Of a DNA stretch of 64,000 bases, positions 1-64,000 are shown in pieces. Position 1 is the stretch's first letter, and every line of letters starts with the position of its first letter. Source of the stretch: Methylobacterium sp. 77 (GTDB lineage: Bacteria > Pseudomonadota > Alphaproteobacteria > Rhizobiales > Beijerinckiaceae); the NCBI RefSeq assembly GCF_000372825.1, contig NZ_KB910516.1:148911-212910 (forward strand). Reading direction: 5' to 3'. The notes under the pieces are model-generated. The model ran no database searches. It saw nothing but the letters and a program-made list of their open reading frames with translations, and was not told the origin of the DNA. A program made the translations under genes and the position numbers.

Positions 1-532
1 CTTGCGCCTCGCCCTCGAAGGCAAGGTCGAGCCCGTGCCGCACGATGCTGTGAGCGCCGTCACAGCCGAGCAGCCAGGACGGGGTCACCGTCTCCTCGCG
101 GCCATCCGCATGGCGAAGCGTCGCCGCCACGTCATCGCCGGATGTCGTGAAGCTCACAAGCTCCACCTGCCGCTCCACCACGACACCGAAGGTGCTGAGG
201 TGCTCGATCAGGAGGCGCTCGGTATCCCGCTGCGGGATCATCAGCGCGAAGTTGTAAGTGCTGACGATGCCGTCGAAACGCGCATGCCCGAGGACATTGC
301 CGCCGCTGCGAATGGTTGCCCCATGGGCTCGCAGGCCGGCATCGAGGAAGGCCTGCTTGCAGCCCATCCGATCCATGAGTTCGAGGGTGCGCGCCCAGAC
401 GACGAGCGCCTTCGACGTCTGTGTCGGCTGCGGACTCTTGTCGATCAGGCGAACGTCGATCCCGTATCGGACGAGTTCGGCGGCGAGGGTAAGGCCGACG
501 GGGCCGGCTCCGACGATGAGCACCTTGGGCAT
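1..532 (-). CDS. FAD-dependent monooxygenase (N-terminal part, cut by window edge)
   Basis: Read on the minus strand from the ATG at 532, the protein opens with MPKVLIVGAGPVGLTLAAEL, the dinucleotide-binding fold (GxGxxG) of flavoprotein hydroxylases. It continues in frame for 177 codons to the window edge without a stop. It includes a charged stretch RDTERLLIEHL and a GCDGAHSIVR motif near residue 165. That DG motif is typical of the PheA/TfdB-type aromatic hydroxylases, which use NAD(P)H and O2. The C-terminal substrate and thioredoxin-like parts lie outside the window, so the substrate cannot be named. The gene reads away from its right neighbours. Confidence 0.8.
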   Translation of the reverse strand, partial: MPKVLIVGAGPVGLTLAAELVRYGIDVRLIDKSPQPTQTSKALVVWARTLELMDRMGCKQAFLDAGLRAHGATIRSGGNVLGHARFDGIVSTYNFALMIPQRDTERLLIEHLSTFGVVVERQVELVSFTTSGDDVAATLRHADGREETVTPSWLLGCDGAHSIVRHGLDLAFEGEAQ

Positions 533-847
533 GATCGTTTCCTCACGTCTGGCGGCTCGGCTCTGCCTCACTTGTATAGGAAAGTTCGATCGCCATCGGG
601 AGAGCGCTATCGGGCTGGATGGAAGCGGAGCCGCTGCCGCCTGTTCTCCCGACACATCGCGACCTGCAGCAAGGTGGATGGAACGGACTTGGCTTCCATC
701 TCGGAGGCCTCTCGTCCACAACCATTGCGGGCGTTTTGATGCGGGAACTACGTATTTCAGGGCCATTACGTTGGAGTCATTCGAGGTTTGGTCATATCTG
801 GTCCGCTAGAAGGACCGGAATTCAACCATCCCGTCCGGGAGGCAGCC
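533..847. other. Intergenic region, 315 bp
   Basis: This gap separates the minus-strand monooxygenase from the plus-strand small ORF at 848. It must carry the promoter of the monooxygenase. Short open frames exist on both strands but none has a ribosome binding site or recognisable protein. A GGAAC at 744-748 and CGTT at 769-772 are 20 nt apart, too far for an EcfG-type promoter. I see no repeat or RNA. Confidence 0.5.
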
Positions 848-952
848 ATGGATACCAAGACGACCGAGTTGTGGCTTCCCATCGGTTGTGGACTGGCCTC
901 ATTGAGCGTGGCCCTGCTCTTTGCAGTCGCGCTGGGACGCTCGCTCGCCTGA
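848..952 (+). CDS. Possible 34-residue single-pass membrane protein
   Basis: An ATG at 848 follows a good ribosome binding site (GGGAGG about 4 nt upstream) and opens a 34-residue frame. The product is MDTKTTELWLPIGCGLASLS followed by VALLFAVALGRSLA. It has a short polar N-terminus, one hydrophobic segment (about residues 9-30) and a basic tail, as in many tiny inner-membrane proteins. No family is recognised. Support is only the ribosome binding site and the membrane-like composition; the ORF could be fortuitous. Confidence 0.4.
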   Translation: MDTKTTELWLPIGCGLASLSVALLFAVALGRSLA

Positions 953-1099
953 CGTTCGTCGGCCTTTTTCGCTTGGACGAGAGCCGGATCGCGACACTTT
1001 GCTCGGCTCTGACAGGGTAGGTCCGAGCCTCTCAGAAATTTCGCGGCAACCGTTTCGAGCGGGAGCAAGTGGACGGCAATCCGGCCAACGGTCTGAGGA

Positions 1100-1813
1100 T
1101 CAATCCCGCGTCAGCATGGACTTGCCGATGGCGAAGACGCGACCGTCTCCAAGCAGATGCGCCGTGAAGCCGCCCGGGAACAGCGGATCGAAGACCGGAT
1201 CACGCACATTGAGACCGCCGGCATAGGCGCCGAAGGCCGGCATCACCAATCGCTTGCCGTCGGTGACGAAGCAGCGCCGCCGCACCGCGCGACCGCGCAT
1301 GGCGACCTTGCCGCAAGGATGGAGATGACCGGCGATCTCGCCCTCGCGGGCATCCGGCGAAGGCTCGTGCCGCAGGGTGAGGCCGCCCAGGACCAGGGTC
1401 TCCGCATAGCGCCCACCGACTCCCTCCGTCACGGCATGGTCGTGGTTGCCGGCGATCCAGACCCAGTCCCGCCCCTCCTGAAGCGCCGCGACCATGGCGC
1501 GATCGCCCGGCTCCATCCGCTCGGGTCCTCGTGAATCGTGGAAGGAATCGCCGAGCGCGACGACGCGAGCGGGGTCGAGCCGGGCCACGGCCTCGTGCAG
1601 GCAGGAAAGGGTCTCGCGGGTATCGTAGGGCGGCAGGAACTGGCCCGAGCGCGCGGCATAAGCCGAGCCCTTCTCCAGATGCAGGTCGGAAACGATCAGC
1701 GTCCGGTGCGCGGCGAGCCACAAACCGCCGCAGAGGTCGAGTGTGAGGGCTTCCCCCGCCAGGATCAGGCCGGGGGTCTTGATCGTCCGTTCGAGTCTCT
1801 GGCCGAGCGCCAC
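1100..1813 (-). CDS. pdeM: Ligase-associated DNA damage response endonuclease PdeM
   Basis: This is a calcineurin-like metallophosphoesterase of the PdeM family, which sits with an Lhr-like helicase, an exonuclease and an ATP-dependent ligase in a bacterial DNA repair cluster. The metal-binding motifs are in order: SDLHLEK (about residue 42), GDSFHD (about 88), AGNHDH (about 121) and GHLHP (about 162). A GTG at 1813 has AAGGA 7 nt upstream and fits better than the GTG two codons earlier (1819). The product is 237 residues, normal for the family. It lies 140 bp downstream of the helicase gene in the same direction, so the two are probably co-transcribed. Ligase and exonuclease genes are not in the window. 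Confidence 0.85.
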   Translation of the reverse strand: MALGQRLERTIKTPGLILAGEALTLDLCGGLWLAAHRTLIVSDLHLEKGSAYAARSGQFLPPYDTRETLSCLHEAVARLDPARVVALGDSFHDSRGPERMEPGDRAMVAALQEGRDWVWIAGNHDHAVTEGVGGRYAETLVLGGLTLRHEPSPDAREGEIAGHLHPCGKVAMRGRAVRRRCFVTDGKRLVMPAFGAYAGGLNVRDPVFDPLFPGGFTAHLLGDGRVFAIGKSMLTRD

Positions 1814-1955
1814 GATCACGTCCTTTGCGGAATCGGCCTGAAACGCGGACGACGCGCTTCAGAAAAGCCGATGTTGAAACAAAGACTTGTCGCGATGATC
1901 GGATCGGAAGTCCGGTCAGGGCGGCAGTCCGGGATAGGCGCGCCTCACCACGTCG

Positions 1956-4556
1956 TCACCCGAGCGCTTCCTCGAGAAGCTGCGCCTCGGCCTCGGCCAG
2001 GATCTCGTCCGCGCCTTCGCCGTAGACCTTCTCACGTCCGATTTCGAGCATGACGGACACGGAAAGCGGCGACACGCGGTCGAGGGCCTTGTGAGTGATT
2101 CGCCCTTGGATACGCCTCAACATCATGCCGAGGCGGGCCACGTCGAGGAGTCCGGTTGCCGCATCCTGCCGCGCGGCGCGCAAGAGCATGTGGTCGGGCT
2201 GGTGTTTGCGCAGCACATCGTAGACGAGATCGGTGGAGATCGTGACCTGACGCCCGGTCTTCTTCTGGCCCGGATAGCGCCGTTCGATCAGCCCGGCGAT
2301 GACGGCGCATTGGCGGAAGGTGCGCTTCATCAACGAGGATTCGTCGAGCCAGGCCTCGAGATCGTCGCCGAGCATGTCCTCGGCGAACAGTTCCCCGAGG
2401 AAGCCGGGCTCGCGGGCGATGGCCTCGCTGACGTCCCGCGTCATCCAGATGGCGATGCCGTAATCATTGGCGGCAAAACCAAGGGGGCGCAGCCTCGCTC
2501 GCTCCATGCGCCGGGTGAGGAGCATGCCGAGGGTCTGGTGGGCGAGGCGTCCCTCGAAGGGAAAGGCGGTGAGGTAATAGCGCTTGGCTCGCGGGAACGT
2601 CTCCACGAGAAGGCTGTCCGGACCGGGCAGGATCGAGCGCTTGCGCTGCTGGACGAGATAATCCGCAACCTGTTTCGGCAGCCGGTCCCACTCGAAGGGA
2701 TCGGCGATGATGGCGCGGACGCGGGCGGCGAGGAAAGTCGAGAGCGGAAACTTCGCCCCAGCATAGGACGGGATTGCCGGGTCGGTGCCGGGGCCCGCCC
2801 GAGTCGCCAGTGCCTCATCCTCGGACAGCCCTTCGAACCGAAGCACCTCGCCGGCGAAGAGGAAGGTGTCGCCCGGCGTCAGAGTGTCGGCGAAATCCTC
2901 CTCGATTTCGCCGAGGACGCGACCGCCCTTGGGCAGGATGGCGCCAGGCTTGCCGCGCACACCGCGCGCGAGGCGAACCTTCACCTTGGCGGATTCGACG
3001 ATGGTCCCGACATTCATCCGGTATTGCTGCGCCGTCCTGGCATCGCGCACGCGCCACAGCCCGTCAGGCCCGCGCAGGATCTTGGCGAAGCGCTCATAGG
3101 CACGGAGAGCGTAGCCGCCGGTCGCCACGTAATCGACCACCGCCTCGAAATCCTCCCACGACAAGGTCGTGTAAGGAGCCGCCGAGACGATTTCCTCGTA
3201 GAGTCGGACCGGATCGAACGCGTCGGCGCAGGCCATGCCGAGGATGTGCTGGGCCAGCACGTCCGGCGCGCCCAGGCGGGCATCCGGTGTGTCCTGAGCC
3301 GCCGCCTCCACCGCATCGAGGGCGGCTTGGCATTCGAGAATCTCGAACCGGTTGCCGGGGACGAGATAGGCTTTCGACGGCTCGTCCATGCGGTGGTTGG
3401 CGCGCCCGATCCGCTGCATGATCCGGCTCGCGCCTTTCGGCGCGCCGATATTGATGACGAGGTCGACGTCACCCCAGTCGATTCCGAGATCGAGAGTCGC
3501 GGTGCAGACGATGGCCCGCAACTGCCCCGCCGCCATCGCCGCTTCGACCCGCCGTCTCTGGCTCGCGTCGAGGGACCCGTGGTGGAGCGCGATCGGCAGC
3601 GACGATTCGTTGATCCGCCAGAGTTCCTGAAAGGTGTACTCGGCCTGGAGCCGCGTATTGACGAAGACCAGCACCGTGCGGTGAGCCTCGATCAACGCGT
3701 AGATCGCCGGCATCGCCTGCGTCGCGGTATGGCCGGCGAGCGGCAGTGTCAGGCCGGTATCGAGCATGTGCAGGTCCGGCGCTGCGCCGCCCTTGACCAC
3801 CACGAGGTCGGCGAGATCCTTCGCTCTTCCATCATCCACCTTCGGCTTGAGGCGTTGGGGAGCGGCGGGGGGCTCCAAGTCGCGTAATGGGCTTGGGATG
3901 CAGCCTCCCAGGCTGCTCTGAGACATCTCAGGATGGGGCTGCGGCACCAGATATCGCCGCAGATCGTCGGGCTCGCGTACCGTCGCCGAAAGACCGATGG
4001 CGGTAAGGCGGGGGCTCAGGCGATGCAGTCGCGCCAGCCCGAGCGACAGCAGGTCACCCCGTTTCGAGGTGACCAGTGCGTGCAACTCGTCGAGGACGAC
4101 GCAGGACAAATTCGAGAAGAGCTCCGTCGCCTCGCGATGCGCGATGAGAAGCGCAAGCTGCTCCGGTGTCGTCAGAAGGATGTCGGGCGGACGTTCGACC
4201 TGCCGCGTGCGCTTGTGCGAGGGCGTGTCGCCGGTGCGGGTTTCGACCCGGATCGGCAATCCCATCTCGGCAATGGGTGCCTCGAGGTTGCGGGCGATGT
4301 CGACCGCGAGCGCCTTCAGGGGCGAGATGTAGAGCGTATGGAGCCCGCGCGCCTTTCGCGATGGTTCGCGTTCGGACAGGGCAACGAGGCTCGGAAGGAA
4401 ACCGGCAAGTGTCTTGCCGGCTCCCGTCGGCGCCACGAGCAGGGATGAGCGACCGGCCTGGACGATTCCGAGAAGTTCGATCTGATGCGGGCGGGGAGCC
4501 CAGCCGCGCGACGCGAACCAGTCCTCGAACCGCTCGGGAAGCCGGCCCTCAGGCAA
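1956..4556 (-). CDS. Ligase-associated DNA damage response DEXH-box helicase (Lhr-like)
   Basis: This 866-residue superfamily 2 helicase acts on DNA in the PdeM repair cluster. It has Walker A VAPTGAGKT (residues 42-50), DEXH motif DELH (156-159) and motif III SAT (190-192). A helicase C domain follows with IGRANHRMDE, then the winged-helix and Lhr C-terminal region. Length is usual or slightly long for the family. The extra length comes from about 38 residues at 207-244 (MSQSSLGGC region), rich in Pro and Gly, which interrupt the segment between LVPQ and AKDLADLVVVKGG. That stretch looks like an in-frame insertion and carries two small DNA hairpins. The start lies 6 nt after the stop of the esterase gene, so the two are in one operon. 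Confidence 0.88.
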   Translation of the reverse strand: MPEGRLPERFEDWFASRGWAPRPHQIELLGIVQAGRSSLLVAPTGAGKTLAGFLPSLVALSEREPSRKARGLHTLYISPLKALAVDIARNLEAPIAEMGLPIRVETRTGDTPSHKRTRQVERPPDILLTTPEQLALLIAHREATELFSNLSCVVLDELHALVTSKRGDLLSLGLARLHRLSPRLTAIGLSATVREPDDLRRYLVPQPHPEMSQSSLGGCIPSPLRDLEPPAAPQRLKPKVDDGRAKDLADLVVVKGGAAPDLHMLDTGLTLPLAGHTATQAMPAIYALIEAHRTVLVFVNTRLQAEYTFQELWRINESSLPIALHHGSLDASQRRRVEAAMAAGQLRAIVCTATLDLGIDWGDVDLVINIGAPKGASRIMQRIGRANHRMDEPSKAYLVPGNRFEILECQAALDAVEAAAQDTPDARLGAPDVLAQHILGMACADAFDPVRLYEEIVSAAPYTTLSWEDFEAVVDYVATGGYALRAYERFAKILRGPDGLWRVRDARTAQQYRMNVGTIVESAKVKVRLARGVRGKPGAILPKGGRVLGEIEEDFADTLTPGDTFLFAGEVLRFEGLSEDEALATRAGPGTDPAIPSYAGAKFPLSTFLAARVRAIIADPFEWDRLPKQVADYLVQQRKRSILPGPDSLLVETFPRAKRYYLTAFPFEGRLAHQTLGMLLTRRMERARLRPLGFAANDYGIAIWMTRDVSEAIAREPGFLGELFAEDMLGDDLEAWLDESSLMKRTFRQCAVIAGLIERRYPGQKKTGRQVTISTDLVYDVLRKHQPDHMLLRAARQDAATGLLDVARLGMMLRRIQGRITHKALDRVSPLSVSVMLEIGREKVYGEGADEILAEAEAQLLEEALG
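3825..3938. repeat. Putative in-frame palindromic insertion inside the helicase gene
   Basis: This segment encodes helicase residues 207-244, which look foreign to the protein. It contains two adjacent hairpins. CAGCCT-ccc-AGGCTG lies at 3901-3915 and TGAGA-ca-TCTCA at 3919-3930. Small intragenic palindromic elements that keep the reading frame are known in other alphaproteobacteria (for example the Rickettsia palindromic elements); assigning this one to such a class is inference. Its boundaries were set from the protein, not from target-site duplications, and no second copy is seen in the window. Confidence 0.35.
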
Positions 4557-4562
4557 GGGTCA

Positions 4563-5525
4563 TCAAGCGAGGGCCATCAGGAACCGGTCGATCAGTTCCA
4601 GGGCACGTGCGGTCATGGCGCCGGGATAGCGCACGAAGACATGGCAGCCGCCGGGATAGATCGCGGTATGGCCGCCATTGCCGGCTGCAGCCCAGCGGGA
4701 CGACATGTAGAGCGTATCGTCCAGAAGCGGATCGTGGGTGCCCACCGAGAACAGGGCCGGCGGCAGGCCCGCGAGGTCGGCATAGAGCGGCGAAACGTCG
4801 GGACGGCGCCGGTCGATGCCGTCGCGGACGTAGTCGTTGGCGAAGGTGGTCAGATCCTTCGTGTTCACCACGAGGCGTGTTTCGCCCCAGTTGCGCACGC
4901 TAGGGGTGAGGCCGAGATCGAAGAAACCGGCATTGAGGTTGGCGCCGCGAAAGGCGCGGGGGAGGTTGTGCCGGTCGCGGAGGCGCAGCAGCGTCATCAC
5001 CGCAAGATGGGCGCCGGCGGATTCACCGCCGATGGTCAGCGCAGAGATGCCGAATTCGGCCTTGCCGGGACCGGCGAGCCAGAGCGCCGCCGCCTCACAA
5101 TCCTCGAGAGCCGCCGGGTAGGGGTTCTCGGGGGCAAGCCGGTACTCGACGGAAAGGCAGACGAAGCCGCAGGCATCGGCGATCCGTTCCAGCCAAGGAT
5201 CCTGCTCGTCGGCGGCACCCCAGACCCATCCGCCACGGTGGATGTGGAGGTAGGCCCCACGCAGCTTCGGCCATTTCCTGGCATCGGGACGGATCAGCCT
5301 CAGCAGCAGGGGGCCGCTAGGTCCCTCGATCGTCACTGTCTCGGCGCGCGCGCTCCGTGGCATGGCGGGGGAAGCCTGCGTTCCCTGGCGACGGCGCGCA
5401 CGAACCTCGGCGATCGGAATCGACCACGGGTCCGCCTGCGCGGCATGGGCGGCGATGATCTCGGCGTTGAGCCGATGGGTCTCCGGATCGATCGTCGCCG
5501 GGTCGAAGAGGGCGTGGTCGATCAT
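4563..5525 (-). CDS. Alpha/beta hydrolase, hormone-sensitive-lipase-type esterase
   Basis: The 320-residue protein is an alpha/beta hydrolase of the HSL (esterase/lipase group IV) type and should hydrolyse a carboxyl ester in the cytoplasm; the substrate is unknown. The nucleophile elbow is GESAG (Ser169), the acid is in GTHDPLLDD and the histidine in GGCHVF near the C-terminus. The oxyanion-hole motif HGGG is changed to HIHRGGW (94-100). The family signature SVEYRLAPE is present at 125-133. Its stop is 6 nt before the helicase start, so it appears to be the first gene of the repair transcript, although no repair role is known for it. Confidence 0.85.
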   Translation of the reverse strand: MIDHALFDPATIDPETHRLNAEIIAAHAAQADPWSIPIAEVRARRRQGTQASPAMPRSARAETVTIEGPSGPLLLRLIRPDARKWPKLRGAYLHIHRGGWVWGAADEQDPWLERIADACGFVCLSVEYRLAPENPYPAALEDCEAAALWLAGPGKAEFGISALTIGGESAGAHLAVMTLLRLRDRHNLPRAFRGANLNAGFFDLGLTPSVRNWGETRLVVNTKDLTTFANDYVRDGIDRRRPDVSPLYADLAGLPPALFSVGTHDPLLDDTLYMSSRWAAAGNGGHTAIYPGGCHVFVRYPGAMTARALELIDRFLMALA

Positions 5526-5777
5526 GGATCGGTTCGTCTCATCCAGTGTGGGGCCGAAGCGGAGTTCGAGCGTGATGGTCGAATGTGGGCGAAGCTCCCA
5601 CCGATGCCAGCCGCGTCGGCGGCACGAAACGGCCTAACGCCCGAACGTGCGGACGGTTTCGTTCGGGTGTGTCGCATCGGTCACGCTTCCGCCGGGTTCG
5701 CCGGCTTCAGAGGAGCCGACGAGGCCCCATATGTCGAAGACGATGCGGCCACCGGCCCACGGCCAGAGGATGACACC

Positions 5778-6125
5778 ATGATCGTCGATAACGACCCGCG
5801 CCGACAGGGACCCTATCAGGGCCGCCAGCATGCCGGGAATGCCTATTCCGATCTGGAGCCGCGTTCGCCCTTACGCCGCTTCCTCGGTGGCTCGCCCATG
5901 GCGGTGCTGGTGAAGCTGGTATTCCTGTCGATCCTGGTCGGCGCCATCATGGCGATGCTTGGAATCACGCCCGGCCTGCTGTTCTGGCAGATCTACGATG
6001 CGGGTCGCGCGCTCATCGACCTCGGATTCGAGACCTTTCACGATTTCGGCCGGTGGATCCTCGCCGGCGCCGTGGTCGTCGTCCCGCTGTGGCTGCTATC
6101 GCGATTTCTGTCGGTGTCGAAATAG
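5778..6125 (+). CDS. DUF6460 domain small membrane protein
   Basis: This 115-residue protein starts MIVDNDPRRQ and has a polar N-terminus of about 40 residues. The core is SPLRRFLGGSPMAVLVKLVF, with two hydrophobic segments (about residues 41-62 and 93-110) and a basic end. The SPLRRFLGGSP block and the LLFWQIYDAGRALIDLGFET region match my memory of the DUF6460 family of alphaproteobacteria, whose function is unknown. The ATG at 5778 was chosen because the frame upstream is non-coding in character and runs antisense to the esterase gene. The gene is divergent from the esterase. Confidence 0.75.
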   Translation: MIVDNDPRRQGPYQGRQHAGNAYSDLEPRSPLRRFLGGSPMAVLVKLVFLSILVGAIMAMLGITPGLLFWQIYDAGRALIDLGFETFHDFGRWILAGAVVVVPLWLLSRFLSVSK

Positions 6126-6283
6126 GCTTCCCTCCGTCCCTCTACGCCTGGCGGACGAGGTCGGTCGCCAGACGGCAGGGGGGCGGGCTCTTTATCCCAA
6201 AGAGGCCGCGCTCCTCATCTTAGCCTCACCTGCAGCGGAATGGGCCGTGCCGACGTCGGATCGTGCACTCTCCGCGCAAATGG

Positions 6284-6313
6284 AAAAAGGCCGGCATCTC
6301 TGCCGGCCTTTCG
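6284..6313 (-). terminator. Rho-independent terminator of the L,D-transpeptidase gene
   Basis: An 11-bp perfect stem (6286-6296 with 6301-6311) closes a 4-nt loop. Read on the minus strand the GC-rich stem ends in five T residues. It begins 25 bp after the transpeptidase stop codon. The shorter T run on the other side means it may also stop transcription from the DUF6460 gene. Confidence 0.85.
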
Positions 6314-6336
6314 CAGTTCTGGACCGTGAGGACGCG

Positions 6337-7011
6337 TCAGCGCTGGACGATGACCTTCGCGCCGACCTTGGCCCGGGTGTAGAGGTCGGCCACGTCGTCG
6401 TTGGTCATGCGGATGCAGCCCGAGGAAACGGCCGTTCCGATCGTCTCAGGCTCATTGGAGCCGTGAATGCGATAGATCGAGCCGCCGAGATACATGGCGC
6501 GGGCGCCGAGCGGGTTCTCGATGCCGCCCTTCATGAATCGCGGCAGGTCGGGGCGGCGGCGCAGCATCTCGGCCGGGGGACGCCAATCGGGCCATTCGCG
6601 CTTCATCGTGATGGTCTGCGTGCCACCCCAGGTGAAGCCGGGACGACCGACGCCCACGCCGTAGCGGAGGGCCTGACCGCCGCCGAGCACGTAGTACAGC
6701 CGGCGCTCGGCCGTGGAGACGACGATGGTGCCGGGGGCGAAATTGCCGGTATAGGCGACCTGCTCGCGCTGGATCGCCGACATCTGCGGCACGGCCGAGG
6801 CCATCGGGTCGGCCGGGTTGAGCGAGGCGTTCGCTGTAGGCACCGCGACCACGGCGACGGCAGCGGGCTCAGCCTGCGGACGCACGCGCAGCACCAGCGC
6901 ATTGTCGAGGGGCTGGCGGGTAAGAGGATCGATTTCGTAGGCGGCGGCAGGCGATGCCCAGGCACCAACCATGCAGACGAGCCCGGACAGGGCGGGGGCG
7001 ATACGGCGCAT
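6337..7011 (-). CDS. Periplasmic L,D-transpeptidase (YkuD domain)
   Basis: The 224-residue protein begins with a signal peptide (MRRIAPALSGLVCMVGAWAS, then AAA). It carries a YkuD/ErfK domain that crosslinks peptidoglycan or attaches proteins to it. The catalytic block is IYRIHGSNEPETIG followed by SSGCIRMTNDDV, with His and Cys in place. A GAGAGG about 6 nt upstream of the ATG at 7011 supports that start over the one at 7050, which has no ribosome binding site and would bury the signal peptide. The gene is alone between two plus-oriented or distant genes and ends in a strong hairpin terminator. Confidence 0.9.
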   Translation of the reverse strand: MRRIAPALSGLVCMVGAWASPAAAYEIDPLTRQPLDNALVLRVRPQAEPAAVAVVAVPTANASLNPADPMASAVPQMSAIQREQVAYTGNFAPGTIVVSTAERRLYYVLGGGQALRYGVGVGRPGFTWGGTQTITMKREWPDWRPPAEMLRRRPDLPRFMKGGIENPLGARAMYLGGSIYRIHGSNEPETIGTAVSSGCIRMTNDDVADLYTRAKVGAKVIVQR

Positions 7012-7300
7012 CAAAGCCTCTCGAAGGCAGGCGAAAATATGAGGAAACACGGTCGGTAACGCGACGCAGGATACCGTTTCCCGATCCCCAAGACGTAAAC
7101 GCTACCGCTTCAAAGCCAAGCTGAATTCGCGACGACGCAACGGTTGCAGCGGCGTCGTGACTCCGTGGCAACAGTGTGGCGGCTTAGCCTTATCGACGGG
7201 ATTAGAAGTCGGCCTGAATCGCGGGATGGGAACCAATCCACGATACGGGGCACGTGTATCGTCTGGCTCGCCGCAATTCGGCTTGGAACAAATGTCGGGT

Positions 7301-8161
7301 TCAGACCGCGTCGAGACCGAGATCGATGATCGGCGCGCTGTGGGTGATCCAGCCACTGGAGATCAGATCGACGCCGGATGCAGCGATGGCGCCCACCGTG
7401 TCGCGGTTGATCCGACCCGACGCTTCGGCGATGGCGCGCCCGTCGATCATCCGCACGGCCTCGCGCAACTGGTCGGGGCTCATGTTGTCGAGGAGCACGG
7501 CGTCGGCCCTCACCGAAAGGGCTTCCGCGAGTTGCTCCAGGGTATCGACCTCGATCTCGATCTTCACCAAATGGCCGGAATAGGCCCGCGCCCGCTCGAT
7601 GGCCGGTACGATGCCGCGTGCAACGGCTACATGGTTGTCCTTGATCAGCACGGCGTCATCGAGCCCGTAACGATGGTTGGAGCCGCCCCCGGCCCGCACG
7701 GCATGCTTCTCCAGCGAGCGAAGTCCAGGTGTGGTCTTACGGGTGCAGACGATCCGTGCCTTGCCGTGCGGACGGGCCGCCTCGACCAGATCGGCGGTGG
7801 CCGTGGCCACACCCGACATCCGGCACAGCAGGTTCAGCGCGACGCGCTCGGCGGTGAGGATCGCGCGCGCCGGTCCGTCGAGGCGGATGACCACGTCGCC
7901 GGGCGAGACCCGTGCGCCGTCGCCGCGCTCGACGATCACGGATACGGACGGATCGATCAGCGCGAACGCGATCACCGCCGCATCGACACCGGAGATCACG
8001 CCGGCCTGCCGTGCCGCGATCACGCCCGAGAGGCGCGCTTCGGCCGGAACGATCGCGTCTGTCGTGATGTCGCCGGCCCGGCCCAGATCTTCGAGCAATG
8101 CCGCGCGTACGATCGGCTCGACGAGCAGGCGGGGGAGGGGGACGAGGAAGTCGGCGCTCAT
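7301..8161 (-). CDS. nadC: Nicotinate-nucleotide pyrophosphorylase (carboxylating)
   Basis: NadC converts quinolinate and PRPP to nicotinate mononucleotide with release of CO2, the third step of de novo NAD synthesis. At 286 residues it has normal length. Visible family motifs are ALLEDLGRAGDITTDA (about residues 21-36), CTRKTTPGLRSLEKHAV and VLIKDNHV. It is third in the order nadA-nadB-nadC. It is separated from nadB by 189 bp with no recognised gene, while nadA and nadB overlap. It may therefore have an additional promoter, though I cannot identify one. Confidence 0.95.
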   Translation of the reverse strand: MSADFLVPLPRLLVEPIVRAALLEDLGRAGDITTDAIVPAEARLSGVIAARQAGVISGVDAAVIAFALIDPSVSVIVERGDGARVSPGDVVIRLDGPARAILTAERVALNLLCRMSGVATATADLVEAARPHGKARIVCTRKTTPGLRSLEKHAVRAGGGSNHRYGLDDAVLIKDNHVAVARGIVPAIERARAYSGHLVKIEIEVDTLEQLAEALSVRADAVLLDNMSPDQLREAVRMIDGRAIAEASGRINRDTVGAIAASGVDLISSGWITHSAPIIDLGLDAV

Positions 8162-8350
8162 GGGGTCGCTCGCGAAAAGATCGTTGGAATGGTAGCCGGC
8201 CGTCCCACCGACGCCCTCGATTTCAGGCGGCGGAGTGACGCCGAGCCGTCCGGATATTCGGCGCGCTCCGAAGCGCTGCTTAGAGGCCGCTATGAGGCCC
8301 CTCTGGATGAGCGCGGAGGTGGAGTTCGAGGACGGGATACGGTTCCCGTC

Positions 8351-9892
8351 TCAAGCGTCGGCGGCGGCGTCAGTGGTCATTGCGTCCGTCATCCGCCAGA
8401 TGTCGGCAAGCGTCACCTCGCTGTGCCGGGCCGGTGCCTGATCCGGATGGTCGCTGCGCCAATGAGCGCCGCGGCTCTCGGTGCGGGACAGGGCCGAACT
8501 CGCGACCACCAACCCGGTGAGTGCCGCATCCGAGCCGCGTCTGGCGGCCGGTGCCAGCCGGTGCATAGCCTCGGTCAGGCCATCCGCCTCGCGCACGACG
8601 CCGACCCGGGCCTCCATCATCTCACGGATCGGAGCGATATCGTCCTCTTCATGCCGACGCGGTTCGGCCGGAACCCCGCGCCCGGGCGCGGGGATCGAGG
8701 TGATGCCCTCCGCGATCCACGGGGCGAAGGCCATCGCCTCGAGGAGAGAGTTGCTGGCGAGGCGGTTCGCGCCGTGCAGACCGGTGGAGGCGACCTCACC
8801 GCAGGCGAACAGGCCGGACACCGTGCTGGCGCCGGAGCCATCCACTTTGACGCCGCCCATGTGGTAATGCGCAGCCGGCCTGACAGGGATCGGCTGACGT
8901 TGCGGATCGATGCCGGATGAGGCGCAGAGGCCGGCCACCGTGGGAAACCGCCCGGCCATGCGGGCACCGAGCGCTCCACGGCAATCGAGGAAGACCTCCG
9001 TCCCGCGGCACCTGGCCTGGAAGATCGCACGGGCGACCACGTCGCGCGGAGCGAGATCGCCGCCGGCAATGCCTGCCATGACCGGTTGCCCGTCGGCATC
9101 GATCAGCCGCGCACCCTCGCCGCGCAGGGCCTCGGTGGCGAGCGGCATCGGATCTATTCCCACCGAGATGGCGGTGGGGTGGAACTGCACGAATTCCATG
9201 TCCCGCAACGTCGCGCCCGCACGCGCCGCGAGGGCCAAGCCGCCGCCGGTAGCCCCGCGCGGGTTGGTGGTCGAGGCGTAGAGCGCGCCGATCCCGCCGG
9301 TGGCGAGAACCACGGCGCGTGCGGCGATCCGTGCCGTCGTTCCGTCGCGCTCACAGACGATGCCGGCGACGGCGCCGTACTCGTCCTGAACGAGACCGCG
9401 CACGGTCGCGACCAGGATTTCGATGGACGGAGTCAGGGCCACCGCTTTCAGCAGCGTATCGAGCACCATCCGGCCGGTGGAATCACCGCCGGCCCGGACG
9501 ATGCGGCGGCGAGAATGCGCCGCTTCGAGCCCGAGCGCGAGGGCGCCCGAGCCATCTCGGTCGAACGGCGCACCGAGGCCGACGAGCCATTCGATGAGGC
9601 CGGGGCCGGCTTGGGCGACGCGCGCGGCGACGGCAGGGTCGGTGAGCCCTGCGCCTGCGGCTTCGGTGTCGGCCGCGTGGAGTGCCGCGTCGTCATCCTC
9701 GGCCATGGCGGCGGCGATGCCGCCCTGTGCCCAACCGGTCGCTGTGCCGCTTCCCAGAGGAGAGGCGGTAACGAGGGTGACAGGACGCGGGCTCAACCGA
9801 AGCGCCGTGGCGAGGCCGGCGACGCCGGCTCCGACCACGATGACGCGATCCGAGCCCGGAATCGCGAAGGAGAAGGGGGAATGCGCGTTCAT
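8351..9892 (-). CDS. nadB: L-aspartate oxidase
   Basis: NadB oxidises L-aspartate to iminoaspartate with FAD, the first step of de novo NAD synthesis; the unstable product is passed to NadA. The 513-residue protein has the FAD fold VVGAGVAGLATAL (about 19-31). It also has GWAQGGIAAA, the substrate-binding block EFVQFHPTA and the HYHMGGVKVD region of the succinate dehydrogenase/fumarate reductase flavoprotein family. The start ATGA overlaps the nadA stop, so the two are translationally coupled. The C-terminus is shorter than in enteric NadB but typical for alphaproteobacteria. Confidence 0.95.
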   Translation of the reverse strand: MNAHSPFSFAIPGSDRVIVVGAGVAGLATALRLSPRPVTLVTASPLGSGTATGWAQGGIAAAMAEDDDAALHAADTEAAGAGLTDPAVAARVAQAGPGLIEWLVGLGAPFDRDGSGALALGLEAAHSRRRIVRAGGDSTGRMVLDTLLKAVALTPSIEILVATVRGLVQDEYGAVAGIVCERDGTTARIAARAVVLATGGIGALYASTTNPRGATGGGLALAARAGATLRDMEFVQFHPTAISVGIDPMPLATEALRGEGARLIDADGQPVMAGIAGGDLAPRDVVARAIFQARCRGTEVFLDCRGALGARMAGRFPTVAGLCASSGIDPQRQPIPVRPAAHYHMGGVKVDGSGASTVSGLFACGEVASTGLHGANRLASNSLLEAMAFAPWIAEGITSIPAPGRGVPAEPRRHEEDDIAPIREMMEARVGVVREADGLTEAMHRLAPAARRGSDAALTGLVVASSALSRTESRGAHWRSDHPDQAPARHSEVTLADIWRMTDAMTTDAAADA

Positions 9893-10899
9893 CGCGGGCG
9901 TACCGCGAGCATGCGCTCCACCGCCGCGCGGGCACGCTCGGCGAGTTCCGGCTCCACCGTCACTTCATGGGTGAGAGTCTCCAGCGCGTGACGGATGTTC
10001 TTGAGCGACATCCGCTTCATGTGCGGGCAGAGGTTGCAGGGCTTGATGAACTCGATGTCGGGGTTGGCCGCAGCGATGTTGTCCCCCATCGAACACTCGG
10101 TGACGAGCACGACCTGACGCGGTCGCTTCTGCGTGACGAAGTTCATCATCATCGCTGTCGAGCCGGAGAAATCCGCGGCCGCCACGACGTCGGGCGGGCA
10201 TTCCGGATGGGCGATGACGGTGACGCCGGGATAGCTCTCACGGACCTCGCTGATATCGGCGGGAGTGAACTGCTCGTGCACTTCGCAATGCCCGGCCCAG
10301 GTCAGGATTTCGACCTCCGGCACCAAGACCTGGACGTTCTGCGCCAGGAACTCGTCGGGGATCATCAGGACGCGCGGCGCATTCAGCGAGCGCACCACGT
10401 CGACCGCGTTGCCGGAGGTGCAGCACACGTCCGATTCCGCCTTCACCGCGGCGGACGTGTTGACGTAGGTCACGATCGGCACGCCCGGATACTTCTCGCG
10501 CAGGCCTCGCACGTCGGCGGCGGTGATCGAGTCGGCCAGCGAACAACCGGCGCGCATGTCGGGAATCAGTACGGTCTTGCCGGGATTGAGGAGCTTGGCC
10601 GTCTCCGCCATGAAATGGACGCCGGCCAGCACGATCACGTCGGCATCCACAGTGATCGCCTCACGTGCCAGCGCCAAGCTGTCACCGACGATGTCGGACA
10701 CCGTGTGAAAGATCTCCGGTGCCTGATAATTGTGGGCGAGGATCACCGCGTTGCGGGTCTTCTTCAGTTCCAGGATCGCCGCCACGTCCTCCGCCAGAGC
10801 GGGCCACTCGATGGCCGGGATGTGCCGGCTCACGCGATCGTAGATATGGGGCAGAGGCAGGGTCGAAACCCGGTCGATCGGGAGACTGGTCGCCGCCAT
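9889..10899 (-). CDS. nadA: Quinolinate synthase
   Basis: NadA condenses iminoaspartate with dihydroxyacetone phosphate to quinolinate using a 4Fe-4S cluster. The protein shows AHNYQAPEI (about 55-63). The three cluster cysteines lie in RAGCSLAD (Cys119), DVCCTSGNAVD and NLCPHMKRM. The ATG at 10899 (336 residues) has GAGGA 8 nt upstream; the ATG at 10932 lies inside the palindromic operator and is unlikely to be used. It is first in the nadABC operon and is preceded by two NadQ-like sites around a candidate promoter. Confidence 0.95.
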   Translation of the reverse strand: MAATSLPIDRVSTLPLPHIYDRVSRHIPAIEWPALAEDVAAILELKKTRNAVILAHNYQAPEIFHTVSDIVGDSLALAREAITVDADVIVLAGVHFMAETAKLLNPGKTVLIPDMRAGCSLADSITAADVRGLREKYPGVPIVTYVNTSAAVKAESDVCCTSGNAVDVVRSLNAPRVLMIPDEFLAQNVQVLVPEVEILTWAGHCEVHEQFTPADISEVRESYPGVTVIAHPECPPDVVAAADFSGSTAMMMNFVTQKRPRQVVLVTECSMGDNIAAANPDIEFIKPCNLCPHMKRMSLKNIRHALETLTHEVTVEPELAERARAAVERMLAVRPR

Positions 10900-10915
10900 G
10901 GACGCGTCCTCATTT

Positions 10916-10932
10916 ATGCTCAATCTGAGCAT
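10916..10932. promoter_or_regulatory. NadQ-like operator 1 (nadA proximal)
   Basis: A perfect 7-3-7 palindrome, ATGCTCA-atc-TGAGCAT, lies 17 bp before the nadA start codon and just after the predicted transcription start. It shares its layout with the palindrome at 10975-10991. Its place in front of nadA and near a NadQ-like gene suggests it is the repressor site; that link is inference. Confidence 0.7.
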
Positions 10933-10942
10933 TGCGCCGACT

Positions 10943-10971
10943 AACGTAGGCGCGCGAGATGCGCTTGTCTA
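10943..10971 (-). promoter_or_regulatory. Candidate nadA promoter
   Basis: Read on the minus strand, TAGACA (10966-10971) and TACGTT (10943-10948) are 17 nt apart, resembling a sigma-70-type -35/-10 pair. The -10 is a weak match. The pair lies exactly between the two palindromes, so a bound repressor would flank the polymerase site. Confidence 0.4.
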
Positions 10972-10974
10972 GAT

Positions 10975-10991
10975 ATGCTGAGGCTGAGCAT
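10975..10991. promoter_or_regulatory. NadQ-like operator 2 (upstream of nadA promoter)
   Basis: ATGCTGA-ggc-TGAGCAT repeats the 7-3-7 layout of the first site with one mismatch between arms; two more flanking bases on each side extend the symmetry. Its centre is 59 bp from that of site 1, with the candidate promoter between them. Confidence 0.65.
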
Positions 10992-11190
10992 ATTCATTTT
11001 GCGATGCAATATCGATCGCTTGTCTCGGAGGTTCGCGCAGGGAGTTTCTCGGGTGCGAAGCGAGGTCGATCGGACCGAGGGACGTCCCCTGACAAATGCT
11101 GGCTGATAGTATTGCGCCGATCAGAGCTGTATTATTTGGAATTCATCTCGATCGACGAGAATAAGGGATGCCGAACGACGTGTGAAGTCC

Positions 11191-12201
11191 TCAGGATAAT
11201 CGTCGCGACGGCGCGAGCCGGAAACCCGGTGCGGGGCGTTCCAGCAGCACTTCGCGACGAAAACGGACGAGACGGGCCGGCCGGCCGGCGGCGCCGCTGG
11301 TGACCTCGTCGGTCTCTTCCACCAAGCCCTGTTGAGCGACGAGGCGACGGAAATTCTGCTTATGAAGGTTCGCGCCGGACAAGGCTTCGACGGTGCGCTG
11401 CAACTGGAACAGCGTGAAGGTCGGCGGCATCAGCTCGAATACCACCGGGCGATACTTGATCTTGCCGCGCAGCCGCCCGATCGCCGTCGCGAGAACGCGC
11501 CGATGATCGAAGCCCATCGGTCGGCCCGTCGTCGAAATATCGGTGGAGCAGGCTTCGCCGGCCTGTCCTTGAGCTTCAGGGATCAGCCCGGCCTCGAACA
11601 GCAGTTCGTAGCGCTCGAGAACGCGTTCCTCGTTCCAGCCCCCGCCACCGAGACCGAAGGTCAAGCCGAGCCTGTCCTCGCGGCGACGCTTCAGCTTGGA
11701 ATCGGTGGTCCCGGCGGCCCATGCCAGGAGTTTGGCCTCGATCTCATCCAACGCGGCCGGCCGGCCCGCACGCCAATCTTCCCAAGGAAGAAACGCGTAC
11801 CAGTTGCGCCACGACGCTTCGGCGGAAGCTGTCGAGCGCATCTCGCGCACCAGAGCGAGATAGGCGACCGATAGGGAGTGGAGACCACCCGAATCGTCGC
11901 CCTGCCTGTCGCGATCCCCGAAGGTGTAGAGTTGTTCGACGTAGCCAAGGCGCTGCTGTGTCTGGCGCTCGACCCAGGCGCGCAGGCCGCGCTCCAGGGT
12001 CGGATGTTCGGGCACCAGAGGGCCGGCGGGCAAACCGGTTTCGCGCCCGGTCGCTTGACCCGCGACCTGTACAGTGAGGGCACGCGGTTCGCCGTCCGTC
12101 GCCGCGACGATGACGGCGACGAGGCCGACCGCCGACGGATTGGGAAGCGCATTCGCCGCTTCCGCCGCAAGCCCGTCCTGCCTCCTCGTCACCTGTGCCA
12201 C
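11191..12201 (-). CDS. nadQ: NadQ-like transcriptional regulator of NAD synthesis (degenerate Nudix plus winged helix)
   Basis: The 336-residue protein fits the NadQ/COG4111 group, NrtR-related regulators that control nadABC in Rhizobiales. Residues about 25-110 resemble a Nudix domain (LPAGPLVPEHPTLERGL), but the catalytic REUXEE glutamates are not present, as expected for a ligand sensor. The C-terminal part (about 245-325) has the conserved ELMPPTFTLFQLQRTVEAL and the NLHKQNFRRLV helix of the NrtR-type winged helix. It lies upstream of nadA in the same direction, separated by 258 bp that hold two palindromes. It probably senses an NAD-related metabolite and represses nadABC; the ligand cannot be read from sequence. 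Confidence 0.82.
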   Translation of the reverse strand: MAQVTRRQDGLAAEAANALPNPSAVGLVAVIVAATDGEPRALTVQVAGQATGRETGLPAGPLVPEHPTLERGLRAWVERQTQQRLGYVEQLYTFGDRDRQGDDSGGLHSLSVAYLALVREMRSTASAEASWRNWYAFLPWEDWRAGRPAALDEIEAKLLAWAAGTTDSKLKRRREDRLGLTFGLGGGGWNEERVLERYELLFEAGLIPEAQGQAGEACSTDISTTGRPMGFDHRRVLATAIGRLRGKIKYRPVVFELMPPTFTLFQLQRTVEALSGANLHKQNFRRLVAQQGLVEETDEVTSGAAGRPARLVRFRREVLLERPAPGFRLAPSRRLS

Positions 12202-12275
12202 CCCCCGGTCCGCGCTTTGGTCGTCATGGCAGATTGCGCGTGGGAATCAACGCGCGGCCGGTGCCACGCATCGCC

Positions 12276-12848
12276 TCACGCCTTGCTGGGTACCGGCCGC
12301 GCCGGGTTGCCGACCACTGTCGCTCCGGGAGCCACGTCGCGGGTGACGACGGCTCCGGCACCGATGATCGCGTGATCCCCGACCGTCACGCCGGGCAGAA
12401 TCATCGCGCCGCCGCCGATCCAGACATTGCGGCCGATGGCGATGGGCCGTGCGAATTCCAGTCCGGCCTCACGCGCCTCAGCATCGCGAGGATGATCTGC
12501 CGTGAGGATCTGCACGCCCGGCCCGATCTGCGTCCTGTCTCCGATCGTCACCGTGGTGCAATCGAGGATGACGCAGTTGAAGTTCAGGAAGACGTTGGCG
12601 CCGATGCTGATGTTGAAACCGTAATCGCAATGGAAGGGCGGCCGGATCACCGCCGCCTCGCCGACCTGTGCGAAGATCTCGCGCAAGAGCACGCGGCGCT
12701 CGTCGGCCGGGCGCCCGAGCATGGCGTTGTAGCGCGCGAGCCAGACTTGGCAGGCGCGCAGGTCGGAGGCCAGTTCGGCGTCGTCAGGGTGATAGAGTTC
12801 ACCCGCGATCATCTTCTGCTTCGGGCTCCGCTCCGCCTTCGTCGTCAT
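12276..12848 (-). CDS. Maltose O-acetyltransferase-like sugar acetyltransferase
   Basis: This 190-residue left-handed beta-helix enzyme of the Maa/LacA/NodL type transfers acetyl from acetyl-CoA to a sugar hydroxyl. It has the N-terminal mac domain (KMIAGELYHPDD, about 12-23). The hexapeptide repeats contain NFNCVILD, the active-site block ILTADHPRDAEAR, and the C-terminal GAGAVVTRDVAPGATVVGNP signature. The ATG at 12848 has GGAGGGAG upstream and begins the mac domain. It precedes nadQ by 74 bp in the same direction but has no obvious link to NAD. The true acceptor is unknown. Confidence 0.85.
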   Translation of the reverse strand: MTTKAERSPKQKMIAGELYHPDDAELASDLRACQVWLARYNAMLGRPADERRVLLREIFAQVGEAAVIRPPFHCDYGFNISIGANVFLNFNCVILDCTTVTIGDRTQIGPGVQILTADHPRDAEAREAGLEFARPIAIGRNVWIGGGAMILPGVTVGDHAIIGAGAVVTRDVAPGATVVGNPARPVPSKA

Positions 12849-12987
12849 GCCGGTCTCCCTCCCTCCTCGGTGGATGCGGGGAGTAGGCCGACCGGCGGAT
12901 GGCGGCAAGGTATGCAGAGAGGATCGGCTTCCCGCGGCACCGGCTCCCGCCTAGGATGCTTCCTGTGCGGCGTATTGGAGGACAAAC

Positions 12988-13698
12988 GTGATTGGACGCG
13001 ACACCGCCCTGGGCTCGACCGTACCGGTCGATCTGAGGCTTTACGGCATCCTCGACGTGGATGTCTGCGGCGATGATGGGGCGGACCTCGCCGAGATGGC
13101 AGCCGAGGCCGTGTCCGGCGGCTGCACCCTCCTGCAGTACCGCGAGAAGGCGATCGGGAATGCGCGCGAGTCGCTGGCGCGCATACGCGCCATCAAGGAG
13201 GCGATCACCGGCACCGGAGTGCCGCTTCTCGTCAACGATCGCTGTGACCTCGCGCTTGCGGCGGAGACGGAGGGCGTCCATCTCGGCCAATCCGACCTGC
13301 ACCCGGTGGAAGCGCGACACATCCTCGGGCCACGCTCGATTATCGGGCTGACCTTGAAGTCGGGCCCTCAAGCGGACGAACTCTATCGCCTGCCCGTGGA
13401 TTATGCCTGCATCGGTGGCGTGTTCGCGACCACGAGCAAGGATAACCCCGATCCGCCGGTCGGGCTCGACGGGTTCTCCCGCATCGCCTTCCGGGCGCGT
13501 CTCGCCCGCGGGACCGGTTTCCCCGTGGGCGCGATCGCCGGCATCGATGGCAGTAATGCCGCTGCCGTCATCGTGGCGGGCGCCGACGGAATCGCCGTGA
13601 TTTCCGCGCTCTTCTCCGACCATGACGTGGAGGCGAGAGCGAGCGATCTTCGCCACCGGGTGGATTCGGCTCTCGCGGCAAGGGGCGTCACCCGTTAG
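12988..13698 (+). CDS. thiE: Thiamine phosphate synthase
   Basis: ThiE joins HMP-pyrophosphate and the thiazole phosphate to form thiamine monophosphate. The 236-residue TIM barrel shows LLQYREK (about 48), [11 protein letters not shown] (about 76-86), [16 protein letters not shown] and [11 protein letters not shown] before the phosphate-binding AIAGIDG. The start is GTG at 12988 with GGAGG 6 nt upstream. It is divergent from the acetyltransferase gene. No TPP riboswitch is visible in the 139 bp upstream. thiD follows after 128 bp with its own upstream region. Confidence 0.92.
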
Positions 13699-13826
13699 CG
13701 GGCGAACCGGCTCTCCGCCGACAAAATTCTCTAAGTCTCTGTTCTAAAATCATTTTCAAAGGAGCCGGATTTCCCCGTTTCGGCCAATGGTCTAGGGTTG
13801 GCGTAACGAGAAGGACGAGGACCGCC

Positions 13827-14633
13827 ATGATACCCATCGCCGTGACCATAGCGGGCTCCGATTCCAGCGGGGGCGCCGGAATCCAGGCCGACCTGAAGAC
13901 CTTCGCGGCACTCAAGGTCTATGGCGCCAGCGTCATCACGGCGCTCACGGCGCAGAACACCCTCGGCGTGCAGGCCATCCACGACGTTCCGGCCGATTTC
14001 ATCGCCGCGCAGATCGACAGCGTCTTCTCGGACCTCACGGTGAAGGCGGTGAAGATCGGGATGCTGTCTCAGCCCGCCGTGATCGAGGCGGTGGCCGCCG
14101 GCCTCGCCCGCCATGCCTCCCGCATCCCGATCGTGCTCGACCCGGTCATGGTGGCGACGAGCGGAGACCGGCTCATTTCGGACGATGCGGTCGAGGCCCT
14201 GCGCCGACATCTCCTTCCCCTCGCCGATCTGGTGACGCCGAACCTCCCCGAGGCCGCGACCCTGATCGATGCCGCCGTCGCGAAGAGCGAGAACGATGCC
14301 GTGGTCCAGGGACGGAAGCTTTTGGCGATGGGAGCCCGCGCCGTCCTCATCAAGGGTGGCCATGCGGAGGGGAACGAGAGCGTCGACCACCTGATGAGCG
14401 CCGACGGGACGATGCGGCGCTTCGCATCGCCACGCATCGATACCCGAAACACCCATGGTACCGGCTGTACCCTGTCCTCGGCCGTGGCCGCGGGGCTCGC
14501 GCGTGGTTTGTCCCTCACGGAGGCGGTGGCCCAGGCCAAGCGCTACGTCACCGCCGCCATCGCCGCCGCCAGGGCTGTTGCAGTCGGAAACGGGCACGGT
14601 CCCGTCCATCATTTCCATGCCCTTTGGCATTGA
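13827..14633 (+). CDS. thiD: Hydroxymethylpyrimidine/phosphomethylpyrimidine kinase
   Basis: ThiD phosphorylates HMP and then HMP phosphate to give the pyrimidine precursor that ThiE uses. The 268-residue ribokinase-family protein has [19 protein letters not shown] near the N-terminus and the C-terminal anion hole with catalytic Asp in [17 protein letters not shown]. Length is typical. The start has a purine-rich site (AAGGACGAGG) upstream. It lies beside thiE in the same direction, consistent with a shared thiamine role, although a 128-bp AT-richer gap could hold a separate promoter. Confidence 0.93.
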
Positions 14634-14739
14634 TGCGGGGGAGAAGTTGGCCCCGCTCGCCTTGCATCCGATGCGCGATTGCGTTTGAAGTACCGCACGA
14701 TCGTTCGATGTACGGAACGGCGCGATAGGTTTTGGGACA

Positions 14740-15369
14740 ATGCAAGATCAGGCGACGACGCCCGAACGGGGACGGCAGCGGGATATCCTGAACGGGGCAC
14801 AGGTTCTGTCGGGCCAGCTCGGCAAGACCATTCAACGCCTGCGCAAGGCCTATAATCTTTCGCTCTCCGAACTCGCGGAGCAATCCGGCGTCGCCAAGTC
14901 GATCATCAGCCAGATCGAGCGCAACGAGACCAACCCGACGCTGGCGACGATCTGGCGCCTGAGCCAGGCCCTCGACGTCTCGATCGAGCGGGTTCTCGCC
15001 ACCAGCGACGAGGAGCCCTTCATCGAGAAGACGTCCCGCGCCGATACGCCGATCCTGCTCTCCGACGACGGCAAGGTGCGCCTCGCCATCGTCGGTTGGA
15101 TCAAGACGGTGGAATGGCTGCAATGGTACGAGGTCACGGCCGATCCGGGCGGTGTCCTCGATTCCGATCCGCACCAGCGCGGCTCGGTGGAATCCCTCAC
15201 GGTCACCGAGGGGACGCTCGAAGTCGAAGTGGCCGGCACGTTCCAGCGGGCGCGGATCGGCGAGACCCTGCGCTACCGGTGCGACCGGCCGCACACGGTC
15301 CGCTGCGTCGGCACGGAGCCGGCCAAGGCGATCATGGTCGTGATCATGAAGGCCGCCGTCATGGAGTGA
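14740..15369 (+). CDS. XRE-family transcriptional regulator with cupin sensor domain
   Basis: The 209-residue protein has an N-terminal helix-turn-helix (about residues 28-85: LGKTIQRLRKAYNLSLSELA and SGVAKSIISQIERN). A C-terminal cupin beta-barrel (about 135-205: VTEGTLEVEVAG, IGETLRYRCDRPH) follows. This layout binds DNA and senses a small molecule; members regulate amino acid, polyamine or stress genes. No ligand can be assigned. It lies downstream of thiD after 106 bp and upstream of the RTX gene, with no clear operon partner. Confidence 0.88.
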   Translation: MQDQATTPERGRQRDILNGAQVLSGQLGKTIQRLRKAYNLSLSELAEQSGVAKSIISQIERNETNPTLATIWRLSQALDVSIERVLATSDEEPFIEKTSRADTPILLSDDGKVRLAIVGWIKTVEWLQWYEVTADPGGVLDSDPHQRGSVESLTVTEGTLEVEVAGTFQRARIGETLRYRCDRPHTVRCVGTEPAKAIMVVIMKAAVME

Positions 15370-15500
15370 GCCGGAGCACTAGCCCGGTCGGATGTCGGGC
15401 TCGCTCCGCAGACTGTGCGCGGTCGTCCAGCGTCCCTTGCGAAAAAGCCGAATCGAAATTACCGATGGGTCATTATCAGTAATCGATTGACGGTGGTGCC

Positions 15501-17438
15501 ATGCCTGTTCGCAAGTGGGGTGAGGAGCAGCGCGTCAACACCACGGTCACCGGAGACCAGACCTCGGCGGCGGTCACGGTTCTGAACAACGGTAACTTCG
15601 TCTCTGTCTGGCAGGATGGCAGCGGTTCGGTCGCGGTCCTGCGCGGACAGATGTTCGACACCACCGGACAGCCGATCGGGCGCGAGTTTCTGGTCGACAA
15701 GACCACGATCGGCGACACGCTGCCGACCATCGCGCCGCTGGCGAATGGCGGCTTCATCGTCTCCTATCAACATTATGCCTCGCCCGAGAATCAGGACCTC
15801 TACGTCTCGGTCTTCGACGCGGCGGGCGTCTATCAGAACCGGATCGTATCGACATCGTTCTCCCACCAGTTCAGTCCCGACGTGGCTCAACTCGGCAACG
15901 GGGCGGAATCGATCCTGGTCTGGGAAGATCTCGGGTCGAACAATGGCGATATCCGTGCCGCTGCATATGCCGCCGACGGAACGCTGAAGCCGTCTTTCGT
16001 CGTCAACAGCGTCGTCGAGGGGGAGCAATCCCACGCCGCGATCACGGCGGGGCCTCTGAGCATCCTCCCCGTCGCCGTCTGGAGCAGCGGCAACAGCATC
16101 AAGGGCTCGCTCCTGGGCCCTGATGGAATCATCGGGTCCGAGTTCCAGGTCAACGTTCCCACCGGCGATATCCCGATGGAACCGGATGTGGCCTATATCG
16201 GCGCCGGCCGCTTCGTGGTGACCTGGACATCGTTCAATCAGGGCAGCGGCGGCGGCATCCACGCACGCCTGTTCGGGGTCTATGGTGGGATCGCGCATCC
16301 GATCGCGAGCGAGATCTTCGTCAACGCGACCACGGAGGGCGGCGATTCCACGATCACGCCGCTGCACAATGGCGGCTTCGTGGTCTCGTGGTCCGAATCC
16401 AATTTCTTTGGCGCCGGCACCGGACCGGACACGTCCGGGTCATCGATCCACCTTCAGGCATTCGACGGTTCGGGTGCGAAGATGGGGGGCGAGACCATCG
16501 TCAACACGACGACGACGAACTCGCAGCTCAACCCGTCGGTGACGGCGCTGATGGACGACCGCGTCGTGGTGACCTGGACCGATTACAGCGGAACGGGTGG
16601 GGATGCATCGGGCACGTCCATCAAGATGCAGATCGTCGATCCGCGCGATGGACTGATCTTCGGCGCCGGTGGCGACGACGTCCTTTACGGCCACGACTTC
16701 GTCAACGACGAGATGAACGGTGGCGACGGCAACGACAAGCTCTACGGCCTCGATGGAGCGGACGCACTCTACGGCGGAGACAATAACGACCGTCTGGATG
16801 GCGGACACGGTGCCGACATGATGGTCGGCGGAACCGGTAACGACACCTACTTCGTCGACACGATCGATGACCGGATCATCGAGCGCAACGAGACCGGAAC
16901 CGACACTGTCTATTCCAGCGTGACCTACTCCTTGGCCGGACAATACGCGGAGCGCCTGTATCTCACCGGCTCCGCAGCGATCAACGCGACCGGCAACAGT
17001 CTGAACAACGTGCTCAACGGCAATACGGGAGCTAACAAACTGGTGGGCGGTGATGGCGCCGACACGTTGAATGGTGGCCTCGGCAAGGACTCGCTGTTCG
17101 GCGGAACAGGCAACGATAGCTTCGCCTTCTCCACCAAGCTCTCGTCAGCCAATGTCGACGTGATCAACGACTTCGCCAACGTGTCCGGCAACAACGACAC
17201 GATCAGGCTCGACAACGCTATTTTCACCGCGCTGATCAAGACCGGAACCCTGGCCACGGCCCTCTTCGCCGCCAACACCACCGGGACCGCGACCCAGAGC
17301 GATGACCGGATCGTCTACGAGACCGATACGGGCAACTTGTATTACGACCATGACGGGTCTGGCGGCGATGCCGGCATTCTCTTCGCCGTCCTCAAAGCCC
17401 ATCCCGCTTTGACGGCCAGCGACTTCGTCGTGTTCTGA
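15501..17438 (+). CDS. Secreted RTX (calcium-binding repeat) protein
   Basis: The 645-residue protein is probably a type I secretion substrate. Residues 1-385 hold six or more loosely repeated beta units, each with a core like NGGFVVSW followed by a short acidic loop, suggesting a beta-propeller or beta-helix. From about 390 come RTX nonapeptides such as GGDGNDKLYG, GGTGNDTYF and, near 515-535, GGDGADTLNGG and GGTGNDSFAF, which bind calcium outside the cell. The end ASDFVVF matches the small hydrophobic C-terminal signature used for type I export. There is no N-terminal signal peptide. No ABC exporter, HlyD or TolC gene is nearby. Function of the N-terminal part is unknown. Confidence 0.85.
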   Translation: MPVRKWGEEQRVNTTVTGDQTSAAVTVLNNGNFVSVWQDGSGSVAVLRGQMFDTTGQPIGREFLVDKTTIGDTLPTIAPLANGGFIVSYQHYASPENQDLYVSVFDAAGVYQNRIVSTSFSHQFSPDVAQLGNGAESILVWEDLGSNNGDIRAAAYAADGTLKPSFVVNSVVEGEQSHAAITAGPLSILPVAVWSSGNSIKGSLLGPDGIIGSEFQVNVPTGDIPMEPDVAYIGAGRFVVTWTSFNQGSGGGIHARLFGVYGGIAHPIASEIFVNATTEGGDSTITPLHNGGFVVSWSESNFFGAGTGPDTSGSSIHLQAFDGSGAKMGGETIVNTTTTNSQLNPSVTALMDDRVVVTWTDYSGTGGDASGTSIKMQIVDPRDGLIFGAGGDDVLYGHDFVNDEMNGGDGNDKLYGLDGADALYGGDNNDRLDGGHGADMMVGGTGNDTYFVDTIDDRIIERNETGTDTVYSSVTYSLAGQYAERLYLTGSAAINATGNSLNNVLNGNTGANKLVGGDGADTLNGGLGKDSLFGGTGNDSFAFSTKLSSANVDVINDFANVSGNNDTIRLDNAIFTALIKTGTLATALFAANTTGTATQSDDRIVYETDTGNLYYDHDGSGGDAGILFAVLKAHPALTASDFVVF

Positions 17439-17495
17439 CACGACGACCGCCTCCAGAGATCGCAACGCGGGAGCCTGGGACCGAACCTTCGTGCG

Positions 17496-18074
17496 TCAGT
17501 GTCCGGAATTCACCCAGCGGACGACGTCGGCGAGGACGATGCTCAGCGCGGCATCGAGACCTACCGCGGCATTGCCGGCCTCCACCTTCGCCACCGGCAC
17601 CCTTGCAGTGAAGATGCGCGCGGCGACCACCTTGCCGGTGCCGTCGGTGATCAGCTTGGCCGAGATGTCCACCACCGCCTCGCCGGAGCCTGTCGCGATG
17701 TCGAAGGCGCGGATTTCGCTGATCAGCGCATAATCGGCGACGATCTTGTCTCCGGGGCGGCTCACGGATTTCAGGCGGCCTGAATTCTCCAGGCTCTGGA
17801 TCAACCGCGTCTGGACGAGGCGGGGCAGGCGATCGGCCCATTGGCCGCCGCCGAGGAACGAAAGCTCCCCACCAGTCTGGCGAACGATGATGCGGTCCTG
17901 CTCAAAAGGCTGGAGTCCGACCGGCTCGGCCACCGAGATCGACCGTGCCGCCACGCTCGGCCGGCCGGAACTCGGCAGGGCGGCGAGATCGAAGGTGAGG
18001 GGCGCCCCGCCGCCGCAACCGCCGAGGACGGTGGCAAGACAGGCGAGCACGAGAGCATTCGAGCGAAACGTCAT
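17496..18074 (-). CDS. ABC-type transport auxiliary lipoprotein (PqiC-like)
   Basis: This 192-residue lipoprotein begins MTFRSNALVLACLATVLGGC, a signal peptide ending in a lipobox with the lipidated Cys at residue 20. The rest matches the PqiC-like lipoproteins that accompany MCE transporters (SISVAEPVGLQPFEQDRIIV, WADRLPRLVQTRLIQSLENS). It is last in the mlaE-mlaF-mlaD set and should sit in the outer or inner membrane facing the periplasm. The ATG at 18074 was chosen for the signal peptide; the frame extends further upstream without coding character. Confidence 0.82.
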   Translation of the reverse strand: MTFRSNALVLACLATVLGGCGGGAPLTFDLAALPSSGRPSVAARSISVAEPVGLQPFEQDRIIVRQTGGELSFLGGGQWADRLPRLVQTRLIQSLENSGRLKSVSRPGDKIVADYALISEIRAFDIATGSGEAVVDISAKLITDGTGKVVAARIFTARVPVAKVEAGNAAVGLDAALSIVLADVVRWVNSGH

Positions 18075-18183
18075 CCGGCGGGCCTGGGAACCTTTGCAGT
18101 GCGACACGAAGCGCAACCGTAAACTACGGCAAAGCCGTTTTCGTGCCGTGTCGTCGGACACCTGCGGCCTGATCCACCGAGGT

Positions 18184-19266
18184 TCAGCGACCACCGTTGT
18201 ATTCCGGCAACGACGGCTTGCCACCGAAGATCACCTGGGAGGGGTCCCGCTCGAGGCTTTTCACCGTGCGGTTGAGCGTATTCAGCGTGCGCTGCCCATC
18301 CGAGGACAGGGCCTCGACCTCGCGCCGTCCAGTGCCGCTGAGCCGGCTGAAGCTCGACGCGATGGTGGAGGTCCGCTTATCGAGATTCTCGGACAGGGTG
18401 CGGAAGGCCTTGCCGGCGTCGCGCACCGAGATGGCGGCGTCGCGAACCTCGGCGAAGGTGCTGCTGCCGGCCTGACCGGATGCCGAGCCGAGGAAGCCTT
18501 CAGCGCCCTTCAACACGTTGTCGACCCGGTCGGCCGAGGCGTTGAGCTTGCCGGCGAGCGATCGTGCATCCTTCACCGCGCCCTCGATATCGGGCGTCGT
18601 GGTGTTGAGTGCGGCGGAGAAGCGCTCGGCGTTGTCGATGACCCGGTTGAGCTTCTGTCCGTCGATGGCCTTCACCAGCGAGCTCACCGCCGGCCCGGCA
18701 TCGTTCAGGGTCTTGGAAAAGGCTTCGACGTTGGCGAGCGTCCTGGTGATCGCGCCTTCGTTGCCGGCGACGAGTTTGTCGAGGCGCTGCAGCATGTCGT
18801 CGGCGCGCTGCGCGATCTGCTTGGCCGCCGCCATCATGTCCTGAATGTCGGAACTGTCGGCGAAGATCGTCGGGGTCTGGTCGCCCGAACCCGGTGTGAG
18901 CGGCGGCGAATCCGCGTTGCCGCCCGAGAGTGAGATCGTCGACACGCCAGTCAGCATCGCGGAATCGAGGCGGGCGCGGGTGTCGGCGCGCAGAGGCGTG
19001 GTCCGGTCCACTTCCACCATGGCGACGACGCGGCGCGGGTCCTGCGGCAGCAGGCGCACATCCATCACCTCGCCGACCTTGATGCCGTTGAAAGCGACGG
19101 TCGAACCCTTGGCGAGCCCGCCGACGCTGCCGGAAAAGACGATGCGCACGCCCTGGCGGACCTGGCTCCGCGATCCGCCCTGCAGCCAGAAAACGAAGCC
19201 GAAGGCGGCCACGAGGACCGCAAGGGTGAAGGCGCCGACAAGGGCGTAGTTCGCACGGGTCTCCAT
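18184..19266 (-). CDS. mlaD: MCE-family lipid-binding protein MlaD
   Basis: The roughly 360-residue protein has one N-terminal membrane anchor (YALVGAFTLAVLVAAFGFVF), an MCE domain (about 38-120, with GLAKGSTVAFNGIKVGEV) and a long helical C-terminal tail (coiled coil with KQIAQRADDMLQRLDKL). It would bind phospholipid in the periplasm as the substrate-binding part of the MlaFED-type transporter. The start is uncertain: METRANY (19266) is chosen from family comparison; MADPMETR (19278) is possible. The lipoprotein gene begins 109 bp downstream. Confidence 0.87.
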   Translation of the reverse strand: METRANYALVGAFTLAVLVAAFGFVFWLQGGSRSQVRQGVRIVFSGSVGGLAKGSTVAFNGIKVGEVMDVRLLPQDPRRVVAMVEVDRTTPLRADTRARLDSAMLTGVSTISLSGGNADSPPLTPGSGDQTPTIFADSSDIQDMMAAAKQIAQRADDMLQRLDKLVAGNEGAITRTLANVEAFSKTLNDAGPAVSSLVKAIDGQKLNRVIDNAERFSAALNTTTPDIEGAVKDARSLAGKLNASADRVDNVLKGAEGFLGSASGQAGSSTFAEVRDAAISVRDAGKAFRTLSENLDKRTSTIASSFSRLSGTGRREVEALSSDGQRTLNTLNRTVKSLERDPSQVIFGGKPSLPEYNGGR

Positions 19267-19349
19267 CGGATCAGCCATACTCCGGATGGGCATCGCCCGT
19301 GCGGTGCGCCACGGCACGCAAGGCGTGGACCGTCCGCAGGTTCCTGTGT

Positions 19350-20174
19350 TCAAGCATGGGCGTGCACCCCGCCGGTCACGATGGCGCGGGCCCGCTTGCC
19401 GTGGAAATAAGAGCGCAGCCAGGGATGGTCGCTCGCCAGCATGGCGTCGATCGGGCCCTGCGCGATGATCTGGCCGTCGCCGAGGGCCGCGATGCGATCG
19501 CAGGCCGTGTAGAGGCTGTCGAGATCGTGCGTCACCATGAAGACGGTGAGACCCAGCGTCTGTTTCAGCGTGGCCACCAATTCGTCGAACTCGCCGGCGC
19601 CGATCGGGTCGAGACCGGAGGTCGGCTCGTCGAGGAAGAGGATTTCCGGGTCGAGGGCGAGGGAGCGGGCGAGCGCGGCGCGCTTGATCATGCCGCCCGA
19701 GAGTTCGGAAGGCAGCTTGTCGGCGGCATCGGGCTTCAGGCCCACCATCTCGATCTTGAGGCGCGCGAACTCGTCGAGCAGGCGCTCGGACAGGTTCAGG
19801 TGCTCGCGCATGGGCATCTGGATATTCTGCTTGACGGTCAGGGCCGAGAACAGCGCGCCCTGTTGGAACAGGACGCCCCAGCGCTGCTCGATCTGCCGGC
19901 GGCGGGCCATGGTCATTCCGTCGACATCCTCGCCGAACACCTCGATCGTGCCCGAACGCTTCGGCACGAGGCCGAGGATGGTCCGAGTCAACACCGACTT
20001 GCCCTGCCCGGAAGGGCCGACGAAGCCGAGGATTTCGCCCCGATAGATGTCGAGGTTGAGCCCCTTCATCACGATCTTATCGCCAAAGCCGACCACGAGA
20101 TCGCGGACGCCGATGATGACGTCGCGAGGTGGGGCGCTGTCGAACTGCGCGGGGGGCGAGGACATGTGATTCAC
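19350..20174 (-). CDS. mlaF: ABC transporter ATP-binding protein MlaF
   Basis: The 274-residue ATPase powers the MCE lipid transporter. It has Walker A GPSGQGKS (about 53-60), Q-loop LFQQGALFSALTV, ABC signature LSGGMIKRAALARSLAL, Walker B ILFLDEPTSGLDP and H-loop VTHD. The GALFS and LSGGM variants are typical of MlaF/Mkl ATPases. The stop of mlaE lies 5 nt before this start, so they are one transcript. MSSPP at 20165 is an alternative start. Confidence 0.93.
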   Translation of the reverse strand: MNHMSSPPAQFDSAPPRDVIIGVRDLVVGFGDKIVMKGLNLDIYRGEILGFVGPSGQGKSVLTRTILGLVPKRSGTIEVFGEDVDGMTMARRRQIEQRWGVLFQQGALFSALTVKQNIQMPMREHLNLSERLLDEFARLKIEMVGLKPDAADKLPSELSGGMIKRAALARSLALDPEILFLDEPTSGLDPIGAGEFDELVATLKQTLGLTVFMVTHDLDSLYTACDRIAALGDGQIIAQGPIDAMLASDHPWLRSYFHGKRARAIVTGGVHAHA

Positions 20175-20179
20175 GGCGG

Positions 20180-21349
20180 TCAGAAATCGATGGCCGCGAA
20201 GAACACGGCGAAAAGTCCATCAAGCACGATGACCATGAAAATAGACTTCACGACTGAGGCCGTGACGTGGCGCCCGAGCGATTCAGCCGATCCTTCGACC
20301 GCGAAACCTTCGATCGTGGCGATGATTCCGATGATGAGTGCCATGAACGGCGCTTTGATCAGACCGACCGCCACGTGGTGGAACGAGACTGCGGCCTGGA
20401 GCCTGGCCAGGAACGCGTCGACGGTCATGCCGCCGTAGAGCGATGCGGTGAGGCCGCCGCCGGCCAGAGCCGCCAGTGAGGCGAGGAAGGCGAGGATCGG
20501 CAGGCCGATCACCAGCGCGAGAATGCGCGGCACGATGAGGATCTCGATCGGGTCGAGGCCCATCACCCGCAGGGCATCGACCTCCTCGCGCATGCGCATG
20601 GACCCGATCTCGGCGGTGAAGGCCGAGCCCGAACGTCCAGCCACCATGATCGAGGTGAGTAGGACGCCGAGTTCGCGCAGGATGAGCAGGCCGATCAGGT
20701 TGACGACGAAACTCTGCGCGCCGAAGCGCTGAAGCTGGAAGATGCCTTGCTGCGCGACGATGCCGCCCACCAGGAACGAGATCAGCATGATGATCGGCAC
20801 GCCGCGGAAGGCGACCTGTTCGAGCTGGTTGACCAGTGCCGTGCCGCGGAAGGTGCTGGGGCGCGAGGCGACTCGGATACACGCCGTCACCACCTCTCCG
20901 AGGAAGGCCAGGCCGCTCACCAGATCGGATTTCGCCCCGACGACGCGCATTCCGAGATCGTGCAGGAAGCCGATGAAACGCCCGCGCTGCGGCTTGCCGA
21001 TGTAGCCATCGTCCGGCAGCTTCATCTCGCCGAGGAGAATGCGGTGCTCGGGCGTGGTGCCGGCATAGGCGAGGCGGCCGCCGGCGGCTTCGATCTCGCC
21101 GCGGGTCCGTTCCAGCACCCAGGCGCCGAGTGTATCGAGGCGTTTGACGTCGGAGAGATCGAGGAGGATCGGAGTACCGTCGGCATGGCCGGCGATATGG
21201 GCGGCGGCCTTCTCCACGGACGAGCCCTGATCCGCAGTCCATCGGCCGCTCAAGGCGACGCGTCCACCCTCGCCGAGGATCACGGCTTCGGCGACATCTG
21301 GATTCTGTCTGGCTTCAGCGTGGCGCACGAAGCGCAACTCCCGGTTCAT
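20180..21349 (-). CDS. mlaE: MlaE-family permease with N-terminal STAS domain
   Basis: The 389-residue inner-membrane permease of the lipid transporter has an N-terminal STAS-like domain (about 20-115; ILLDLSDVKRLDTLGAWVLE) fused to the MlaE domain. The MlaE domain shows IIMLISFLVGGIVAQQGIF, LGVLLTSIMVAGRSGSAFTA and EIGSMRMREEVDALRVMGLD, a family signature. Fusion of STAS and permease replaces the separate MlaB of enterics and is common in alphaproteobacteria. First gene of the four-gene operon. Confidence 0.92.
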   Translation of the reverse strand: MNRELRFVRHAEARQNPDVAEAVILGEGGRVALSGRWTADQGSSVEKAAAHIAGHADGTPILLDLSDVKRLDTLGAWVLERTRGEIEAAGGRLAYAGTTPEHRILLGEMKLPDDGYIGKPQRGRFIGFLHDLGMRVVGAKSDLVSGLAFLGEVVTACIRVASRPSTFRGTALVNQLEQVAFRGVPIIMLISFLVGGIVAQQGIFQLQRFGAQSFVVNLIGLLILRELGVLLTSIMVAGRSGSAFTAEIGSMRMREEVDALRVMGLDPIEILIVPRILALVIGLPILAFLASLAALAGGGLTASLYGGMTVDAFLARLQAAVSFHHVAVGLIKAPFMALIIGIIATIEGFAVEGSAESLGRHVTASVVKSIFMVIVLDGLFAVFFAAIDF

Positions 21350-21414
21350 GCGTGAAAAACGCAGATCAAGGTTACGGATTGGTCAAGGTTGGTGATCTGC
21401 GGCTGAGTGCTGAC

Positions 21415-22608
21415 TCACAAACGTGGCCGTGTGAAGGGCCCTCTCGCTGCGACGCGCGCGGAAAGTGTCACCAGGCACAGGCCGGACAGGGCCAGCGGCG
21501 CCATCAGTGCGAAGGCGAGGCTACCTCCACCGGCCTGATAAGCGACACCGCAGAGAATCGTGGCGCTCGCCGAAGCGAAGGCATTGACGGCGCTCGACAT
21601 GCCCTGGGCGCGACCCCGTGCGCCGTCCGGCGCGAAGGCCGAGATCGCCGTCATCGCGCCGAGCTGCGTCGCGCCGAAGCTGAACGCGTGAAGCAGTTGC
21701 AGGAACAGGGCCGGCACGAGGTCGCTGCCGAACTGGGACAGCCCAATCACTCGCACGAGCGAGGCGACGGCTCCGAGGCCGATTAGCCGGAACGGTGTCC
21801 GCCAACGAGTGGGCCAGCGGCTGACCGTCGCAAAGAACACGATCTCGGCTGCGACGCCCGTCGCCCAGAGAAGGCCGATCCACGAGGAAGAGATGCCGTT
21901 GGCCTGCCAATGGATGCTGCCGAACGCATAGGTCGCCGCATGACTCGCCTGGATCGTCGCCTGCGCGCCGATGCAGAGCCAGAGCACGCGGGGCAGGCGC
22001 GGGCGCTCGCCCGTCTTCATCGGCGATCGAGGCACCTGCGCCTCCACTGGGCTCGCGAAGATGGTGGTCGCTGCGACGAGCGCGAGGCCGGTGAGAAGAA
22101 CCGGCACGGCAAGGCGCTCTCCCATGCCGCTCAAGGCGGCCCCGCCGAGCAAGCTCGCGATGAGAAAGCCGACGGACCCGGCCATGCGGATGCGGGCGTA
22201 GTCGAGCCTCTTGCTATGTCGGACGGCGGCAAGGGTCAGGTAATCGATCGTCGGTACGAGCGGTGCGCCGGCGGCGGCATTGACGGCGACGAGCAGCGCG
22301 AGGATCGGCCATCCGACCGCGGCACCGGCCGGCATCAACGCGTAGGTGGCCGCAACCACGAGGCTGCCGACGAGGAGGAGGCGCCGCGCGGCCACGCCTC
22401 GGTCGATCAGCCCGACGAGTGGCGTCGTCGCGATGATCTTCATCGCGATGGGAAGCGCCAGCAGGGCTCCGATGATCCGCGCATCGAGGCCGAGCGCCTT
22501 CAGCCAGACCGGCATGAACGGCATGGCGATGCCGATCTCGACGAAGACCACAGCATAGAGCAGCGACAGACGCGCCGCCTTCGGCTCCGCCGGCATGGGT
22601 TGTGACAC
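21415..22608 (-). CDS. MFS transporter (PPP/HcaT-like)
   Basis: The 397-residue protein has about 12 membrane segments and the 'MFS_1-like' pattern seen in the 3-phenylpropionate (HcaT) group. Landmarks are YAVVFVEIGIAMPFMPVWLK at the N-terminus, an IRMAGSVGFLIASLLGG block in helix 4-5 (R-x-x-G-S-x-G-F), and QLLHAFSFGATQLGAMTA in the second half. Substrate is not predictable. It lies 65 bp downstream of the mlaE start region in reverse order and is divergent from the CheZ-like gene. Confidence 0.82.
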   Translation of the reverse strand: MSQPMPAEPKAARLSLLYAVVFVEIGIAMPFMPVWLKALGLDARIIGALLALPIAMKIIATTPLVGLIDRGVAARRLLLVGSLVVAATYALMPAGAAVGWPILALLVAVNAAAGAPLVPTIDYLTLAAVRHSKRLDYARIRMAGSVGFLIASLLGGAALSGMGERLAVPVLLTGLALVAATTIFASPVEAQVPRSPMKTGERPRLPRVLWLCIGAQATIQASHAATYAFGSIHWQANGISSSWIGLLWATGVAAEIVFFATVSRWPTRWRTPFRLIGLGAVASLVRVIGLSQFGSDLVPALFLQLLHAFSFGATQLGAMTAISAFAPDGARGRAQGMSSAVNAFASASATILCGVAYQAGGGSLAFALMAPLALSGLCLVTLSARVAARGPFTRPRL

Positions 22609-22778
22609 GGAGAAGACCGCTCGGTTGAGATGCGAAGCGACAGAAGGGCGAAGCGCTGCTGGCCGCTGACGAAGACCCGACCCGTAAAGCCGGCGTTAAA
22701 GCCGTCATGTCAATCTGCCGCCGCTGGTCCCCGCGACTTCGCGCAATGGCGCGAGGCACCATCAAGGACACGAGTTTC

Positions 22779-23756
22779 ATGTCGGTTATGCGTTCGCTCA
22801 CATCGGTCGATGCGTCGGAATACGACCGGATCGAAGCCGCCATGAGCGAGAGCGAGCGCGGCCGCTGGTTCCTCGCCGAATATGGCCGCCGCAACCGGAC
22901 CGCCGACACCGACATGCTGCTCGGCGCCATCTCGCGCCTCGAGCACGCGGTGACGGCCGACCGCCCCTCCGACCAGGAGAGCGAGCGGGTCGGGCGCATG
23001 CGCGGCGACCTGATGGACATGGCTCACGCCATTGCCCGCACCAAGGCCGAGATCGCGGCGATCAGCACGGTGGACCAGGATCAGAGCCGGCTCGGCATCG
23101 CCTCCGTCGCCCTCGACGCGATCATCCGCTCCACCGAGCGCGCAACGTCCGACATTCTCGGCGCCGCGGAGGAGGTCCAGGAGACCGCCTGGACCTTGCG
23201 CGAATCCGGCACCGATCCGTCGATCTGCGACGTGCTCGATCGCCGGGCCACGGAGATCTACACTGCCTGCTCGTTCCAGGACCTGACGGCGCAGCGCACT
23301 GCCCGCATCATCCATACCCTGCGCTATCTCGAAGAGCGCCTCGCGGCGATGATCGCGATCTGGGGTGGCGAGGTCGACTCGATTCCGCCGGCACCGGGCT
23401 CCACCCTGCCGAACGTCGCCGCGGACCTCGACCAGAGTGACGTGGATCGCTTCATCGACATGGACGTCGACCGGGTAGAGACCAAGCCCGTGCTGCCTCC
23501 TTTGCCTGTCTCGGAGAGCATGCACGACGAAGTGCTGTTCGTGGACACGTCATCGCCCGACGAAGGGGCCATGTCTGAAGGGCCTATTCACGAAGTGCCC
23601 GATGCCGAGGTTTCGGACGACGAGGCCGCCCCTGTCGAGGTTCAGGACGACGAGGCCGAGCCGACGGCAATCGCAGCGGAGAAGACCGACATCGCCACGG
23701 CCTTCGCCGATATCGACGGCTTGAGCGAGGAAGAAAAACTCGCCCTGTTCTCCTGA
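22779..23756 (+). CDS. CheZ-like response-regulator phosphatase
   Basis: The 325-residue protein resembles CheZ, which dephosphorylates CheY-P. The hallmark FQDLTAQRTARI is present with Asp168 and Gln172, the same four-residue spacing as the catalytic pair Asp143/Gln147 of E. coli CheZ. It is preceded by a long helical region (TERATSDILGAAEEVQETA) able to form the four-helix bundle. The acidic C-terminal tail (about 240-325) replaces the usual linker and lacks an obvious CheY-binding helix. The ATG at 22779 has AAGGA upstream; starts at 22707 and 22746 do not. No other che gene is close; an HPt gene lies 8.4 kb downstream. Confidence 0.72.
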   Translation: MSVMRSLTSVDASEYDRIEAAMSESERGRWFLAEYGRRNRTADTDMLLGAISRLEHAVTADRPSDQESERVGRMRGDLMDMAHAIARTKAEIAAISTVDQDQSRLGIASVALDAIIRSTERATSDILGAAEEVQETAWTLRESGTDPSICDVLDRRATEIYTACSFQDLTAQRTARIIHTLRYLEERLAAMIAIWGGEVDSIPPAPGSTLPNVAADLDQSDVDRFIDMDVDRVETKPVLPPLPVSESMHDEVLFVDTSSPDEGAMSEGPIHEVPDAEVSDDEAAPVEVQDDEAEPTAIAAEKTDIATAFADIDGLSEEEKLALFS

Positions 23757-23809
23757 ACCTGAAGAATTCAACCGCGCGCAGCGTCTCCGGCGCTGATAAA
23801 AGGGCCGCC

Positions 23810-24250
23810 ATGGCCCTTCATCTCCTGAAGCTCTGCGTCGGTCCCGCGACGATCGAGGAGCTAGAACAGCGCATCGCCCGCAATCGGGCCGACGCGTCGG
23901 AGGCGGGGCGCGATCCTTCCACATTCCATGTGACGCGGATGGTGCCGAAGCGGGCTTCGGCCATCGCCGGCCAGGGCTCGATCTACTGGGTCATCAAGGG
24001 CACGTTGTGCTGCCGTCAATCGATCATGGCGATCGAGCCGTTCACGGATACGGATGGAATCGGACGTTGCCGCCTCGTCCTCGATCCCGTGGTCGTGGCG
24101 GTCAATCCGCGCCCCTGCCGACCGTTTCAGGGCTGGCGCTATCTGACGGTTCGGTCGGCACCGGCCGATCTCGACATGCACCGGTCCGACGGCCTCGCCG
24201 ACATGCCCGAGTCGCTGCGCCGTGAACTCTCCGTCCTCGGCCTGATCTGA
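23810..24250 (+). CDS. DUF1489 family protein
   Basis: The 146-residue protein matches DUF1489 (COG5458), alphaproteobacterial proteins of unknown function. Recognisable parts are LHLLKLCVGPATIEELE, the VTRMVPKRASAIAGQGSIYW block, GIGRCRLVLDP and FQGWRYL. No signal peptide or membrane segment, so probably cytosolic. The start has AAGGG 5 nt upstream. It lies 53 bp downstream of the CheZ-like gene in the same direction and converges with the giant coiled-coil gene. Confidence 0.85.
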   Translation: MALHLLKLCVGPATIEELEQRIARNRADASEAGRDPSTFHVTRMVPKRASAIAGQGSIYWVIKGTLCCRQSIMAIEPFTDTDGIGRCRLVLDPVVVAVNPRPCRPFQGWRYLTVRSAPADLDMHRSDGLADMPESLRRELSVLGLI

Positions 24251-24305
24251 CGTTCACCTCGATGCGTCGACGGAGAGGCTTTCGCCGTCCCGTCGACGCA
24301 GCATC

Positions 24306-27300
24306 TCAGGCCCCCTCGAAGCGACCGCTCGCATGAGCGAGCATCGTGTAGACCTTGCCCGTTTCCGAGGTGAGGTAGGCATCGGCCCGCCGCGAGTCGC
24401 GATCGTTCTTGGAAACTTCGCCGAGCAGCCGCTCGAACTCCCCGACATAGCGATCCACCGTCCGGCGGAACTCGGCATCGGCCGCGTAGCGCCTGCGGAT
24501 CTCCTCGAAGGTCTGCCGACCCTGCGCCGTGTAGAGGCGGCGATCGAACAGGTTCGGCTCACCGCGACGATAGCGCTCCCACAACTCCACCGCCGTCTGA
24601 TGCTCGATCATCTTGGCGATGTCGGTTGAGATCGTCTCGAGGGCCGTCCGGCTCCGCTCCACGGCGGCCTTGTTCGGCTCGGTTCGCGTGGACTCGATTT
24701 TGGTCGAATCCGGCTTGTTCGCCTCCGGTCTGGTTGCCTCCGATTTGGCCTGTTCCGCCTTCACCACTCCGGGCTTGGACTGCTCGGCACGATCGGGAGG
24801 GGTCTTCGCCGGAGAGGACCCATCCGTGTCGTCATCGAGGGAGGCGCGGGTCAGGAGGTCCGAGAGCCAGCCTCTGTTGTCGCGCCCGCCGCGACCGGCC
24901 GGGGCGGGGATGCGCGAGGTTTCACCGGAACGCAGGGGAGCTTGGCTGGCAGCCCGGCCCGTAGCCGCCGGAGCGGAGACGATGCTCATCTGCTGGCCTG
25001 TGCGAGGCTCGGGAGCCTTGTCCTCACGGGCTTTCGCTTCAGGAACATTGGCACCGGTCCCGACCGTATCGGGCTCCGCCGGCTTGGGCTTCGCGGCGAT
25101 CGAGTCCGGAGCCTTGGCCTCCTGAAGCTTCGGGGCCGGAGCGTCGGCCTTGCGCGGCGCGGGGGCCGGCGCGGTCTGTGCCTTTGCGATTGGGGCAGGG
25201 CCACCATCCGGCTCCGCCACGTCGACGCCACGCCGCGACCGCGAGACGAGTGATGACAGTTCGTTCAGCGCCTTGATCTGGTCGGACACGACCCGGCGCA
25301 TCTCACTGGTGGCCTCTTCGGTCTCGCGTGGAATTGCCAGCACGCCGCGCTGCAGATCCGCCCGCGTGGCGTCCAACTCGCGACGAATCTCCGCTGCCAT
25401 CTCGCGCATACCCGCGACCGAGTCGCCGAAGCGTCCGGCCGCGCCTTCGAACACCACCATCATCTGCTCGGACGCACCGGAGATCGCCGCACGGACGGCG
25501 GCGGCAGTGCGCTCGCCCTCGTTGCCGGCATTGTCGCGAAGGCCCTCGAAGGCTCCGGTCACGCTGGCGCCCGCACTCTGGGCCGCATCCGACAAGCTGG
25601 TGGCGATACCACGAGCCCGCTCCTCAGCGGAACTGAGGGTCTCGGCCATCAGCGTGTCGAAGCGCGCGGTCTGCTCTTCGAGGGCGCCGGAGCGCGCCTC
25701 GATGCGTGTCAGCACCTCCTCCACCGCCTTGTCGCGGTTGGCGAGAAGATCGACGAGGCGCGCCTCGATGGATTCCAGCGAGCCCGCCGCGTTCGTGAGA
25801 GTGCCGGAATGGGTGCGGGCGATCTCGGTCAGCGAGCTTCCGCGCGCATCGAGCGATTTGGCGAGGTCGGAAGCATCGCGCAATGCGCCCTCGGCCACCG
25901 CCTTGAGCCGATCGACCTGTTCGGCCACGCTGCTGCTGGCGCGCTCGGTCTCGCCGCTGATCGCGGTAAGCGTTGCCTGCACCTGCTCGACCCGGCCCGA
26001 AAGGCCCTGTTCGATGGCGCCAAGATTCTCCCCCGCATCGCTGACCAGCTCGCGAAGGGCCGCGTTCGCACCTTCCACCCTATGGAGGACACCGCCGAGT
26101 TCGCTGCGAAGCCGATCGCTTGCTTCGTTGAGGGTCGCCAGCGCGCGAGATGCCCCGCCATCGATGGCCGCCAAGAGTGCGTTTCTGGATGCATCCGACT
26201 GTTCGGTGAGGTCGCGGACCCGGTCGCGCAGAGTGTCTGCGAGAGGCGTACCGCACTCGTTGAGGATGCGTTCGATCTCCTGGCTGCGCTCTCCAAGCGC
26301 CGCAGCAAGCTGGGACGCCGGGCCTTCGACGATGTCGCGAAGGCGCTCGGAATGCGTCGCCATCGCCTCGACGACGAGGTTTCCGCGTCCGTCGATCGTA
26401 TCCGCGATCGATCCTCCGCGCTCTTCGATGGCACGGGTGATGGTCTCCGCGCTCTCGGCGAGGCGGCGTGACAGCGACTGCCCGCGGGATTCGATCAGCG
26501 TAGCCAGGGCCGTCGACCGGCGATCGAAGCCGGCGATCATGTCCTGGTTGCGCCCGTCGATGAGGGCGGCGACGGCCTCGTTGCGCTGATCGAGAGCCGT
26601 GGCGAGCGCATCGGCATGGGCCTGCGCCAGGGCGGCGTGGCGGTCGACCCGTTCGTCGAAAGCGGCCAGCATGGTTGCGCTGTGCCCGTCCACCAGAGTG
26701 GCATAGGCGTCCTGGCGGTCGTCGAAGGCATTGGCCAGCGCATCGCCGCGTGAGGCGACGAGAGAGGCGAACACCTTCATCCGGCTGTCGATACGGTTCG
26801 TGAAGGCCTCGCTGCGGGCATCCACCGCCTCGGTCAGGGCGGTGCCCTGGTTGTCGATGGTGCGGGCGAATGCCGCCGCGCGGCTGTCCACCAGCTGGTC
26901 GAGGGCCCGCAGGCATTCGTCGAACAGGGATGCGATAGCCTGAGTGCGGGCATCCACCGATTGGGTCAGCGATAGGCCCTGGTGGTCGATGGTGCTCGTG
27001 AACTCCGCCGTACGGTTGTTCATCAGGTCGTCGAGCGCGCGCAGGCGCTCGTCGAATACGGTGGCCATGACCTGGGCGCTGGCCTCGACGGCCTGGCTCA
27101 GTGATGTACCGCGATTGTCGATGGTCCGAGCGAACTCCGCTGCGCGGTTGTCCACCAGATCGTCTAGGGCGCGCAGGCGCTCGTCGAAGAGTGCGCCCAT
27201 GGCATGGGTGCGGTCATCGACCGACTGATACAGGGCGCTGCCCTGACTCTCGACGGTGCGGGCGAATTCCGCCGTCCGGGTCTCCACGATGGTGTCGAGT

Positions 27301-30300
27301 TCACGAAGCCGATCTTCGAAGAGGGCGCGCAGTGAGCCCGTCCTGTCGTCGAGTGACCGGGCGAGGGTGCCGCCGCGGTCGTCGACCGTGTGAGCGAGCT
27401 GCGCCGTCCGGGTCTCGACGAGGTGATCGAGCGCGCGCAGGCGCTCGTCGAACAGAGTGCTCAGCATGGCCGTGCCCGCATCGACCGAGCGGGTGAGGAC
27501 GGAGCCTTGCGTGTCCAGGGTCCGGACGAATTCGGCCGAACGGTTCGCCACCAGGCTGTCGAGGGCGAGCAGGCGCTCGTCGAACAGGACGCTCATCGCC
27601 TGAGTGCGCGCATCGACCCGGTCGGTCAGGGCCTCGGCACGGCCATCCACGAGCCCGTCGAGAGCCGTGAGGACGTCGTCGAACAATGTCCGAAGGCCGA
27701 GAGTGCGCGCCTCGACCGATGCTGCGATTTGGGAGCCGCGACCGTCCACGAGCTCGTTGAGGGCACCGATGCGCTCGTCGAACAGCGCGATCAGGTCACG
27801 CGTACGGGTTTCCACGGCACCGGCGGCACCGCCGAGGCTGGCCTCGATCGTATCGACGAAGGTCCGTCCACGCTGGTCGAGCGAGTCGTGCAGCGGCGCG
27901 AGCCGGTCGTCGAAGCTGCTGGTGAGAACCTGCGAGTGGTCGTCCAGCATGGTCCGGATCTCGTTGGTCCGGTTGTCGAGGAGCTGGTGGACGGTGCGCA
28001 CGCCCTCATCGAGCAGGCTGCTGATATCGGTGGTCCGCTGGTGCAGCGTCGAGCCGAGCCGGCCTTCGCCCTCGCCCAAGAGCCGGTCCGCATCGGAGAC
28101 GACCTCGCGCAGGCGAGCGATCACGGTGTCGCTGCGCTGTTCGAGAAGTTCCGCGAGGGATGAACCACCACGATCGAACAGGTGTGCCAGTTCGGTGATG
28201 CGGGTCCCGAGAGCCCCGAATACGATGCGTCCCTTCTCGTCGAGTTCCTGGCCCATGGCCGCCGTGCGCTCGTCGATGAGCGCCCCCAGCGCTTCCGCAC
28301 GGTTCGAGAACGAGGCGCGGATCGCTTCCGCCTGTCCGGCGAGGGCATCGTTGGCATGCCCCGTCCGGCTCTCGATCATCTCCACGAGCTCGCGGGTGCG
28401 GTTGGAGAGGTCCTCGTCCACGGCCCGGGTGCGGCTCTCGATGAGGCGGATCGCCTCGAAGGCCTGTGACCCGAAAGTTTCGTCGATGAGGCGGCTGCGC
28501 TCCTCCAAAGCCGCGGCGATCGAATCCAGGCGCCCGATCACCCCGGTATCGAAGCGGCCGACGCCTTCTTCCAGTCGATGCGACAGTTCGAGGCTCTGGC
28601 GCTCGAAGCGCTCGGCGATCTCGGTGGAGCGGCTTCCCAGGGTGTCGCCCAGGCTCAGGCTGCGGGCGGCGATGTCCTGCGCCATGCCGTCGGCGCGGGC
28701 GTCGAGCGTCTGGACGAGGTCACGGCTTCCCTCGACCATGATGCGTGCCATCTCGCCGGTCCGCAGGATCAGAGCTTCGTTGAGGGCCGTGGCGCGGGAG
28801 CCGAGCTGCCCGTCGATCTGGTTCACCAGATGGGTGAAGGTCTCGCCGATCTCGGCGGTGCGCTTCACGGAACGCTCTTCCAGGGCGCCAAGCTGGCTCT
28901 CCACGGTCTCGCGGGCTTCGCGAGTCCGCTCGGAGATGGTGTCGGCCACGGCCTTGCCCTGCACCGTGATGACCCGGTCCATCTCCTGCAACTGACCGGA
29001 GACGGTCTCGCTCAGGGCGGAGGTGTCGCGCGCGATGCGGTCGGCGAGGATATCGCCGCGGGCGATCGTCTCCTGAAGCGCGGCGAGGCGGTCGTTGAGC
29101 ACGGTGTCGATGGCCTTCGCCCGGCTCTCGGTCGTGTCGGCGAAGCTCGCGCTGCTCTGGGCGAGGGCGTCGTTGACGCGTGCGCTCTGAGCCGTGACGG
29201 CCAGGACGATGTCGCGGCCGGTATTGGCCAGCTGACCGTGAGCCTCCTCGGCGTGGCTCGTGATCAGGTCGGTCATGCCGCGGCTATGCGTGCCGAAGGC
29301 GGTCTCGACGTCCCTGATCCGGGCGGCGAGCTCGCTGCCGACATTCTCGGCAGCGCGGGCGATCGAGCCCGTCGCTTCGGTGGCCCGGTGAACCAGGGTC
29401 TCGTCGATCTCCGCGAGCGTGCGGCGCAGGGCCTCCATCGCGTCCTGCGCGCGTCCTCCCACTTCTCCGCTGAGGCCGCTGGCGGCTTGCTGGAGGAGCT
29501 GAGCGGCTTCCTCCGTGCGAGCGGCAAGCTCGCCGGAGGTAGCGGCGAGCCGGCGCTCGAAAATCTGTACCGCTTCGACCGTGCGGGCTTCGAGCTCGCC
29601 GGTGGCGCTCGCCGACGAGCGCCGGAGCGCCTGGGCCGCTTCCGCGGTGCTGGCACCGAGCGCCACGGTCGTCTCCTCCGCGCTGCGGCGGAAGATGTCG
29701 GCGGCCTCGCTGGTGCGGGACCCGATCTCGCTGCCGAGGGTGTCGAGGACGACGCGAAGGCTCTCGATCGCGCCGGTCGAGCGGGAATCGAAGGTGCTGC
29801 CGAGGACGCCGAAGGCACCGGTCAGGGTGAGGGTCGCGTCTTCGACGCGCTGGGTGACGAGCCCACCGACCTGTTCGCCGGCCTTGTTCAGGCGGCGGAT
29901 GCTGGTGTTGACGACCGAGGCCGTGTCCTCGCCGCTGCTGCGGATCGCGGTGGCGGCCTCCGCCGAGCGGGCATCGATCTCGCCATTGAGGCTCGCCACG
30001 GTGCTCCGGAGGTTGTCCACCGTACCCTGGGCCCTGGTCTCGAAATTGGTCCCGAGCGACGCAAGTGCGCCATCCATCGCCAGCGCGGCTTCCTGGGCAC
30101 GCAGGGTGACGAGGTCGCCGATCCGCTCCCCGGCAGAGGTCAGGTTGCTCTCGAGCGTCCCGCCCTGAACGGTGAGGGTCTCGTGCAGGCGGGCGGAGAC
30201 GGAGTCGATGCGCTCGGCCAGGATTCCGGCGCGCTCGTCGATGCCGGAGCCGGCATGTTCGATCGACCGCACCAGGTCGTCGCGGAGGGCTCCCGTCCGG

Positions 30301-31910
30301 GCGGCGAAGGTCTCGACGATGCCCTCGGAAGCCAGCGCCAGACCGGCCTGAGCCTCGCGAGTGCGGCTCTCGATCGCTTGGGAAACACCGCTGCCGGCAG
30401 CCTCGATCTCGTTGCGCAGGGCCGTGCCGCGGTGGGTGATGTCCTCGGTGAGCGCTGCACCCGTCGCAGCGAAATGTTCGCGCAGGGCGGTGCCGGTTTC
30501 GGCGAAGCGTGCGGTGATCTCGCCACCGGTATTCGAGAAGTTCGTGGTGAGTTCATTGCCCCGGGCGAGGAATGCGCTCTCGAGCCCGCGTGCGGAATCC
30601 TCGAAGGTCTGGCGGACTTCGCCACCCTGGCGGTTCAGGCTCTCGATCACCTCCATCCCGGTCTGGGCGAGGGTGCGCGCCACTTGGCCGGCATTGTCCG
30701 CCAGCGTCGCGGTGAGCATTCCGCCGGTCCGCTCGAAGGCCAGCGTCACGTCGGCGGCGCGGTTTTCGAGAGATTGCGTCAGCGTGTTGCCGACCTCGGT
30801 GAGGCTGCTGCGAACACCTTCACTGGTGCTGGCGAGGCGCTGGACGAGGTCGTCGCCACGATCGGTCACGAGGCCGACCACACGGTCTCCGGCTTCGCCG
30901 AGCGCGGCGGTGATGGCATCGCCACGATTGCCCAGTGCCGAAGTGATCGCCTCGCCGCGCGCGTCGAGGGCGCCGGTCACCCGATCGCCGGCGCCGGTCA
31001 CCGCGGCGACGATGCGCTCGGCCGCTCCGTCGAGCTCCTGGGTCAGGTTCTGATGCGAACCGGTGATCGCGCCGCGCACCCGCTCGGCATTCGCGACGAT
31101 GGACTCGCGCTGGGCGACCAGTTCGTCCACGAGCGAACGGATACGGATCTCGTTGTCGGAATAGGCGCGCTCCAGGGTCGCGATCTCACCGCGTACCAGG
31201 GTCTCCAACTCGCCGGCACGGGCCAGCGCACGCTCGACGCCGTCGCCCACGGCCGCGACCTCGCGGCGGACCGTCTGCGACATCGTGAGGACGGCATCGG
31301 TCGAGAAATTCTCGGGCTCGGCGAGACGGATCGCGACCTCGCCCACGGCACGCGCCACGAGGCGCATCTCCTGGGCACGGACCGCGAGCATCGCCATGAT
31401 CGCGAAGAGGACGACCGGGCCGACCAAGGCAGTCGCGCCGACGGCGGCCTGAAGCGCGGTCATGCCTGTGAAGAAGGCCTTCAACTCGCCCCCCGACTGG
31501 TTCCAGACGAGAGCGAGAAGTGCGCCGAACCAGACAGCGGAGGCGAGTGCGGCGAAGATATAAGGCTTGCCGGAGGGGCGAACGCGCAGGGTCTGCTGCA
31601 GGATGCCGATGTTCTGGCGGTCGTCATTGGCCACCATCGAGCGGTCGGGCGGCAGCAATCCGCCTTCCCGGCGCGGCCGGTTGCGGTCCGGCGGAGGCAG
31701 ATCGGAGGCCAGGGGCTGGTCGAGATCGAGGCGCGGAGGAACGAAACGGCCGTTCTGTTCGCTCAACGGATCGCCGTCGCCGACGTCAGGAAGCCGCGGC
31801 TCGACACGGGGATCCGTCGCCTGGGTCGAGGGGAAGTCCAGGTTGAGGGCCTGCTCGATGGCGGAAAGAGCCGCCTCGGCCGGGTCCTTGAGCTTCTTTT
31901 CCGTGGCCAT
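24306..31910 (-). CDS. Giant membrane-anchored repeat coiled-coil protein (2534 residues)
   Basis: This is the largest gene in the window. After a Pro-rich cytosolic N-terminus (1-115) come two membrane segments (about 117-136 and 152-176). More than 2000 residues of continuous amphipathic helix follow, built on 11-residue periods of the apolipoprotein A/E type; six clean 44-residue tandem copies (unit core LFDERLRALDDLV) lie at 26829-27620. A Pro/Ala/Lys linker (about 2210-2420) leads to a compact C-terminal domain of about 110 residues (MIEHQTAVELWERYRRGEPN). Cys is almost absent. The ATG at 31910 has GAGGCG upstream and begins MATEKKL. Similar proteins are often labelled 'kinesin-like' or 'apolipoprotein', but there is no motor domain. 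Role unknown; a polar scaffold or envelope-spanning tether is plausible. Confidence 0.85.
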   Translation of the reverse strand: MATEKKLKDPAEAALSAIEQALNLDFPSTQATDPRVEPRLPDVGDGDPLSEQNGRFVPPRLDLDQPLASDLPPPDRNRPRREGGLLPPDRSMVANDDRQNIGILQQTLRVRPSGKPYIFAALASAVWFGALLALVWNQSGGELKAFFTGMTALQAAVGATALVGPVVLFAIMAMLAVRAQEMRLVARAVGEVAIRLAEPENFSTDAVLTMSQTVRREVAAVGDGVERALARAGELETLVRGEIATLERAYSDNEIRIRSLVDELVAQRESIVANAERVRGAITGSHQNLTQELDGAAERIVAAVTGAGDRVTGALDARGEAITSALGNRGDAITAALGEAGDRVVGLVTDRGDDLVQRLASTSEGVRSSLTEVGNTLTQSLENRAADVTLAFERTGGMLTATLADNAGQVARTLAQTGMEVIESLNRQGGEVRQTFEDSARGLESAFLARGNELTTNFSNTGGEITARFAETGTALREHFAATGAALTEDITHRGTALRNEIEAAGSGVSQAIESRTREAQAGLALASEGIVETFAARTGALRDDLVRSIEHAGSGIDERAGILAERIDSVSARLHETLTVQGGTLESNLTSAGERIGDLVTLRAQEAALAMDGALASLGTNFETRAQGTVDNLRSTVASLNGEIDARSAEAATAIRSSGEDTASVVNTSIRRLNKAGEQVGGLVTQRVEDATLTLTGAFGVLGSTFDSRSTGAIESLRVVLDTLGSEIGSRTSEAADIFRRSAEETTVALGASTAEAAQALRRSSASATGELEARTVEAVQIFERRLAATSGELAARTEEAAQLLQQAASGLSGEVGGRAQDAMEALRRTLAEIDETLVHRATEATGSIARAAENVGSELAARIRDVETAFGTHSRGMTDLITSHAEEAHGQLANTGRDIVLAVTAQSARVNDALAQSSASFADTTESRAKAIDTVLNDRLAALQETIARGDILADRIARDTSALSETVSGQLQEMDRVITVQGKAVADTISERTREARETVESQLGALEERSVKRTAEIGETFTHLVNQIDGQLGSRATALNEALILRTGEMARIMVEGSRDLVQTLDARADGMAQDIAARSLSLGDTLGSRSTEIAERFERQSLELSHRLEEGVGRFDTGVIGRLDSIAAALEERSRLIDETFGSQAFEAIRLIESRTRAVDEDLSNRTRELVEMIESRTGHANDALAGQAEAIRASFSNRAEALGALIDERTAAMGQELDEKGRIVFGALGTRITELAHLFDRGGSSLAELLEQRSDTVIARLREVVSDADRLLGEGEGRLGSTLHQRTTDISSLLDEGVRTVHQLLDNRTNEIRTMLDDHSQVLTSSFDDRLAPLHDSLDQRGRTFVDTIEASLGGAAGAVETRTRDLIALFDERIGALNELVDGRGSQIAASVEARTLGLRTLFDDVLTALDGLVDGRAEALTDRVDARTQAMSVLFDERLLALDSLVANRSAEFVRTLDTQGSVLTRSVDAGTAMLSTLFDERLRALDHLVETRTAQLAHTVDDRGGTLARSLDDRTGSLRALFEDRLRELDTIVETRTAEFARTVESQGSALYQSVDDRTHAMGALFDERLRALDDLVDNRAAEFARTIDNRGTSLSQAVEASAQVMATVFDERLRALDDLMNNRTAEFTSTIDHQGLSLTQSVDARTQAIASLFDECLRALDQLVDSRAAAFARTIDNQGTALTEAVDARSEAFTNRIDSRMKVFASLVASRGDALANAFDDRQDAYATLVDGHSATMLAAFDERVDRHAALAQAHADALATALDQRNEAVAALIDGRNQDMIAGFDRRSTALATLIESRGQSLSRRLAESAETITRAIEERGGSIADTIDGRGNLVVEAMATHSERLRDIVEGPASQLAAALGERSQEIERILNECGTPLADTLRDRVRDLTEQSDASRNALLAAIDGGASRALATLNEASDRLRSELGGVLHRVEGANAALRELVSDAGENLGAIEQGLSGRVEQVQATLTAISGETERASSSVAEQVDRLKAVAEGALRDASDLAKSLDARGSSLTEIARTHSGTLTNAAGSLESIEARLVDLLANRDKAVEEVLTRIEARSGALEEQTARFDTLMAETLSSAEERARGIATSLSDAAQSAGASVTGAFEGLRDNAGNEGERTAAAVRAAISGASEQMMVVFEGAAGRFGDSVAGMREMAAEIRRELDATRADLQRGVLAIPRETEEATSEMRRVVSDQIKALNELSSLVSRSRRGVDVAEPDGGPAPIAKAQTAPAPAPRKADAPAPKLQEAKAPDSIAAKPKPAEPDTVGTGANVPEAKAREDKAPEPRTGQQMSIVSAPAATGRAASQAPLRSGETSRIPAPAGRGGRDNRGWLSDLLTRASLDDDTDGSSPAKTPPDRAEQSKPGVVKAEQAKSEATRPEANKPDSTKIESTRTEPNKAAVERSRTALETISTDIAKMIEHQTAVELWERYRRGEPNLFDRRLYTAQGRQTFEEIRRRYAADAEFRRTVDRYVGEFERLLGEVSKNDRDSRRADAYLTSETGKVYTMLAHASGRFEGA
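26829..27620 (-). repeat. Six tandem 132-bp repeats coding 44-residue units
   Basis: Within the giant coiled-coil gene, unit boundaries fall at 27620, 27488, 27356, 27224, 27092 and 26960 (minus-strand order). Each unit codes 44 residues (4 x 11), with near-invariant LFDERLRALD at position 12-21 and a conserved R-x-A-x-F-x-x-T block at 27-34. Copies diverge at the DNA level, so the array is old and kept by selection on the protein rather than a recent expansion. Flanking sequence continues the 11-residue period less regularly. Confidence 0.8.
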
Positions 31911-32202
31911 ACAACGCCTCGTTACGCAGGTCGCAGAAGCCGGCCGCATCCGGTGATCGACGACATTTTTACCAATTTACCAAGGAAGTTTAGACCTCGG
32001 CGCGAGACCCGGATACCCGAGTGGGTCGAACCGTCCAAAAAACCTTAACGGAATGGTTACCAAGCCTGGTGCCGGCTCCATCCCGTCGGCTTTATGCATG
32101 ATGCCCCAAGGCTTAAACGGAAGCGAACGATGCCGGGCGCTCCTGTGGATAGCCTGGCCGAACGAAGCCCGATCACGGGGTTCGGTTTAGGCGAGGGGAC
32201 AA

Positions 32203-32529
32203 TTGACCAGGTTGATCGATCACGCCTACCTCGCCGAACAGACCTTCGGCGACGACGAACTCGCCCGTGAATTGCTGGGGCTCTTCGAGGCTCAATGCCG
32301 CCGGCTGCTGCCGGGGATTGCCGATACGGCTATCGATCGATGCGCCCGGGCCGACCTCGCCCACACCCTGAAGGGGTCCGCACTCGGCGTGGGAGCGGGC
32401 CGGGTCGCCGAACTGAGCACTGGCATCGAGGATGGATTGAGACGGGACGCCGACGTTCCGGCGGCGGTTCTCGCCGATCTCACCGACGCGGTGGTATCTA
32501 CCCTGGCGGAAATCGACGCACTTGCCTGA
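32203..32529 (+). CDS. HPt-domain phosphotransfer protein
   Basis: The 108-residue protein is a stand-alone histidine phosphotransfer domain. The phosphorylated His54 is in LAHTLKGSALGVGAGRVAEL, preceded by the helix ELARELLGLFEAQCRRLLPG. The start is TTG at 32203 with GAGGGG 4 nt upstream. It should relay phosphate between a hybrid kinase and a response regulator, neither of which is adjacent. It is divergent from the giant coiled-coil gene (292 bp between starts), which suggests shared regulation but does not prove a shared role. Confidence 0.83.
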   Translation: MTRLIDHAYLAEQTFGDDELARELLGLFEAQCRRLLPGIADTAIDRCARADLAHTLKGSALGVGAGRVAELSTGIEDGLRRDADVPAAVLADLTDAVVSTLAEIDALA

Positions 32530-32686
32530 TCTTCCCTCCGGTGGAGGGAACGGCTCGGCATCTGCGACGTAAGCGCATGAATGTCGAGCGATCGGGCCGG
32601 TGCCGCTTGCATTCGATGGTCCGCCCCTTCAAGGCAGTCGCGCTGCACAACCGGCCACGACGTGTTGTACGAGCCTGGAGTCTTAG

Positions 32687-33007
32687 ATGCCCAAGATCAC
32701 CTACGTCGACCATGCTGGAACGGCCAGGACCGTGGAAGCCGACGTAGGATCGACCGTGATGGAGGCGGCGATCCGCAACAACGTGCCGGGCATCGACGCG
32801 GAATGCGGCGGTGCCTGCGCCTGCGCCACCTGCCACGTCTACGTCGATGCCGAATGGGTAGACGCCGTGGGGCCGGCCGAACCGATGGAGCAGGACATGC
32901 TCGATTTCGCTTCCGACGTGCGAGCGACGTCACGCTTGTGCTGTCAGATCAGGATCAAGCCGGAGCTCGACGGTCTCAAGGTCATCACGCCCGCCCGCCA
33001 GGGTTGA
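32687..33007 (+). CDS. 2Fe-2S ferredoxin (adrenodoxin/FdxB type)
   Basis: The 106-residue electron carrier has the vertebrate/ISC-type cluster pattern Cys40-x5-Cys46-x2-Cys49 and Cys86, in AECGGACACATCHVYVD and SRLCCQI. The segment MEQDMLDFA is conserved among ferredoxins of cytochrome P450 and Fe-S assembly systems. The start has GGAG 6 nt upstream. No isc/hsc genes or P450 are nearby, so the redox partner is unknown. The last 23 bp overlap the end of the convergent VOC gene. Confidence 0.92.
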   Translation: MPKITYVDHAGTARTVEADVGSTVMEAAIRNNVPGIDAECGGACACATCHVYVDAEWVDAVGPAEPMEQDMLDFASDVRATSRLCCQIRIKPELDGLKVITPARQG

Positions 33008-33434
33008 ACGGGCGCGAACCGAGACTCTCGGCGAAGCGCAGCAGGTAACCGTCCGGGTCTTGGACCAGGAACTGCCTGAGGCCGATCTCGATCTCTCCGA
33101 CCCGATACCAGGCCTCGTGGGCCGGACGGAACATGGGCCAGGAGGCGGATCTTAGGGCCGTCAGGACCGGATCGAGGGCGTCGACCGCGATCTGGAGGTT
33201 GATCCCGCGACCGAAGGGGCGTTCGAGATCGCCCGTCAGCCAATGTCCGTTGACGACGTTGAGCATGACCTGGGCTCCGCCCCGTTCGAGATAGGCAAAC
33301 CCGGTCTCCGGCCGGGAATAGGCCACCGAGAAACCGAGCGTTCCGCACCAGAAGGCGAGGCTCGCGGGCAGGTCGCGGATATCGAGTTCCGGGACGAGCG
33401 GGCTGAACCCACCTTTGGGCTGGCGGTCGGACAT
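32985..33434 (-). CDS. VOC-family protein (bleomycin-resistance/glyoxalase fold)
   Basis: The 149-residue protein is a vicinal-oxygen-chelate fold protein close to the bleomycin resistance type: LVPELDIRDLPASLAFWCGT, LGFSVAYSRPETGFAYLERG, AQVMLNVVNGHW and, at the end, RQFLVQDPDGYLLRFAESLG. The conserved Glu of DPDGYLLRF is not in its usual place but FAE supplies one. These proteins either bind drugs or catalyse metal-dependent reactions; annotation as resistance protein is by similarity only. It overlaps tail to tail with the ferredoxin gene by 23 bp and starts 9 bp after the VWA gene stop, so it is probably in that transcript. Confidence 0.8.
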   Translation of the reverse strand: MSDRQPKGGFSPLVPELDIRDLPASLAFWCGTLGFSVAYSRPETGFAYLERGGAQVMLNVVNGHWLTGDLERPFGRGINLQIAVDALDPVLTALRSASWPMFRPAHEAWYRVGEIEIGLRQFLVQDPDGYLLRFAESLGSRPFNPGGRA

Positions 33435-33442
33435 CGCCCGTG

Positions 33443-34618
33443 TCACCGCACCAGGGCGCGCATCGCGCCGTCGATCCCCTCGATGTTCAGGGGGAACATC
33501 CTGTCCGAAACGATACTGCGGACCATGCCGATCGACTGGGTATAGGCCCAGTGCTCGGTTGGGACCGGATTGAGCCAGACCGATTTCGGAAAGCGTTCCA
33601 GCACCCGCTCCAGCCAGACCTGGCCAGGCTCCTCGTTCCAATGCTCCACCGAGCCGCCCTGCATGGCGATCTCGTAGGGACTCATGGAGGCGTCGCCGAC
33701 GAAGACGACGCGGTAATCCGACGGGTAGGTTCGGATGACGTCGAGGAGCGGGATCGCCTCGTCATGGCGCCGGCGGTTCTCCTTCCACACACTCTCGTAG
33801 GGGCAGTTGTGGAAATAGAAGTGCTCGACATGCTTGAACTCGGCGCGTGCGGCGGAGAACAACTCCTCGGCCAGGGCCACGTGCCAGTCCATCGACCCGC
33901 CGACGTCGAGGAAGAGCAGGACCTTCACGGCATTGCGCCGCTCGGGTCGGAGGCGAACGTCGAGATAGCCTTTGTTCGCGGTCTCGCGGATCGTCCCGTC
34001 GAGGTCGAGCTCATCGGCGGCGCCCGAACGTGCGAACCGGCGCAAGCGCCGAAGGGCCACCCGCATGTTGCGCGTGCCGAGTTCGACCCCGTCGTCGAGA
34101 TCCTTGAATTCGCGCTTGTCCCACACCTTGACCGCGCGGAAATGGCGGTTGCCGTCCTGGCCGATGCGGATCCCCTCGGGATTGTAGCCATAGTCACCGA
34201 AGGGGGAGGTGCCCCCCGTGCCGATCCACTTGTTGCCGCCCTGGTGGCGTTCCTTCTGCTCGGCGAGCCGCTGCTTCAGCGTCTCGAACAGCTTGTCCCA
34301 TCCAAGCGCCGTCAGCTCAGCCTTCTCGGCATCGGTGAGGTACTTCTCGGCGAGCTTACGCAGCCATTCCTCCGGGATCGCAGCCGGCTCCGTGGCCTCG
34401 CCGAGGGTTTCGAACCCCTTGAACACGGTGCCGAACACCCGGTCGAACCGATCGAGATGACGCTCGTCCTTCACCAGGGCCGTGCGGGCGAGGAGATAGA
34501 ACTCCTCGACGCGCTTGCCCGCGAGGTCGCGGTCCAGGGCTTCGAGAAGCGTGAGGTGCTCCCGCAGCGTGACGGGAACCTTGGCTTCGCGCAGGGCCGT
34601 AAAAAATTGAAGCAGCAT
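33443..34618 (-). CDS. VWA domain protein, CoxE-like
   Basis: The 391-residue protein belongs to the CoxE-like VWA family that works with MoxR-type AAA ATPases in metal-enzyme maturation or chaperoning. The N-terminal part has FFTALREAKVPVTLREHL. A central linker (GGNKWIGTGGTSPFGDYGYN) is conserved in the group. The VWA domain follows (about 215-391) with the modified MIDAS motif LFLDVGGSMDWH and, later, FVGDASMSPYE. The ATG at 34618 fits the family start; the frame continues upstream without coding character. Its likely partner, a MoxR ATPase, lies 5.3 kb away (39961) rather than adjacent. Confidence 0.86.
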   Translation of the reverse strand: MLLQFFTALREAKVPVTLREHLTLLEALDRDLAGKRVEEFYLLARTALVKDERHLDRFDRVFGTVFKGFETLGEATEPAAIPEEWLRKLAEKYLTDAEKAELTALGWDKLFETLKQRLAEQKERHQGGNKWIGTGGTSPFGDYGYNPEGIRIGQDGNRHFRAVKVWDKREFKDLDDGVELGTRNMRVALRRLRRFARSGAADELDLDGTIRETANKGYLDVRLRPERRNAVKVLLFLDVGGSMDWHVALAEELFSAARAEFKHVEHFYFHNCPYESVWKENRRRHDEAIPLLDVIRTYPSDYRVVFVGDASMSPYEIAMQGGSVEHWNEEPGQVWLERVLERFPKSVWLNPVPTEHWAYTQSIGMVRSIVSDRMFPLNIEGIDGAMRALVR

Positions 34619-34944
34619 GGGGCGGAGAACGCGCGAACCGGGCGCCTGGGTCAAGGCCATGTGCGCGAGGCCATGTGCGACCGCGCGCGAGGCGGGATGC
34701 CCTGGTGGTTGGCGACGATCGTTTCGACAAGTGGATAACGGATAAAATCCTGACTTCAGCGGGACATGCGGGACGATCCGCTCGTTCGCCGGCAACGAAG
34801 CTGGGTATAAGTCCGCTTTTCTGTTGATATCCACCGCAACTGTGTTCGTGACCCCTCCAACATTGTCATTGGAATCAAACAGCTGAGAGTCAGAGTGAAC
34901 CTCAAGTCAGGGCCGGTGTATTTGGCTGAGTAAGGGTGGACGTT
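34619..34944. other. Intergenic region, 326 bp (divergent promoters)
   Basis: This gap lies between the divergently read VWA gene and the plus-strand hypothetical gene at 34945 and must hold both promoters. The middle is AT-richer than the surroundings. I find no palindrome, RNA or credible small gene. Confidence 0.5.
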
Positions 34945-35397
34945 ATGGCGCTCGTCTTGCGCTCCTTGAGTGATTTCAAGCGGTTTCTCGCGAAGCCGGG
35001 CGCGACGATTCAGATCGTGCGGAACACCTTCATCGAGCGCCAGCCCGCCTCGTTCCAGGACGCCTATCGCGAAAAGGGCATGTACGAGCCCCGAACGGTC
35101 CAGGCGATTTCCAAGAAGGCTGCGGTGTTCGCCGTGAAGGGCCATCCGACCACGGTGTGGCTCTACTGGGACAAGGGAACGCGGAACTGGCGCTATTCCG
35201 GGGACACCGTGGCGGTTCCCCTCAATACCGGAATCGGGCCACCCGACGAGATCATCTATCGCTGCAGCTTCGCGCCGGGCCTCGAGCCGAAGGCGCGCGC
35301 ACCGGCCCGTCCGCGTGCTCCGGCCACCGACCCGCCTTCGCCACCGGACAAGCCGACGCCGACGATGCCGGAGCGCGGACAGGGCCGCCTGTTCTGA
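34945..35397 (+). CDS. Conserved hypothetical protein, 150 residues
   Basis: I do not recognise a named family. The protein starts MALVLRSLSDFKRFLAKPGA and has a compact globular first two thirds: IQIVRNTFIERQPASFQDAY, then ISKKAAVFAVKGHPTTVWLY and WDKGTRNWRYSG. The tail is Pro/Ala/Arg-rich and unstructured, ending in MPERGQGRLF. It lacks signal or membrane segments. The ATG at 34945 has AAGGG 8 nt upstream and is preferred to the GTG at 34936. It stands alone between two minus-strand genes. Aromatic, basic composition would suit nucleic acid binding, but this is speculation. Confidence 0.7.
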   Translation: MALVLRSLSDFKRFLAKPGATIQIVRNTFIERQPASFQDAYREKGMYEPRTVQAISKKAAVFAVKGHPTTVWLYWDKGTRNWRYSGDTVAVPLNTGIGPPDEIIYRCSFAPGLEPKARAPARPRAPATDPPSPPDKPTPTMPERGQGRLF

Positions 35398-35722
35398 GCA
35401 CACGCCGCACGGCGTACGGCCCGGCGAGGCCACTCCTTCACCGAACACTCCGCCCGCCGCGCGCGATGCTGCGTTCGTCCTGCCATTTCGGCCCACGTGA
35501 CGGAACTTGAGCCGGGGCCGCTGAGGTGATTGATCGGCAGTAAAGGTATAATATCGAGCCCTTCACGGCTCGCAATAGCATTCGTTGCATGCGCAGACGC
35601 CAATTGCGTCGCCGCTGGCAGTTATCCACTTTCCAAACGACCGCATCATGCGGCTTTGTATGGAACTATACGGACCGATTTGCAGGTCTCGGCAGTAAGC
35701 GAATGACCGGAACCTGACACCA
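35398..35722. other. Intergenic region, 325 bp, AT-rich with a perfect TATAAT
   Basis: This convergent gap sits between the hypothetical gene (plus) and the kefB-like gene (minus). It is clearly richer in A+T than its flanks. A perfect TATAAT lies at 35547-35552 but has no good -35 at 17 nt. A small hairpin (CGAGCC/GGCTCG, 35554-35571) follows directly. No ORF is credible. A small RNA is conceivable but unsupported otherwise. Confidence 0.35.
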
Positions 35723-37576
35723 TCAAGCGCTCTTCGCCGAGGGCTCTTCTTTCACCGTGGCATCGCGGGTCTCGACGGACTTCCCGGCCTCGACGTTCTT
35801 GCCGACCGTACGCCGGGCGCGGAAGGCGGGCCGGACCTCGGTCTCCTTGCGCTTGAGCATGGCGCGGTACTCGTCACGCCGTTCGTGGATCGAAGCGATG
35901 ACGAGCCCCATGGGGACGCCGACGTCGACGAGCACAGCTTCCGAGAGTTGCAGGGACGCCTCGATCGTCTCCGGCACGGCGTCGTCGACACCCATCTCGT
36001 AGAGCGCGGTGGCGTGGCGTGCATCGCGGGCACGGGCGATAATGGTGATGTCGCGCCGCTCGGCGCGCGCCGCCTCCACGACCGCTTCCACCGCCCTCGG
36101 ATTGTCGAGGGTGACGACGAGGGCGCGTGCATTGGAGATATCGCAGCGGCGAAGCAGTTCCGGGTTGGAGGAATCGCCGAAATAGACCGGGTTGCCCAGG
36201 CGACGATGCTCCGAGACGCGGCCCGCATCGGCATCGAGGGCGAGATACGGGATCTTGTGGCGGGTCAACATCTCACCGACCTGACGCCCGACGCGGCCGT
36301 AGCCGGCGATGATGACGCGGTTCTGCTGCTTGTCCGGCACCGGCTCGGCCCGTGCGCGACCGAGATTGGAGCGCGACATCCGCTTGCCCAGGCGCCGGGC
36401 GAGGCTCGCCAGCCCCGGGATCGCGATCATCGTCACCGTGGTGACGATCAGGGCCGCCTGTCCGAGTCCCTCGGGCACGAGGCCCCCGGCGATGGCGCCG
36501 CCGATGAGGACGAAGGCGAACTCGCCGCCGGGACCGAGCAGAAGGGCCGCCTCCAGCGCCACGCCGCGCGAAATGCGGACGAAACGCGCCGCGATGAGGA
36601 TGACCGCGCCCTTGATCAGGATCAGACCGATCGACAGGCCGAGGATCGTCTTCGGCGCCGCCATGAGCTGGGCAGGATCGAGATTCATGCCCACCGACAC
36701 GAAGAAGACGCCGAGCAGTAGGCCCTTGAACGGATCGATCGTCGCCTCGATCGCCCGGCGATACTCCGTCTCCGCGAGCAGCAGGCCCGCGACGAAGGCG
36801 CCGAGGGTCATCGAAAGGCCGCTGGCCGCCGCGGTGAGTGCCGTCGCGACGATGACGAGGAGGCAGGCCGCCATGAACAGTTCCGGCGAGCGAGTCCGTG
36901 CGACGAGCTGGAACAGGGGACGCAGAGCGAGGCGGCCCGCCACCACGATGAGGACGAGGGCAATGGCCGCCTGACCCAGGGCGATGGCGAGCGCACCGCC
37001 CACATTCGCGCCGTCGCTGCGGCCGAGGACGGCGATGGCGAACAGCATCGGCGCGACGGCGAGATCCTGGAACAGCAGCACCGCGAAGCTGGCGCGGCCC
37101 GCCGGCGTGTTGAGGCGCTTCTGCTCGGCGAGGACCGGCAACACCACGGCGGTCGAGGACAGTGCGAGCGCCAGACCGACGACGATGGAAGCGGCCAGCG
37201 GCACCTCGAGCGCGAACAGGATGGCGCCGATGACGAGCGAGGAGGCCAGCACCTGCGCCGATCCGAGCCCGAAGACGAGGCGGCGCAGAGTGCGAAGCCG
37301 CTCCCATGACAGCTCGACGCCGATCATGAACATGAGGAAGATCACGCCGAACTCGGCCAGATGCGTGATCTCGGAGCGATTGCCGATGGTGACCACCGAC
37401 ATCCAGGGGATCGTGTCGGCCAGCCGGCCGAGCCCGAACGGTCCGAGAAGCGCGCCGGCTCCGATGAAGCCCAGCACCGGGCTGATGCGCAGCCGATGGA
37501 ACAGCGGCACCACCACGCCCGCGGTGACGAGAAAGATGATCGCTTCCTTGTAGGATCCGGCGTGAACGTCCGTCAT
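35723..37576 (-). CDS. Monovalent cation/proton antiporter, CPA2 (KefB/KefC type) with RCK domain
   Basis: The 617-residue inner-membrane protein exports K+ (or Na+) in exchange for protons. It has about 12 membrane segments (residues 10-390) beginning IIFLVTAGVVVPLFHRLRIS. A TrkA-N/RCK nucleotide-binding domain follows at about 405-525 with VIIAGYGRVGRQVGEML and the acidic YFGDSSNPELLRRCDI, then a polar tail. In KefC the RCK domain senses NAD(H) and glutathione adducts. The start at 37576 (MTDVHAGSYKEA) suits family alignments; the longer upstream frame is basic and not coding-like. No KefF/KefG partner is adjacent. Confidence 0.87.
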   Translation of the reverse strand: MTDVHAGSYKEAIIFLVTAGVVVPLFHRLRISPVLGFIGAGALLGPFGLGRLADTIPWMSVVTIGNRSEITHLAEFGVIFLMFMIGVELSWERLRTLRRLVFGLGSAQVLASSLVIGAILFALEVPLAASIVVGLALALSSTAVVLPVLAEQKRLNTPAGRASFAVLLFQDLAVAPMLFAIAVLGRSDGANVGGALAIALGQAAIALVLIVVAGRLALRPLFQLVARTRSPELFMAACLLVIVATALTAAASGLSMTLGAFVAGLLLAETEYRRAIEATIDPFKGLLLGVFFVSVGMNLDPAQLMAAPKTILGLSIGLILIKGAVILIAARFVRISRGVALEAALLLGPGGEFAFVLIGGAIAGGLVPEGLGQAALIVTTVTMIAIPGLASLARRLGKRMSRSNLGRARAEPVPDKQQNRVIIAGYGRVGRQVGEMLTRHKIPYLALDADAGRVSEHRRLGNPVYFGDSSNPELLRRCDISNARALVVTLDNPRAVEAVVEAARAERRDITIIARARDARHATALYEMGVDDAVPETIEASLQLSEAVLVDVGVPMGLVIASIHERRDEYRAMLKRKETEVRPAFRARRTVGKNVEAGKSVETRDATVKEEPSAKSA

Positions 37577-37974
37577 CGAGCTTGGCGGTCTCCCAAGTGG
37601 CGGTCTCTCGACGGTGGCCCGTGCGAGGGGTGGCCGGTCCGCCGCGACCGAGGTTCTGCACAGGGAAGTCCGGCTGCGGAAACCCATGGGGGCGAGCCGG
37701 CAGCGACAAGACCATGCAGCTCCGAAAGACCATGCAAGTCCATGTGCCGCCTGGGCAACCGGCATTTTGCCGGTCCATGCGGATTTCACCGCCGCGACGG
37801 CCGAGCCATGCACGCGACAGGCCTGCCGGCGCGCCGCGAGTTTTGCGCTGCGATAAACATTGGCGCAAAAACGGCACAATGGCCGCATATGGCCGAACTT
37901 AACGATCCGTTAAGACCCGGCTTTCGTCCCGTTACGTCGTCGTTCGTCGCGTTTTCTGAAGACACGAGTGCCAA
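37577..37974. other. Intergenic region, 398 bp, with short direct repeats and a hairpin
   Basis: This divergent promoter region lies between the kefB-like gene and the membrane pair. It holds a perfect 11-bp direct repeat, AAGACCATGCA, at 37708-37718 and 37726-37736 (18-bp period). A hairpin ACCGGCA-ttt-TGCCGGT follows at 37758-37774. The spacing of about 1.7 turns could suit a regulator on one DNA face, but no regulator is known. No gene is credible here. Confidence 0.45.
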
Positions 37975-39174
37975 ATGCGAAAGTCGCCCAACCGGGATGT
38001 TCAGCGCGAACGCCGCGACTGGATTCGGGAATCCGAACGCTGGACGCACGAGCGGCATCTCGAGAAAGGCTACCGGATCAAGTGGGGCTATGTCGGGATC
38101 GCCTATCTCGTCGAGTTCATGGTCATCGGTGCATCCCTCTGGGGAGCCTGGCTTTTCGCCGGGGTCTATAGCGACGGCGACGACAAGGCGTTCTACTTCA
38201 TGCTGCTGGCGCCGCTGGTCTATGCCGCGGTGGAACTCTGCCGCGTGCCGCTCGGCATCCTCGCCCGGACGCAGCGCTCCTACTTCATCCGGGCGCTGGC
38301 CATCGTCGGCATCATCTTCGCGGCCGGCGTCACCACCAAGTCGGTGTCGCAGCTCGGCGAGATGATGTTCCATCCCCGCCTGATGGACGCGGCCAAGGCC
38401 AAGACCGCCCTCAAGGACGCACAGGCCGACCGCTCGACCATCGACGGCCGCATCGCCGCCGCGGACGGCCGGGTTTCGCAATACACCACCGAACTCGACC
38501 AGATCGAGAAGCGCGCGGCCGAGAATGCGAGCCAGCTCTCGGCCTTGCCTGCCCAGCGCTGCGAGCGCGTGTACGGCACCAACAGCAAGGGCCAGCGCTA
38601 TTCCAACCTGAAATGCGTCACCGACCCGCGCACTGCGACCCTGAACGCCAGTGTCGGCAAGGCCGGCGCCGACCGGGCGGTGGTGACGAAGTCGCTCGAG
38701 GAAGCGCGCAAGGCCCGCGCCGAGCTCGACCGCGGTGCGGCCGAGCGCAAGGTGGCGGATGCCGAGCAGGTCTACCGCAACTCGGTCAACCGCTCCCAGC
38801 TGCACTCCTTCACCGCCATGGTCTACGGCGTCGATCCGATCGACGTGACCGACGCCCAGGTCCACGCCTTCCTGCGGATCTTCGTCTTCGTGCCGGCGCT
38901 CTGTGCCGCCTTCGCCTCGACCATCCTGGCGCTCTGCGCCGTCTCGGTGCGCAAGACCTTCATGGACGAGGACGATCTCGGCGCCACGGTGAACCTCGAA
39001 GCGACGCCCTACATGCTCGATTCCATCACCGAATCGCTGCGCCAGGAGATGGGGCTGGCACCCCCCAAGCCCGTGCGTGACGTGACGCCCACGGGAGCGG
39101 TGATCCCGATGGATCGCCGCTCGGTCCCCAACACCAACACGCCGCCGGCCGCCAGCGCGGGAGTGGGCGCATGA
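37975..39174 (+). CDS. Unrecognised membrane protein with periplasmic or cytosolic coiled coil (399 residues)
   Basis: I do not recognise a family (a distant DUF4407-like layout is possible). The basic N-terminus (1-40) leads to membrane segments at about 41-63, 68-90 and 100-120. A long charged helical region follows (about 125-285) containing a short Cys-bounded insert, QRCERVYGTNSKGQ to LKCVTDP. A fourth membrane segment lies near 300-325 (IFVFVPALCAAFASTILALC). The cytosolic tail is Pro-rich. The stop overlaps the next gene's start as ATGA, so the two proteins are made together. A MoxR ATPase gene follows 787 bp after. Confidence 0.75.
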   Translation: MRKSPNRDVQRERRDWIRESERWTHERHLEKGYRIKWGYVGIAYLVEFMVIGASLWGAWLFAGVYSDGDDKAFYFMLLAPLVYAAVELCRVPLGILARTQRSYFIRALAIVGIIFAAGVTTKSVSQLGEMMFHPRLMDAAKAKTALKDAQADRSTIDGRIAAADGRVSQYTTELDQIEKRAAENASQLSALPAQRCERVYGTNSKGQRYSNLKCVTDPRTATLNASVGKAGADRAVVTKSLEEARKARAELDRGAAERKVADAEQVYRNSVNRSQLHSFTAMVYGVDPIDVTDAQVHAFLRIFVFVPALCAAFASTILALCAVSVRKTFMDEDDLGATVNLEATPYMLDSITESLRQEMGLAPPKPVRDVTPTGAVIPMDRRSVPNTNTPPAASAGVGA

Positions 39175-39815
39175 GCATCCATGCAGCGGGGACGCCGGAG
39201 AACGTCGTCCTGGCCCAGAGCGTCAACGGCCGTCTCAGGGCAGAAGCGCGCATCACGGCCGCGCGCGCCTTCCTGTTCCGGGCGATCGGGGCGGGCGTGT
39301 TCGCGGGGCTCGCCGGGATCGGCATCGGCGCCGCTTCCTACGGCTACGCCTACATGAACCAGTTCGACACGGCCGCCGAGAAGATCGCGGCCGCCATGCA
39401 GACCGCGCTCGCCGACGTGACGCTCAAGACCAAGGGCGAGGTGACGCTCACCGACAACGTCCTGAAGCTGGAGGGCGGCCCGGTCCGATCCTCCCCGGCG
39501 CCGACCCAGGCGCAGCTCGGCAAGGATGCGGCACCGGCCTCGAAAGCCACGGTGAACACCACCTTCACCGTGTTCAAGCAGGTGCCCTACATGGACGGCC
39601 AGATCGTCACCGGCTGGAACTTCCGCGCCAACGAAGAGACGCCATTCCAGCAATATTGCTACTTCTCCCGCCGGACCAACGAAGCCAAGGGTCAGGTCGA
39701 GATGAAGATCGATCTCGCCATGGACGGCAAGGTGCTGCCCCAGCCGCAACGATCCGACATGAACCTCTCGATCCTGGCATCCAACTGCGTGTGGAGCGAC
39801 GGGAAGGCGCTCTGA
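39171..39815 (+). CDS. Unrecognised membrane-anchored protein (214 residues)
   Basis: No family recognised. One membrane segment (about 35-58, FRAIGAGVFAGLAGIGIGAA) anchors a short helix and a beta-rich C-terminal domain (about 125-214) that looks periplasmic, with conserved-looking TFTVFKQVPYMDGQIVTGWN, QQYCYFSRR and a second Cys in SNCVWSDG, which could form a disulfide with the first. The start ATGA overlaps the stop of the preceding gene, so this is its probable partner. Confidence 0.75.
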   Translation: MSIHAAGTPENVVLAQSVNGRLRAEARITAARAFLFRAIGAGVFAGLAGIGIGAASYGYAYMNQFDTAAEKIAAAMQTALADVTLKTKGEVTLTDNVLKLEGGPVRSSPAPTQAQLGKDAAPASKATVNTTFTVFKQVPYMDGQIVTGWNFRANEETPFQQYCYFSRRTNEAKGQVEMKIDLAMDGKVLPQPQRSDMNLSILASNCVWSDGKAL

Positions 39816-39960
39816 ACGGGCTCATCTTTCATCGGATTTCGAGATAGGAAGCGCACGCGCCCTCGTTCATCCACTTTGCGTACCGAACGCCCGCATCGGC
39901 GGCTTAGCGCCGCCTGTGCCTTCATTCACGGATGAAGCCGTAACAGAAAGCCGACGCCTC

Positions 39961-40812
<852 letters not shown>

Positions 40813-40893
40813 GGCAGCCCTGTCGTCGTATTCGGCTCCACGGCCCGGATCGGGCCTGACGTCGCGTCCCCAGCCTGCAAGCGGATCGCTGCC

Positions 40894-41874
40894 ATGAAGA
40901 TGAAGAAACTCGGCCGGACCGGCCTCGACGTGTCGCCGCTCTGTCTCGGCTGCATGACCTACGGCATCCCAGAGCGCGGCCCTCACCCCTGGACCATGCG
41001 CGAGGAGGAGAGCCGGCCGCTCATCCGGCAGGCGATCGAACTCGGCATCAATTTCTTCGACACGGCGAATTACTATTCCGACGGAACCAGCGAGGAGATC
41101 GTCGGGCGGGCGCTGAAGGACTTCGCCGATCGCGACAGCATCGTGCTCGCGACGAAGTGCTATTACCCGCTAAAAGACCAACCCAATGCCGGCGGCCTCT
41201 CGCGCAAGGCGATCTTCGCCTCGATCGATGCCAGCCTGAAGCGGCTCGGCACCGATCACGTCGATCTCCTCCAGATCCATCGCTGGGATTACGGAACGCC
41301 GATCGAGGTGACGATGGAGGCGCTCCACGACGTGGTGAAGGCCGGCAAGGCCCGCTACATCGGCGCCTCCTCCATGTTCGCCTGGCAATTCGCCAAGGCC
41401 CTGTTCACCGCCGATCTCCACGGCTGGACCCGCTTTTCGACGATGCAGGACCATTACAACCTGCTCCATCGCGAGGAGGAGCGGGAGATGCTGCCACTCT
41501 GCGCCGACCAGGGCATCGGCGTGCTGCCGTGGAGCCCCCTGGCGCGCGGGCGGCTGACCCGCGACGGGGACGAGCGGAGCGCGCGCCAGGATTCCGACGA
41601 GGTCGGCAAGCGGCTCTACGATGCGACCGAGCAGGCCGACCAAGCCATCATCGCCAAAGTGGCGGAGATCGCTGCGGGCCGGGGCGTTTCGCGCGCGCAG
41701 GTGGCTCTCGCCTGGGTGATCCAGAAGCCGATCGTGACCGCGCCGATCATCGGTGCATCGAAGCCGGCTCATCTGACGGATGCCGTCGCGGCCCTTGAAC
41801 TGCGGCTGACCGCCGACGAAATGTCGGCCGTCGAAGCGCTCTACACGCCGCATCCCGTTGTCGGCTTCAGTTAA
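40894..41874 (+). CDS. Aldo/keto reductase
   Basis: The 326-residue NADPH-dependent oxidoreductase has the TIM-barrel AKR motifs: MTYGIPERG, FFDTANYYSDGTSEEIVGRA (catalytic Asp and Tyr), LATKCYY (Lys) and LLQIHRWD (His). The C-terminal cofactor block is TAPIIGASKPAHL. It resembles the AKR11/YakC-like group acting on a wide range of aldehydes and ketones; the substrate is unknown. The next gene begins 12 nt after its stop, so they are co-transcribed. Confidence 0.9.
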   Translation: MKMKKLGRTGLDVSPLCLGCMTYGIPERGPHPWTMREEESRPLIRQAIELGINFFDTANYYSDGTSEEIVGRALKDFADRDSIVLATKCYYPLKDQPNAGGLSRKAIFASIDASLKRLGTDHVDLLQIHRWDYGTPIEVTMEALHDVVKAGKARYIGASSMFAWQFAKALFTADLHGWTRFSTMQDHYNLLHREEEREMLPLCADQGIGVLPWSPLARGRLTRDGDERSARQDSDEVGKRLYDATEQADQAIIAKVAEIAAGRGVSRAQVALAWVIQKPIVTAPIIGASKPAHLTDAVAALELRLTADEMSAVEALYTPHPVVGFS

Positions 41875-41886
41875 GGTCATCCGCCC

Positions 41887-42411
41887 ATGCGTCGCCTGAT
41901 GCTCCTGCGACACGCCAAGTCCGACCGCTCGCCGGGCGTGCGCGACATCGATCGCCCGCTCAATCCGCGGGGGTTCAAGGCGGCTCCGCAGATCGGGGCC
42001 TATCTGGCGGCCAATGCCCTTCACCCCGACAAGGTCGTCGTCTCGCCCTCGCTCCGCACGCGGTCGACCTGGGATTCGGTCTCCGAGGCGCTGGGAATGG
42101 CGGAGGCCGACATCGTCGACGCGATCTACGAGGCGCCCTCGAGCTCCCTGCTCAGGGTGATCCGTGCGACGCCTGCCGATGTCAGGACCCTGCTCCTCAT
42201 CGGCCACAACCCCGGAATCCAGGATCTCGCTCTCGCTCTCGTCGGTGACGGACCGCGGGAGGCGACGGCCCGGCTCTCCGTCGAGTTTCCGACCGCGGCG
42301 CTCGCCGTCATCGATATCGAGGGCGATGCGTGGACGGAGTTCCGAGCCGGCAAGGGCAGGCTCGACAGGTTCGTCACGCCGAAGGGCCTGGATCGCGACG
42401 AGGCCGCCTGA
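41887..42411 (+). CDS. Histidine phosphatase family protein, SixA-like
   Basis: The 174-residue protein has the phosphoglycerate-mutase-like RHG motif LLRHAKSDRS (about 6-15) with phosphate-accepting His, and the second histidine in LLLIGHNPGIQDLA. The RHAKS variant and small size match SixA, which dephosphorylates HPt domains, and related small-molecule phosphatases. It follows the aldo/keto reductase by 12 nt. Whether it acts on the HPt protein encoded at 32203 is untested. Confidence 0.85.
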   Translation: MRRLMLLRHAKSDRSPGVRDIDRPLNPRGFKAAPQIGAYLAANALHPDKVVVSPSLRTRSTWDSVSEALGMAEADIVDAIYEAPSSSLLRVIRATPADVRTLLLIGHNPGIQDLALALVGDGPREATARLSVEFPTAALAVIDIEGDAWTEFRAGKGRLDRFVTPKGLDRDEAA

Positions 42412-42484
42412 CGCCGCGTCGGCGGAATGAACGGATCACCGGCTTGGCCGTTGCACAGAGCCATGATCGCTTTGTTCTGATCCC

Positions 42485-43615
42485 GTGTTCGTCACCACGC
42501 TTCTGGTTCTGACCTCCCTGCTGCCGCGCATCGGCGATGGCGTCGATGCCGTCATGGCAGGATTCGTCCGTGCGGAATCGGTTCTGACCACGAGAGCCGC
42601 TGCCCCGGCCGCTCCGGTCTTCGTCTCCGACGAGCGCGCGGTCACGAACTGGAGGCTGGAAGCGGAGGAAGCCCTGCGTCCCGCGTCGCTCGCATTGGTC
42701 GCGCGCTATGCCCAGGTCACGCCCGCCTTCGTCGCGCGCTGCGTCAAGCTCAACAATTACTGGTGCATCAAGAGTGCCCGCTGGCAGGGCGAGATCGGCA
42801 GCGATGCGGAGGGGCATACCGGATTCGCGTCCGCGGCCGACGGTGCCGACGCGGCGGCGCAATTGTTGCGGCGCTATTACCGCGAGTTCGGACGTCGCAC
42901 CGCTCTGTCGATCGTGCGCCGGTGGGCGCCGGCGGAATGCCGGATCGGTGCGGGTCGTCCGTCGACAGGACCGGTCTCCACGGGACTGGCGCCGCTCGGC
43001 CTCGGCAAGACCCTTCGCGCCCGCTTCCTCGCCCGTCATGCGAGGGGAGGGGCACCGAGACGGCACTCGGTGGCGCGAGGCGGCCCCTTGCGAATCCAGC
43101 CCTGGTCGCCCTTGGCGAGGATGGCGCACGGATCGAAACCCAGACCCATCCGCGTCGCGGCGGCGGCCGGTCCGGTCATCGTCGCCAAAGCGACCAAGCC
43201 GGCCACGACGCCCAGGCCGGGTATGACGCCCATCATGACGAATCCGTCCGATACTCTTGCACGATCGCCCTCCGCCCGTCTGGCCGACAGGTTCGCGGCG
43301 GAATCCGCGTCTTTGCCCGCCATCGCGGCCGGTCTGCCGGGTATCCCGTTCCTCGACCTCACCGTACCGGCGCCTCTCTGCGGCAATGACGAGGTGAGGA
43401 TCCGCAATTATGCGACGCGCATCGCGGCCAGCGTCGGCCTGAAGATCGAGGACGATCTGGCCCTTTTCGGAACCGACGGTCGGCCGTTGCCCAACCTCGC
43501 CCCCGTCTTGCTCGCCATGTCGGGTGTCGAACTCGGTACGTTGCGGGCGGGGCCGGCCCTGGTCGAGGCCGCCGTCGCTCGTCTGTCGCTTCCCGCGACC
43601 CTCTCGGCCCGTTGA
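42485..43615 (+). CDS. Hypothetical protein with a P5-like (peptidoglycan-associated) segment
   Basis: The 376-residue product is not in a family I can name. An N-terminal hydrophobic stretch (VFVTTLLVLTSLLPRIGDGV) may be a weak anchor or signal. Residues about 95-160 (NNYWCIKSARWQGEIGSDAE, then FASAADGADAAAQLLRRYYR) resemble the 'structural protein P5' fold of small phage-type muramidases, in which a residue equivalent to the catalytic acid may be present. A long Ala/Pro/Arg-rich linker and a compact C-terminal domain (about 285-376) follow. Start is GTG at 42485 without a clear ribosome binding site, so the true start may be internal. Confidence 0.6.
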   Translation: MFVTTLLVLTSLLPRIGDGVDAVMAGFVRAESVLTTRAAAPAAPVFVSDERAVTNWRLEAEEALRPASLALVARYAQVTPAFVARCVKLNNYWCIKSARWQGEIGSDAEGHTGFASAADGADAAAQLLRRYYREFGRRTALSIVRRWAPAECRIGAGRPSTGPVSTGLAPLGLGKTLRARFLARHARGGAPRRHSVARGGPLRIQPWSPLARMAHGSKPRPIRVAAAAGPVIVAKATKPATTPRPGMTPIMTNPSDTLARSPSARLADRFAAESASLPAIAAGLPGIPFLDLTVPAPLCGNDEVRIRNYATRIAASVGLKIEDDLALFGTDGRPLPNLAPVLLAMSGVELGTLRAGPALVEAAVARLSLPATLSAR

Positions 43616-43735
43616 GCCGGTGGGGTTTGTGCTCCTTGCGTTCGCAACGATGCACCGCCACCTCACCGAGATGCGGGCCGCCCTATCGCGCCCGCCATTG
43701 CCGATCCCATTCCTGCCGCACGAGACCACCACGTC

Positions 43736-45175
43736 ATGACCAGCTTCGCCTCGCGCGCGGGCTCCGCGATCCAGGCTTTTGCCGAGGCGTCGAGCGATCT
43801 CCTGATTCAACCGACCTTGAGGCTCGGCGTCACCGGCCTCGCCCGGTCCGGCAAGACGGTGTTCACCACGGCGCTGATCCACCATCTCGTGGAGACCCAC
43901 GCCCTGCCGGCCTTCGCCCCGGCCCATGAGGGCCGCTTGCGCCGGGCCCGGCTGGTGCCGCAGCCGGACGACGACGTGCCGCGCTTTCCCTACGAGGATC
44001 ACTTCTCGGCATTGACCGAGCAGCGCCTGTGGCCGCGCTCCACCGACAGGATCAGCCAGTTCCGGCTCGCCATCGAGTATGAGCGCAAGGGCGGCTGGCG
44101 CTCCGGCCCCGGCACCCTGATGCTCGACGTCGTGGATTATCCCGGCGAGTGGCTGCTCGATCTCGCTCTGATCGAGCAGAGCTATGCCGACTGGTCGCGT
44201 GCCACCGTCGCCGGCACCCGTCGCACCGGGCGCGCCGCCATGGCCGCACCCTGGCTCGCGGTGCTGAAGGACCTCGACCCGGCGAGCCCTCTCGACGAGG
44301 TGGTGGCCGAGCGGGCGAGCGTGGCCTTCACCGCCTATCTCACCGCCCTTCGCGCCGGGCCGGAATCGGTGGCGACGACGCCTCCGGGCCGGTTCCTGAT
44401 GCCGGGCGACCTCGCCGGCTCACCGGCCCTCACCTTCGCGCCTCTCGACAACCTGCCCGAGGCGATCGCCAGCGACAGCCTCGCCGGCCTGATGGAGCGG
44501 CGCTTCGAAGCCTACAAGACCAAGGTGGTCGAGCCGTTCTTCAAGAACCACTTTCAGCGGGTGGACCGCCAGATCGTCCTCGTGGACGTGCTCGCGGCCG
44601 TCGATGCCGGGCCGGCTGCCCTCGCCGAGTTGGAGGAAGCGCTCGACACCGTTCTCCTGAGCTTCCGCATCGGTCGCAACACCATCCTTTCGCGCCTGTT
44701 CGCGCCGAGGGCGGACCGCATCATGTTCGCGGCCACCAAGGCGGACCATCTCCACCAGACCAGCCATGACCGGCTGGAGGCTCTGCTGCGTCTTCTCGTG
44801 TCCCGTGCCATGCGCCGGACCGAGGCGGCCGGCGCCCGCGTCGGCACCGTGGCCCTGGCCTCCGTGCGCGCCACGCGGGAAACCACCGTCCACGATGGCG
44901 GTGCGACCCTGCGTGCGGTCTCGGGCACGCCGGAGGCCGGCGAGCGTGTCGGCGATGACGTCTTCGACGGATTGAGCGAGGCGGCCGTGTTCCCCGGCGA
45001 GTTGCCGTCCCGGCCCGAAGCCGTGCTCGAAGGCGCCGTGCCGCCGGGCTCCCTTCGCTTCCCCCGGTTCCGGCCCCCGCTGGTCAGGCCCGACACTCAT
45101 GGCCGTCCCGGCCACCTGCCGCAGATCCGCCTCGACCGGGCGATGCAGTTCCTCATCGGCGACAAGCTGACATGA
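43736..45175 (+). CDS. YcjX-like P-loop NTPase
   Basis: The 479-residue protein belongs to the YcjX/COG3106 group of P-loop GTPase-like proteins. Walker A is GLARSGKT (about 35-42); the switch-like DVVDYPGEWLLDL lies at about 125-137, and VLVDVLAAVDAG further on. In E. coli ycjX is induced with the phage shock system and lies next to ycjF, and the same order is kept here: a TIGR01620 (YcjF-like) gene follows. The stop overlaps the start of a 53-residue ORF as ATGA. Confidence 0.9.
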   Translation: MTSFASRAGSAIQAFAEASSDLLIQPTLRLGVTGLARSGKTVFTTALIHHLVETHALPAFAPAHEGRLRRARLVPQPDDDVPRFPYEDHFSALTEQRLWPRSTDRISQFRLAIEYERKGGWRSGPGTLMLDVVDYPGEWLLDLALIEQSYADWSRATVAGTRRTGRAAMAAPWLAVLKDLDPASPLDEVVAERASVAFTAYLTALRAGPESVATTPPGRFLMPGDLAGSPALTFAPLDNLPEAIASDSLAGLMERRFEAYKTKVVEPFFKNHFQRVDRQIVLVDVLAAVDAGPAALAELEEALDTVLLSFRIGRNTILSRLFAPRADRIMFAATKADHLHQTSHDRLEALLRLLVSRAMRRTEAAGARVGTVALASVRATRETTVHDGGATLRAVSGTPEAGERVGDDVFDGLSEAAVFPGELPSRPEAVLEGAVPPGSLRFPRFRPPLVRPDTHGRPGHLPQIRLDRAMQFLIGDKLT

Positions 45176-45333
45176 GCACCGCGCTTCGCATTGCCGCCAT
45201 TCCGGCCGTCGGCCTCGAAGGAGCGTTCCAGACCGTCACTCGCAAACTGGAGGGCTCTGTTGAGGCTTTCACTTCGCGGGAGAGCCACCCGGAGCCGTCC
45301 TCGCATTCCGCCCATGAAAAGGGCCACCCATGA
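45172..45333 (+). CDS. 53-residue ORF coupled to ycjX and the YcjF-like gene
   Basis: An ATG at 45172 overlaps the ycjX stop, and its own stop overlaps the ATG of the next gene at 45330; both junctions read ATGA. The frame is exactly 53 codons. The product starts MSTALRIAAIPAVGLEGAFQ and ends in a His/Ser/Glu-rich polar tail. No family is recognised. Double ATGA coupling is strong evidence that ribosomes pass through this frame, though it might be only a translational bridge. It is easily missed because of size. Confidence 0.6.
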   Translation: MSTALRIAAIPAVGLEGAFQTVTRKLEGSVEAFTSRESHPEPSSHSAHEKGHP

Positions 45334-46361
45334 CCTCCCCGAACCGTCCCCGCGCCTTCCGCATACCCGCCGCCGAGCCGGCGGAGAGCATTGAAGGTCT
45401 CGTTCCGCCGCCGACGGCTCCGAACGCGGTCCGCATCGTCGAGGAGCCGTTCGAGATCGTCGAAGCGGCGGACGGCGTCGCCGTACCGGTGGCTCCGAAA
45501 TCGCGGGCGCCGTGGCTGTCCCTGCTGATGGTGGCGTTGGGCGGCCTCGTGTCCCTCGGGATCGGGCTATCGCTGGAACGGTTGATCGCCGACCTGTTCT
45601 CGGCCGCACCGTGGCTGGGTGGCGTCGCCATCGCGCTGCTCGTCGTCGCGGCCATCGCCTTCCTCGCCCTCGTGATGCGCGAACTTTCCGGCATCTGGCG
45701 CGAGCGCCGGATCGAGAAGCTGCGGGCGAAGGCGGTCGAGGCCCTCTCGACGCGGGACCATACCGGCGCGCAGGCCGTCGTCGCCGAACTGAGCACGCTC
45801 TACGCGACCCGGACCGGGCTCGCCGCCGGGCGTCAGCGCCTGGCGGCCCTGGGCGATACGATTCTCGATGTGGATGACCGCATCGGTCTCGCCGAGCACG
45901 AACTCCTCGAACCGCTCGACCGGCAGGCGCGCAACGCCATCGCCTCGGCGGCCAAGCAGGTCTCGGCCGTGACAGCGCTGAGCCCGCGCGCCATCGTCGA
46001 CGTGGCCTTCGTGGTCTTCGCCGCCGTGCGCCTGCTGCGCCAGATCGCGACGATCTATGGGGGGCGCCCCGGCTTTCTCGGCTTCCTGCGCCTCGCCCGC
46101 TCGGCCTTCGCGCATCTCACCGTCACGGGCGGAATGGCGGTGGGCGAGAGCATGATCCAGCAGGTGCTCGGCCTCGGCATCGCGGCGCGGGTTTCGGCCA
46201 AGCTCGGGGAGGGCGTGCTCAACGGCCTGATGACGGCGCGCTTCGGTCTCGCCGCTCTGGCGGTCTGCCGCCCGCTGCCCTTCGTGCGAGAGGAGCCGCC
46301 GCGCCTGTCGGATGTCGCCGGAGAGTTGCTGAAGCCGATGGGTGGTGGCGAGAAGGAGTGA
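45330..46361 (+). CDS. TIGR01620/YcjF-like membrane protein
   Basis: The 343-residue protein starts with a Pro-rich cytosolic region. Two membrane segments (about 55-78 and 88-110) and a DUF697/YcjF domain follow (about 200-325: AIVDVAFVVFAAVRLLRQIA and GMAVGESMIQQVLGLGIAAR). YcjF-like proteins pair with YcjX in envelope stress, but their activity is unknown. Its start is translationally coupled to the 53-residue ORF, so the three genes form one operon. Confidence 0.88.
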   Translation: MTSPNRPRAFRIPAAEPAESIEGLVPPPTAPNAVRIVEEPFEIVEAADGVAVPVAPKSRAPWLSLLMVALGGLVSLGIGLSLERLIADLFSAAPWLGGVAIALLVVAAIAFLALVMRELSGIWRERRIEKLRAKAVEALSTRDHTGAQAVVAELSTLYATRTGLAAGRQRLAALGDTILDVDDRIGLAEHELLEPLDRQARNAIASAAKQVSAVTALSPRAIVDVAFVVFAAVRLLRQIATIYGGRPGFLGFLRLARSAFAHLTVTGGMAVGESMIQQVLGLGIAARVSAKLGEGVLNGLMTARFGLAALAVCRPLPFVREEPPRLSDVAGELLKPMGGGEKE

Positions 46362-46386
46362 GCGACGCCTTTGCGCGCCCTCTGAA

Positions 46387-46938
46387 TCAAAGCCCCTTGA
46401 GAAAACCCGCCAGCCGCATCAGCCCTTCGGGCCACGGGCCGTGGCCGCTCGCCACGTTGATGTGGCCGGATTCGCCGGCATCGACCAGGGCCGAGCCCCA
46501 AGAGAAGGCGAAATCCTCGGCCCTGTCATAGGCGCAATAGGGGTCGTTGCGGCTCGCCACCAGCAAGGAGGGGAAGGTCAAAGGATCGCGCGGAACCGGC
46601 GCGAAGGCCGTGACGCTGGCAGGCAGGTTCGGTGTGCGCTCGACATCGGGGAACGCCACGAGGAGGGCGCCCTTGACCTTGCCGACGGGAAAAGTCGGCG
46701 CCGCTTGAACCGAGGCGACGACGCCGAGGCTGTGGGCGATGAGCATGACGGGCCGCGTCGCCGCTTCCACCGCCTCGACGATGCGTGCGCGCCACGCGGT
46801 CGCGTCGGGATGATGCCAATCGTCCTGCTCGACGATGCGGGCATTGGCCATCCGGGCGGCCCAGCCGGCCTGCCAATGGCCGTCTTCCGAGCCTGCATAG
46901 CCGGGAAGGATGAGGATATCGCAATCGGCGAGCTTCAT
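46387..46938 (-). CDS. RBBP9/YdeN-type serine hydrolase
   Basis: The 183-residue protein is a small alpha/beta hydrolase of the RBBP9/YdeN family. Visible residues: ILILPGYAGSEDGHWQ at the N-terminus, nucleophile Ser in LIAHSLGVVAS, Asp in SRNDPYC and His in GHINVASGHGPWPEG. The C-terminal GPWPEG block is family-typical. Substrates are unknown. Its stop is 25 bp from that of the convergent YcjF-like gene. Confidence 0.88.
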   Translation of the reverse strand: MKLADCDILILPGYAGSEDGHWQAGWAARMANARIVEQDDWHHPDATAWRARIVEAVEAATRPVMLIAHSLGVVASVQAAPTFPVGKVKGALLVAFPDVERTPNLPASVTAFAPVPRDPLTFPSLLVASRNDPYCAYDRAEDFAFSWGSALVDAGESGHINVASGHGPWPEGLMRLAGFLKGL

Positions 46939-46980
46939 CCTGCCCGGATAGCGGCTCGCTCGCGTGCCGTCGAGACGGGC

Positions 46981-48063
46981 TCAGGCGGAATCGCGCGGGA
47001 CTTCCGACCCCAAGGCATCCACGTCCAAGCCATCCACCGCCGCAGCATCGACGGCCAACGCGTCCACGGCCTGCCCGGCGAGGTTGGCGCCGTACAGGCG
47101 CGCGACGTCGATGCCGTTCAGGACCCGTATCCGGCCGGCCAAGCCGGCGAACTCACGAGCCTGCCCGAACGCGGCCTCCCGCGCGTGTGTCAGATCCACG
47201 GCCGCGAACCGGACCCGTTCCCCCGGCCGCCGCTGGGCGAGGCGGCGCAGGTCCGCCGAGATCACCGTCCCGATCTTCGGATAGCCTCCGGTTGTCTGGC
47301 GGTCGGCCATCAGGACGATCGGGAGGCCGTTGCCCGGTACCTGGATCGAACCGGCCACGGTGGCGTCCGAGACGATGTTGTAGCCGCCCGCGCCATGGCC
47401 GATGGCGGTGCCTTCGAGCTGGTAACCCATCCGGTCGGCGCGATGCGACACCGTAAAGGTGGAGCCGAGGAGGGTGTCGATCCCGGCCTTGGTGAAGTGG
47501 TCGGCCTGGGGCCCGAGCATGACGCGGATGGCGGCATCGCGGTCGAGCGCGACGGCATCCACGGTTCTGTCGCTCTGGGTCGGGCCATCCGACGCGGTGA
47601 AACGGAGATTGTCTCCCGGCTGGAACGCACGGCCACCGGTTCCGCCGATCCCGGCGCGCAGGTGCAGCGCAACGCTGCCGAGCACGGGATCCGCCAGGAA
47701 GCCGCCGGCCACGGCGAGGTAGACGAAGCTGCCTTCCCGCGGTGGATCGATGACCAGTTCCGCACCCATTTCCAGCATCACGGTGCGATGGCCCGCCATC
47801 GGCGCGCCGTCGATCCGGATGGTGCAGGGCGCTCCGGCCACGGCGAACCATCCTCGTCCGGCCGCCATTACGAAGCGGCCGCCGCCGAGACCGAGTTCGA
47901 GAGCGGGCGCGTCGGCCCGGTTGCCGACGAGGGCATTGGCGGTCGCCATGGCGAGGCGGTCCATGGCGCCGGAGCCGGACAGGCCGTAGCGCTGGTAGCC
48001 CGTCCTGCCGCCATCCTGGAGGCCGAGGACGCCGCTGCATCGCTCGATCGTGAGCCGGCCCAT
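46981..48063 (-). CDS. pxpC: 5-oxoprolinase subunit C-like (biotin-dependent carboxyltransferase family, PxpC/KipA)
   Basis: The 360-residue protein matches PxpC/KipA, the family that with PxpA and PxpB hydrolyses 5-oxoproline to glutamate using ATP. Landmarks: RCSGVLGLQDGGRTGYQRYG at the N-terminus, SGAMDRLAMATANALVGN, a ADRMGYQLEG region and LMADRQTTGGYPKIGTV. ATG at 48063 overlaps the pxpB stop by 1 nt (TGATG). The last 40 residues are an Ala/Val/Asp-rich extension. The longer frame upstream overlaps pxpB and is not used. Confidence 0.87.
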   Translation of the reverse strand: MGRLTIERCSGVLGLQDGGRTGYQRYGLSGSGAMDRLAMATANALVGNRADAPALELGLGGGRFVMAAGRGWFAVAGAPCTIRIDGAPMAGHRTVMLEMGAELVIDPPREGSFVYLAVAGGFLADPVLGSVALHLRAGIGGTGGRAFQPGDNLRFTASDGPTQSDRTVDAVALDRDAAIRVMLGPQADHFTKAGIDTLLGSTFTVSHRADRMGYQLEGTAIGHGAGGYNIVSDATVAGSIQVPGNGLPIVLMADRQTTGGYPKIGTVISADLRRLAQRRPGERVRFAAVDLTHAREAAFGQAREFAGLAGRIRVLNGIDVARLYGANLAGQAVDALAVDAAAVDGLDVDALGSEVPRDSA

Positions 48064-48812
48064 CAACGTGCCGTCTCGCATTCGGCGATGCGTTCGCCGG
48101 CCTGCGCCGCCTTGTCCAGGGCCTCCCAACGGTCGGGCTCGATGGGGATGAAGCGGATCGCGTCGCCGGGCTCGAACAGGAAGACCGGATCGCGCCCGGG
48201 CAAGAACGAGCGGACGGGGGTGCGCCCTAGCAGGTGCCACCCGCTCGGCGCGGCGATGCTCGCCACCAGTGCCTGTACGCCGCCGATCGAGATGGTGCCG
48301 GCCGGCGTCACCGGCCTGGGGCTTTCACGGCGTGAGAGAGCCAGACTCGGGTCGAGGCCGGACAAATAGGCATAGCCCGGCAGGAAGCCGTTCATGGCGA
48401 CGCGATACCGGGGCGCGGCATGCCGGTGCATGACCTCGTCGGCGCTCAGCCCGTGATGGGCGGCGACATCGTCGAGATCGATGCCGAACGAGCCGCCATA
48501 GACGACGGGAATGCGCCACAGCCGGTTCGGGACCGCGTCGGCGGAGGATGCGTCGATCAGGGCGAGAAGCTTGGTTTCGATGCTGGTGGGATCGACCGCG
48601 CAAGGATCGACGTGAAGGGTCAGCGAGCGGTAGGTGGGAACGGCTTCGACGAGCCCAGGAATCTGCGCGTCCCGCACGTGACGGTCGAGGGCGAGGATTG
48701 CCGCGTTGGCGGCAGGGTCGATCCGATCGCCGAACTCGACGCAGAGGGCGGTGTCGCCGCACCAGAGCAGGCGGGGCGCAGGGACTGTCACGGCTGACAC
48801 GGCCTCGCTCAT
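48063..48812 (-). CDS. pxpB: 5-oxoprolinase subunit B-like (PxpB/KipI)
   Basis: The 249-residue protein is a PxpB/KipI allophanate hydrolase subunit 1-type protein. Motifs: LVEAVPTYRSLTLHVDP, RIPVVYGGSFGIDLDDVA, MNGFLPGYAYLSGLDP and SIGGVQALVASIAAPSGWHL. It is overlapped by pxpC. The usual third gene, pxpA (LamB/YcsF), is not next to them; the gene upstream is a small stress-type protein. Function may therefore depend on a PxpA encoded elsewhere. Confidence 0.87.
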   Translation of the reverse strand: MSEAVSAVTVPAPRLLWCGDTALCVEFGDRIDPAANAAILALDRHVRDAQIPGLVEAVPTYRSLTLHVDPCAVDPTSIETKLLALIDASSADAVPNRLWRIPVVYGGSFGIDLDDVAAHHGLSADEVMHRHAAPRYRVAMNGFLPGYAYLSGLDPSLALSRRESPRPVTPAGTISIGGVQALVASIAAPSGWHLLGRTPVRSFLPGRDPVFLFEPGDAIRFIPIEPDRWEALDKAAQAGERIAECETAR

Positions 48813-48933
48813 CGCATCGCCCCAAGGTCCGGCGCGGTCTGAACCGCCCGGACGATCGCCGACCGTCTCAACATGAAGGGGCGGCGCTGTCGAGCGCCGC
48901 CCCTGTCAACGTCGATCTACGGTGGAAAGCCGC

Positions 48934-49623
48934 TCAATGCGTCCGAACGGGTGGCACGTCAGGCTTGCGGAACGGCTCGGCGGCCCGCTGCGTCGCCGCG
49001 TTGAGGCTGTCGGGATCGAGCGCACTCTCCACGAACTCACGGCCACGATCTGCGAAGTCGCGGGCGTAGCGCAGGCCCTGGTCCTTCACTTCGTCGGCCC
49101 AGGGACCCACCGCCTCGTCCTCACGGCGCGTTCTCGGGAGCAGGGCGCCGAGCAGCAGGCCGGCGGCCAAACCGACCACGCCGACGAGGAGCGGGTTCTC
49201 GGTGACGAAATGTTCGACCGAGGTTTTGCCGCGATCGAGACGTTGGCTTCCACGTTCGGCGAATTCGCCGATGCGGCGTCGGCTCGACTGATGGGCATCG
49301 GCCGCCCAGTCGCGGGCGTCGTCGTAGCTGTCCGAGGCGCGCTCGCGAAGGGAATCGGCCTTATCCTTCACCGTGTCGCGCATATCCAGCGCCGCGGCCT
49401 TGGCTCGCTCGGCATAGCCTTCGGCCTTCGCCTGAACCTCGTCGACGGCATCGCCGGCCCGATCGTGAAGCCTGTCGGCGGCCGCTCTCGCCTCGTTGCC
49501 GGCTCGCTCGGAAACATCGTGAAGCGAGCGCCGTGAATCGTCGCCGTGCGGAAGGCCCGCCGCGACCGCAATGTCGTCGGGAAGCGAGGTCTTGGGCTCG
49601 CCCGGATGGCTGCTGTGGCTCAT
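48934..49623 (-). CDS. YtxH/DUF883-like envelope stress protein
   Basis: The 229-residue protein is a long charged amphipathic helix (about 30-135, Ala/Asp/Arg-rich) followed by VEHFVTENPLLVGVVGLAAG and LLLGALLPRTRRE. That is the membrane anchor pattern of ElaB/DUF883 proteins, though here a further polar tail follows. ATG at 49623 has AGGAG 8 nt upstream. It is last in a same-direction set of four small envelope genes, as often seen in the general stress regulon of alphaproteobacteria. Role unknown. Confidence 0.75.
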   Translation of the reverse strand: MSHSSHPGEPKTSLPDDIAVAAGLPHGDDSRRSLHDVSERAGNEARAAADRLHDRAGDAVDEVQAKAEGYAERAKAAALDMRDTVKDKADSLRERASDSYDDARDWAADAHQSSRRRIGEFAERGSQRLDRGKTSVEHFVTENPLLVGVVGLAAGLLLGALLPRTRREDEAVGPWADEVKDQGLRYARDFADRGREFVESALDPDSLNAATQRAAEPFRKPDVPPVRTH

Positions 49624-49698
49624 GGAAGCAACTCCTGTCGAATGGGAAGGAACGGCGTCGCCGCTTGGTCGGTCAGATCGCGATCGGCCCCTGAGGGC

Positions 49699-50088
49699 TC
49701 AAATCTGGGTTTCCTCGGCCAGTTCCTTCACGGGCTGGCGGGTCGGCAGGTCGGGATCGTAGATTTTGGCCGCTGCGTTCTGCGTCACCGGCAAGGCATC
49801 GTTCGGATCGATCAGGCGACCGTTGGGAACCGTCTTGTTCTGCTTGGCCGTGCGATGAAGCAGCCAGCCGATGCCGGCCGCGATGAGGAGGACGGGAACG
49901 GGATTGCGGCGCACGGCGTCCAAGGCCCCGTCATAGGCACCGCTCAGCGGCGTACGACGGACGTTACCCAGCATGTCGTCGACGATGCTGGTCACCGAAA
50001 GTCTGTCCTGGATCCGGTCGATGGTCTGGTCGAGGCGGGCACGGCTCGCCTCGATGTCCTTCTCGAGGTCGTTCAACGATTCACTCAT
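49699..50088 (-). CDS. DUF3618 domain protein
   Basis: The 129-residue protein matches DUF3618: an N-terminal helix DLEKDIEASRARLDQTIDRI followed by a single membrane segment (PVPVLLIAAGIGWLL, about 70-84) and a polar tail. The ATG at 50088 overlaps the stop of the holin-like gene (ATGA), so the two are coupled. DUF3618 proteins usually occur together with the DUF1469 holin-like protein, as here. Confidence 0.85.
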   Translation of the reverse strand: MSESLNDLEKDIEASRARLDQTIDRIQDRLSVTSIVDDMLGNVRRTPLSGAYDGALDAVRRNPVPVLLIAAGIGWLLHRTAKQNKTVPNGRLIDPNDALPVTQNAAAKIYDPDLPTRQPVKELAEETQI

Positions 50089-50486
50089 CCCGAAACCCTT
50101 TCCGACAGCGCGCGCGCATCCTGGCGCATCTGCCGCGTGGTCCGTGTCGGCGCCAGAGTGGAGAGCGACATGGTGCTGCGCCCGATCAGGGCGAAAATGA
50201 TGGCGACGACGAGAAGCACGCCTCCGACGATGAGCGCGGACAGGGCTTCCGAATGCACCACCGTCGCGAGCCACTTCACAAGGGCGTCGACGAGGACGAA
50301 GAGGGCGACGACTCCGAACACGCCGGCGCCGACCATGAGGGCGAGGCCGATGAAGAGCGTGCGGACGTTGCTCGTCATCTCGTTGCGGAAGAGCGCCATC
50401 TCCTTGCGCGCGAGTTCGCTCGTCTCGCGCAAGGCATCGCCGATGAGGCTCTGGATGCTGGATTGAGGGCCGTTCGACATGATCAC
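50085..50486 (-). CDS. DUF1469 'phage holin superfamily III' membrane protein
   Basis: The 133-residue protein starts with a soluble helix (SIQSLIGDALRETSELARKE) and has two membrane segments (about 43-68 and 82-103). It matches the DUF1469 family, labelled holin only by distant similarity. The neighbours are stress-type, not phage-type, so an envelope-stress role is more likely than lysis. Its stop overlaps the DUF3618 start. The gene in front ends 5 nt before. Confidence 0.87.
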   Translation of the reverse strand: MIMSNGPQSSIQSLIGDALRETSELARKEMALFRNEMTSNVRTLFIGLALMVGAGVFGVVALFVLVDALVKWLATVVHSEALSALIVGGVLLVVAIIFALIGRSTMSLSTLAPTRTTRQMRQDARALSERVSG

Positions 50487-50491
50487 GCGGC

Positions 50492-51004
50492 CTAACTGCG
50501 GAAGGAGTCGCGGGCGTCGCGATCGGTCGCGATGCTCGACGATTTGATGAAACGCGAGACGATGAGGCCGGTCACGAAGGTCGCGACGGCGACGGCGACG
50601 GGCGCCCGGCGGGCGAAAGCCTCCGCATCGTCGTAGAACTCGGCGAAGCTGCGGTTCTCGATCGAGGTGCCGAACTGTTCTAGGCCCTCGGCGGCGCTGT
50701 CGAAGAACGCCTTGATGTTCGGCTTGTCATCGAAGGACTTGCTCGAATCCCTCAGACCCTGCGCGAGATCGTGGACCGATTGGGCCGCGTCGCCCTTGCG
50801 ACGGTCGGCATAGTCGGTGGCCTGGGCGCGCGCCGCCGAGACGAAGCCCCGGCCGCGCTCGACGGCCACATCCGCGATGCCCTCGACATCGCCCTTGAGA
50901 GCCTTCCAGTCACCGCCAGGATTCGCGCCCGCCTGACTCGCGGCGCTGCCGATGCCGGGATCGTTCATGGCGGATGCCGGCCCTGTGGGGTGGTTTGCGT
51001 TCAC
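50492..51004 (-). CDS. Hypothetical envelope stress protein, first gene of the cluster
   Basis: The 170-residue protein has a Gly/Asn-rich N-terminus, then WKALKGDVEGIADVAVERGR (amphipathic helix) and a C-terminal membrane segment (APVAVAVATFVTGLIVSRFI) followed by a short polar end. No family assigned; the arrangement is DUF883-like. GTG at 51004 sits 7 nt after AGGAG and fits better than the ATG at 51010, which is 1 nt from it. It lies 5 nt before the holin-like gene and behind an EcfG-like promoter. Confidence 0.72.
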   Translation of the reverse strand: MNANHPTGPASAMNDPGIGSAASQAGANPGGDWKALKGDVEGIADVAVERGRGFVSAARAQATDYADRRKGDAAQSVHDLAQGLRDSSKSFDDKPNIKAFFDSAAEGLEQFGTSIENRSFAEFYDDAEAFARRAPVAVAVATFVTGLIVSRFIKSSSIATDRDARDSFRS

Positions 51005-51051
51005 GGGCATACTCCTCGATGGCGTTCGGTCAGTGTGATGTGTTGCTCATC

Positions 51052-51077
51052 AACATCACGGCAAGAGACGCGGTTCC
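51052..51077 (-). promoter_or_regulatory. EcfG-like promoter of the stress cluster
   Basis: Read on the minus strand, GGAAC (51073-51077) and TGTT (51052-51055) are separated by 17 nt. The alphaproteobacterial general stress sigma factor EcfG recognises about GGAAC-N16/17-CGTT. The last element differs at one base. It lies about 40 nt before the first gene, a normal leader length. Confidence 0.5.
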
Positions 51078-51163
51078 GCAGGGAATCCGGCTTGCTGGAG
51101 TTAGTCCGTTCGCCGCCCGCGACATCATTCAGGCGAGCGTGTCAGCCAGCGTTCACAATCGAG

Positions 51164-51197
51164 CCCCTAACCCGGTCAAGCTTGACCGTATTAGGGG
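51164..51197. repeat. 34-bp interrupted palindrome in the divergent region
   Basis: Outer arms CCCCTAA (51164-51170) and TTAGGGG (51191-51197) enclose a perfect 16-bp palindrome CGGTCAAGCTTGACCG (51173-51188), with 2-nt bulges between. It lies between two divergent promoters. It could be a regulator-binding site or a transcription barrier; there is no T run for a terminator. Confidence 0.55.
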
Positions 51198-51337
51198 TGC
51201 CGTCATGGTGGGTCATTGTGCGACGCGGCGACGGCGATCCCCCGCAGATCGGACATTCGCATCTGCGTACCCTGGCCGTGGGCGATGCCGTCGGTTAGGC
51301 TGACTGACGAATGTGAACATACGTAGCCGTAACGGAC

Positions 51338-51362
51338 GGATCACGGTCGCGTTACGCGCGTT
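51338..51362 (+). promoter_or_regulatory. Weak EcfG-like promoter before otsA
   Basis: GGATC (51338-51342) and CGTT (51359-51362) are 16 nt apart, 67 bp before otsA. The -35 differs at one normally invariant base (A to T), so this is a weak candidate. otsA often belongs to the general stress regulon in this group. Confidence 0.3.
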
Positions 51363-51429
51363 GAATGTCGGAATCATCCTGTCCGGCGCGCCCAAGGTGC
51401 GTCGCACGCTGAGGACCGGAGCCCACTGA

Positions 51430-52854
51430 GTGGCACGCCTTGTCATCGTATCGAACCGAGTGGCCGTCCCCGAGGAGAACGGTAAATCCGTCGCCGCGGG
51501 AGGGCTGGCGGTGGCCGTCAAAGAGGCCTTCACGTCCTATGAGGGATTGTGGTTCGGCTGGAGCGGCAAGGTCGTCGAAGATCCGTCCGATGAGCCCGAA
51601 CTCATCGACCGTGGACGCGTGCAATACGCCGTCGTCGATCTCTCGCCGCAGGACCACCGCGAATATTACAGCGGGTTCGCCAATCGCGCGCTCTGGCCGA
51701 TCATGCATTACCGGCTCGGTCTCGGTGCCTTCTCGCGCTCCGACTATGCCGGCTACCAGCGCGTCAACCGCATCTTCGCGCGGGCGCTCGCCAAGCTGAT
51801 CGAGCCCGACGACATCATCTGGGTACACGATTACCACCTGCTGCCCCTGGCCTCGGAACTGCGCGGCCTCGGCATCGCCAACCCGATCGGCTATTTCCAC
51901 CACATCCCGTGGCCCGCGGCCGACGTGTTCAACACGCTCCCCGCCAGCGGCGACCTTTTGCGCGGAATCGCCGATTACGACCTGATCGGCCTGCAGACCG
52001 ACCCGGATGTCCACAACCTTTCGCGTAACCTCATCGACGTCTTGCGGGCGATCCCGCTTGGCGGCGGGTCGCTGATGGTCGATGGGCGCCGCACCCGCAT
52101 CCGCAGTTTCCCGATCGGCATCGACGTCGCCGGGTTCAAGGAAGCGGCGGAGAATGCCGGAGCGAACAAGACCGTTCGCGATACGATGGCCGGACTGCGC
52201 ACGCGCAAGCTCCTCATCGGCGTCGATCGGCTCGACTATTCCAAGGGTGTGCCCGAGCGGATGGAGGCTGTGGACCGCTTTTTCGCCTCGAATCCCGACC
52301 AGCGCGGCAACGTCGTCTATCTTCAGATCACCCCTAAATCGCGTACCGAAGTCCCCGAATACGAGGAACTCAGCCGCGAGGTGAACGAGACCGTCGGCGA
52401 GATCAACGGCGCCCTCGGCGAACCGAACTGGACTCCGATCCAGTATGTGACGAAGGCGTATCCGCGCCCCGTTCTCGCCGGGCTCTACCGGGCCGCCCGC
52501 GTCGGATTGGTGACGCCCATGCGCGACGGCATGAACCTCGTCGCGAAGGAATACATCGTCGCTCAGACCGCGGACGATCCCGGCGTCCTCGTCCTGTCGA
52601 AATTCGCGGGCGCGTCGCGGCAGCTTCCCGAGGCGCTGCTGGTGAACCCCTACGACCGGTTCGAGGTGGCGGAAGCCATCCGTACCGCCCTCTACATGCC
52701 GCGAGGCGAGCGGATCGAGCGCTGGAAGCCGATGGTCGAGCGGATGACGCGGGAAGACGTCGATTGGTGGGCACGCAATTTCTTGACGGACCTCGAGAAC
52801 TTCCGCACCGTCGAGCGTGAGCCGCCGCGCGCTGCGGCCGCCGCCGCCGAGTAG
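51430..52854 (+). CDS. otsA: Trehalose-6-phosphate synthase
   Basis: OtsA transfers glucose from UDP-glucose to glucose-6-phosphate to make trehalose-6-phosphate, an osmoprotectant precursor. The 474-residue GT20 enzyme has GGLAVAVKEAF near the N-terminus, WVHDYHLLPLASELR, and RLDYSKGVPERMEAVDRFF. The nucleotide-binding TPMRDGMNLVAKEYI lies near the end. GTG at 51430 has GGAG 8 nt upstream. No otsB phosphatase is next to it; glgX follows 70 bp later. Regulation by the general stress response is suggested by the promoter and the divergent cluster. Confidence 0.95.
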   Translation: MARLVIVSNRVAVPEENGKSVAAGGLAVAVKEAFTSYEGLWFGWSGKVVEDPSDEPELIDRGRVQYAVVDLSPQDHREYYSGFANRALWPIMHYRLGLGAFSRSDYAGYQRVNRIFARALAKLIEPDDIIWVHDYHLLPLASELRGLGIANPIGYFHHIPWPAADVFNTLPASGDLLRGIADYDLIGLQTDPDVHNLSRNLIDVLRAIPLGGGSLMVDGRRTRIRSFPIGIDVAGFKEAAENAGANKTVRDTMAGLRTRKLLIGVDRLDYSKGVPERMEAVDRFFASNPDQRGNVVYLQITPKSRTEVPEYEELSREVNETVGEINGALGEPNWTPIQYVTKAYPRPVLAGLYRAARVGLVTPMRDGMNLVAKEYIVAQTADDPGVLVLSKFAGASRQLPEALLVNPYDRFEVAEAIRTALYMPRGERIERWKPMVERMTREDVDWWARNFLTDLENFRTVEREPPRAAAAAAE

Positions 52855-52924
52855 CGCACTCCTCTTTCGTCCAACGGCTGGCCGGAAAAGAGGTCGCTCC
52901 GGCGATCTCTTACGAAGGACGTTC

Positions 52925-55024
52925 ATGATCGGCATCGACGACGGCGCACCGGGGCCTCTCGGGGCGCATTTCGACGGTCGCGGTGTCAATTTCGCGCTGT
53001 TCTCGCAGAACGCCACAGCGGTGGATCTGTGCCTGTTCGAGCCGGGCGAGCGCCACGAGAGCCGCATCCTCCCGCTGCCCTGCCGCACCGACGACGTCTG
53101 GCACGGTTACCTGCGCGGCGTGTTTCCCGGTCAGCTCTACGGGTACCGTGTCCATGGCCCCTGGGAGCCGGCCCAGGGCCACCGCTTTAATCCGTCGAAG
53201 CTTCTCCTCGACCCCTATGCGCGCGAAATCCAGGGCCGCATCCGCTGGCACGATTCGCTCTACGGTCATCGCCGTGGCCTCCAGCGCGAAGACCAGATCG
53301 ACCGCCGCGACAGCGCGGCGTACATGCCGCGAGGGGTGGTGACGGCCCCCGATCTGCCCGATCTCGCGATCAACCCGATCCGTCGGCCTCTTGGTCAGAC
53401 GGTGATCTACGAGGCGCATGTCAAGGCGCTGACGCAGCTTCATCCCGACATCCCGGAGGCGGAGCGCGGCACTTATGCCGCCCTCGCCCATCCCGCGATC
53501 ATCGAACACCTGCTGAAGCTGGGCGTGACCGCGATCGAACTCCTGCCGATCCAGTCCTTCGCCGACGATCGCTTCCTGGTGGAGAAGGGCCTCGTCAATT
53601 TCTGGGGCTACTCGCCGCTCGGGTATTTCGCGCCGGAGCCGCGCTATCTCGGCCTCGCCGGGATCGGCGGCCTTAAGGCGGCGATCCGTGAACTCGCCGC
53701 GGCCGAGATCGAGGTGATCCTCGACGTGGTCTACAACCATACCTGCGAGGCCGATCATACCGGGCCGACCCTGTCGTTCCGGGGCATCGACAATGCCAGC
53801 TATTACAAGCTCAACCCGGAGAACCGCCGGCAGGAGATCGACTGCACCGGCTGCGGCAACACGCTGGACCTCGACCATCCCCGCGTGATGCAGCTCGTCC
53901 TCGACTCGCTGCGCCACTGGGTGACGGCATACGGGATCGCCGGGTTCCGCTTCGATCTCGCCACCAGCCTCGGTCGCACGCCGCACGATTTCACGGCCAA
54001 GGCAGCGTTCTTCCAGGCCATCGCCCAGGATCCGATCCTGTCCCGCGCCAAGATGATCGCCGAGCCCTGGGATATCGGCATGGGCGGCTACCAGCTCGGC
54101 GCGTATCCGCGCGGCTGGGCCGAGTGGAACGACCAGTTCCGCGACAGCGTCCGCGCCTTCTGGCGCGGCGATCACGGCGTCCTGCCGAAGCTCACGCAGG
54201 CCTTGTCCGGCTCGCGCGAGATCTTCTCGGGCTCCGGACGTTCGCCGCTGGCGAGCATCAACTACGTGGCGAGCCATGACGGCTACACCCTGGCCGATGT
54301 CGTCGCCTACGAGCAGAAGCACAACCACGCCAATGGCGAGGACAACCGCGACGGCCACGGTCACAACCTCTCCCGCAACTACGGTGTCGAGGGCCCCACC
54401 GACGATCCGGCGATCCTGGCCCTGCGGGCGCGGCAGAAGCGCAACCTCCTGGCAACGACCCTATTGGCGCAGGGCGTCCCGATGATCCTCGCCGGCGACG
54501 AGCGGTCACGCAGCCAGGGCGGCAACAACAACGCCTATGCGCAGGACAATGCGATCAATTGGGTCGACTGGCAGACGGATCCCGATCCCGGCCTGACGAC
54601 CTTCGTCGCCAACCTCACCCGGCTGCGCCGGGAGCAGCCTGCCCTGCGCCGCCGGACGTTCCTCACCGGCGACGTCATCGGCGAGGGGCCGCTTCGCGAC
54701 GTCCACTGGCTCTCGCCCTGCGGCGCCGAGATGGACGACGACGCCTGGGCGGACGGGCATCGGCAGGCCTTCGGCATGCAGATCGGCAACGACCTGCCGA
54801 GCGCGGATCGCCTCTTGATCCTGATCAATGCCGCCGATGAACCGACCGATTTCAACCTGGCACCGGTGATCGGCGGGTCGTGGATGATCGTCTTCGACAC
54901 GACCCGGCCGACAGGCACGGTCCAGGCCGGGCAGGCACTGTTCCCGCCCGGCGCGCGGCTGCGGCTCGATCCGCGCTCGCTCTACGTGCTGCGGGCGCGG
55001 CAGGCCGCGTCGTATGACATCTGA
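52925..55024 (+). CDS. glgX: Glycogen debranching enzyme (GlgX/isoamylase type)
   Basis: The 699-residue protein is a GH13 enzyme that hydrolyses alpha-1,6 branches of glycogen or maltodextrin. It has an N-terminal CBM48 domain (about 10-100: PLGAHFDGRGVNFALFSQNA). In the catalytic barrel, DVVYNHTCEADHTGPT, the nucleophile Asp in GFRFDLATSLGR, the acid Glu in KMIAEPWDIG and the ASHDGYTLADV motif are seen. The ATG at 52925 has AAGGA 5 nt upstream. It follows otsA by 70 bp in the same direction, consistent with joint trehalose-glycogen metabolism. Confidence 0.95.
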   Translation: MIGIDDGAPGPLGAHFDGRGVNFALFSQNATAVDLCLFEPGERHESRILPLPCRTDDVWHGYLRGVFPGQLYGYRVHGPWEPAQGHRFNPSKLLLDPYAREIQGRIRWHDSLYGHRRGLQREDQIDRRDSAAYMPRGVVTAPDLPDLAINPIRRPLGQTVIYEAHVKALTQLHPDIPEAERGTYAALAHPAIIEHLLKLGVTAIELLPIQSFADDRFLVEKGLVNFWGYSPLGYFAPEPRYLGLAGIGGLKAAIRELAAAEIEVILDVVYNHTCEADHTGPTLSFRGIDNASYYKLNPENRRQEIDCTGCGNTLDLDHPRVMQLVLDSLRHWVTAYGIAGFRFDLATSLGRTPHDFTAKAAFFQAIAQDPILSRAKMIAEPWDIGMGGYQLGAYPRGWAEWNDQFRDSVRAFWRGDHGVLPKLTQALSGSREIFSGSGRSPLASINYVASHDGYTLADVVAYEQKHNHANGEDNRDGHGHNLSRNYGVEGPTDDPAILALRARQKRNLLATTLLAQGVPMILAGDERSRSQGGNNNAYAQDNAINWVDWQTDPDPGLTTFVANLTRLRREQPALRRRTFLTGDVIGEGPLRDVHWLSPCGAEMDDDAWADGHRQAFGMQIGNDLPSADRLLILINAADEPTDFNLAPVIGGSWMIVFDTTRPTGTVQAGQALFPPGARLRLDPRSLYVLRARQAASYDI

Positions 55025-55101
55025 GTGGAGGGGCGGGAATCTCGTCTCGCTCCCCCCGATGACCTCAGCGAGAGATCAGTTGCGGCGACCCGAGCCCAAC
55101 A

Positions 55102-55230
55102 TCAGCCCTTGGCGATGAAGCGGATGAAGTAGACCAGCCCCGTGAAGGTGACGAGGCTGATCGCGTAGAAGGCGACGAACCAGAGCAGGCGCCCCACCGG
55201 GCGAGGCTTGTCCTGAAACGGATCGCTCAA
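55102..55230 (-). CDS. DUF2474/CydX-like small subunit of cytochrome bd oxidase
   Basis: The 42-residue protein (MSDPFQDKPRPVGRLLWFVA and on) has one membrane segment, WFVAFYAISLVTFTGLVYFI, and a basic end. DUF2474 proteins occur directly after cydB and are thought to be the small subunit, like CydX. The TTG at 55230 overlaps the cydB stop (TTGA), which ties it to cydB. The frame also extends 18 codons further upstream into cydB but that part is antisense-like in composition and not used. Confidence 0.7.
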   Translation of the reverse strand: MSDPFQDKPRPVGRLLWFVAFYAISLVTFTGLVYFIRFIAKG

Positions 55231-56273
55231 TGCCCGTATCCGCCGGTCGAGATGTCCTCCGCGACTTTCCCCCGGAAGACCCAATAGGCGTAGGCGGTGT
55301 AGGCGAGCGTCAGCGGCATCACCACGGAATAGCCGACGAGGGCGAATTTAAGGGCGCTGACCGCGTTGGCCGCTTCCCAGATCGTCATCTTCGGCGGCAC
55401 GATATAGGGGAAGAGGCTGACGGCGAGGCCGAGAAAACCGAGCAGGAACAGGGCGATGCTGAGAAGGAACGGCGACACGTCGCGGCCGATCCGGAGCGCC
55501 GAATAGATCTGCCAGCAGACGATGGCGGTCACGGCGGGGATCGGCGCGACGAAAGCGATGTTCGGCCAGGAAATCCAGCGCCACTGGATCTGCGTGCCGA
55601 GGAACGGCACCCAGGCGCTGACGATCGTCATCGCGACGACGGTGCCGATGAGAAACTGGATGCTCTTGCGCCGCGCCCAGATCTGGAGTTCGCCCGAGGT
55701 CTTCATCACGCACCAGGTGGCGCCGAGCAGACCGTAGCCGCAGACGAGGCCGATGCCCGTCATGACACTGAAGGGGGTGAGCCAATCCATCGTGCCGCCG
55801 GTAAAGCCGCGTCCCTCGATGGTGAAACCCTGGACGAAGGCGCCGAGCACCATGCCTTGGGCGAAGGTCGCCACCAGCGAGCCGTAATGAAAAGCGTTGT
55901 CCCACAGGAACTGGGACTTCTCCGCCTTGAACCGGAACTCGAAGGCCACGCCGCGAAAGATCAGCGCGAGCAACATCAGGATCAGCGGCAAGTAGAGGGC
56001 CGGCAGCAGGATCGCGTAAGCGACGCTGAACACCGCGAACAGGCCGCCGCCGCCGAGGACGAGCCAGGTCTCGTTGCCGTCCCAGATCGGCGCAACGGAG
56101 ATCATCATCCGGTCGCGCCAGTTGCCCTTGCTCGCGGCGGTGAAGAGGATGCCGACGCCGAGATCGAACCCGTCGATGACGACGTACATGGCGACCGCCA
56201 GAGCCAGCAGGCCGGCCCAGACCAGCGGCAGCCAAAAGGCGGCGCCCTCGTATTCCATGCCGAAACCGAACAT
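55227..56273 (-). CDS. cydB: Cytochrome bd (cyanide-insensitive) ubiquinol oxidase subunit II
   Basis: The 348-residue inner-membrane protein is CydB/CioB. It has eight or nine membrane segments and the signatures YVVIDGFDLGVGILF, VAPIWDGNETWLVLGGGGLF and FEFRFKAEKSQFLWDNAFHY. The pair CydA-CydB reduces O2 to water with quinol; CydA carries the haems. Normally cydA lies immediately upstream, but here the upstream 130 bp and the small gene beyond contain no cydA. Start is ATG 56273; MEYEG (56258) is possible. Confidence 0.93.
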   Translation of the reverse strand: MFGFGMEYEGAAFWLPLVWAGLLALAVAMYVVIDGFDLGVGILFTAASKGNWRDRMMISVAPIWDGNETWLVLGGGGLFAVFSVAYAILLPALYLPLILMLLALIFRGVAFEFRFKAEKSQFLWDNAFHYGSLVATFAQGMVLGAFVQGFTIEGRGFTGGTMDWLTPFSVMTGIGLVCGYGLLGATWCVMKTSGELQIWARRKSIQFLIGTVVAMTIVSAWVPFLGTQIQWRWISWPNIAFVAPIPAVTAIVCWQIYSALRIGRDVSPFLLSIALFLLGFLGLAVSLFPYIVPPKMTIWEAANAVSALKFALVGYSVVMPLTLAYTAYAYWVFRGKVAEDISTGGYGH

Positions 56274-56410
56274 GAACGATGATCTCCGTCCTGCGACACG
56301 ACTACCGGATGACTAAAGCATGAAGTGGAAACCGGTACAGTAACCTTCCTGCGCACCGAAGCCGTCGAAGACCGAATATACGGCCGGACGGCGACACCGG
56401 AGGCGTCCTG

Positions 56411-56692
56411 TCAGCGACCGTCGACGCCGTGCCATGCGGGACGGCGATCCGTTTCCGCCAGAGTATCCCGCGAGGCGACCGCGACCGATCCGGTGACCTG
56501 CCGGACGAGCGTATCGACACCCTCGCTCGCCGCCTTCTCGCGTGTTTCGAGCGGCAGCGTCCCCCAGGCGGCCGAGACCGCCTGCTGCATCGATGGAGCC
56601 TGCAATCGCGCCATCGAGGCGGGATCGTCACGTTGGGCGGCGAGATAGGAGAGGGCGCCGATCACCAGGCTGGCGCGAATGAGGAACGACAT
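56411..56692 (-). CDS. Hypothetical small protein, 93 residues
   Basis: No family recognised. The product begins MSFLIRASLVIGALSYLAAQ, a hydrophobic N-terminus that could be an anchor or signal peptide. It continues with LQAPSMQQAVSAAWGTLPLE and a charged tail. A start 7 codons upstream (56713) is also possible; neither has a strong ribosome binding site. It occupies the place where cydA would be expected, read in the same direction as cydB, but shows no similarity to it. Confidence 0.5.
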   Translation of the reverse strand: MSFLIRASLVIGALSYLAAQRDDPASMARLQAPSMQQAVSAAWGTLPLETREKAASEGVDTLVRQVTGSVAVASRDTLAETDRRPAWHGVDGR

Positions 56693-57043
56693 GGGATCCG
56701 TGGGTTGGTGCATGCTCAGCCGCGAGCGGCCTCTTCCAAAGGACTGTCGGCGGAGAATGTAAAACCCGTCTCACGACAGCTTTGAAATCGAGCCGCTTGG
56801 TGAACGTCTCCTTTCCCGGTTCGATCGCCCCTGTGGATGGACGTTGCTTTGCCCCGAAAGGAACCCTCTTCCGAATAGGCTCGGTTACCCTCCGGAAAGC
56901 ATCCGCGAACAATCGGATGGGTCTACGCAACACTCGCTTAAGTCGGGTCTGCGAGGTTCGGCATCAGTCGAGTTCAAGTCGAACCCGAGTCCAAGTCGAG
57001 CCAAGGGGCGACGAAGCGGCCTGTCAGGCACTTCGCGCTGTGC
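56693..57043. other. Intergenic region, 351 bp
   Basis: This divergent gap lies between the small hypothetical gene and the histidine kinase. Near the kinase start are two 13-bp near-copies, GAGTTCAAGTCGA (56970-56982) and GAGTCCAAGTCGA (56987-56999), 17 bp apart. Otherwise I see nothing: short frames lack ribosome sites. Confidence 0.45.
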
Positions 57044-58957
57044 GTGTCCGTATTGCGTATTTACAGCGGCCTGGCTTCCCTCATCGATCTCCGGCTTGCC
57101 GGGCTCGTCCACGAGTCGGTGATCGATGACGACGCCGTGCGGTTCCGGCACGAGCGCTTCCTGGTGTCGCGTCTCGCGACCGGGATCGTGATGATGGCCG
57201 GGCTGCCGCCCTACCTGCTCTGGCGCGGCGTGCCGAGCGGCATTGAGGTCCTGGCCATCGCCAGCCTGATGCTGCCGGTCTTCGCCGCCGTCTTCCTCTC
57301 GCGGACGGGAATCCTCTGGGTCGCGCATGCGATCTCGTCGGCGGGCCTGACCGGCCTCGTGGTTTGCCTCGCCCTCATGTCGGGCGGCGTGAATTCCGCT
57401 GCCGCGATCTGGCTCGTGGCGATCCCGCTGGAGGCCGTCGTCTCCGGCTCGCGCCGTGCGACCCTCGCCGCCGCCATCATCGCGATGATCGGTGCCCTCG
57501 TCGTCGCGTTCCTGCCGCAGGACATCATCTCGCTGCCGCTCCTCGACCTGTCCCGCTCGCTGGCGATGCCGGTCTTCGCCATCACCGCCATCGGTCATGT
57601 CGCCGCCCAAGCCCTCGAGCATCTGCGCCATGAAGGCCGCTGGCTCGCCCGCATGCGTGACAACGAGGTGCGCGACCGCATGCTGCTCTCCGCCATCGAC
57701 GACCTCGTGACCTGGCACGACCGGAACGGTCGCATCATCGACGCGAGCGCGTCGTCGGCGCGCTTTGTCGGCGTCGATTCGGTCCGCCTGCGCGGCTACG
57801 GACTTCTGGACCGCGTGCATGTCGGCGACCGTCCGGCCCTGCTGCAGACGATCAGCGATGTCGCGACCAGCGGCAAACCCGCCACCGTCCAGTTCCGCCT
57901 GCATCTCGACGCCGCCGCCGTGCGTGCCGAAGGCGAGCCGCGTCTGATCTTCGCCGAGATGCGGGCCCATCGCATCGTCGACAATCTGGCCGGGATCGAG
58001 GGATCGAGCGTGGTCGCCGTGACCCGCGACGTCACCGAGCATCGCCGCCACGCGGAAGAGCTGGAGCGCGCCCGCGCCGAGGCCGAACGCGCCGACGACC
58101 TCAAGAGCCGCTTCCTCGCCACCGTCAGCCACGAATTGCGCACTCCGCTGAACGCCATCATCGGCTTCTCGGAAGTCCTTGCCGGTCAGGGCTCGATGAC
58201 CCTCGGCCCCGAGCGCAGCCGCGAATATGCCGAAATCATCGGAAGTTCGGGGCGCCACCTCCTCGACGTGGTCAACGCTCTCCTCGACATGTCCCGCATC
58301 CAGAGCGGCAACTTCGACTACGTTCCCGAGGTGATGAATGTCGGCTCGCTGGTGCGGACCTGCTGCGACCTGATGCAACTCCGTGCCGATCAGGGTGGGA
58401 TCACCCTCCTGCGCGGCTCCGAGGCGCCCGGCATCGAGATCACGGCAGACCCGCGCGCCTGCCGCCAGATCCTCATCAATCTCCTCTCCAACGCGGTGAA
58501 GTTCACCGCCTCGGGGGGACGGATCGACGTCTCGTTCCGCCAGAGCGCCTCGCATCTCGACATCGTGGTCGCCGATACCGGCATCGGCATCGGCGCGGAC
58601 GATCTCCCGCGCGTGGGTGCGCCGTTCTTCCAGGCGGGCGGCGGTTACCACCGGACCCATGAGGGAACCGGCCTCGGCCTCTCCGTGGTGCAGGGGTTGG
58701 TCGGCCTTCATGGCGGCAGCATCTCGATCGAGAGTGCCGAGCGCCAGGGGACCACCGTGACCGTGACGCTGCCGCTCGATTGCCGGCGCGGATCGAGCAC
58801 GGCTCCTCCGGCACCGATCCGCACCGGTGTTCGACGTTCGGCGCCGCCGATCGCCGCGACCGATGCGGCCTTGCCGGCCCGACGCCCGATGGGCCTGTTC
58901 GACCCCGCGCCGGAAGCGGTGAGCGAGCGCTACATTCCGATGCAGCGCGCGGGATGA
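57044..58957 (+). CDS. Membrane-bound sensor histidine kinase with PAS domain
   Basis: The 637-residue kinase has six or so membrane segments (about 48-190), a PAS-like domain (about 215-335: MLLSAIDDLVTWHDRNGRII) and a coiled linker. The HisKA domain follows with the phospho-acceptor His363 in TVSHELRTPLNAIIGFSE, then HATPase_c with N-box NLLSNAVKF, G1 DTGIGIGADD and G2 GTGLGLSVV. The C-terminal 60 residues are Pro/Ala/Arg-rich. The start is GTG at 57044. It resembles PleC/DivJ-type alphaproteobacterial kinases. No response regulator is adjacent, so it is an orphan whose partner is unknown. Confidence 0.92.
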   Translation: MSVLRIYSGLASLIDLRLAGLVHESVIDDDAVRFRHERFLVSRLATGIVMMAGLPPYLLWRGVPSGIEVLAIASLMLPVFAAVFLSRTGILWVAHAISSAGLTGLVVCLALMSGGVNSAAAIWLVAIPLEAVVSGSRRATLAAAIIAMIGALVVAFLPQDIISLPLLDLSRSLAMPVFAITAIGHVAAQALEHLRHEGRWLARMRDNEVRDRMLLSAIDDLVTWHDRNGRIIDASASSARFVGVDSVRLRGYGLLDRVHVGDRPALLQTISDVATSGKPATVQFRLHLDAAAVRAEGEPRLIFAEMRAHRIVDNLAGIEGSSVVAVTRDVTEHRRHAEELERARAEAERADDLKSRFLATVSHELRTPLNAIIGFSEVLAGQGSMTLGPERSREYAEIIGSSGRHLLDVVNALLDMSRIQSGNFDYVPEVMNVGSLVRTCCDLMQLRADQGGITLLRGSEAPGIEITADPRACRQILINLLSNAVKFTASGGRIDVSFRQSASHLDIVVADTGIGIGADDLPRVGAPFFQAGGGYHRTHEGTGLGLSVVQGLVGLHGGSISIESAERQGTTVTVTLPLDCRRGSSTAPPAPIRTGVRRSAPPIAATDAALPARRPMGLFDPAPEAVSERYIPMQRAG

Positions 58958-58985
58958 GCGCTTTCCGCGAACGGCTTGGCCAAAT

Positions 58986-59026
58986 GGGAGCATCGATCCG
59001 GATAGGACATCCGGATCGATGCTCCC
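58986..59026. repeat. Perfect 18-bp inverted repeat (hairpin) behind the kinase gene
   Basis: The arms 58986-59003 and 59009-59026 are perfect complements with a 5-nt loop. The stem is strong but not followed by a T run; a second hairpin with T-rich end lies 15 bp further. It may help end kinase transcription or belong to a dispersed hairpin family. Confidence 0.7.
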
Positions 59027-59041
59027 CGTTCTCGTTCGACG

Positions 59042-59071
59042 TCGGCTTTCTGCGAAAGCCGATTCTTCGTT
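59042..59071 (+). terminator. Probable terminator of the histidine kinase gene
   Basis: A 9-bp perfect stem TCGGCTTTC-tgc-GAAAGCCGA (59042-59062) is followed by TTCTTCGTT. It is 84 bp after the kinase stop and 45 bp before the next gene's start. The T tract is interrupted, so termination may be partial. Confidence 0.55.
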
Positions 59072-59115
59072 CCTGGCCTGGTGTTCCAGGTCAACGTCGC
59101 CTTGAAGGATAGACC

Positions 59116-59877
59116 ATGCGCGAACCGCTGCCGAAGCGAGACCAGCGCGAGATCGTTGTGCCTGCCCGGGGAGCGCAGAGCGCGCCTCCGCGCAGAAAGC
59201 CGGCGTCCGGACCGGCCCGGCGGCCGTCTTTCGGCTGGCTTCGGACCATGGGCACGGCCGTCGCTGGCTTCGGCCGCCTTTGCCTGCGCAGGCCGGGAGA
59301 GGTTCTCGGCTCGGTGGTCGCCCTCGGCGCGGTCGCGGCCGTAGCCATGAATGCGCTGGGCTTCCAGGGCGGCCCGCATCCCGCGCCGATCTTCCCCACC
59401 CTCGGCAAGGGGACGGGGAACGGCGCCGCAGCGAAGCCGCAGGCCGCCAAACCGGCGGAACCAGCCAAATCTGCGGAGCCAGCCAGGCTCGCGGAAGCGC
59501 CGCCGCGCAAGATCGACGTGCCGAAATCCGATCCCGGGCCGGAGCAGAAAGCAGCTTTGTTGCCCGAGCCGGCCAAACCGGCGACGAAACCGGTCGTCGC
59601 CGCACAGGCCACCAAGCGCGACGTGATCGCCGAGATCATCAAGGCCGGCGAAACCACCGCATCGGTAACCCCGAAAACCGATGTCGCCGTAGCGCAGGCG
59701 CAGCGGGCCCTGGTCAAGCTCGGCTATGGGCCCCTCGTCGCCGACGGCGTGCTCGGTGCCGGAACGCGGGCGGCCATCGAGAAGTTCGAGCGCGACCGCA
59801 AGCTGCCGGTGAAGGGTGTCGCCGCCGGCCGCACCCTGCGCGAACTCGCCTCCAGCGCCGGCTCGCCCAAGGGCTAG
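59116..59877 (+). CDS. Membrane-anchored peptidoglycan-binding protein
   Basis: The 253-residue protein has a basic N-terminus, one membrane segment (about 62-80, GEVLGSVVALGAVAAVAMNA), a Pro/Ala/Lys-rich periplasmic linker (about 95-165) and a C-terminal peptidoglycan-binding domain (PG_binding_1, about 190-245: VAQAQRALVKLGYGPLVADG then GAGTRAAIEKFERDRKLP). It probably attaches to the cell wall from the inner membrane. No catalytic domain is present. It is separated from the kinase by two hairpins. Confidence 0.85.
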   Translation: MREPLPKRDQREIVVPARGAQSAPPRRKPASGPARRPSFGWLRTMGTAVAGFGRLCLRRPGEVLGSVVALGAVAAVAMNALGFQGGPHPAPIFPTLGKGTGNGAAAKPQAAKPAEPAKSAEPARLAEAPPRKIDVPKSDPGPEQKAALLPEPAKPATKPVVAAQATKRDVIAEIIKAGETTASVTPKTDVAVAQAQRALVKLGYGPLVADGVLGAGTRAAIEKFERDRKLPVKGVAAGRTLRELASSAGSPKG

Positions 59878-60012
59878 TCCCGGCATCGGACGTCGGCGAG
59901 CGTGATTCATCAAGACCGCCCGCGCGCCGGGGCGACGGCGGTCGTCCGCCGGACCTCGGCGAGCCCGACCGAGATTTGGTATCAGTCCCGCCGCGGATGC
60001 TATAGGCGAGCG

Positions 60013-60354
60013 ATGCCTCGCCTGCGTTCCGATTTCTGGGTCTCGGCCCATCTCCGCCGTCTCGCCATCGAGGGGATCGACGCGGTGCAGCGCCGGCGCG
60101 GTGCGGCCGAAGCGGGAGCCATCTTCGTCAAGATCGACCGCCTCGACGGACGGGCCGACCTCTACGGTCCCGCGCCGCAAGCGCTCGTCGACACCGAGGA
60201 TGCGAGAGACCGTAGCTTCGTCAGGCTGATGGGTGAGGCGTCGCCGGTCGATGTCGAGCTCCGCATCGGCAAGGAGCTGCGCTTCGACGACGACCTCTGG
60301 ATCATCGAGATCGACGACCGCTCGGGGCGGCATTGCCTCGATCTCGCCGAATGA
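60013..60354 (+). CDS. DUF1491 family protein
   Basis: The 113-residue protein matches DUF1491 (COG5447): it begins MPRLRSDFWVSAHLRRLAIE, continues GAAEAGAIFVKIDRLDGRAD, and ends with the conserved FDDDLWIIEIDDRSGRH. Function unknown; cytosolic. The ATG at 60013 fits the family start; the frame extends upstream without support. It follows the peptidoglycan-binding gene by 135 bp in the same direction. Confidence 0.87.
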   Translation: MPRLRSDFWVSAHLRRLAIEGIDAVQRRRGAAEAGAIFVKIDRLDGRADLYGPAPQALVDTEDARDRSFVRLMGEASPVDVELRIGKELRFDDDLWIIEIDDRSGRHCLDLAE

Positions 60355-60466
60355 GGAGAGGGCGCTTGCGCACGCGCGAGCGCCGTGCGGATTCTCGGAA
60401 ATCAGGTCTCCGAGACCCGCGAGAGGCGGCGTTTCGACGTGACGGAACGCCGAACCGGAACCTCGA

Positions 60467-61597
60467 TCAGGCCGCCCCGGATTGCCTCACCCGGCCCGGA
60501 AGCGCCGGCCGAAGCGGAGCGCGCTCGGTGGATGCCGGCATGCGCGGACGAACTGCGTCCGGCGCCGTATAGGGCTGGTGCGCGGTGCCGCCGTTGAGGC
60601 GTTCGGGCAAGGGGGTATCGAGGACCGCGCCGAGGAGATCGCGTGCCGCGCTGCGCGGAATGGTGCGGAACAGCTTCACCAGGTCGAAAACCCGGTCCAC
60701 CGAACGAGCCACGGTCTCGTTGAGAGTGAGGAAGACGTAGACGGCCTCCTCCTCATGCAACCCCACGGCACGAAGCGAGAGCGTCAGAAGCTCATAGCGG
60801 CGGCTCGGGTCGGCCGTGGTGGCAAGGAAGCCGCGCTGAAGGCCGAGCATCTCCGCCAGAGCCGCGACGAAGCCGGCGACGTCGCGTCGCCCGGAAAAGC
60901 CGGTGAGGACGGCTCCCGCCTCGCGTGGCAGGGGAGGGGACGGCCGCAACGCGGCTCTCGCACCGATCGCTCTCCCGATCGCTTCGCGCAGGTCTTCATC
61001 GGCATAGAGGAACAGCGGACCCAGATCGCCGGGAGCCAGATCGGGGCGGGCGAGTAGCGCCTGCGCCAAGTCGGGCGTGGTTCGCGCGCGGTTGACGAGG
61101 AGGCCGATCGTGCCGCCCTGGAGGCTGATCTGCCAATTCTCGGCGAGGGCGAGATCGATGGCGGCAACATCGCGCGCAACCATTTCGTCGATGAGGCTAC
61201 GGCTCAGGTCGGATCGCCGGGCGATGGCCGTGGCGATGTCCGAACCACCGGAAAGGGCGGCCTCAATCACCATCGCCGACAGGCTGGGGGCCTGCGCGAT
61301 GACGATGTCCCTGATCTCGACCCCGCGTGCGGCGAGGATGGCGAGAACGGGCTGTGGCGTCGCTGGAAACGGCGCCAGCTTGCGCGCCACGATCAACGCC
61401 GTCTCATCGTCCACGATCGGGATCAGCCCGCCGGCGAGGGACTGAAAGGCCTCGACGGACTTCCGGTCGTGCGCGGTCGCGGTGAGGAACAGGTCGGTCT
61501 GGACCCGTAGGATGACTGGTTTCAGATCGAGGTCACCGAGACGCGACAGTTCGATCAGGCCGGAGAAGTCCGGCGCATCGTCGAGAGATGGGGACAT
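60467..61597 (-). CDS. DUF2336 domain protein
   Basis: The 376-residue protein matches DUF2336, helical repeat proteins of alphaproteobacteria. Recognisable are SDIATAIARRSDLSRSLIDE, the repeated 'ARPDLAPGDLGPLFLYADED' region, and FAVS-like alternating helices typical of HEAT-like folds. No catalytic motif, signal peptide or membrane segment. Some family members are linked to stress or c-di-GMP signalling, but this one cannot be assigned. It converges with the DUF1491 gene and lies downstream of hemY in the same direction. Confidence 0.82.
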   Translation of the reverse strand: MSPSLDDAPDFSGLIELSRLGDLDLKPVILRVQTDLFLTATAHDRKSVEAFQSLAGGLIPIVDDETALIVARKLAPFPATPQPVLAILAARGVEIRDIVIAQAPSLSAMVIEAALSGGSDIATAIARRSDLSRSLIDEMVARDVAAIDLALAENWQISLQGGTIGLLVNRARTTPDLAQALLARPDLAPGDLGPLFLYADEDLREAIGRAIGARAALRPSPPLPREAGAVLTGFSGRRDVAGFVAALAEMLGLQRGFLATTADPSRRYELLTLSLRAVGLHEEEAVYVFLTLNETVARSVDRVFDLVKLFRTIPRSAARDLLGAVLDTPLPERLNGGTAHQPYTAPDAVRPRMPASTERAPLRPALPGRVRQSGAA

Positions 61598-61659
61598 GGC
61601 ACTTCGTTTACGCAGAACTCGCTGATCACAGCTTTAGCGAGCTTGCGTGAACCGACCTT

Positions 61660-61690
61660 TAAAGGGCGACGGCGAGGCGCCGCCCTTCAT
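61660..61690 (-). terminator. Possible terminator of the hemY gene
   Basis: Arms AAGGGCG (61663-61669) and CGCCCTT (61682-61688) form a GC-rich stem with inner pairing. Read on the minus strand it ends in TTTAAAGG. It starts 15 bp after the hemY stop. Confidence 0.4.
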
Positions 61691-61704
61691 GCCCCATTGC
61701 GGGA

Positions 61705-63285
61705 TCAGCCGACCAGCCGGGCCTTGGTTTCGGCCGCGGAATCCGGGCCTTTGGGCGCGGGAAACACCACCGGCGTCGCGGCGCCGGTCGCCATCGGTCC
61801 GCTTGCAGGTGCCGAGGGCTTCGACGCCATCTTGGCGACGTTCACGGGAGCGGGCTCGGCGGGCTTCACCGGCGCGACCACGGCCGCGTTCGACGGGGCA
61901 GCCTCCAAGACCTGTGGCGCGGCTGCCGGGAGGGCCGGCCGGGCATGGTCGTCCCTGTCGTCGATATCGCCGGTGACGTCGTCCCCCGACGGGCCTTCGA
62001 GCAATTCGGTCGGGGCCTTCCAGACGAAAGCGTCGAGATGGCCGGTGATCGGAGAGACCGGCGCCCAGCGCTCAGAGGCGACGCCATCGGCGATCCACAT
62101 CGGGTCGCGCGGAGCATGAGCCGCGCGCGCCAGCCATTCCCGCGCCCGGCCCGAGCCGGCGCCGTGCTCGGTCTCCTCGATCTTCGCCATGGCAAGGCAG
62201 GCGCGGACCGTGGGGCGATCGGCCAGAAGAGGGGCCAGCGCCTCGCGCGCCTTGCCGATATCCTGCGCCTCGACGGCGGCCTGCGCCATGGCGAGGCGGG
62301 ATTCGGGATGCCAGGTGGAAATCTTGGCGAGGGTCTCGGCGCGGGTGAGGCGGTCGCGCACGGAATCACCGACGCGCAGGCCGAGATAGACCTTGGCGAG
62401 ATCGGGATGTGGGTTGGCGCGCCACGCCGCCTCGACGATCTTCGCAGCCTTCTTCAGGTCGCCCCGGCGGGCGAGGAGCCGGCCGGCGATGCAGGCGGCG
62501 GGAACGAGGTCCGGCGCAAGCTTGACCGCGTCGAGGGCACGCTGGGTCGCGGCTTCGGGCTCGCCGGCTTCGCGGGTCTGCGCGGCGGCCGTGAGCAGCA
62601 CGGCGCGCTGGCGGCGGGCAAGGCCCTTCTCGATAAGGCCGAGGGAGGCCCGGCGTTCCACGGTCTCGACGGCACCGCTCCAATCGCCGTCTGCGCATTG
62701 CGCCTCGAGCACGGCCTCGTTGGCCCAGGTCACGCTCGGAGCGAGGCGGGCGGCCTCGGCGGCATAGGCGCGGGCGGCGACATCGTCCTCTCGGCGGCGC
62801 GCCTCGACGAACAATCCGCGCAGGCCGAGAACCCGGGTCTCGGGGTCGTTGACCATGCGCTGGAAGGCGTGTTCGGCCGCCTCGCGGTCACCAGAGATCT
62901 GCGCGGCCTGTGCCTTAAGGAGGAGTGCCAGCGGCTCCGCGCCGAGCAGGCGCTCGGCATCGCTGGCATGGCGGCGCGCGGCCAGGGGATCACCCGAGCC
63001 GACGGCGACCATGCCGCGCGACAGGGCCGAGAAACCCTTGGCCCGGCGACGCTCTTTCGAGCCGCGCACCAGCGTCTCGGGAAGGGTGATGATGCCCTTC
63101 ACCACGGCCCATACGAAGCCGACGACGATCGCGGCGACGAGGACTCCGATCAGGGCGATCGCGAGGCTGGTGGCGATCTCATAGCCGTTCCAGACGATGG
63201 TGACCGTGCCGGGCCGGTCGGCGATCCATGTCGCCCCGAAGGCGGCGATGGCGAGGAGGGCTAGGAAGGCGAGGGCGCGCCACAT
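61705..63285 (-). CDS. hemY: HemY-like membrane TPR protein
   Basis: The 526-residue protein has two N-terminal membrane segments (about 3-25 and 40-62; MWRALAFLALLAIAAFGATW and LAIALIGVLVAAIVVGFVWA) forming the HemY_N domain. TPR-like helices follow (about 95-400: SALSRGMVAVGSGDPLAARR) and then an Ala/Pro-rich tail. HemY of this class is found beside haem synthesis genes (hemD, hemX) in proteobacteria; its exact role is uncertain, and it is distinct from Bacillus HemY (protoporphyrinogen oxidase). ATG at 63285 fits the membrane start. The mitofilin-like gene is just upstream in the same direction, as usual. Confidence 0.88.
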   Translation of the reverse strand: MWRALAFLALLAIAAFGATWIADRPGTVTIVWNGYEIATSLAIALIGVLVAAIVVGFVWAVVKGIITLPETLVRGSKERRRAKGFSALSRGMVAVGSGDPLAARRHASDAERLLGAEPLALLLKAQAAQISGDREAAEHAFQRMVNDPETRVLGLRGLFVEARRREDDVAARAYAAEAARLAPSVTWANEAVLEAQCADGDWSGAVETVERRASLGLIEKGLARRQRAVLLTAAAQTREAGEPEAATQRALDAVKLAPDLVPAACIAGRLLARRGDLKKAAKIVEAAWRANPHPDLAKVYLGLRVGDSVRDRLTRAETLAKISTWHPESRLAMAQAAVEAQDIGKAREALAPLLADRPTVRACLAMAKIEETEHGAGSGRAREWLARAAHAPRDPMWIADGVASERWAPVSPITGHLDAFVWKAPTELLEGPSGDDVTGDIDDRDDHARPALPAAAPQVLEAAPSNAAVVAPVKPAEPAPVNVAKMASKPSAPASGPMATGAATPVVFPAPKGPDSAAETKARLVG

Positions 63286-63423
63286 GGGATCACGAACTCC
63301 GGAAAGTGGCGTCGGCCGGGTAGGGGACGCGAATAGGGGGAGATGCGGGCACGACGAACGCGCGCGCACTGATCGGGAAAGCGTCTTCCGGAATGCCGGA
63401 AGACCGCACGGCAGTGGCGTCCC

Positions 63424-64000
63424 TCACCGGGCCGTGCCGGTAGAGGGCAGCGCCTTGAAGGCATCCGCCAGGAGAGCCTGCGCGGCATCGCCCGCCGAGG
63501 CACGTGAGGCGAGCTTGGTGCCGAATTCCCCGGCTTGAGCGCGCGCATCCTCCGGCAGGGCGGCGAAGGCCTTTGCCGCCTCGCCGATGGCGCCGCGATC
63601 CAGCGCCTCCTGAATCTTCGGCACCCCGTCCTCCGTCGCGGTCTCGCCGGAGGCGGCGGGAGCATCGACCTTGCGGACCTGAACGATGGATTCGGCCATG
63701 CTCATCAGCCGTTGCTTGATGTCGCCGGTCTCGGCCACCGTCTTGGCCTGGGCGGACTTGCGGCTCGCCGCGATCCGCTCGGCGACGGTCCGGAACTCGG
63801 CCGCGAGGCTTCTCGCCGTCGGAGCCCCCTTATCCGCGAAGGGAGCGACGGCGGTCAGACGGGCCGGATCGCCCGGCTCGAAGCTGCGCAGGGCCGCCAG
63901 CGCGTCGGCATAGGGCGAGCCGGTATTCAGCGCCGTGACGATGCGATCCGCCGCGACGATGCGCATGCCGGCCTGGACCGTCCCGGCTTCGGCGCGGCTC
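63424..64000 (-). CDS. Mitofilin-like inner membrane protein (COG4223), C-terminal part
   Basis: The frame is open to the window edge, so only the last 192 residues are visible. It reads SRAEAGTVQAGMRIVAADRI, then YADALAALRSFEPGDPARLT, and a helical end with DIKQRLMSMAESIVQVRKVD. This is the C-terminal region of alphaproteobacterial COG4223 proteins, the bacterial relatives of mitofilin (Mic60), normally placed between hemD and hemY. The internal ATG at 63966 is not the start. It precedes hemY by 138 bp. Confidence 0.85.
   Translation of the reverse strand, partial: SRAEAGTVQAGMRIVAADRIVTALNTGSPYADALAALRSFEPGDPARLTAVAPFADKGAPTARSLAAEFRTVAERIAASRKSAQAKTVAETGDIKQRLMSMAESIVQVRKVDAPAASGETATEDGVPKIQEALDRGAIGEAAKAFAALPEDARAQAGEFGTKLASRASAGDAAQALLADAFKALPSTGTAR

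Follow-up and report, generated by a model that had tools for sequence, protein, structure and literature searches.

The window, a stretch of 64,000 nucleotides from Methylobacterium sp. 77, holds a gene for a giant protein on the minus strand and, directly upstream and divergent from it, a gene for a stand-alone Hpt phosphotransfer protein. The features discussed below are as follows, with residue numbers of the giant protein referring to the 2547-aa frame.

24306..31949, minus strand: giant protein, very probably of the GPR/RgsE family; open frame of 2547 aa, or 2534 aa from the start at 31910.
31365..31568, minus strand: membrane hairpin inside the conserved N-terminal domain (residues 128–195), from hydropathy and from N-terminal alignment with a Sinorhizobium meliloti protein and class relatives.
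25332..31313, minus strand: apolipoprotein-like helical rod with an 11-residue period (about residues 213–2206; PF01442 at 218.8 bits over 17 stretches, and periodicity).
26805..27274, minus strand: tandem array within the rod, 132 bp (44 residues) in 3.6 copies with 71% matches (TRF).
24663..25331, minus strand: proline-rich linker (residues 2207–2429), from proline positions.
24309..24662, minus strand: conserved C-terminal domain (last 110–118 residues or so), from profile matches in relatives.
31950..32202, no strand: intergenic region of the divergent pair and candidate shared promoter region, with CtrA-like motifs enriched in relatives.
32203..32529, plus strand: stand-alone Hpt phosphotransfer protein of 108 aa with the motif HTLKGSA (Pfam Hpt at 31.9 bits against a cut-off of 24.6; model pLDDT 97).

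Mla-type lipid transport genes (MlaD and MlaE with one gene between them; 18184–21349, minus strand) lie about 3 kb past the giant gene on its 3′ side. A gene for a 349-aa protein that matches CheZ below threshold and a gene for a DUF1489 protein (22707–24250, plus strand) converge on the 3′ end of that gene.

The giant frame has its second ATG at 31910, preceded by GAGG; no comparable motif stands before the first ATG. The product from 31910 starts with MATEKK, and the 2089-aa S. meliloti protein described below starts with MATKKT. Because of the upstream GAGG and this likeness, the start at 31910 was preferred, which bears out the length of 2534 residues given in an earlier sequence-only reading of this DNA. 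The GC content of the gene was 0.83 at third codon positions versus 0.51 at second positions, and third-position values stayed at 0.78–0.89 in each slice. An antisense frame of 1156 aa inside the gene was taken, from codon-position GC, as a shadow of codon bias. A frame broken in relatives had been named as a sign against the earlier reading; 58 of the 59 matched frames among near genomes were free of internal stops, and the one flagged (G056) proved stop-free on a second look. In two closed or near-closed genomes (G019 and G406), the C-terminal domain sits in frames of only 273 and 306 aa, which are possible frameshifts.

Hydropathy windows over the cut-off were confined to residues 128–198 and fell into two groups (128–151 and about 158–198), matching the two membrane segments already noted from the sequence. 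The roughly 2000 residues of helix with an 11-residue period that had been read there were also recovered: Pfam matched PF01442 (apolipoprotein A1/A4/E) in 17 stretches with a score of 218.8 bits against a cut-off of 90, hydropathy power in the rod was 127.9 at 3.663 residues (11/3, or 11 residues per three turns) while none of 100 shuffles exceeded 12.9, and residues 213–2206 contain three prolines. Residue identity at lags of 11, 22 and 44 was 0.160, 0.201 and 0.223, respectively, versus 0.089 expected. Pfam found neither a motor nor an enzyme domain in the giant protein, as the sequence-only reading had stated. Database names given to relatives (kinesin, RmuC, MlaD and phage-related) were rejected, since Pfam showed none of these domains in the giant protein or its S. 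meliloti relative, the two that were scanned.

The short and distinct C-terminal domain of that reading is conserved across the order, where 332 of the 347 genomes sampled carry it. Its best AlphaFold model had a pLDDT of 86 and was all helical, the remaining four models reaching 69–77. A fold search of the domain against the PDB gave no match at E ≤ 0.001, a sequence search returned designed proteins and weak matches, and no convincing Pfam model was found in 18 members. The best named relatives of this C-terminus were Methylobacterium records, with identity of up to 100%.

The S. meliloti Ak57 record CP090106.1 encodes a 2089-aa protein (UIJ93612.1) annotated as “kinesin”, in which Pfam detected no motor domain and PF01442 scored 257.8 bits. 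BLASTP with the low-complexity filter off aligned this protein with residues 14–1153 of the giant protein (26% identity, E = 8e-64, partly repeat) and with residues 2338–2544 (43% identity, E = 3e-42), leaving residues 1154–2337, the middle of the rod, outside the alignments. The published RgsE of S. meliloti (SMc00190) also has 2089 aa, localises to the growing pole and sets rod shape (PMC7327166). We read UIJ93612.1 as probably being RgsE from this exact length and from homology rather than from a locus tag. It has a homologous N-terminus, repeats and C-terminal domain, and a divergent Hpt gene adjoins it, as here. Record CP090106.1 itself is labelled pSymB, yet both its length of 3.7 Mb and the presence of genes for cytochrome bc1 and folate suggest a chromosome, so a labelling mix-up is probable.

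GPR of Agrobacterium tumefaciens (Atu1348) is a protein of 2115 aa that likewise localises to the growing pole and sets rod shape (PMC8262873). Compared by its published description, GPR has two N-terminal membrane helices, near-continuous PF01442 repeats and a proline-rich region; all three are present in the giant protein, which is about 420 residues longer. The C-terminal end of GPR is published as needed for function. Among the matches listed in the protein searches, relatives from Bartonella, Pseudochrobactrum and Rhizobiaceae were present, and none was named Agrobacterium or TipN. The giant protein is thus very probably the Methylobacterium member of the growth-pole-ring family of GPR (Agrobacterium) and RgsE (Sinorhizobium). 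As such it adds a member to a family already described and is not a new kind of protein, and its size and repeats are not novel. The sequence-only reading had not recognised the family and had overlooked the Hpt gene next door.

The distribution of the C-terminal domain was examined in near genomes, in the order and in the class, a search of other proteins that the earlier reading had suggested. Of 61 near genomes, 59 gave a match. The order yielded 332 matched genomes out of 347 (292 of the 298 of good quality), and a class-wide sample 109 out of 289 (E ≤ 0.01). The domain is single-copy in 328 of the 332 matched genomes of the order, and Methylobacterium sp. 77 has one match. Twenty class relatives were taken in full, 19 from outside the order and one (G130) from the window's own family; 19 were 727–2121 aa long and one had 330 aa. 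At least two N-terminal hydropathy windows, some of them overlapping, were found in 16 of these proteins, and the other four (G069, G183, G097 and G130) had one window each, 28–36 residues long. The C-terminal domain ended within 14 residues of the protein end in all 20, and the N-terminal domains aligned with that of the giant protein. When nine class relatives were scanned with NCBIfam, all matches fell below the cut-off, and most of them were to coiled-coil models. One family member (P0045) occurred in a eukaryote protein set and is probably bacterial contamination.

The best match to the MreB model TIGR00904 in Methylobacterium sp. 77 had an E-value of 1.5e-12, far below the cut-off, while typical carriers reach about 1e-157; together with three genomes of its family, it shows weak MreB matches only. 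The lack of an MreB-grade match in the genome is as expected of a polar grower of this order. Three partial matches to PF06723 (MreB_Mbl), at 31.9–55.1 bits against a permissive cut-off of 27 bits and in frames of 432–644 aa, were not counted as MreB because TIGR00904 scores were far below the cut-off, and we read them as other actin-fold proteins. Outside the order, MreB was present at E ≤ 1e-59 in 98 of 105 genomes with a C-terminal domain match, indicating that this domain alone is no marker of polar growth. Rgs proteins and MreB have been stated in the literature to exclude each other; given these 98 genomes, that exclusion does not extend to the wider family that shares the C-terminal domain. 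According to a suggestion in the RgsE paper, distant homologues may serve another function (PMC7327166).

The sequence-only reading had proposed that the protein could tether, measure or organise the cell pole or envelope. Organising is the part that gains from the published roles of GPR and RgsE, and by analogy with them the giant protein likely organises the cell pole. In Agrobacterium, six GPR foci are described as arranged in a 200-nm-wide ring close to the growing tip, and loss of GPR gives round cells with dispersed peptidoglycan synthesis (PMC8262873). Function is damaged in GPR lacking the last 10, 221 or 332 residues; paired foci remain after the 332-residue deletion, and foci are lost when the form with the 221-residue C-terminal deletion is expressed alone (PMC8262873). 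If the Methylobacterium protein works as these homologues do, the hairpin would anchor it in the inner membrane, and the rod would lie in the cytoplasm and multimerise, as in the ring at the growing pole of Agrobacterium. Such a scaffold would keep the synthesis of both peptidoglycan and membrane confined to the pole, and its C-terminal region may be needed more for function than for ring formation.

Two other roles were weighed against that of a scaffold for polar growth. A polarity scaffold of the TipN kind would not build wall but would label the new pole for the machinery of chromosomes or flagella. GPR has been stated to be similar to TipN (PMC8546619), and the shorter class relatives have a similar plan, with an N-terminal membrane segment, a long middle and the same C-terminal domain. 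Caulobacter crescentus TipN itself, compared by description and published as similar or analogous to GPR, is far shorter than the giant protein at 882 aa. Depletion of RgsE or GPR is reported to affect rod shape and polar peptidoglycan synthesis (PMC7327166, PMC8262873), which speaks against such a role, and we consider it improbable. Even less probable is a rod that measures length, or a tether reaching over hundreds of nanometres, although about 2000 helical residues almost without proline would suit either. Stop-to-stop frames ranged from 2031 to 3331 aa among Methylobacterium and Methylorubrum loci and from 1582 to 3331 aa among 70 relatives (a 273-aa fragment, L012, was left out). Across 116 pairs of more than 60% identity among 16 near relatives, pairs that are not independent, 586 of 761 gaps of at least five residues were multiples of 11, versus about 69 expected by chance. 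The five nearest relatives (87–88% identical) differ mostly by 44-residue blocks, and four of the five also show a 13-residue gap relative to the giant protein. Rod length is therefore widely variable, mostly in multiples of 11, which disfavours the measuring part of the earlier proposal.

The foci formed by GPR are given as 50 nm wide (PMC8262873), which also counts against a ruler and suggests that the rod is probably folded back. The extended reach of some 300 nm in the sequence-only reading fits 2000 residues at 0.15 nm each; as a dimension in the cell it sits poorly with foci of that width. For GPR, the extended helical domain of 1700 residues has been given as 600 nm (PMC8262873), whereas 1700 residues at 0.15 nm make an alpha helix of about 255 nm, which favours the earlier reading's 300 nm for 2000 residues. 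Taken with the class relatives, the N- and C-terminal domains hint at a broader family of scaffolds in which the middle can be lengthened freely, and this again argues against a ruler and leaves the pole-organising scaffold as the preferred role.

The partner protein carries the H-x-x-K-G phosphorylation motif (HTLKGSA), and its model has the four-helix Hpt fold, matching Hpt proteins in the PDB with a Foldseek probability of 1.00 and a best E-value of 2.4e-3. By sequence, its closest solved relative is Caulobacter ShpA (PDB 2ooc, E = 5e-12), with 30% identity in the fold match; the likeness is one of sequence and fold only. No published work known to us connects the gene for ShpA with a polar scaffold. 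Methylobacterium sp. 77 has six Hpt matches, of which the partner is the sole stand-alone one, the others lying in frames of 767–1278 aa.

CtrA-like motifs (TTAACCAT, TTAA-N7-TTAA and GTTAAC) were enriched in the intergenic regions of 63 relatives compared with shuffled and AT-matched windows. The motif TTAACCAT occurred in 15 of the 63 Hpt–giant intergenic regions versus 0.7 in shuffles, and in 8 versus 1.3 in AT-matched windows, a comparison that used 40 of the 63 loci and in which the control windows may be coding. It was found in none of 55 Methylobacterium-type loci. Since the control windows may be coding and the motif was not found in these 55 loci, we treat the CtrA-like motifs between the two genes as a lead only.

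The pairing of the two genes was followed in a sample of 40 genomes from 30 families of the order, in which about 3 kb upstream of the giant gene was searched (2 kb for the genome from family f9). A divergent Hpt gene was present in 31 of the 40 genomes and in 26 of the 30 families. Outside the order it adjoined 11 of 40 relatives in 7 of 32 families (about 2 kb upstream for G166). The Hpt gene is divergent from the giant gene in S. meliloti and Sphingomonas too. In a set of 87 loci with an intact upstream region, which are mostly from Methylobacterium and not independent, an Hpt gene lay within 2.5 kb in 74 (one on the same strand), elsewhere in the locus in six (further off or in a longer frame), and was missing in seven. 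This set includes 18 further 20-kb loci, 17 of them with an Hpt gene, on the same strand in L191 and more than 2.5 kb away in L192. Two loci of family f106 (L221 of G142 and L237 of G257) have an upstream same-strand frame of about 900 aa that includes a stretch resembling Hpt and may encode a hybrid kinase.

Searches for the partner used two profiles, one built from 81 sequences and one from the single Sphingomonas sequence, and three matches in family f37 scored best with the latter. The phospho-accepting histidine was kept in 81 of 82 Hpt proteins of mostly Methylobacterium-type loci, 29 of 30 in the order sample, 8 of 11 outside the order, and all seven from G037 and six genomes of the order negative for the C-terminal domain. 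It was lost in the Sphingomonas Hpt, in L268 (G043) and in all three f37 relatives (L216, L217 and L228). The Sphingomonas protein bears the name Hpt in its database entry and scored 16.6 bits against the Pfam cut-off of 24.6.

Fifteen genomes of the order gave no match to the C-terminal domain; six of these, each at least 86% complete, were examined and all had the Hpt gene. In all six (L285–L290; families f194 and f23) it divergently flanks a protein of 1521–1732 aa whose N-terminus has a membrane segment and in which the C-terminal domain is not detectable, so that the Hpt gene located a giant where the C-terminal domain search had failed. Separate membrane windows numbered two in four of these proteins, overlapped in that of G455 and were reduced to one in that of G626. 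Pfam, run on three of the six, found PF01442 in all three.

Eight genomes with a giant gene and no adjoining Hpt gave no match to the Hpt profile at E ≤ 1e-5, and no Hpt was found in the six Microvirga loci. One genome counted as Hpt-negative (G601) has a short partial match beside the giant gene. Because of these eight genomes and six loci, we conclude that the Hpt is dispensable and that some lineages have lost it.

Added to the identification of the giant protein as a GPR/RgsE-type scaffold, and not replacing it, stands the tentative reading that the rod and the stand-alone Hpt form one module, in which the Hpt would relay phosphoryl groups at the growth pole and the scaffold would recruit, or be controlled by, a phosphorelay timing polar growth. 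In its favour are the divergent arrangement across most sampled families of the order and in some relatives outside it, a histidine that is mostly kept, the status of the partner as the only stand-alone Hpt of its genome, and its place beside a giant in all six genomes that gave no C-terminal domain match. Weighing on the other side are the 29 of 40 relatives outside the order without an adjoining divergent Hpt, the eight genomes that keep the giant protein with no Hpt-profile match, the six Microvirga loci, and the loss of the histidine in the f37 proteins and in the Sphingomonas protein, the last of which also falls below the Pfam cut-off. In addition, a term search found Hpt, phosphotransfer and phosphorelay absent from the main texts of the GPR (PMC8262873) and RgsE (PMC7327166) papers.

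The gene pairing suggests, at the level of sequence, a phosphorelay input to polar growth. No description of it was found in the literature searched, and the conserved Hpt partner, with its predicted function, is a new lead. Polar growth in this order may even be wired to a phosphorelay through a dedicated pair, with the Hpt having kept its place next to the scaffold from a time before this order diverged from certain other alphaproteobacteria, a proposal that we regard as rather doubtful. Speculatively, this Hpt might connect orphan hybrid kinases that control cell shape with the growth pole, as the relay missing between them. A candidate is RdsA, described as an orphan hybrid kinase that controls cell shape in Rhizobium etli, with no Hpt in its vicinity according to that account and with normal GPR expression on its depletion (PMC9022086). 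The deep pairing of the two genes thus offers a lead on how polar growth may be switched on and off in bacteria without MreB.
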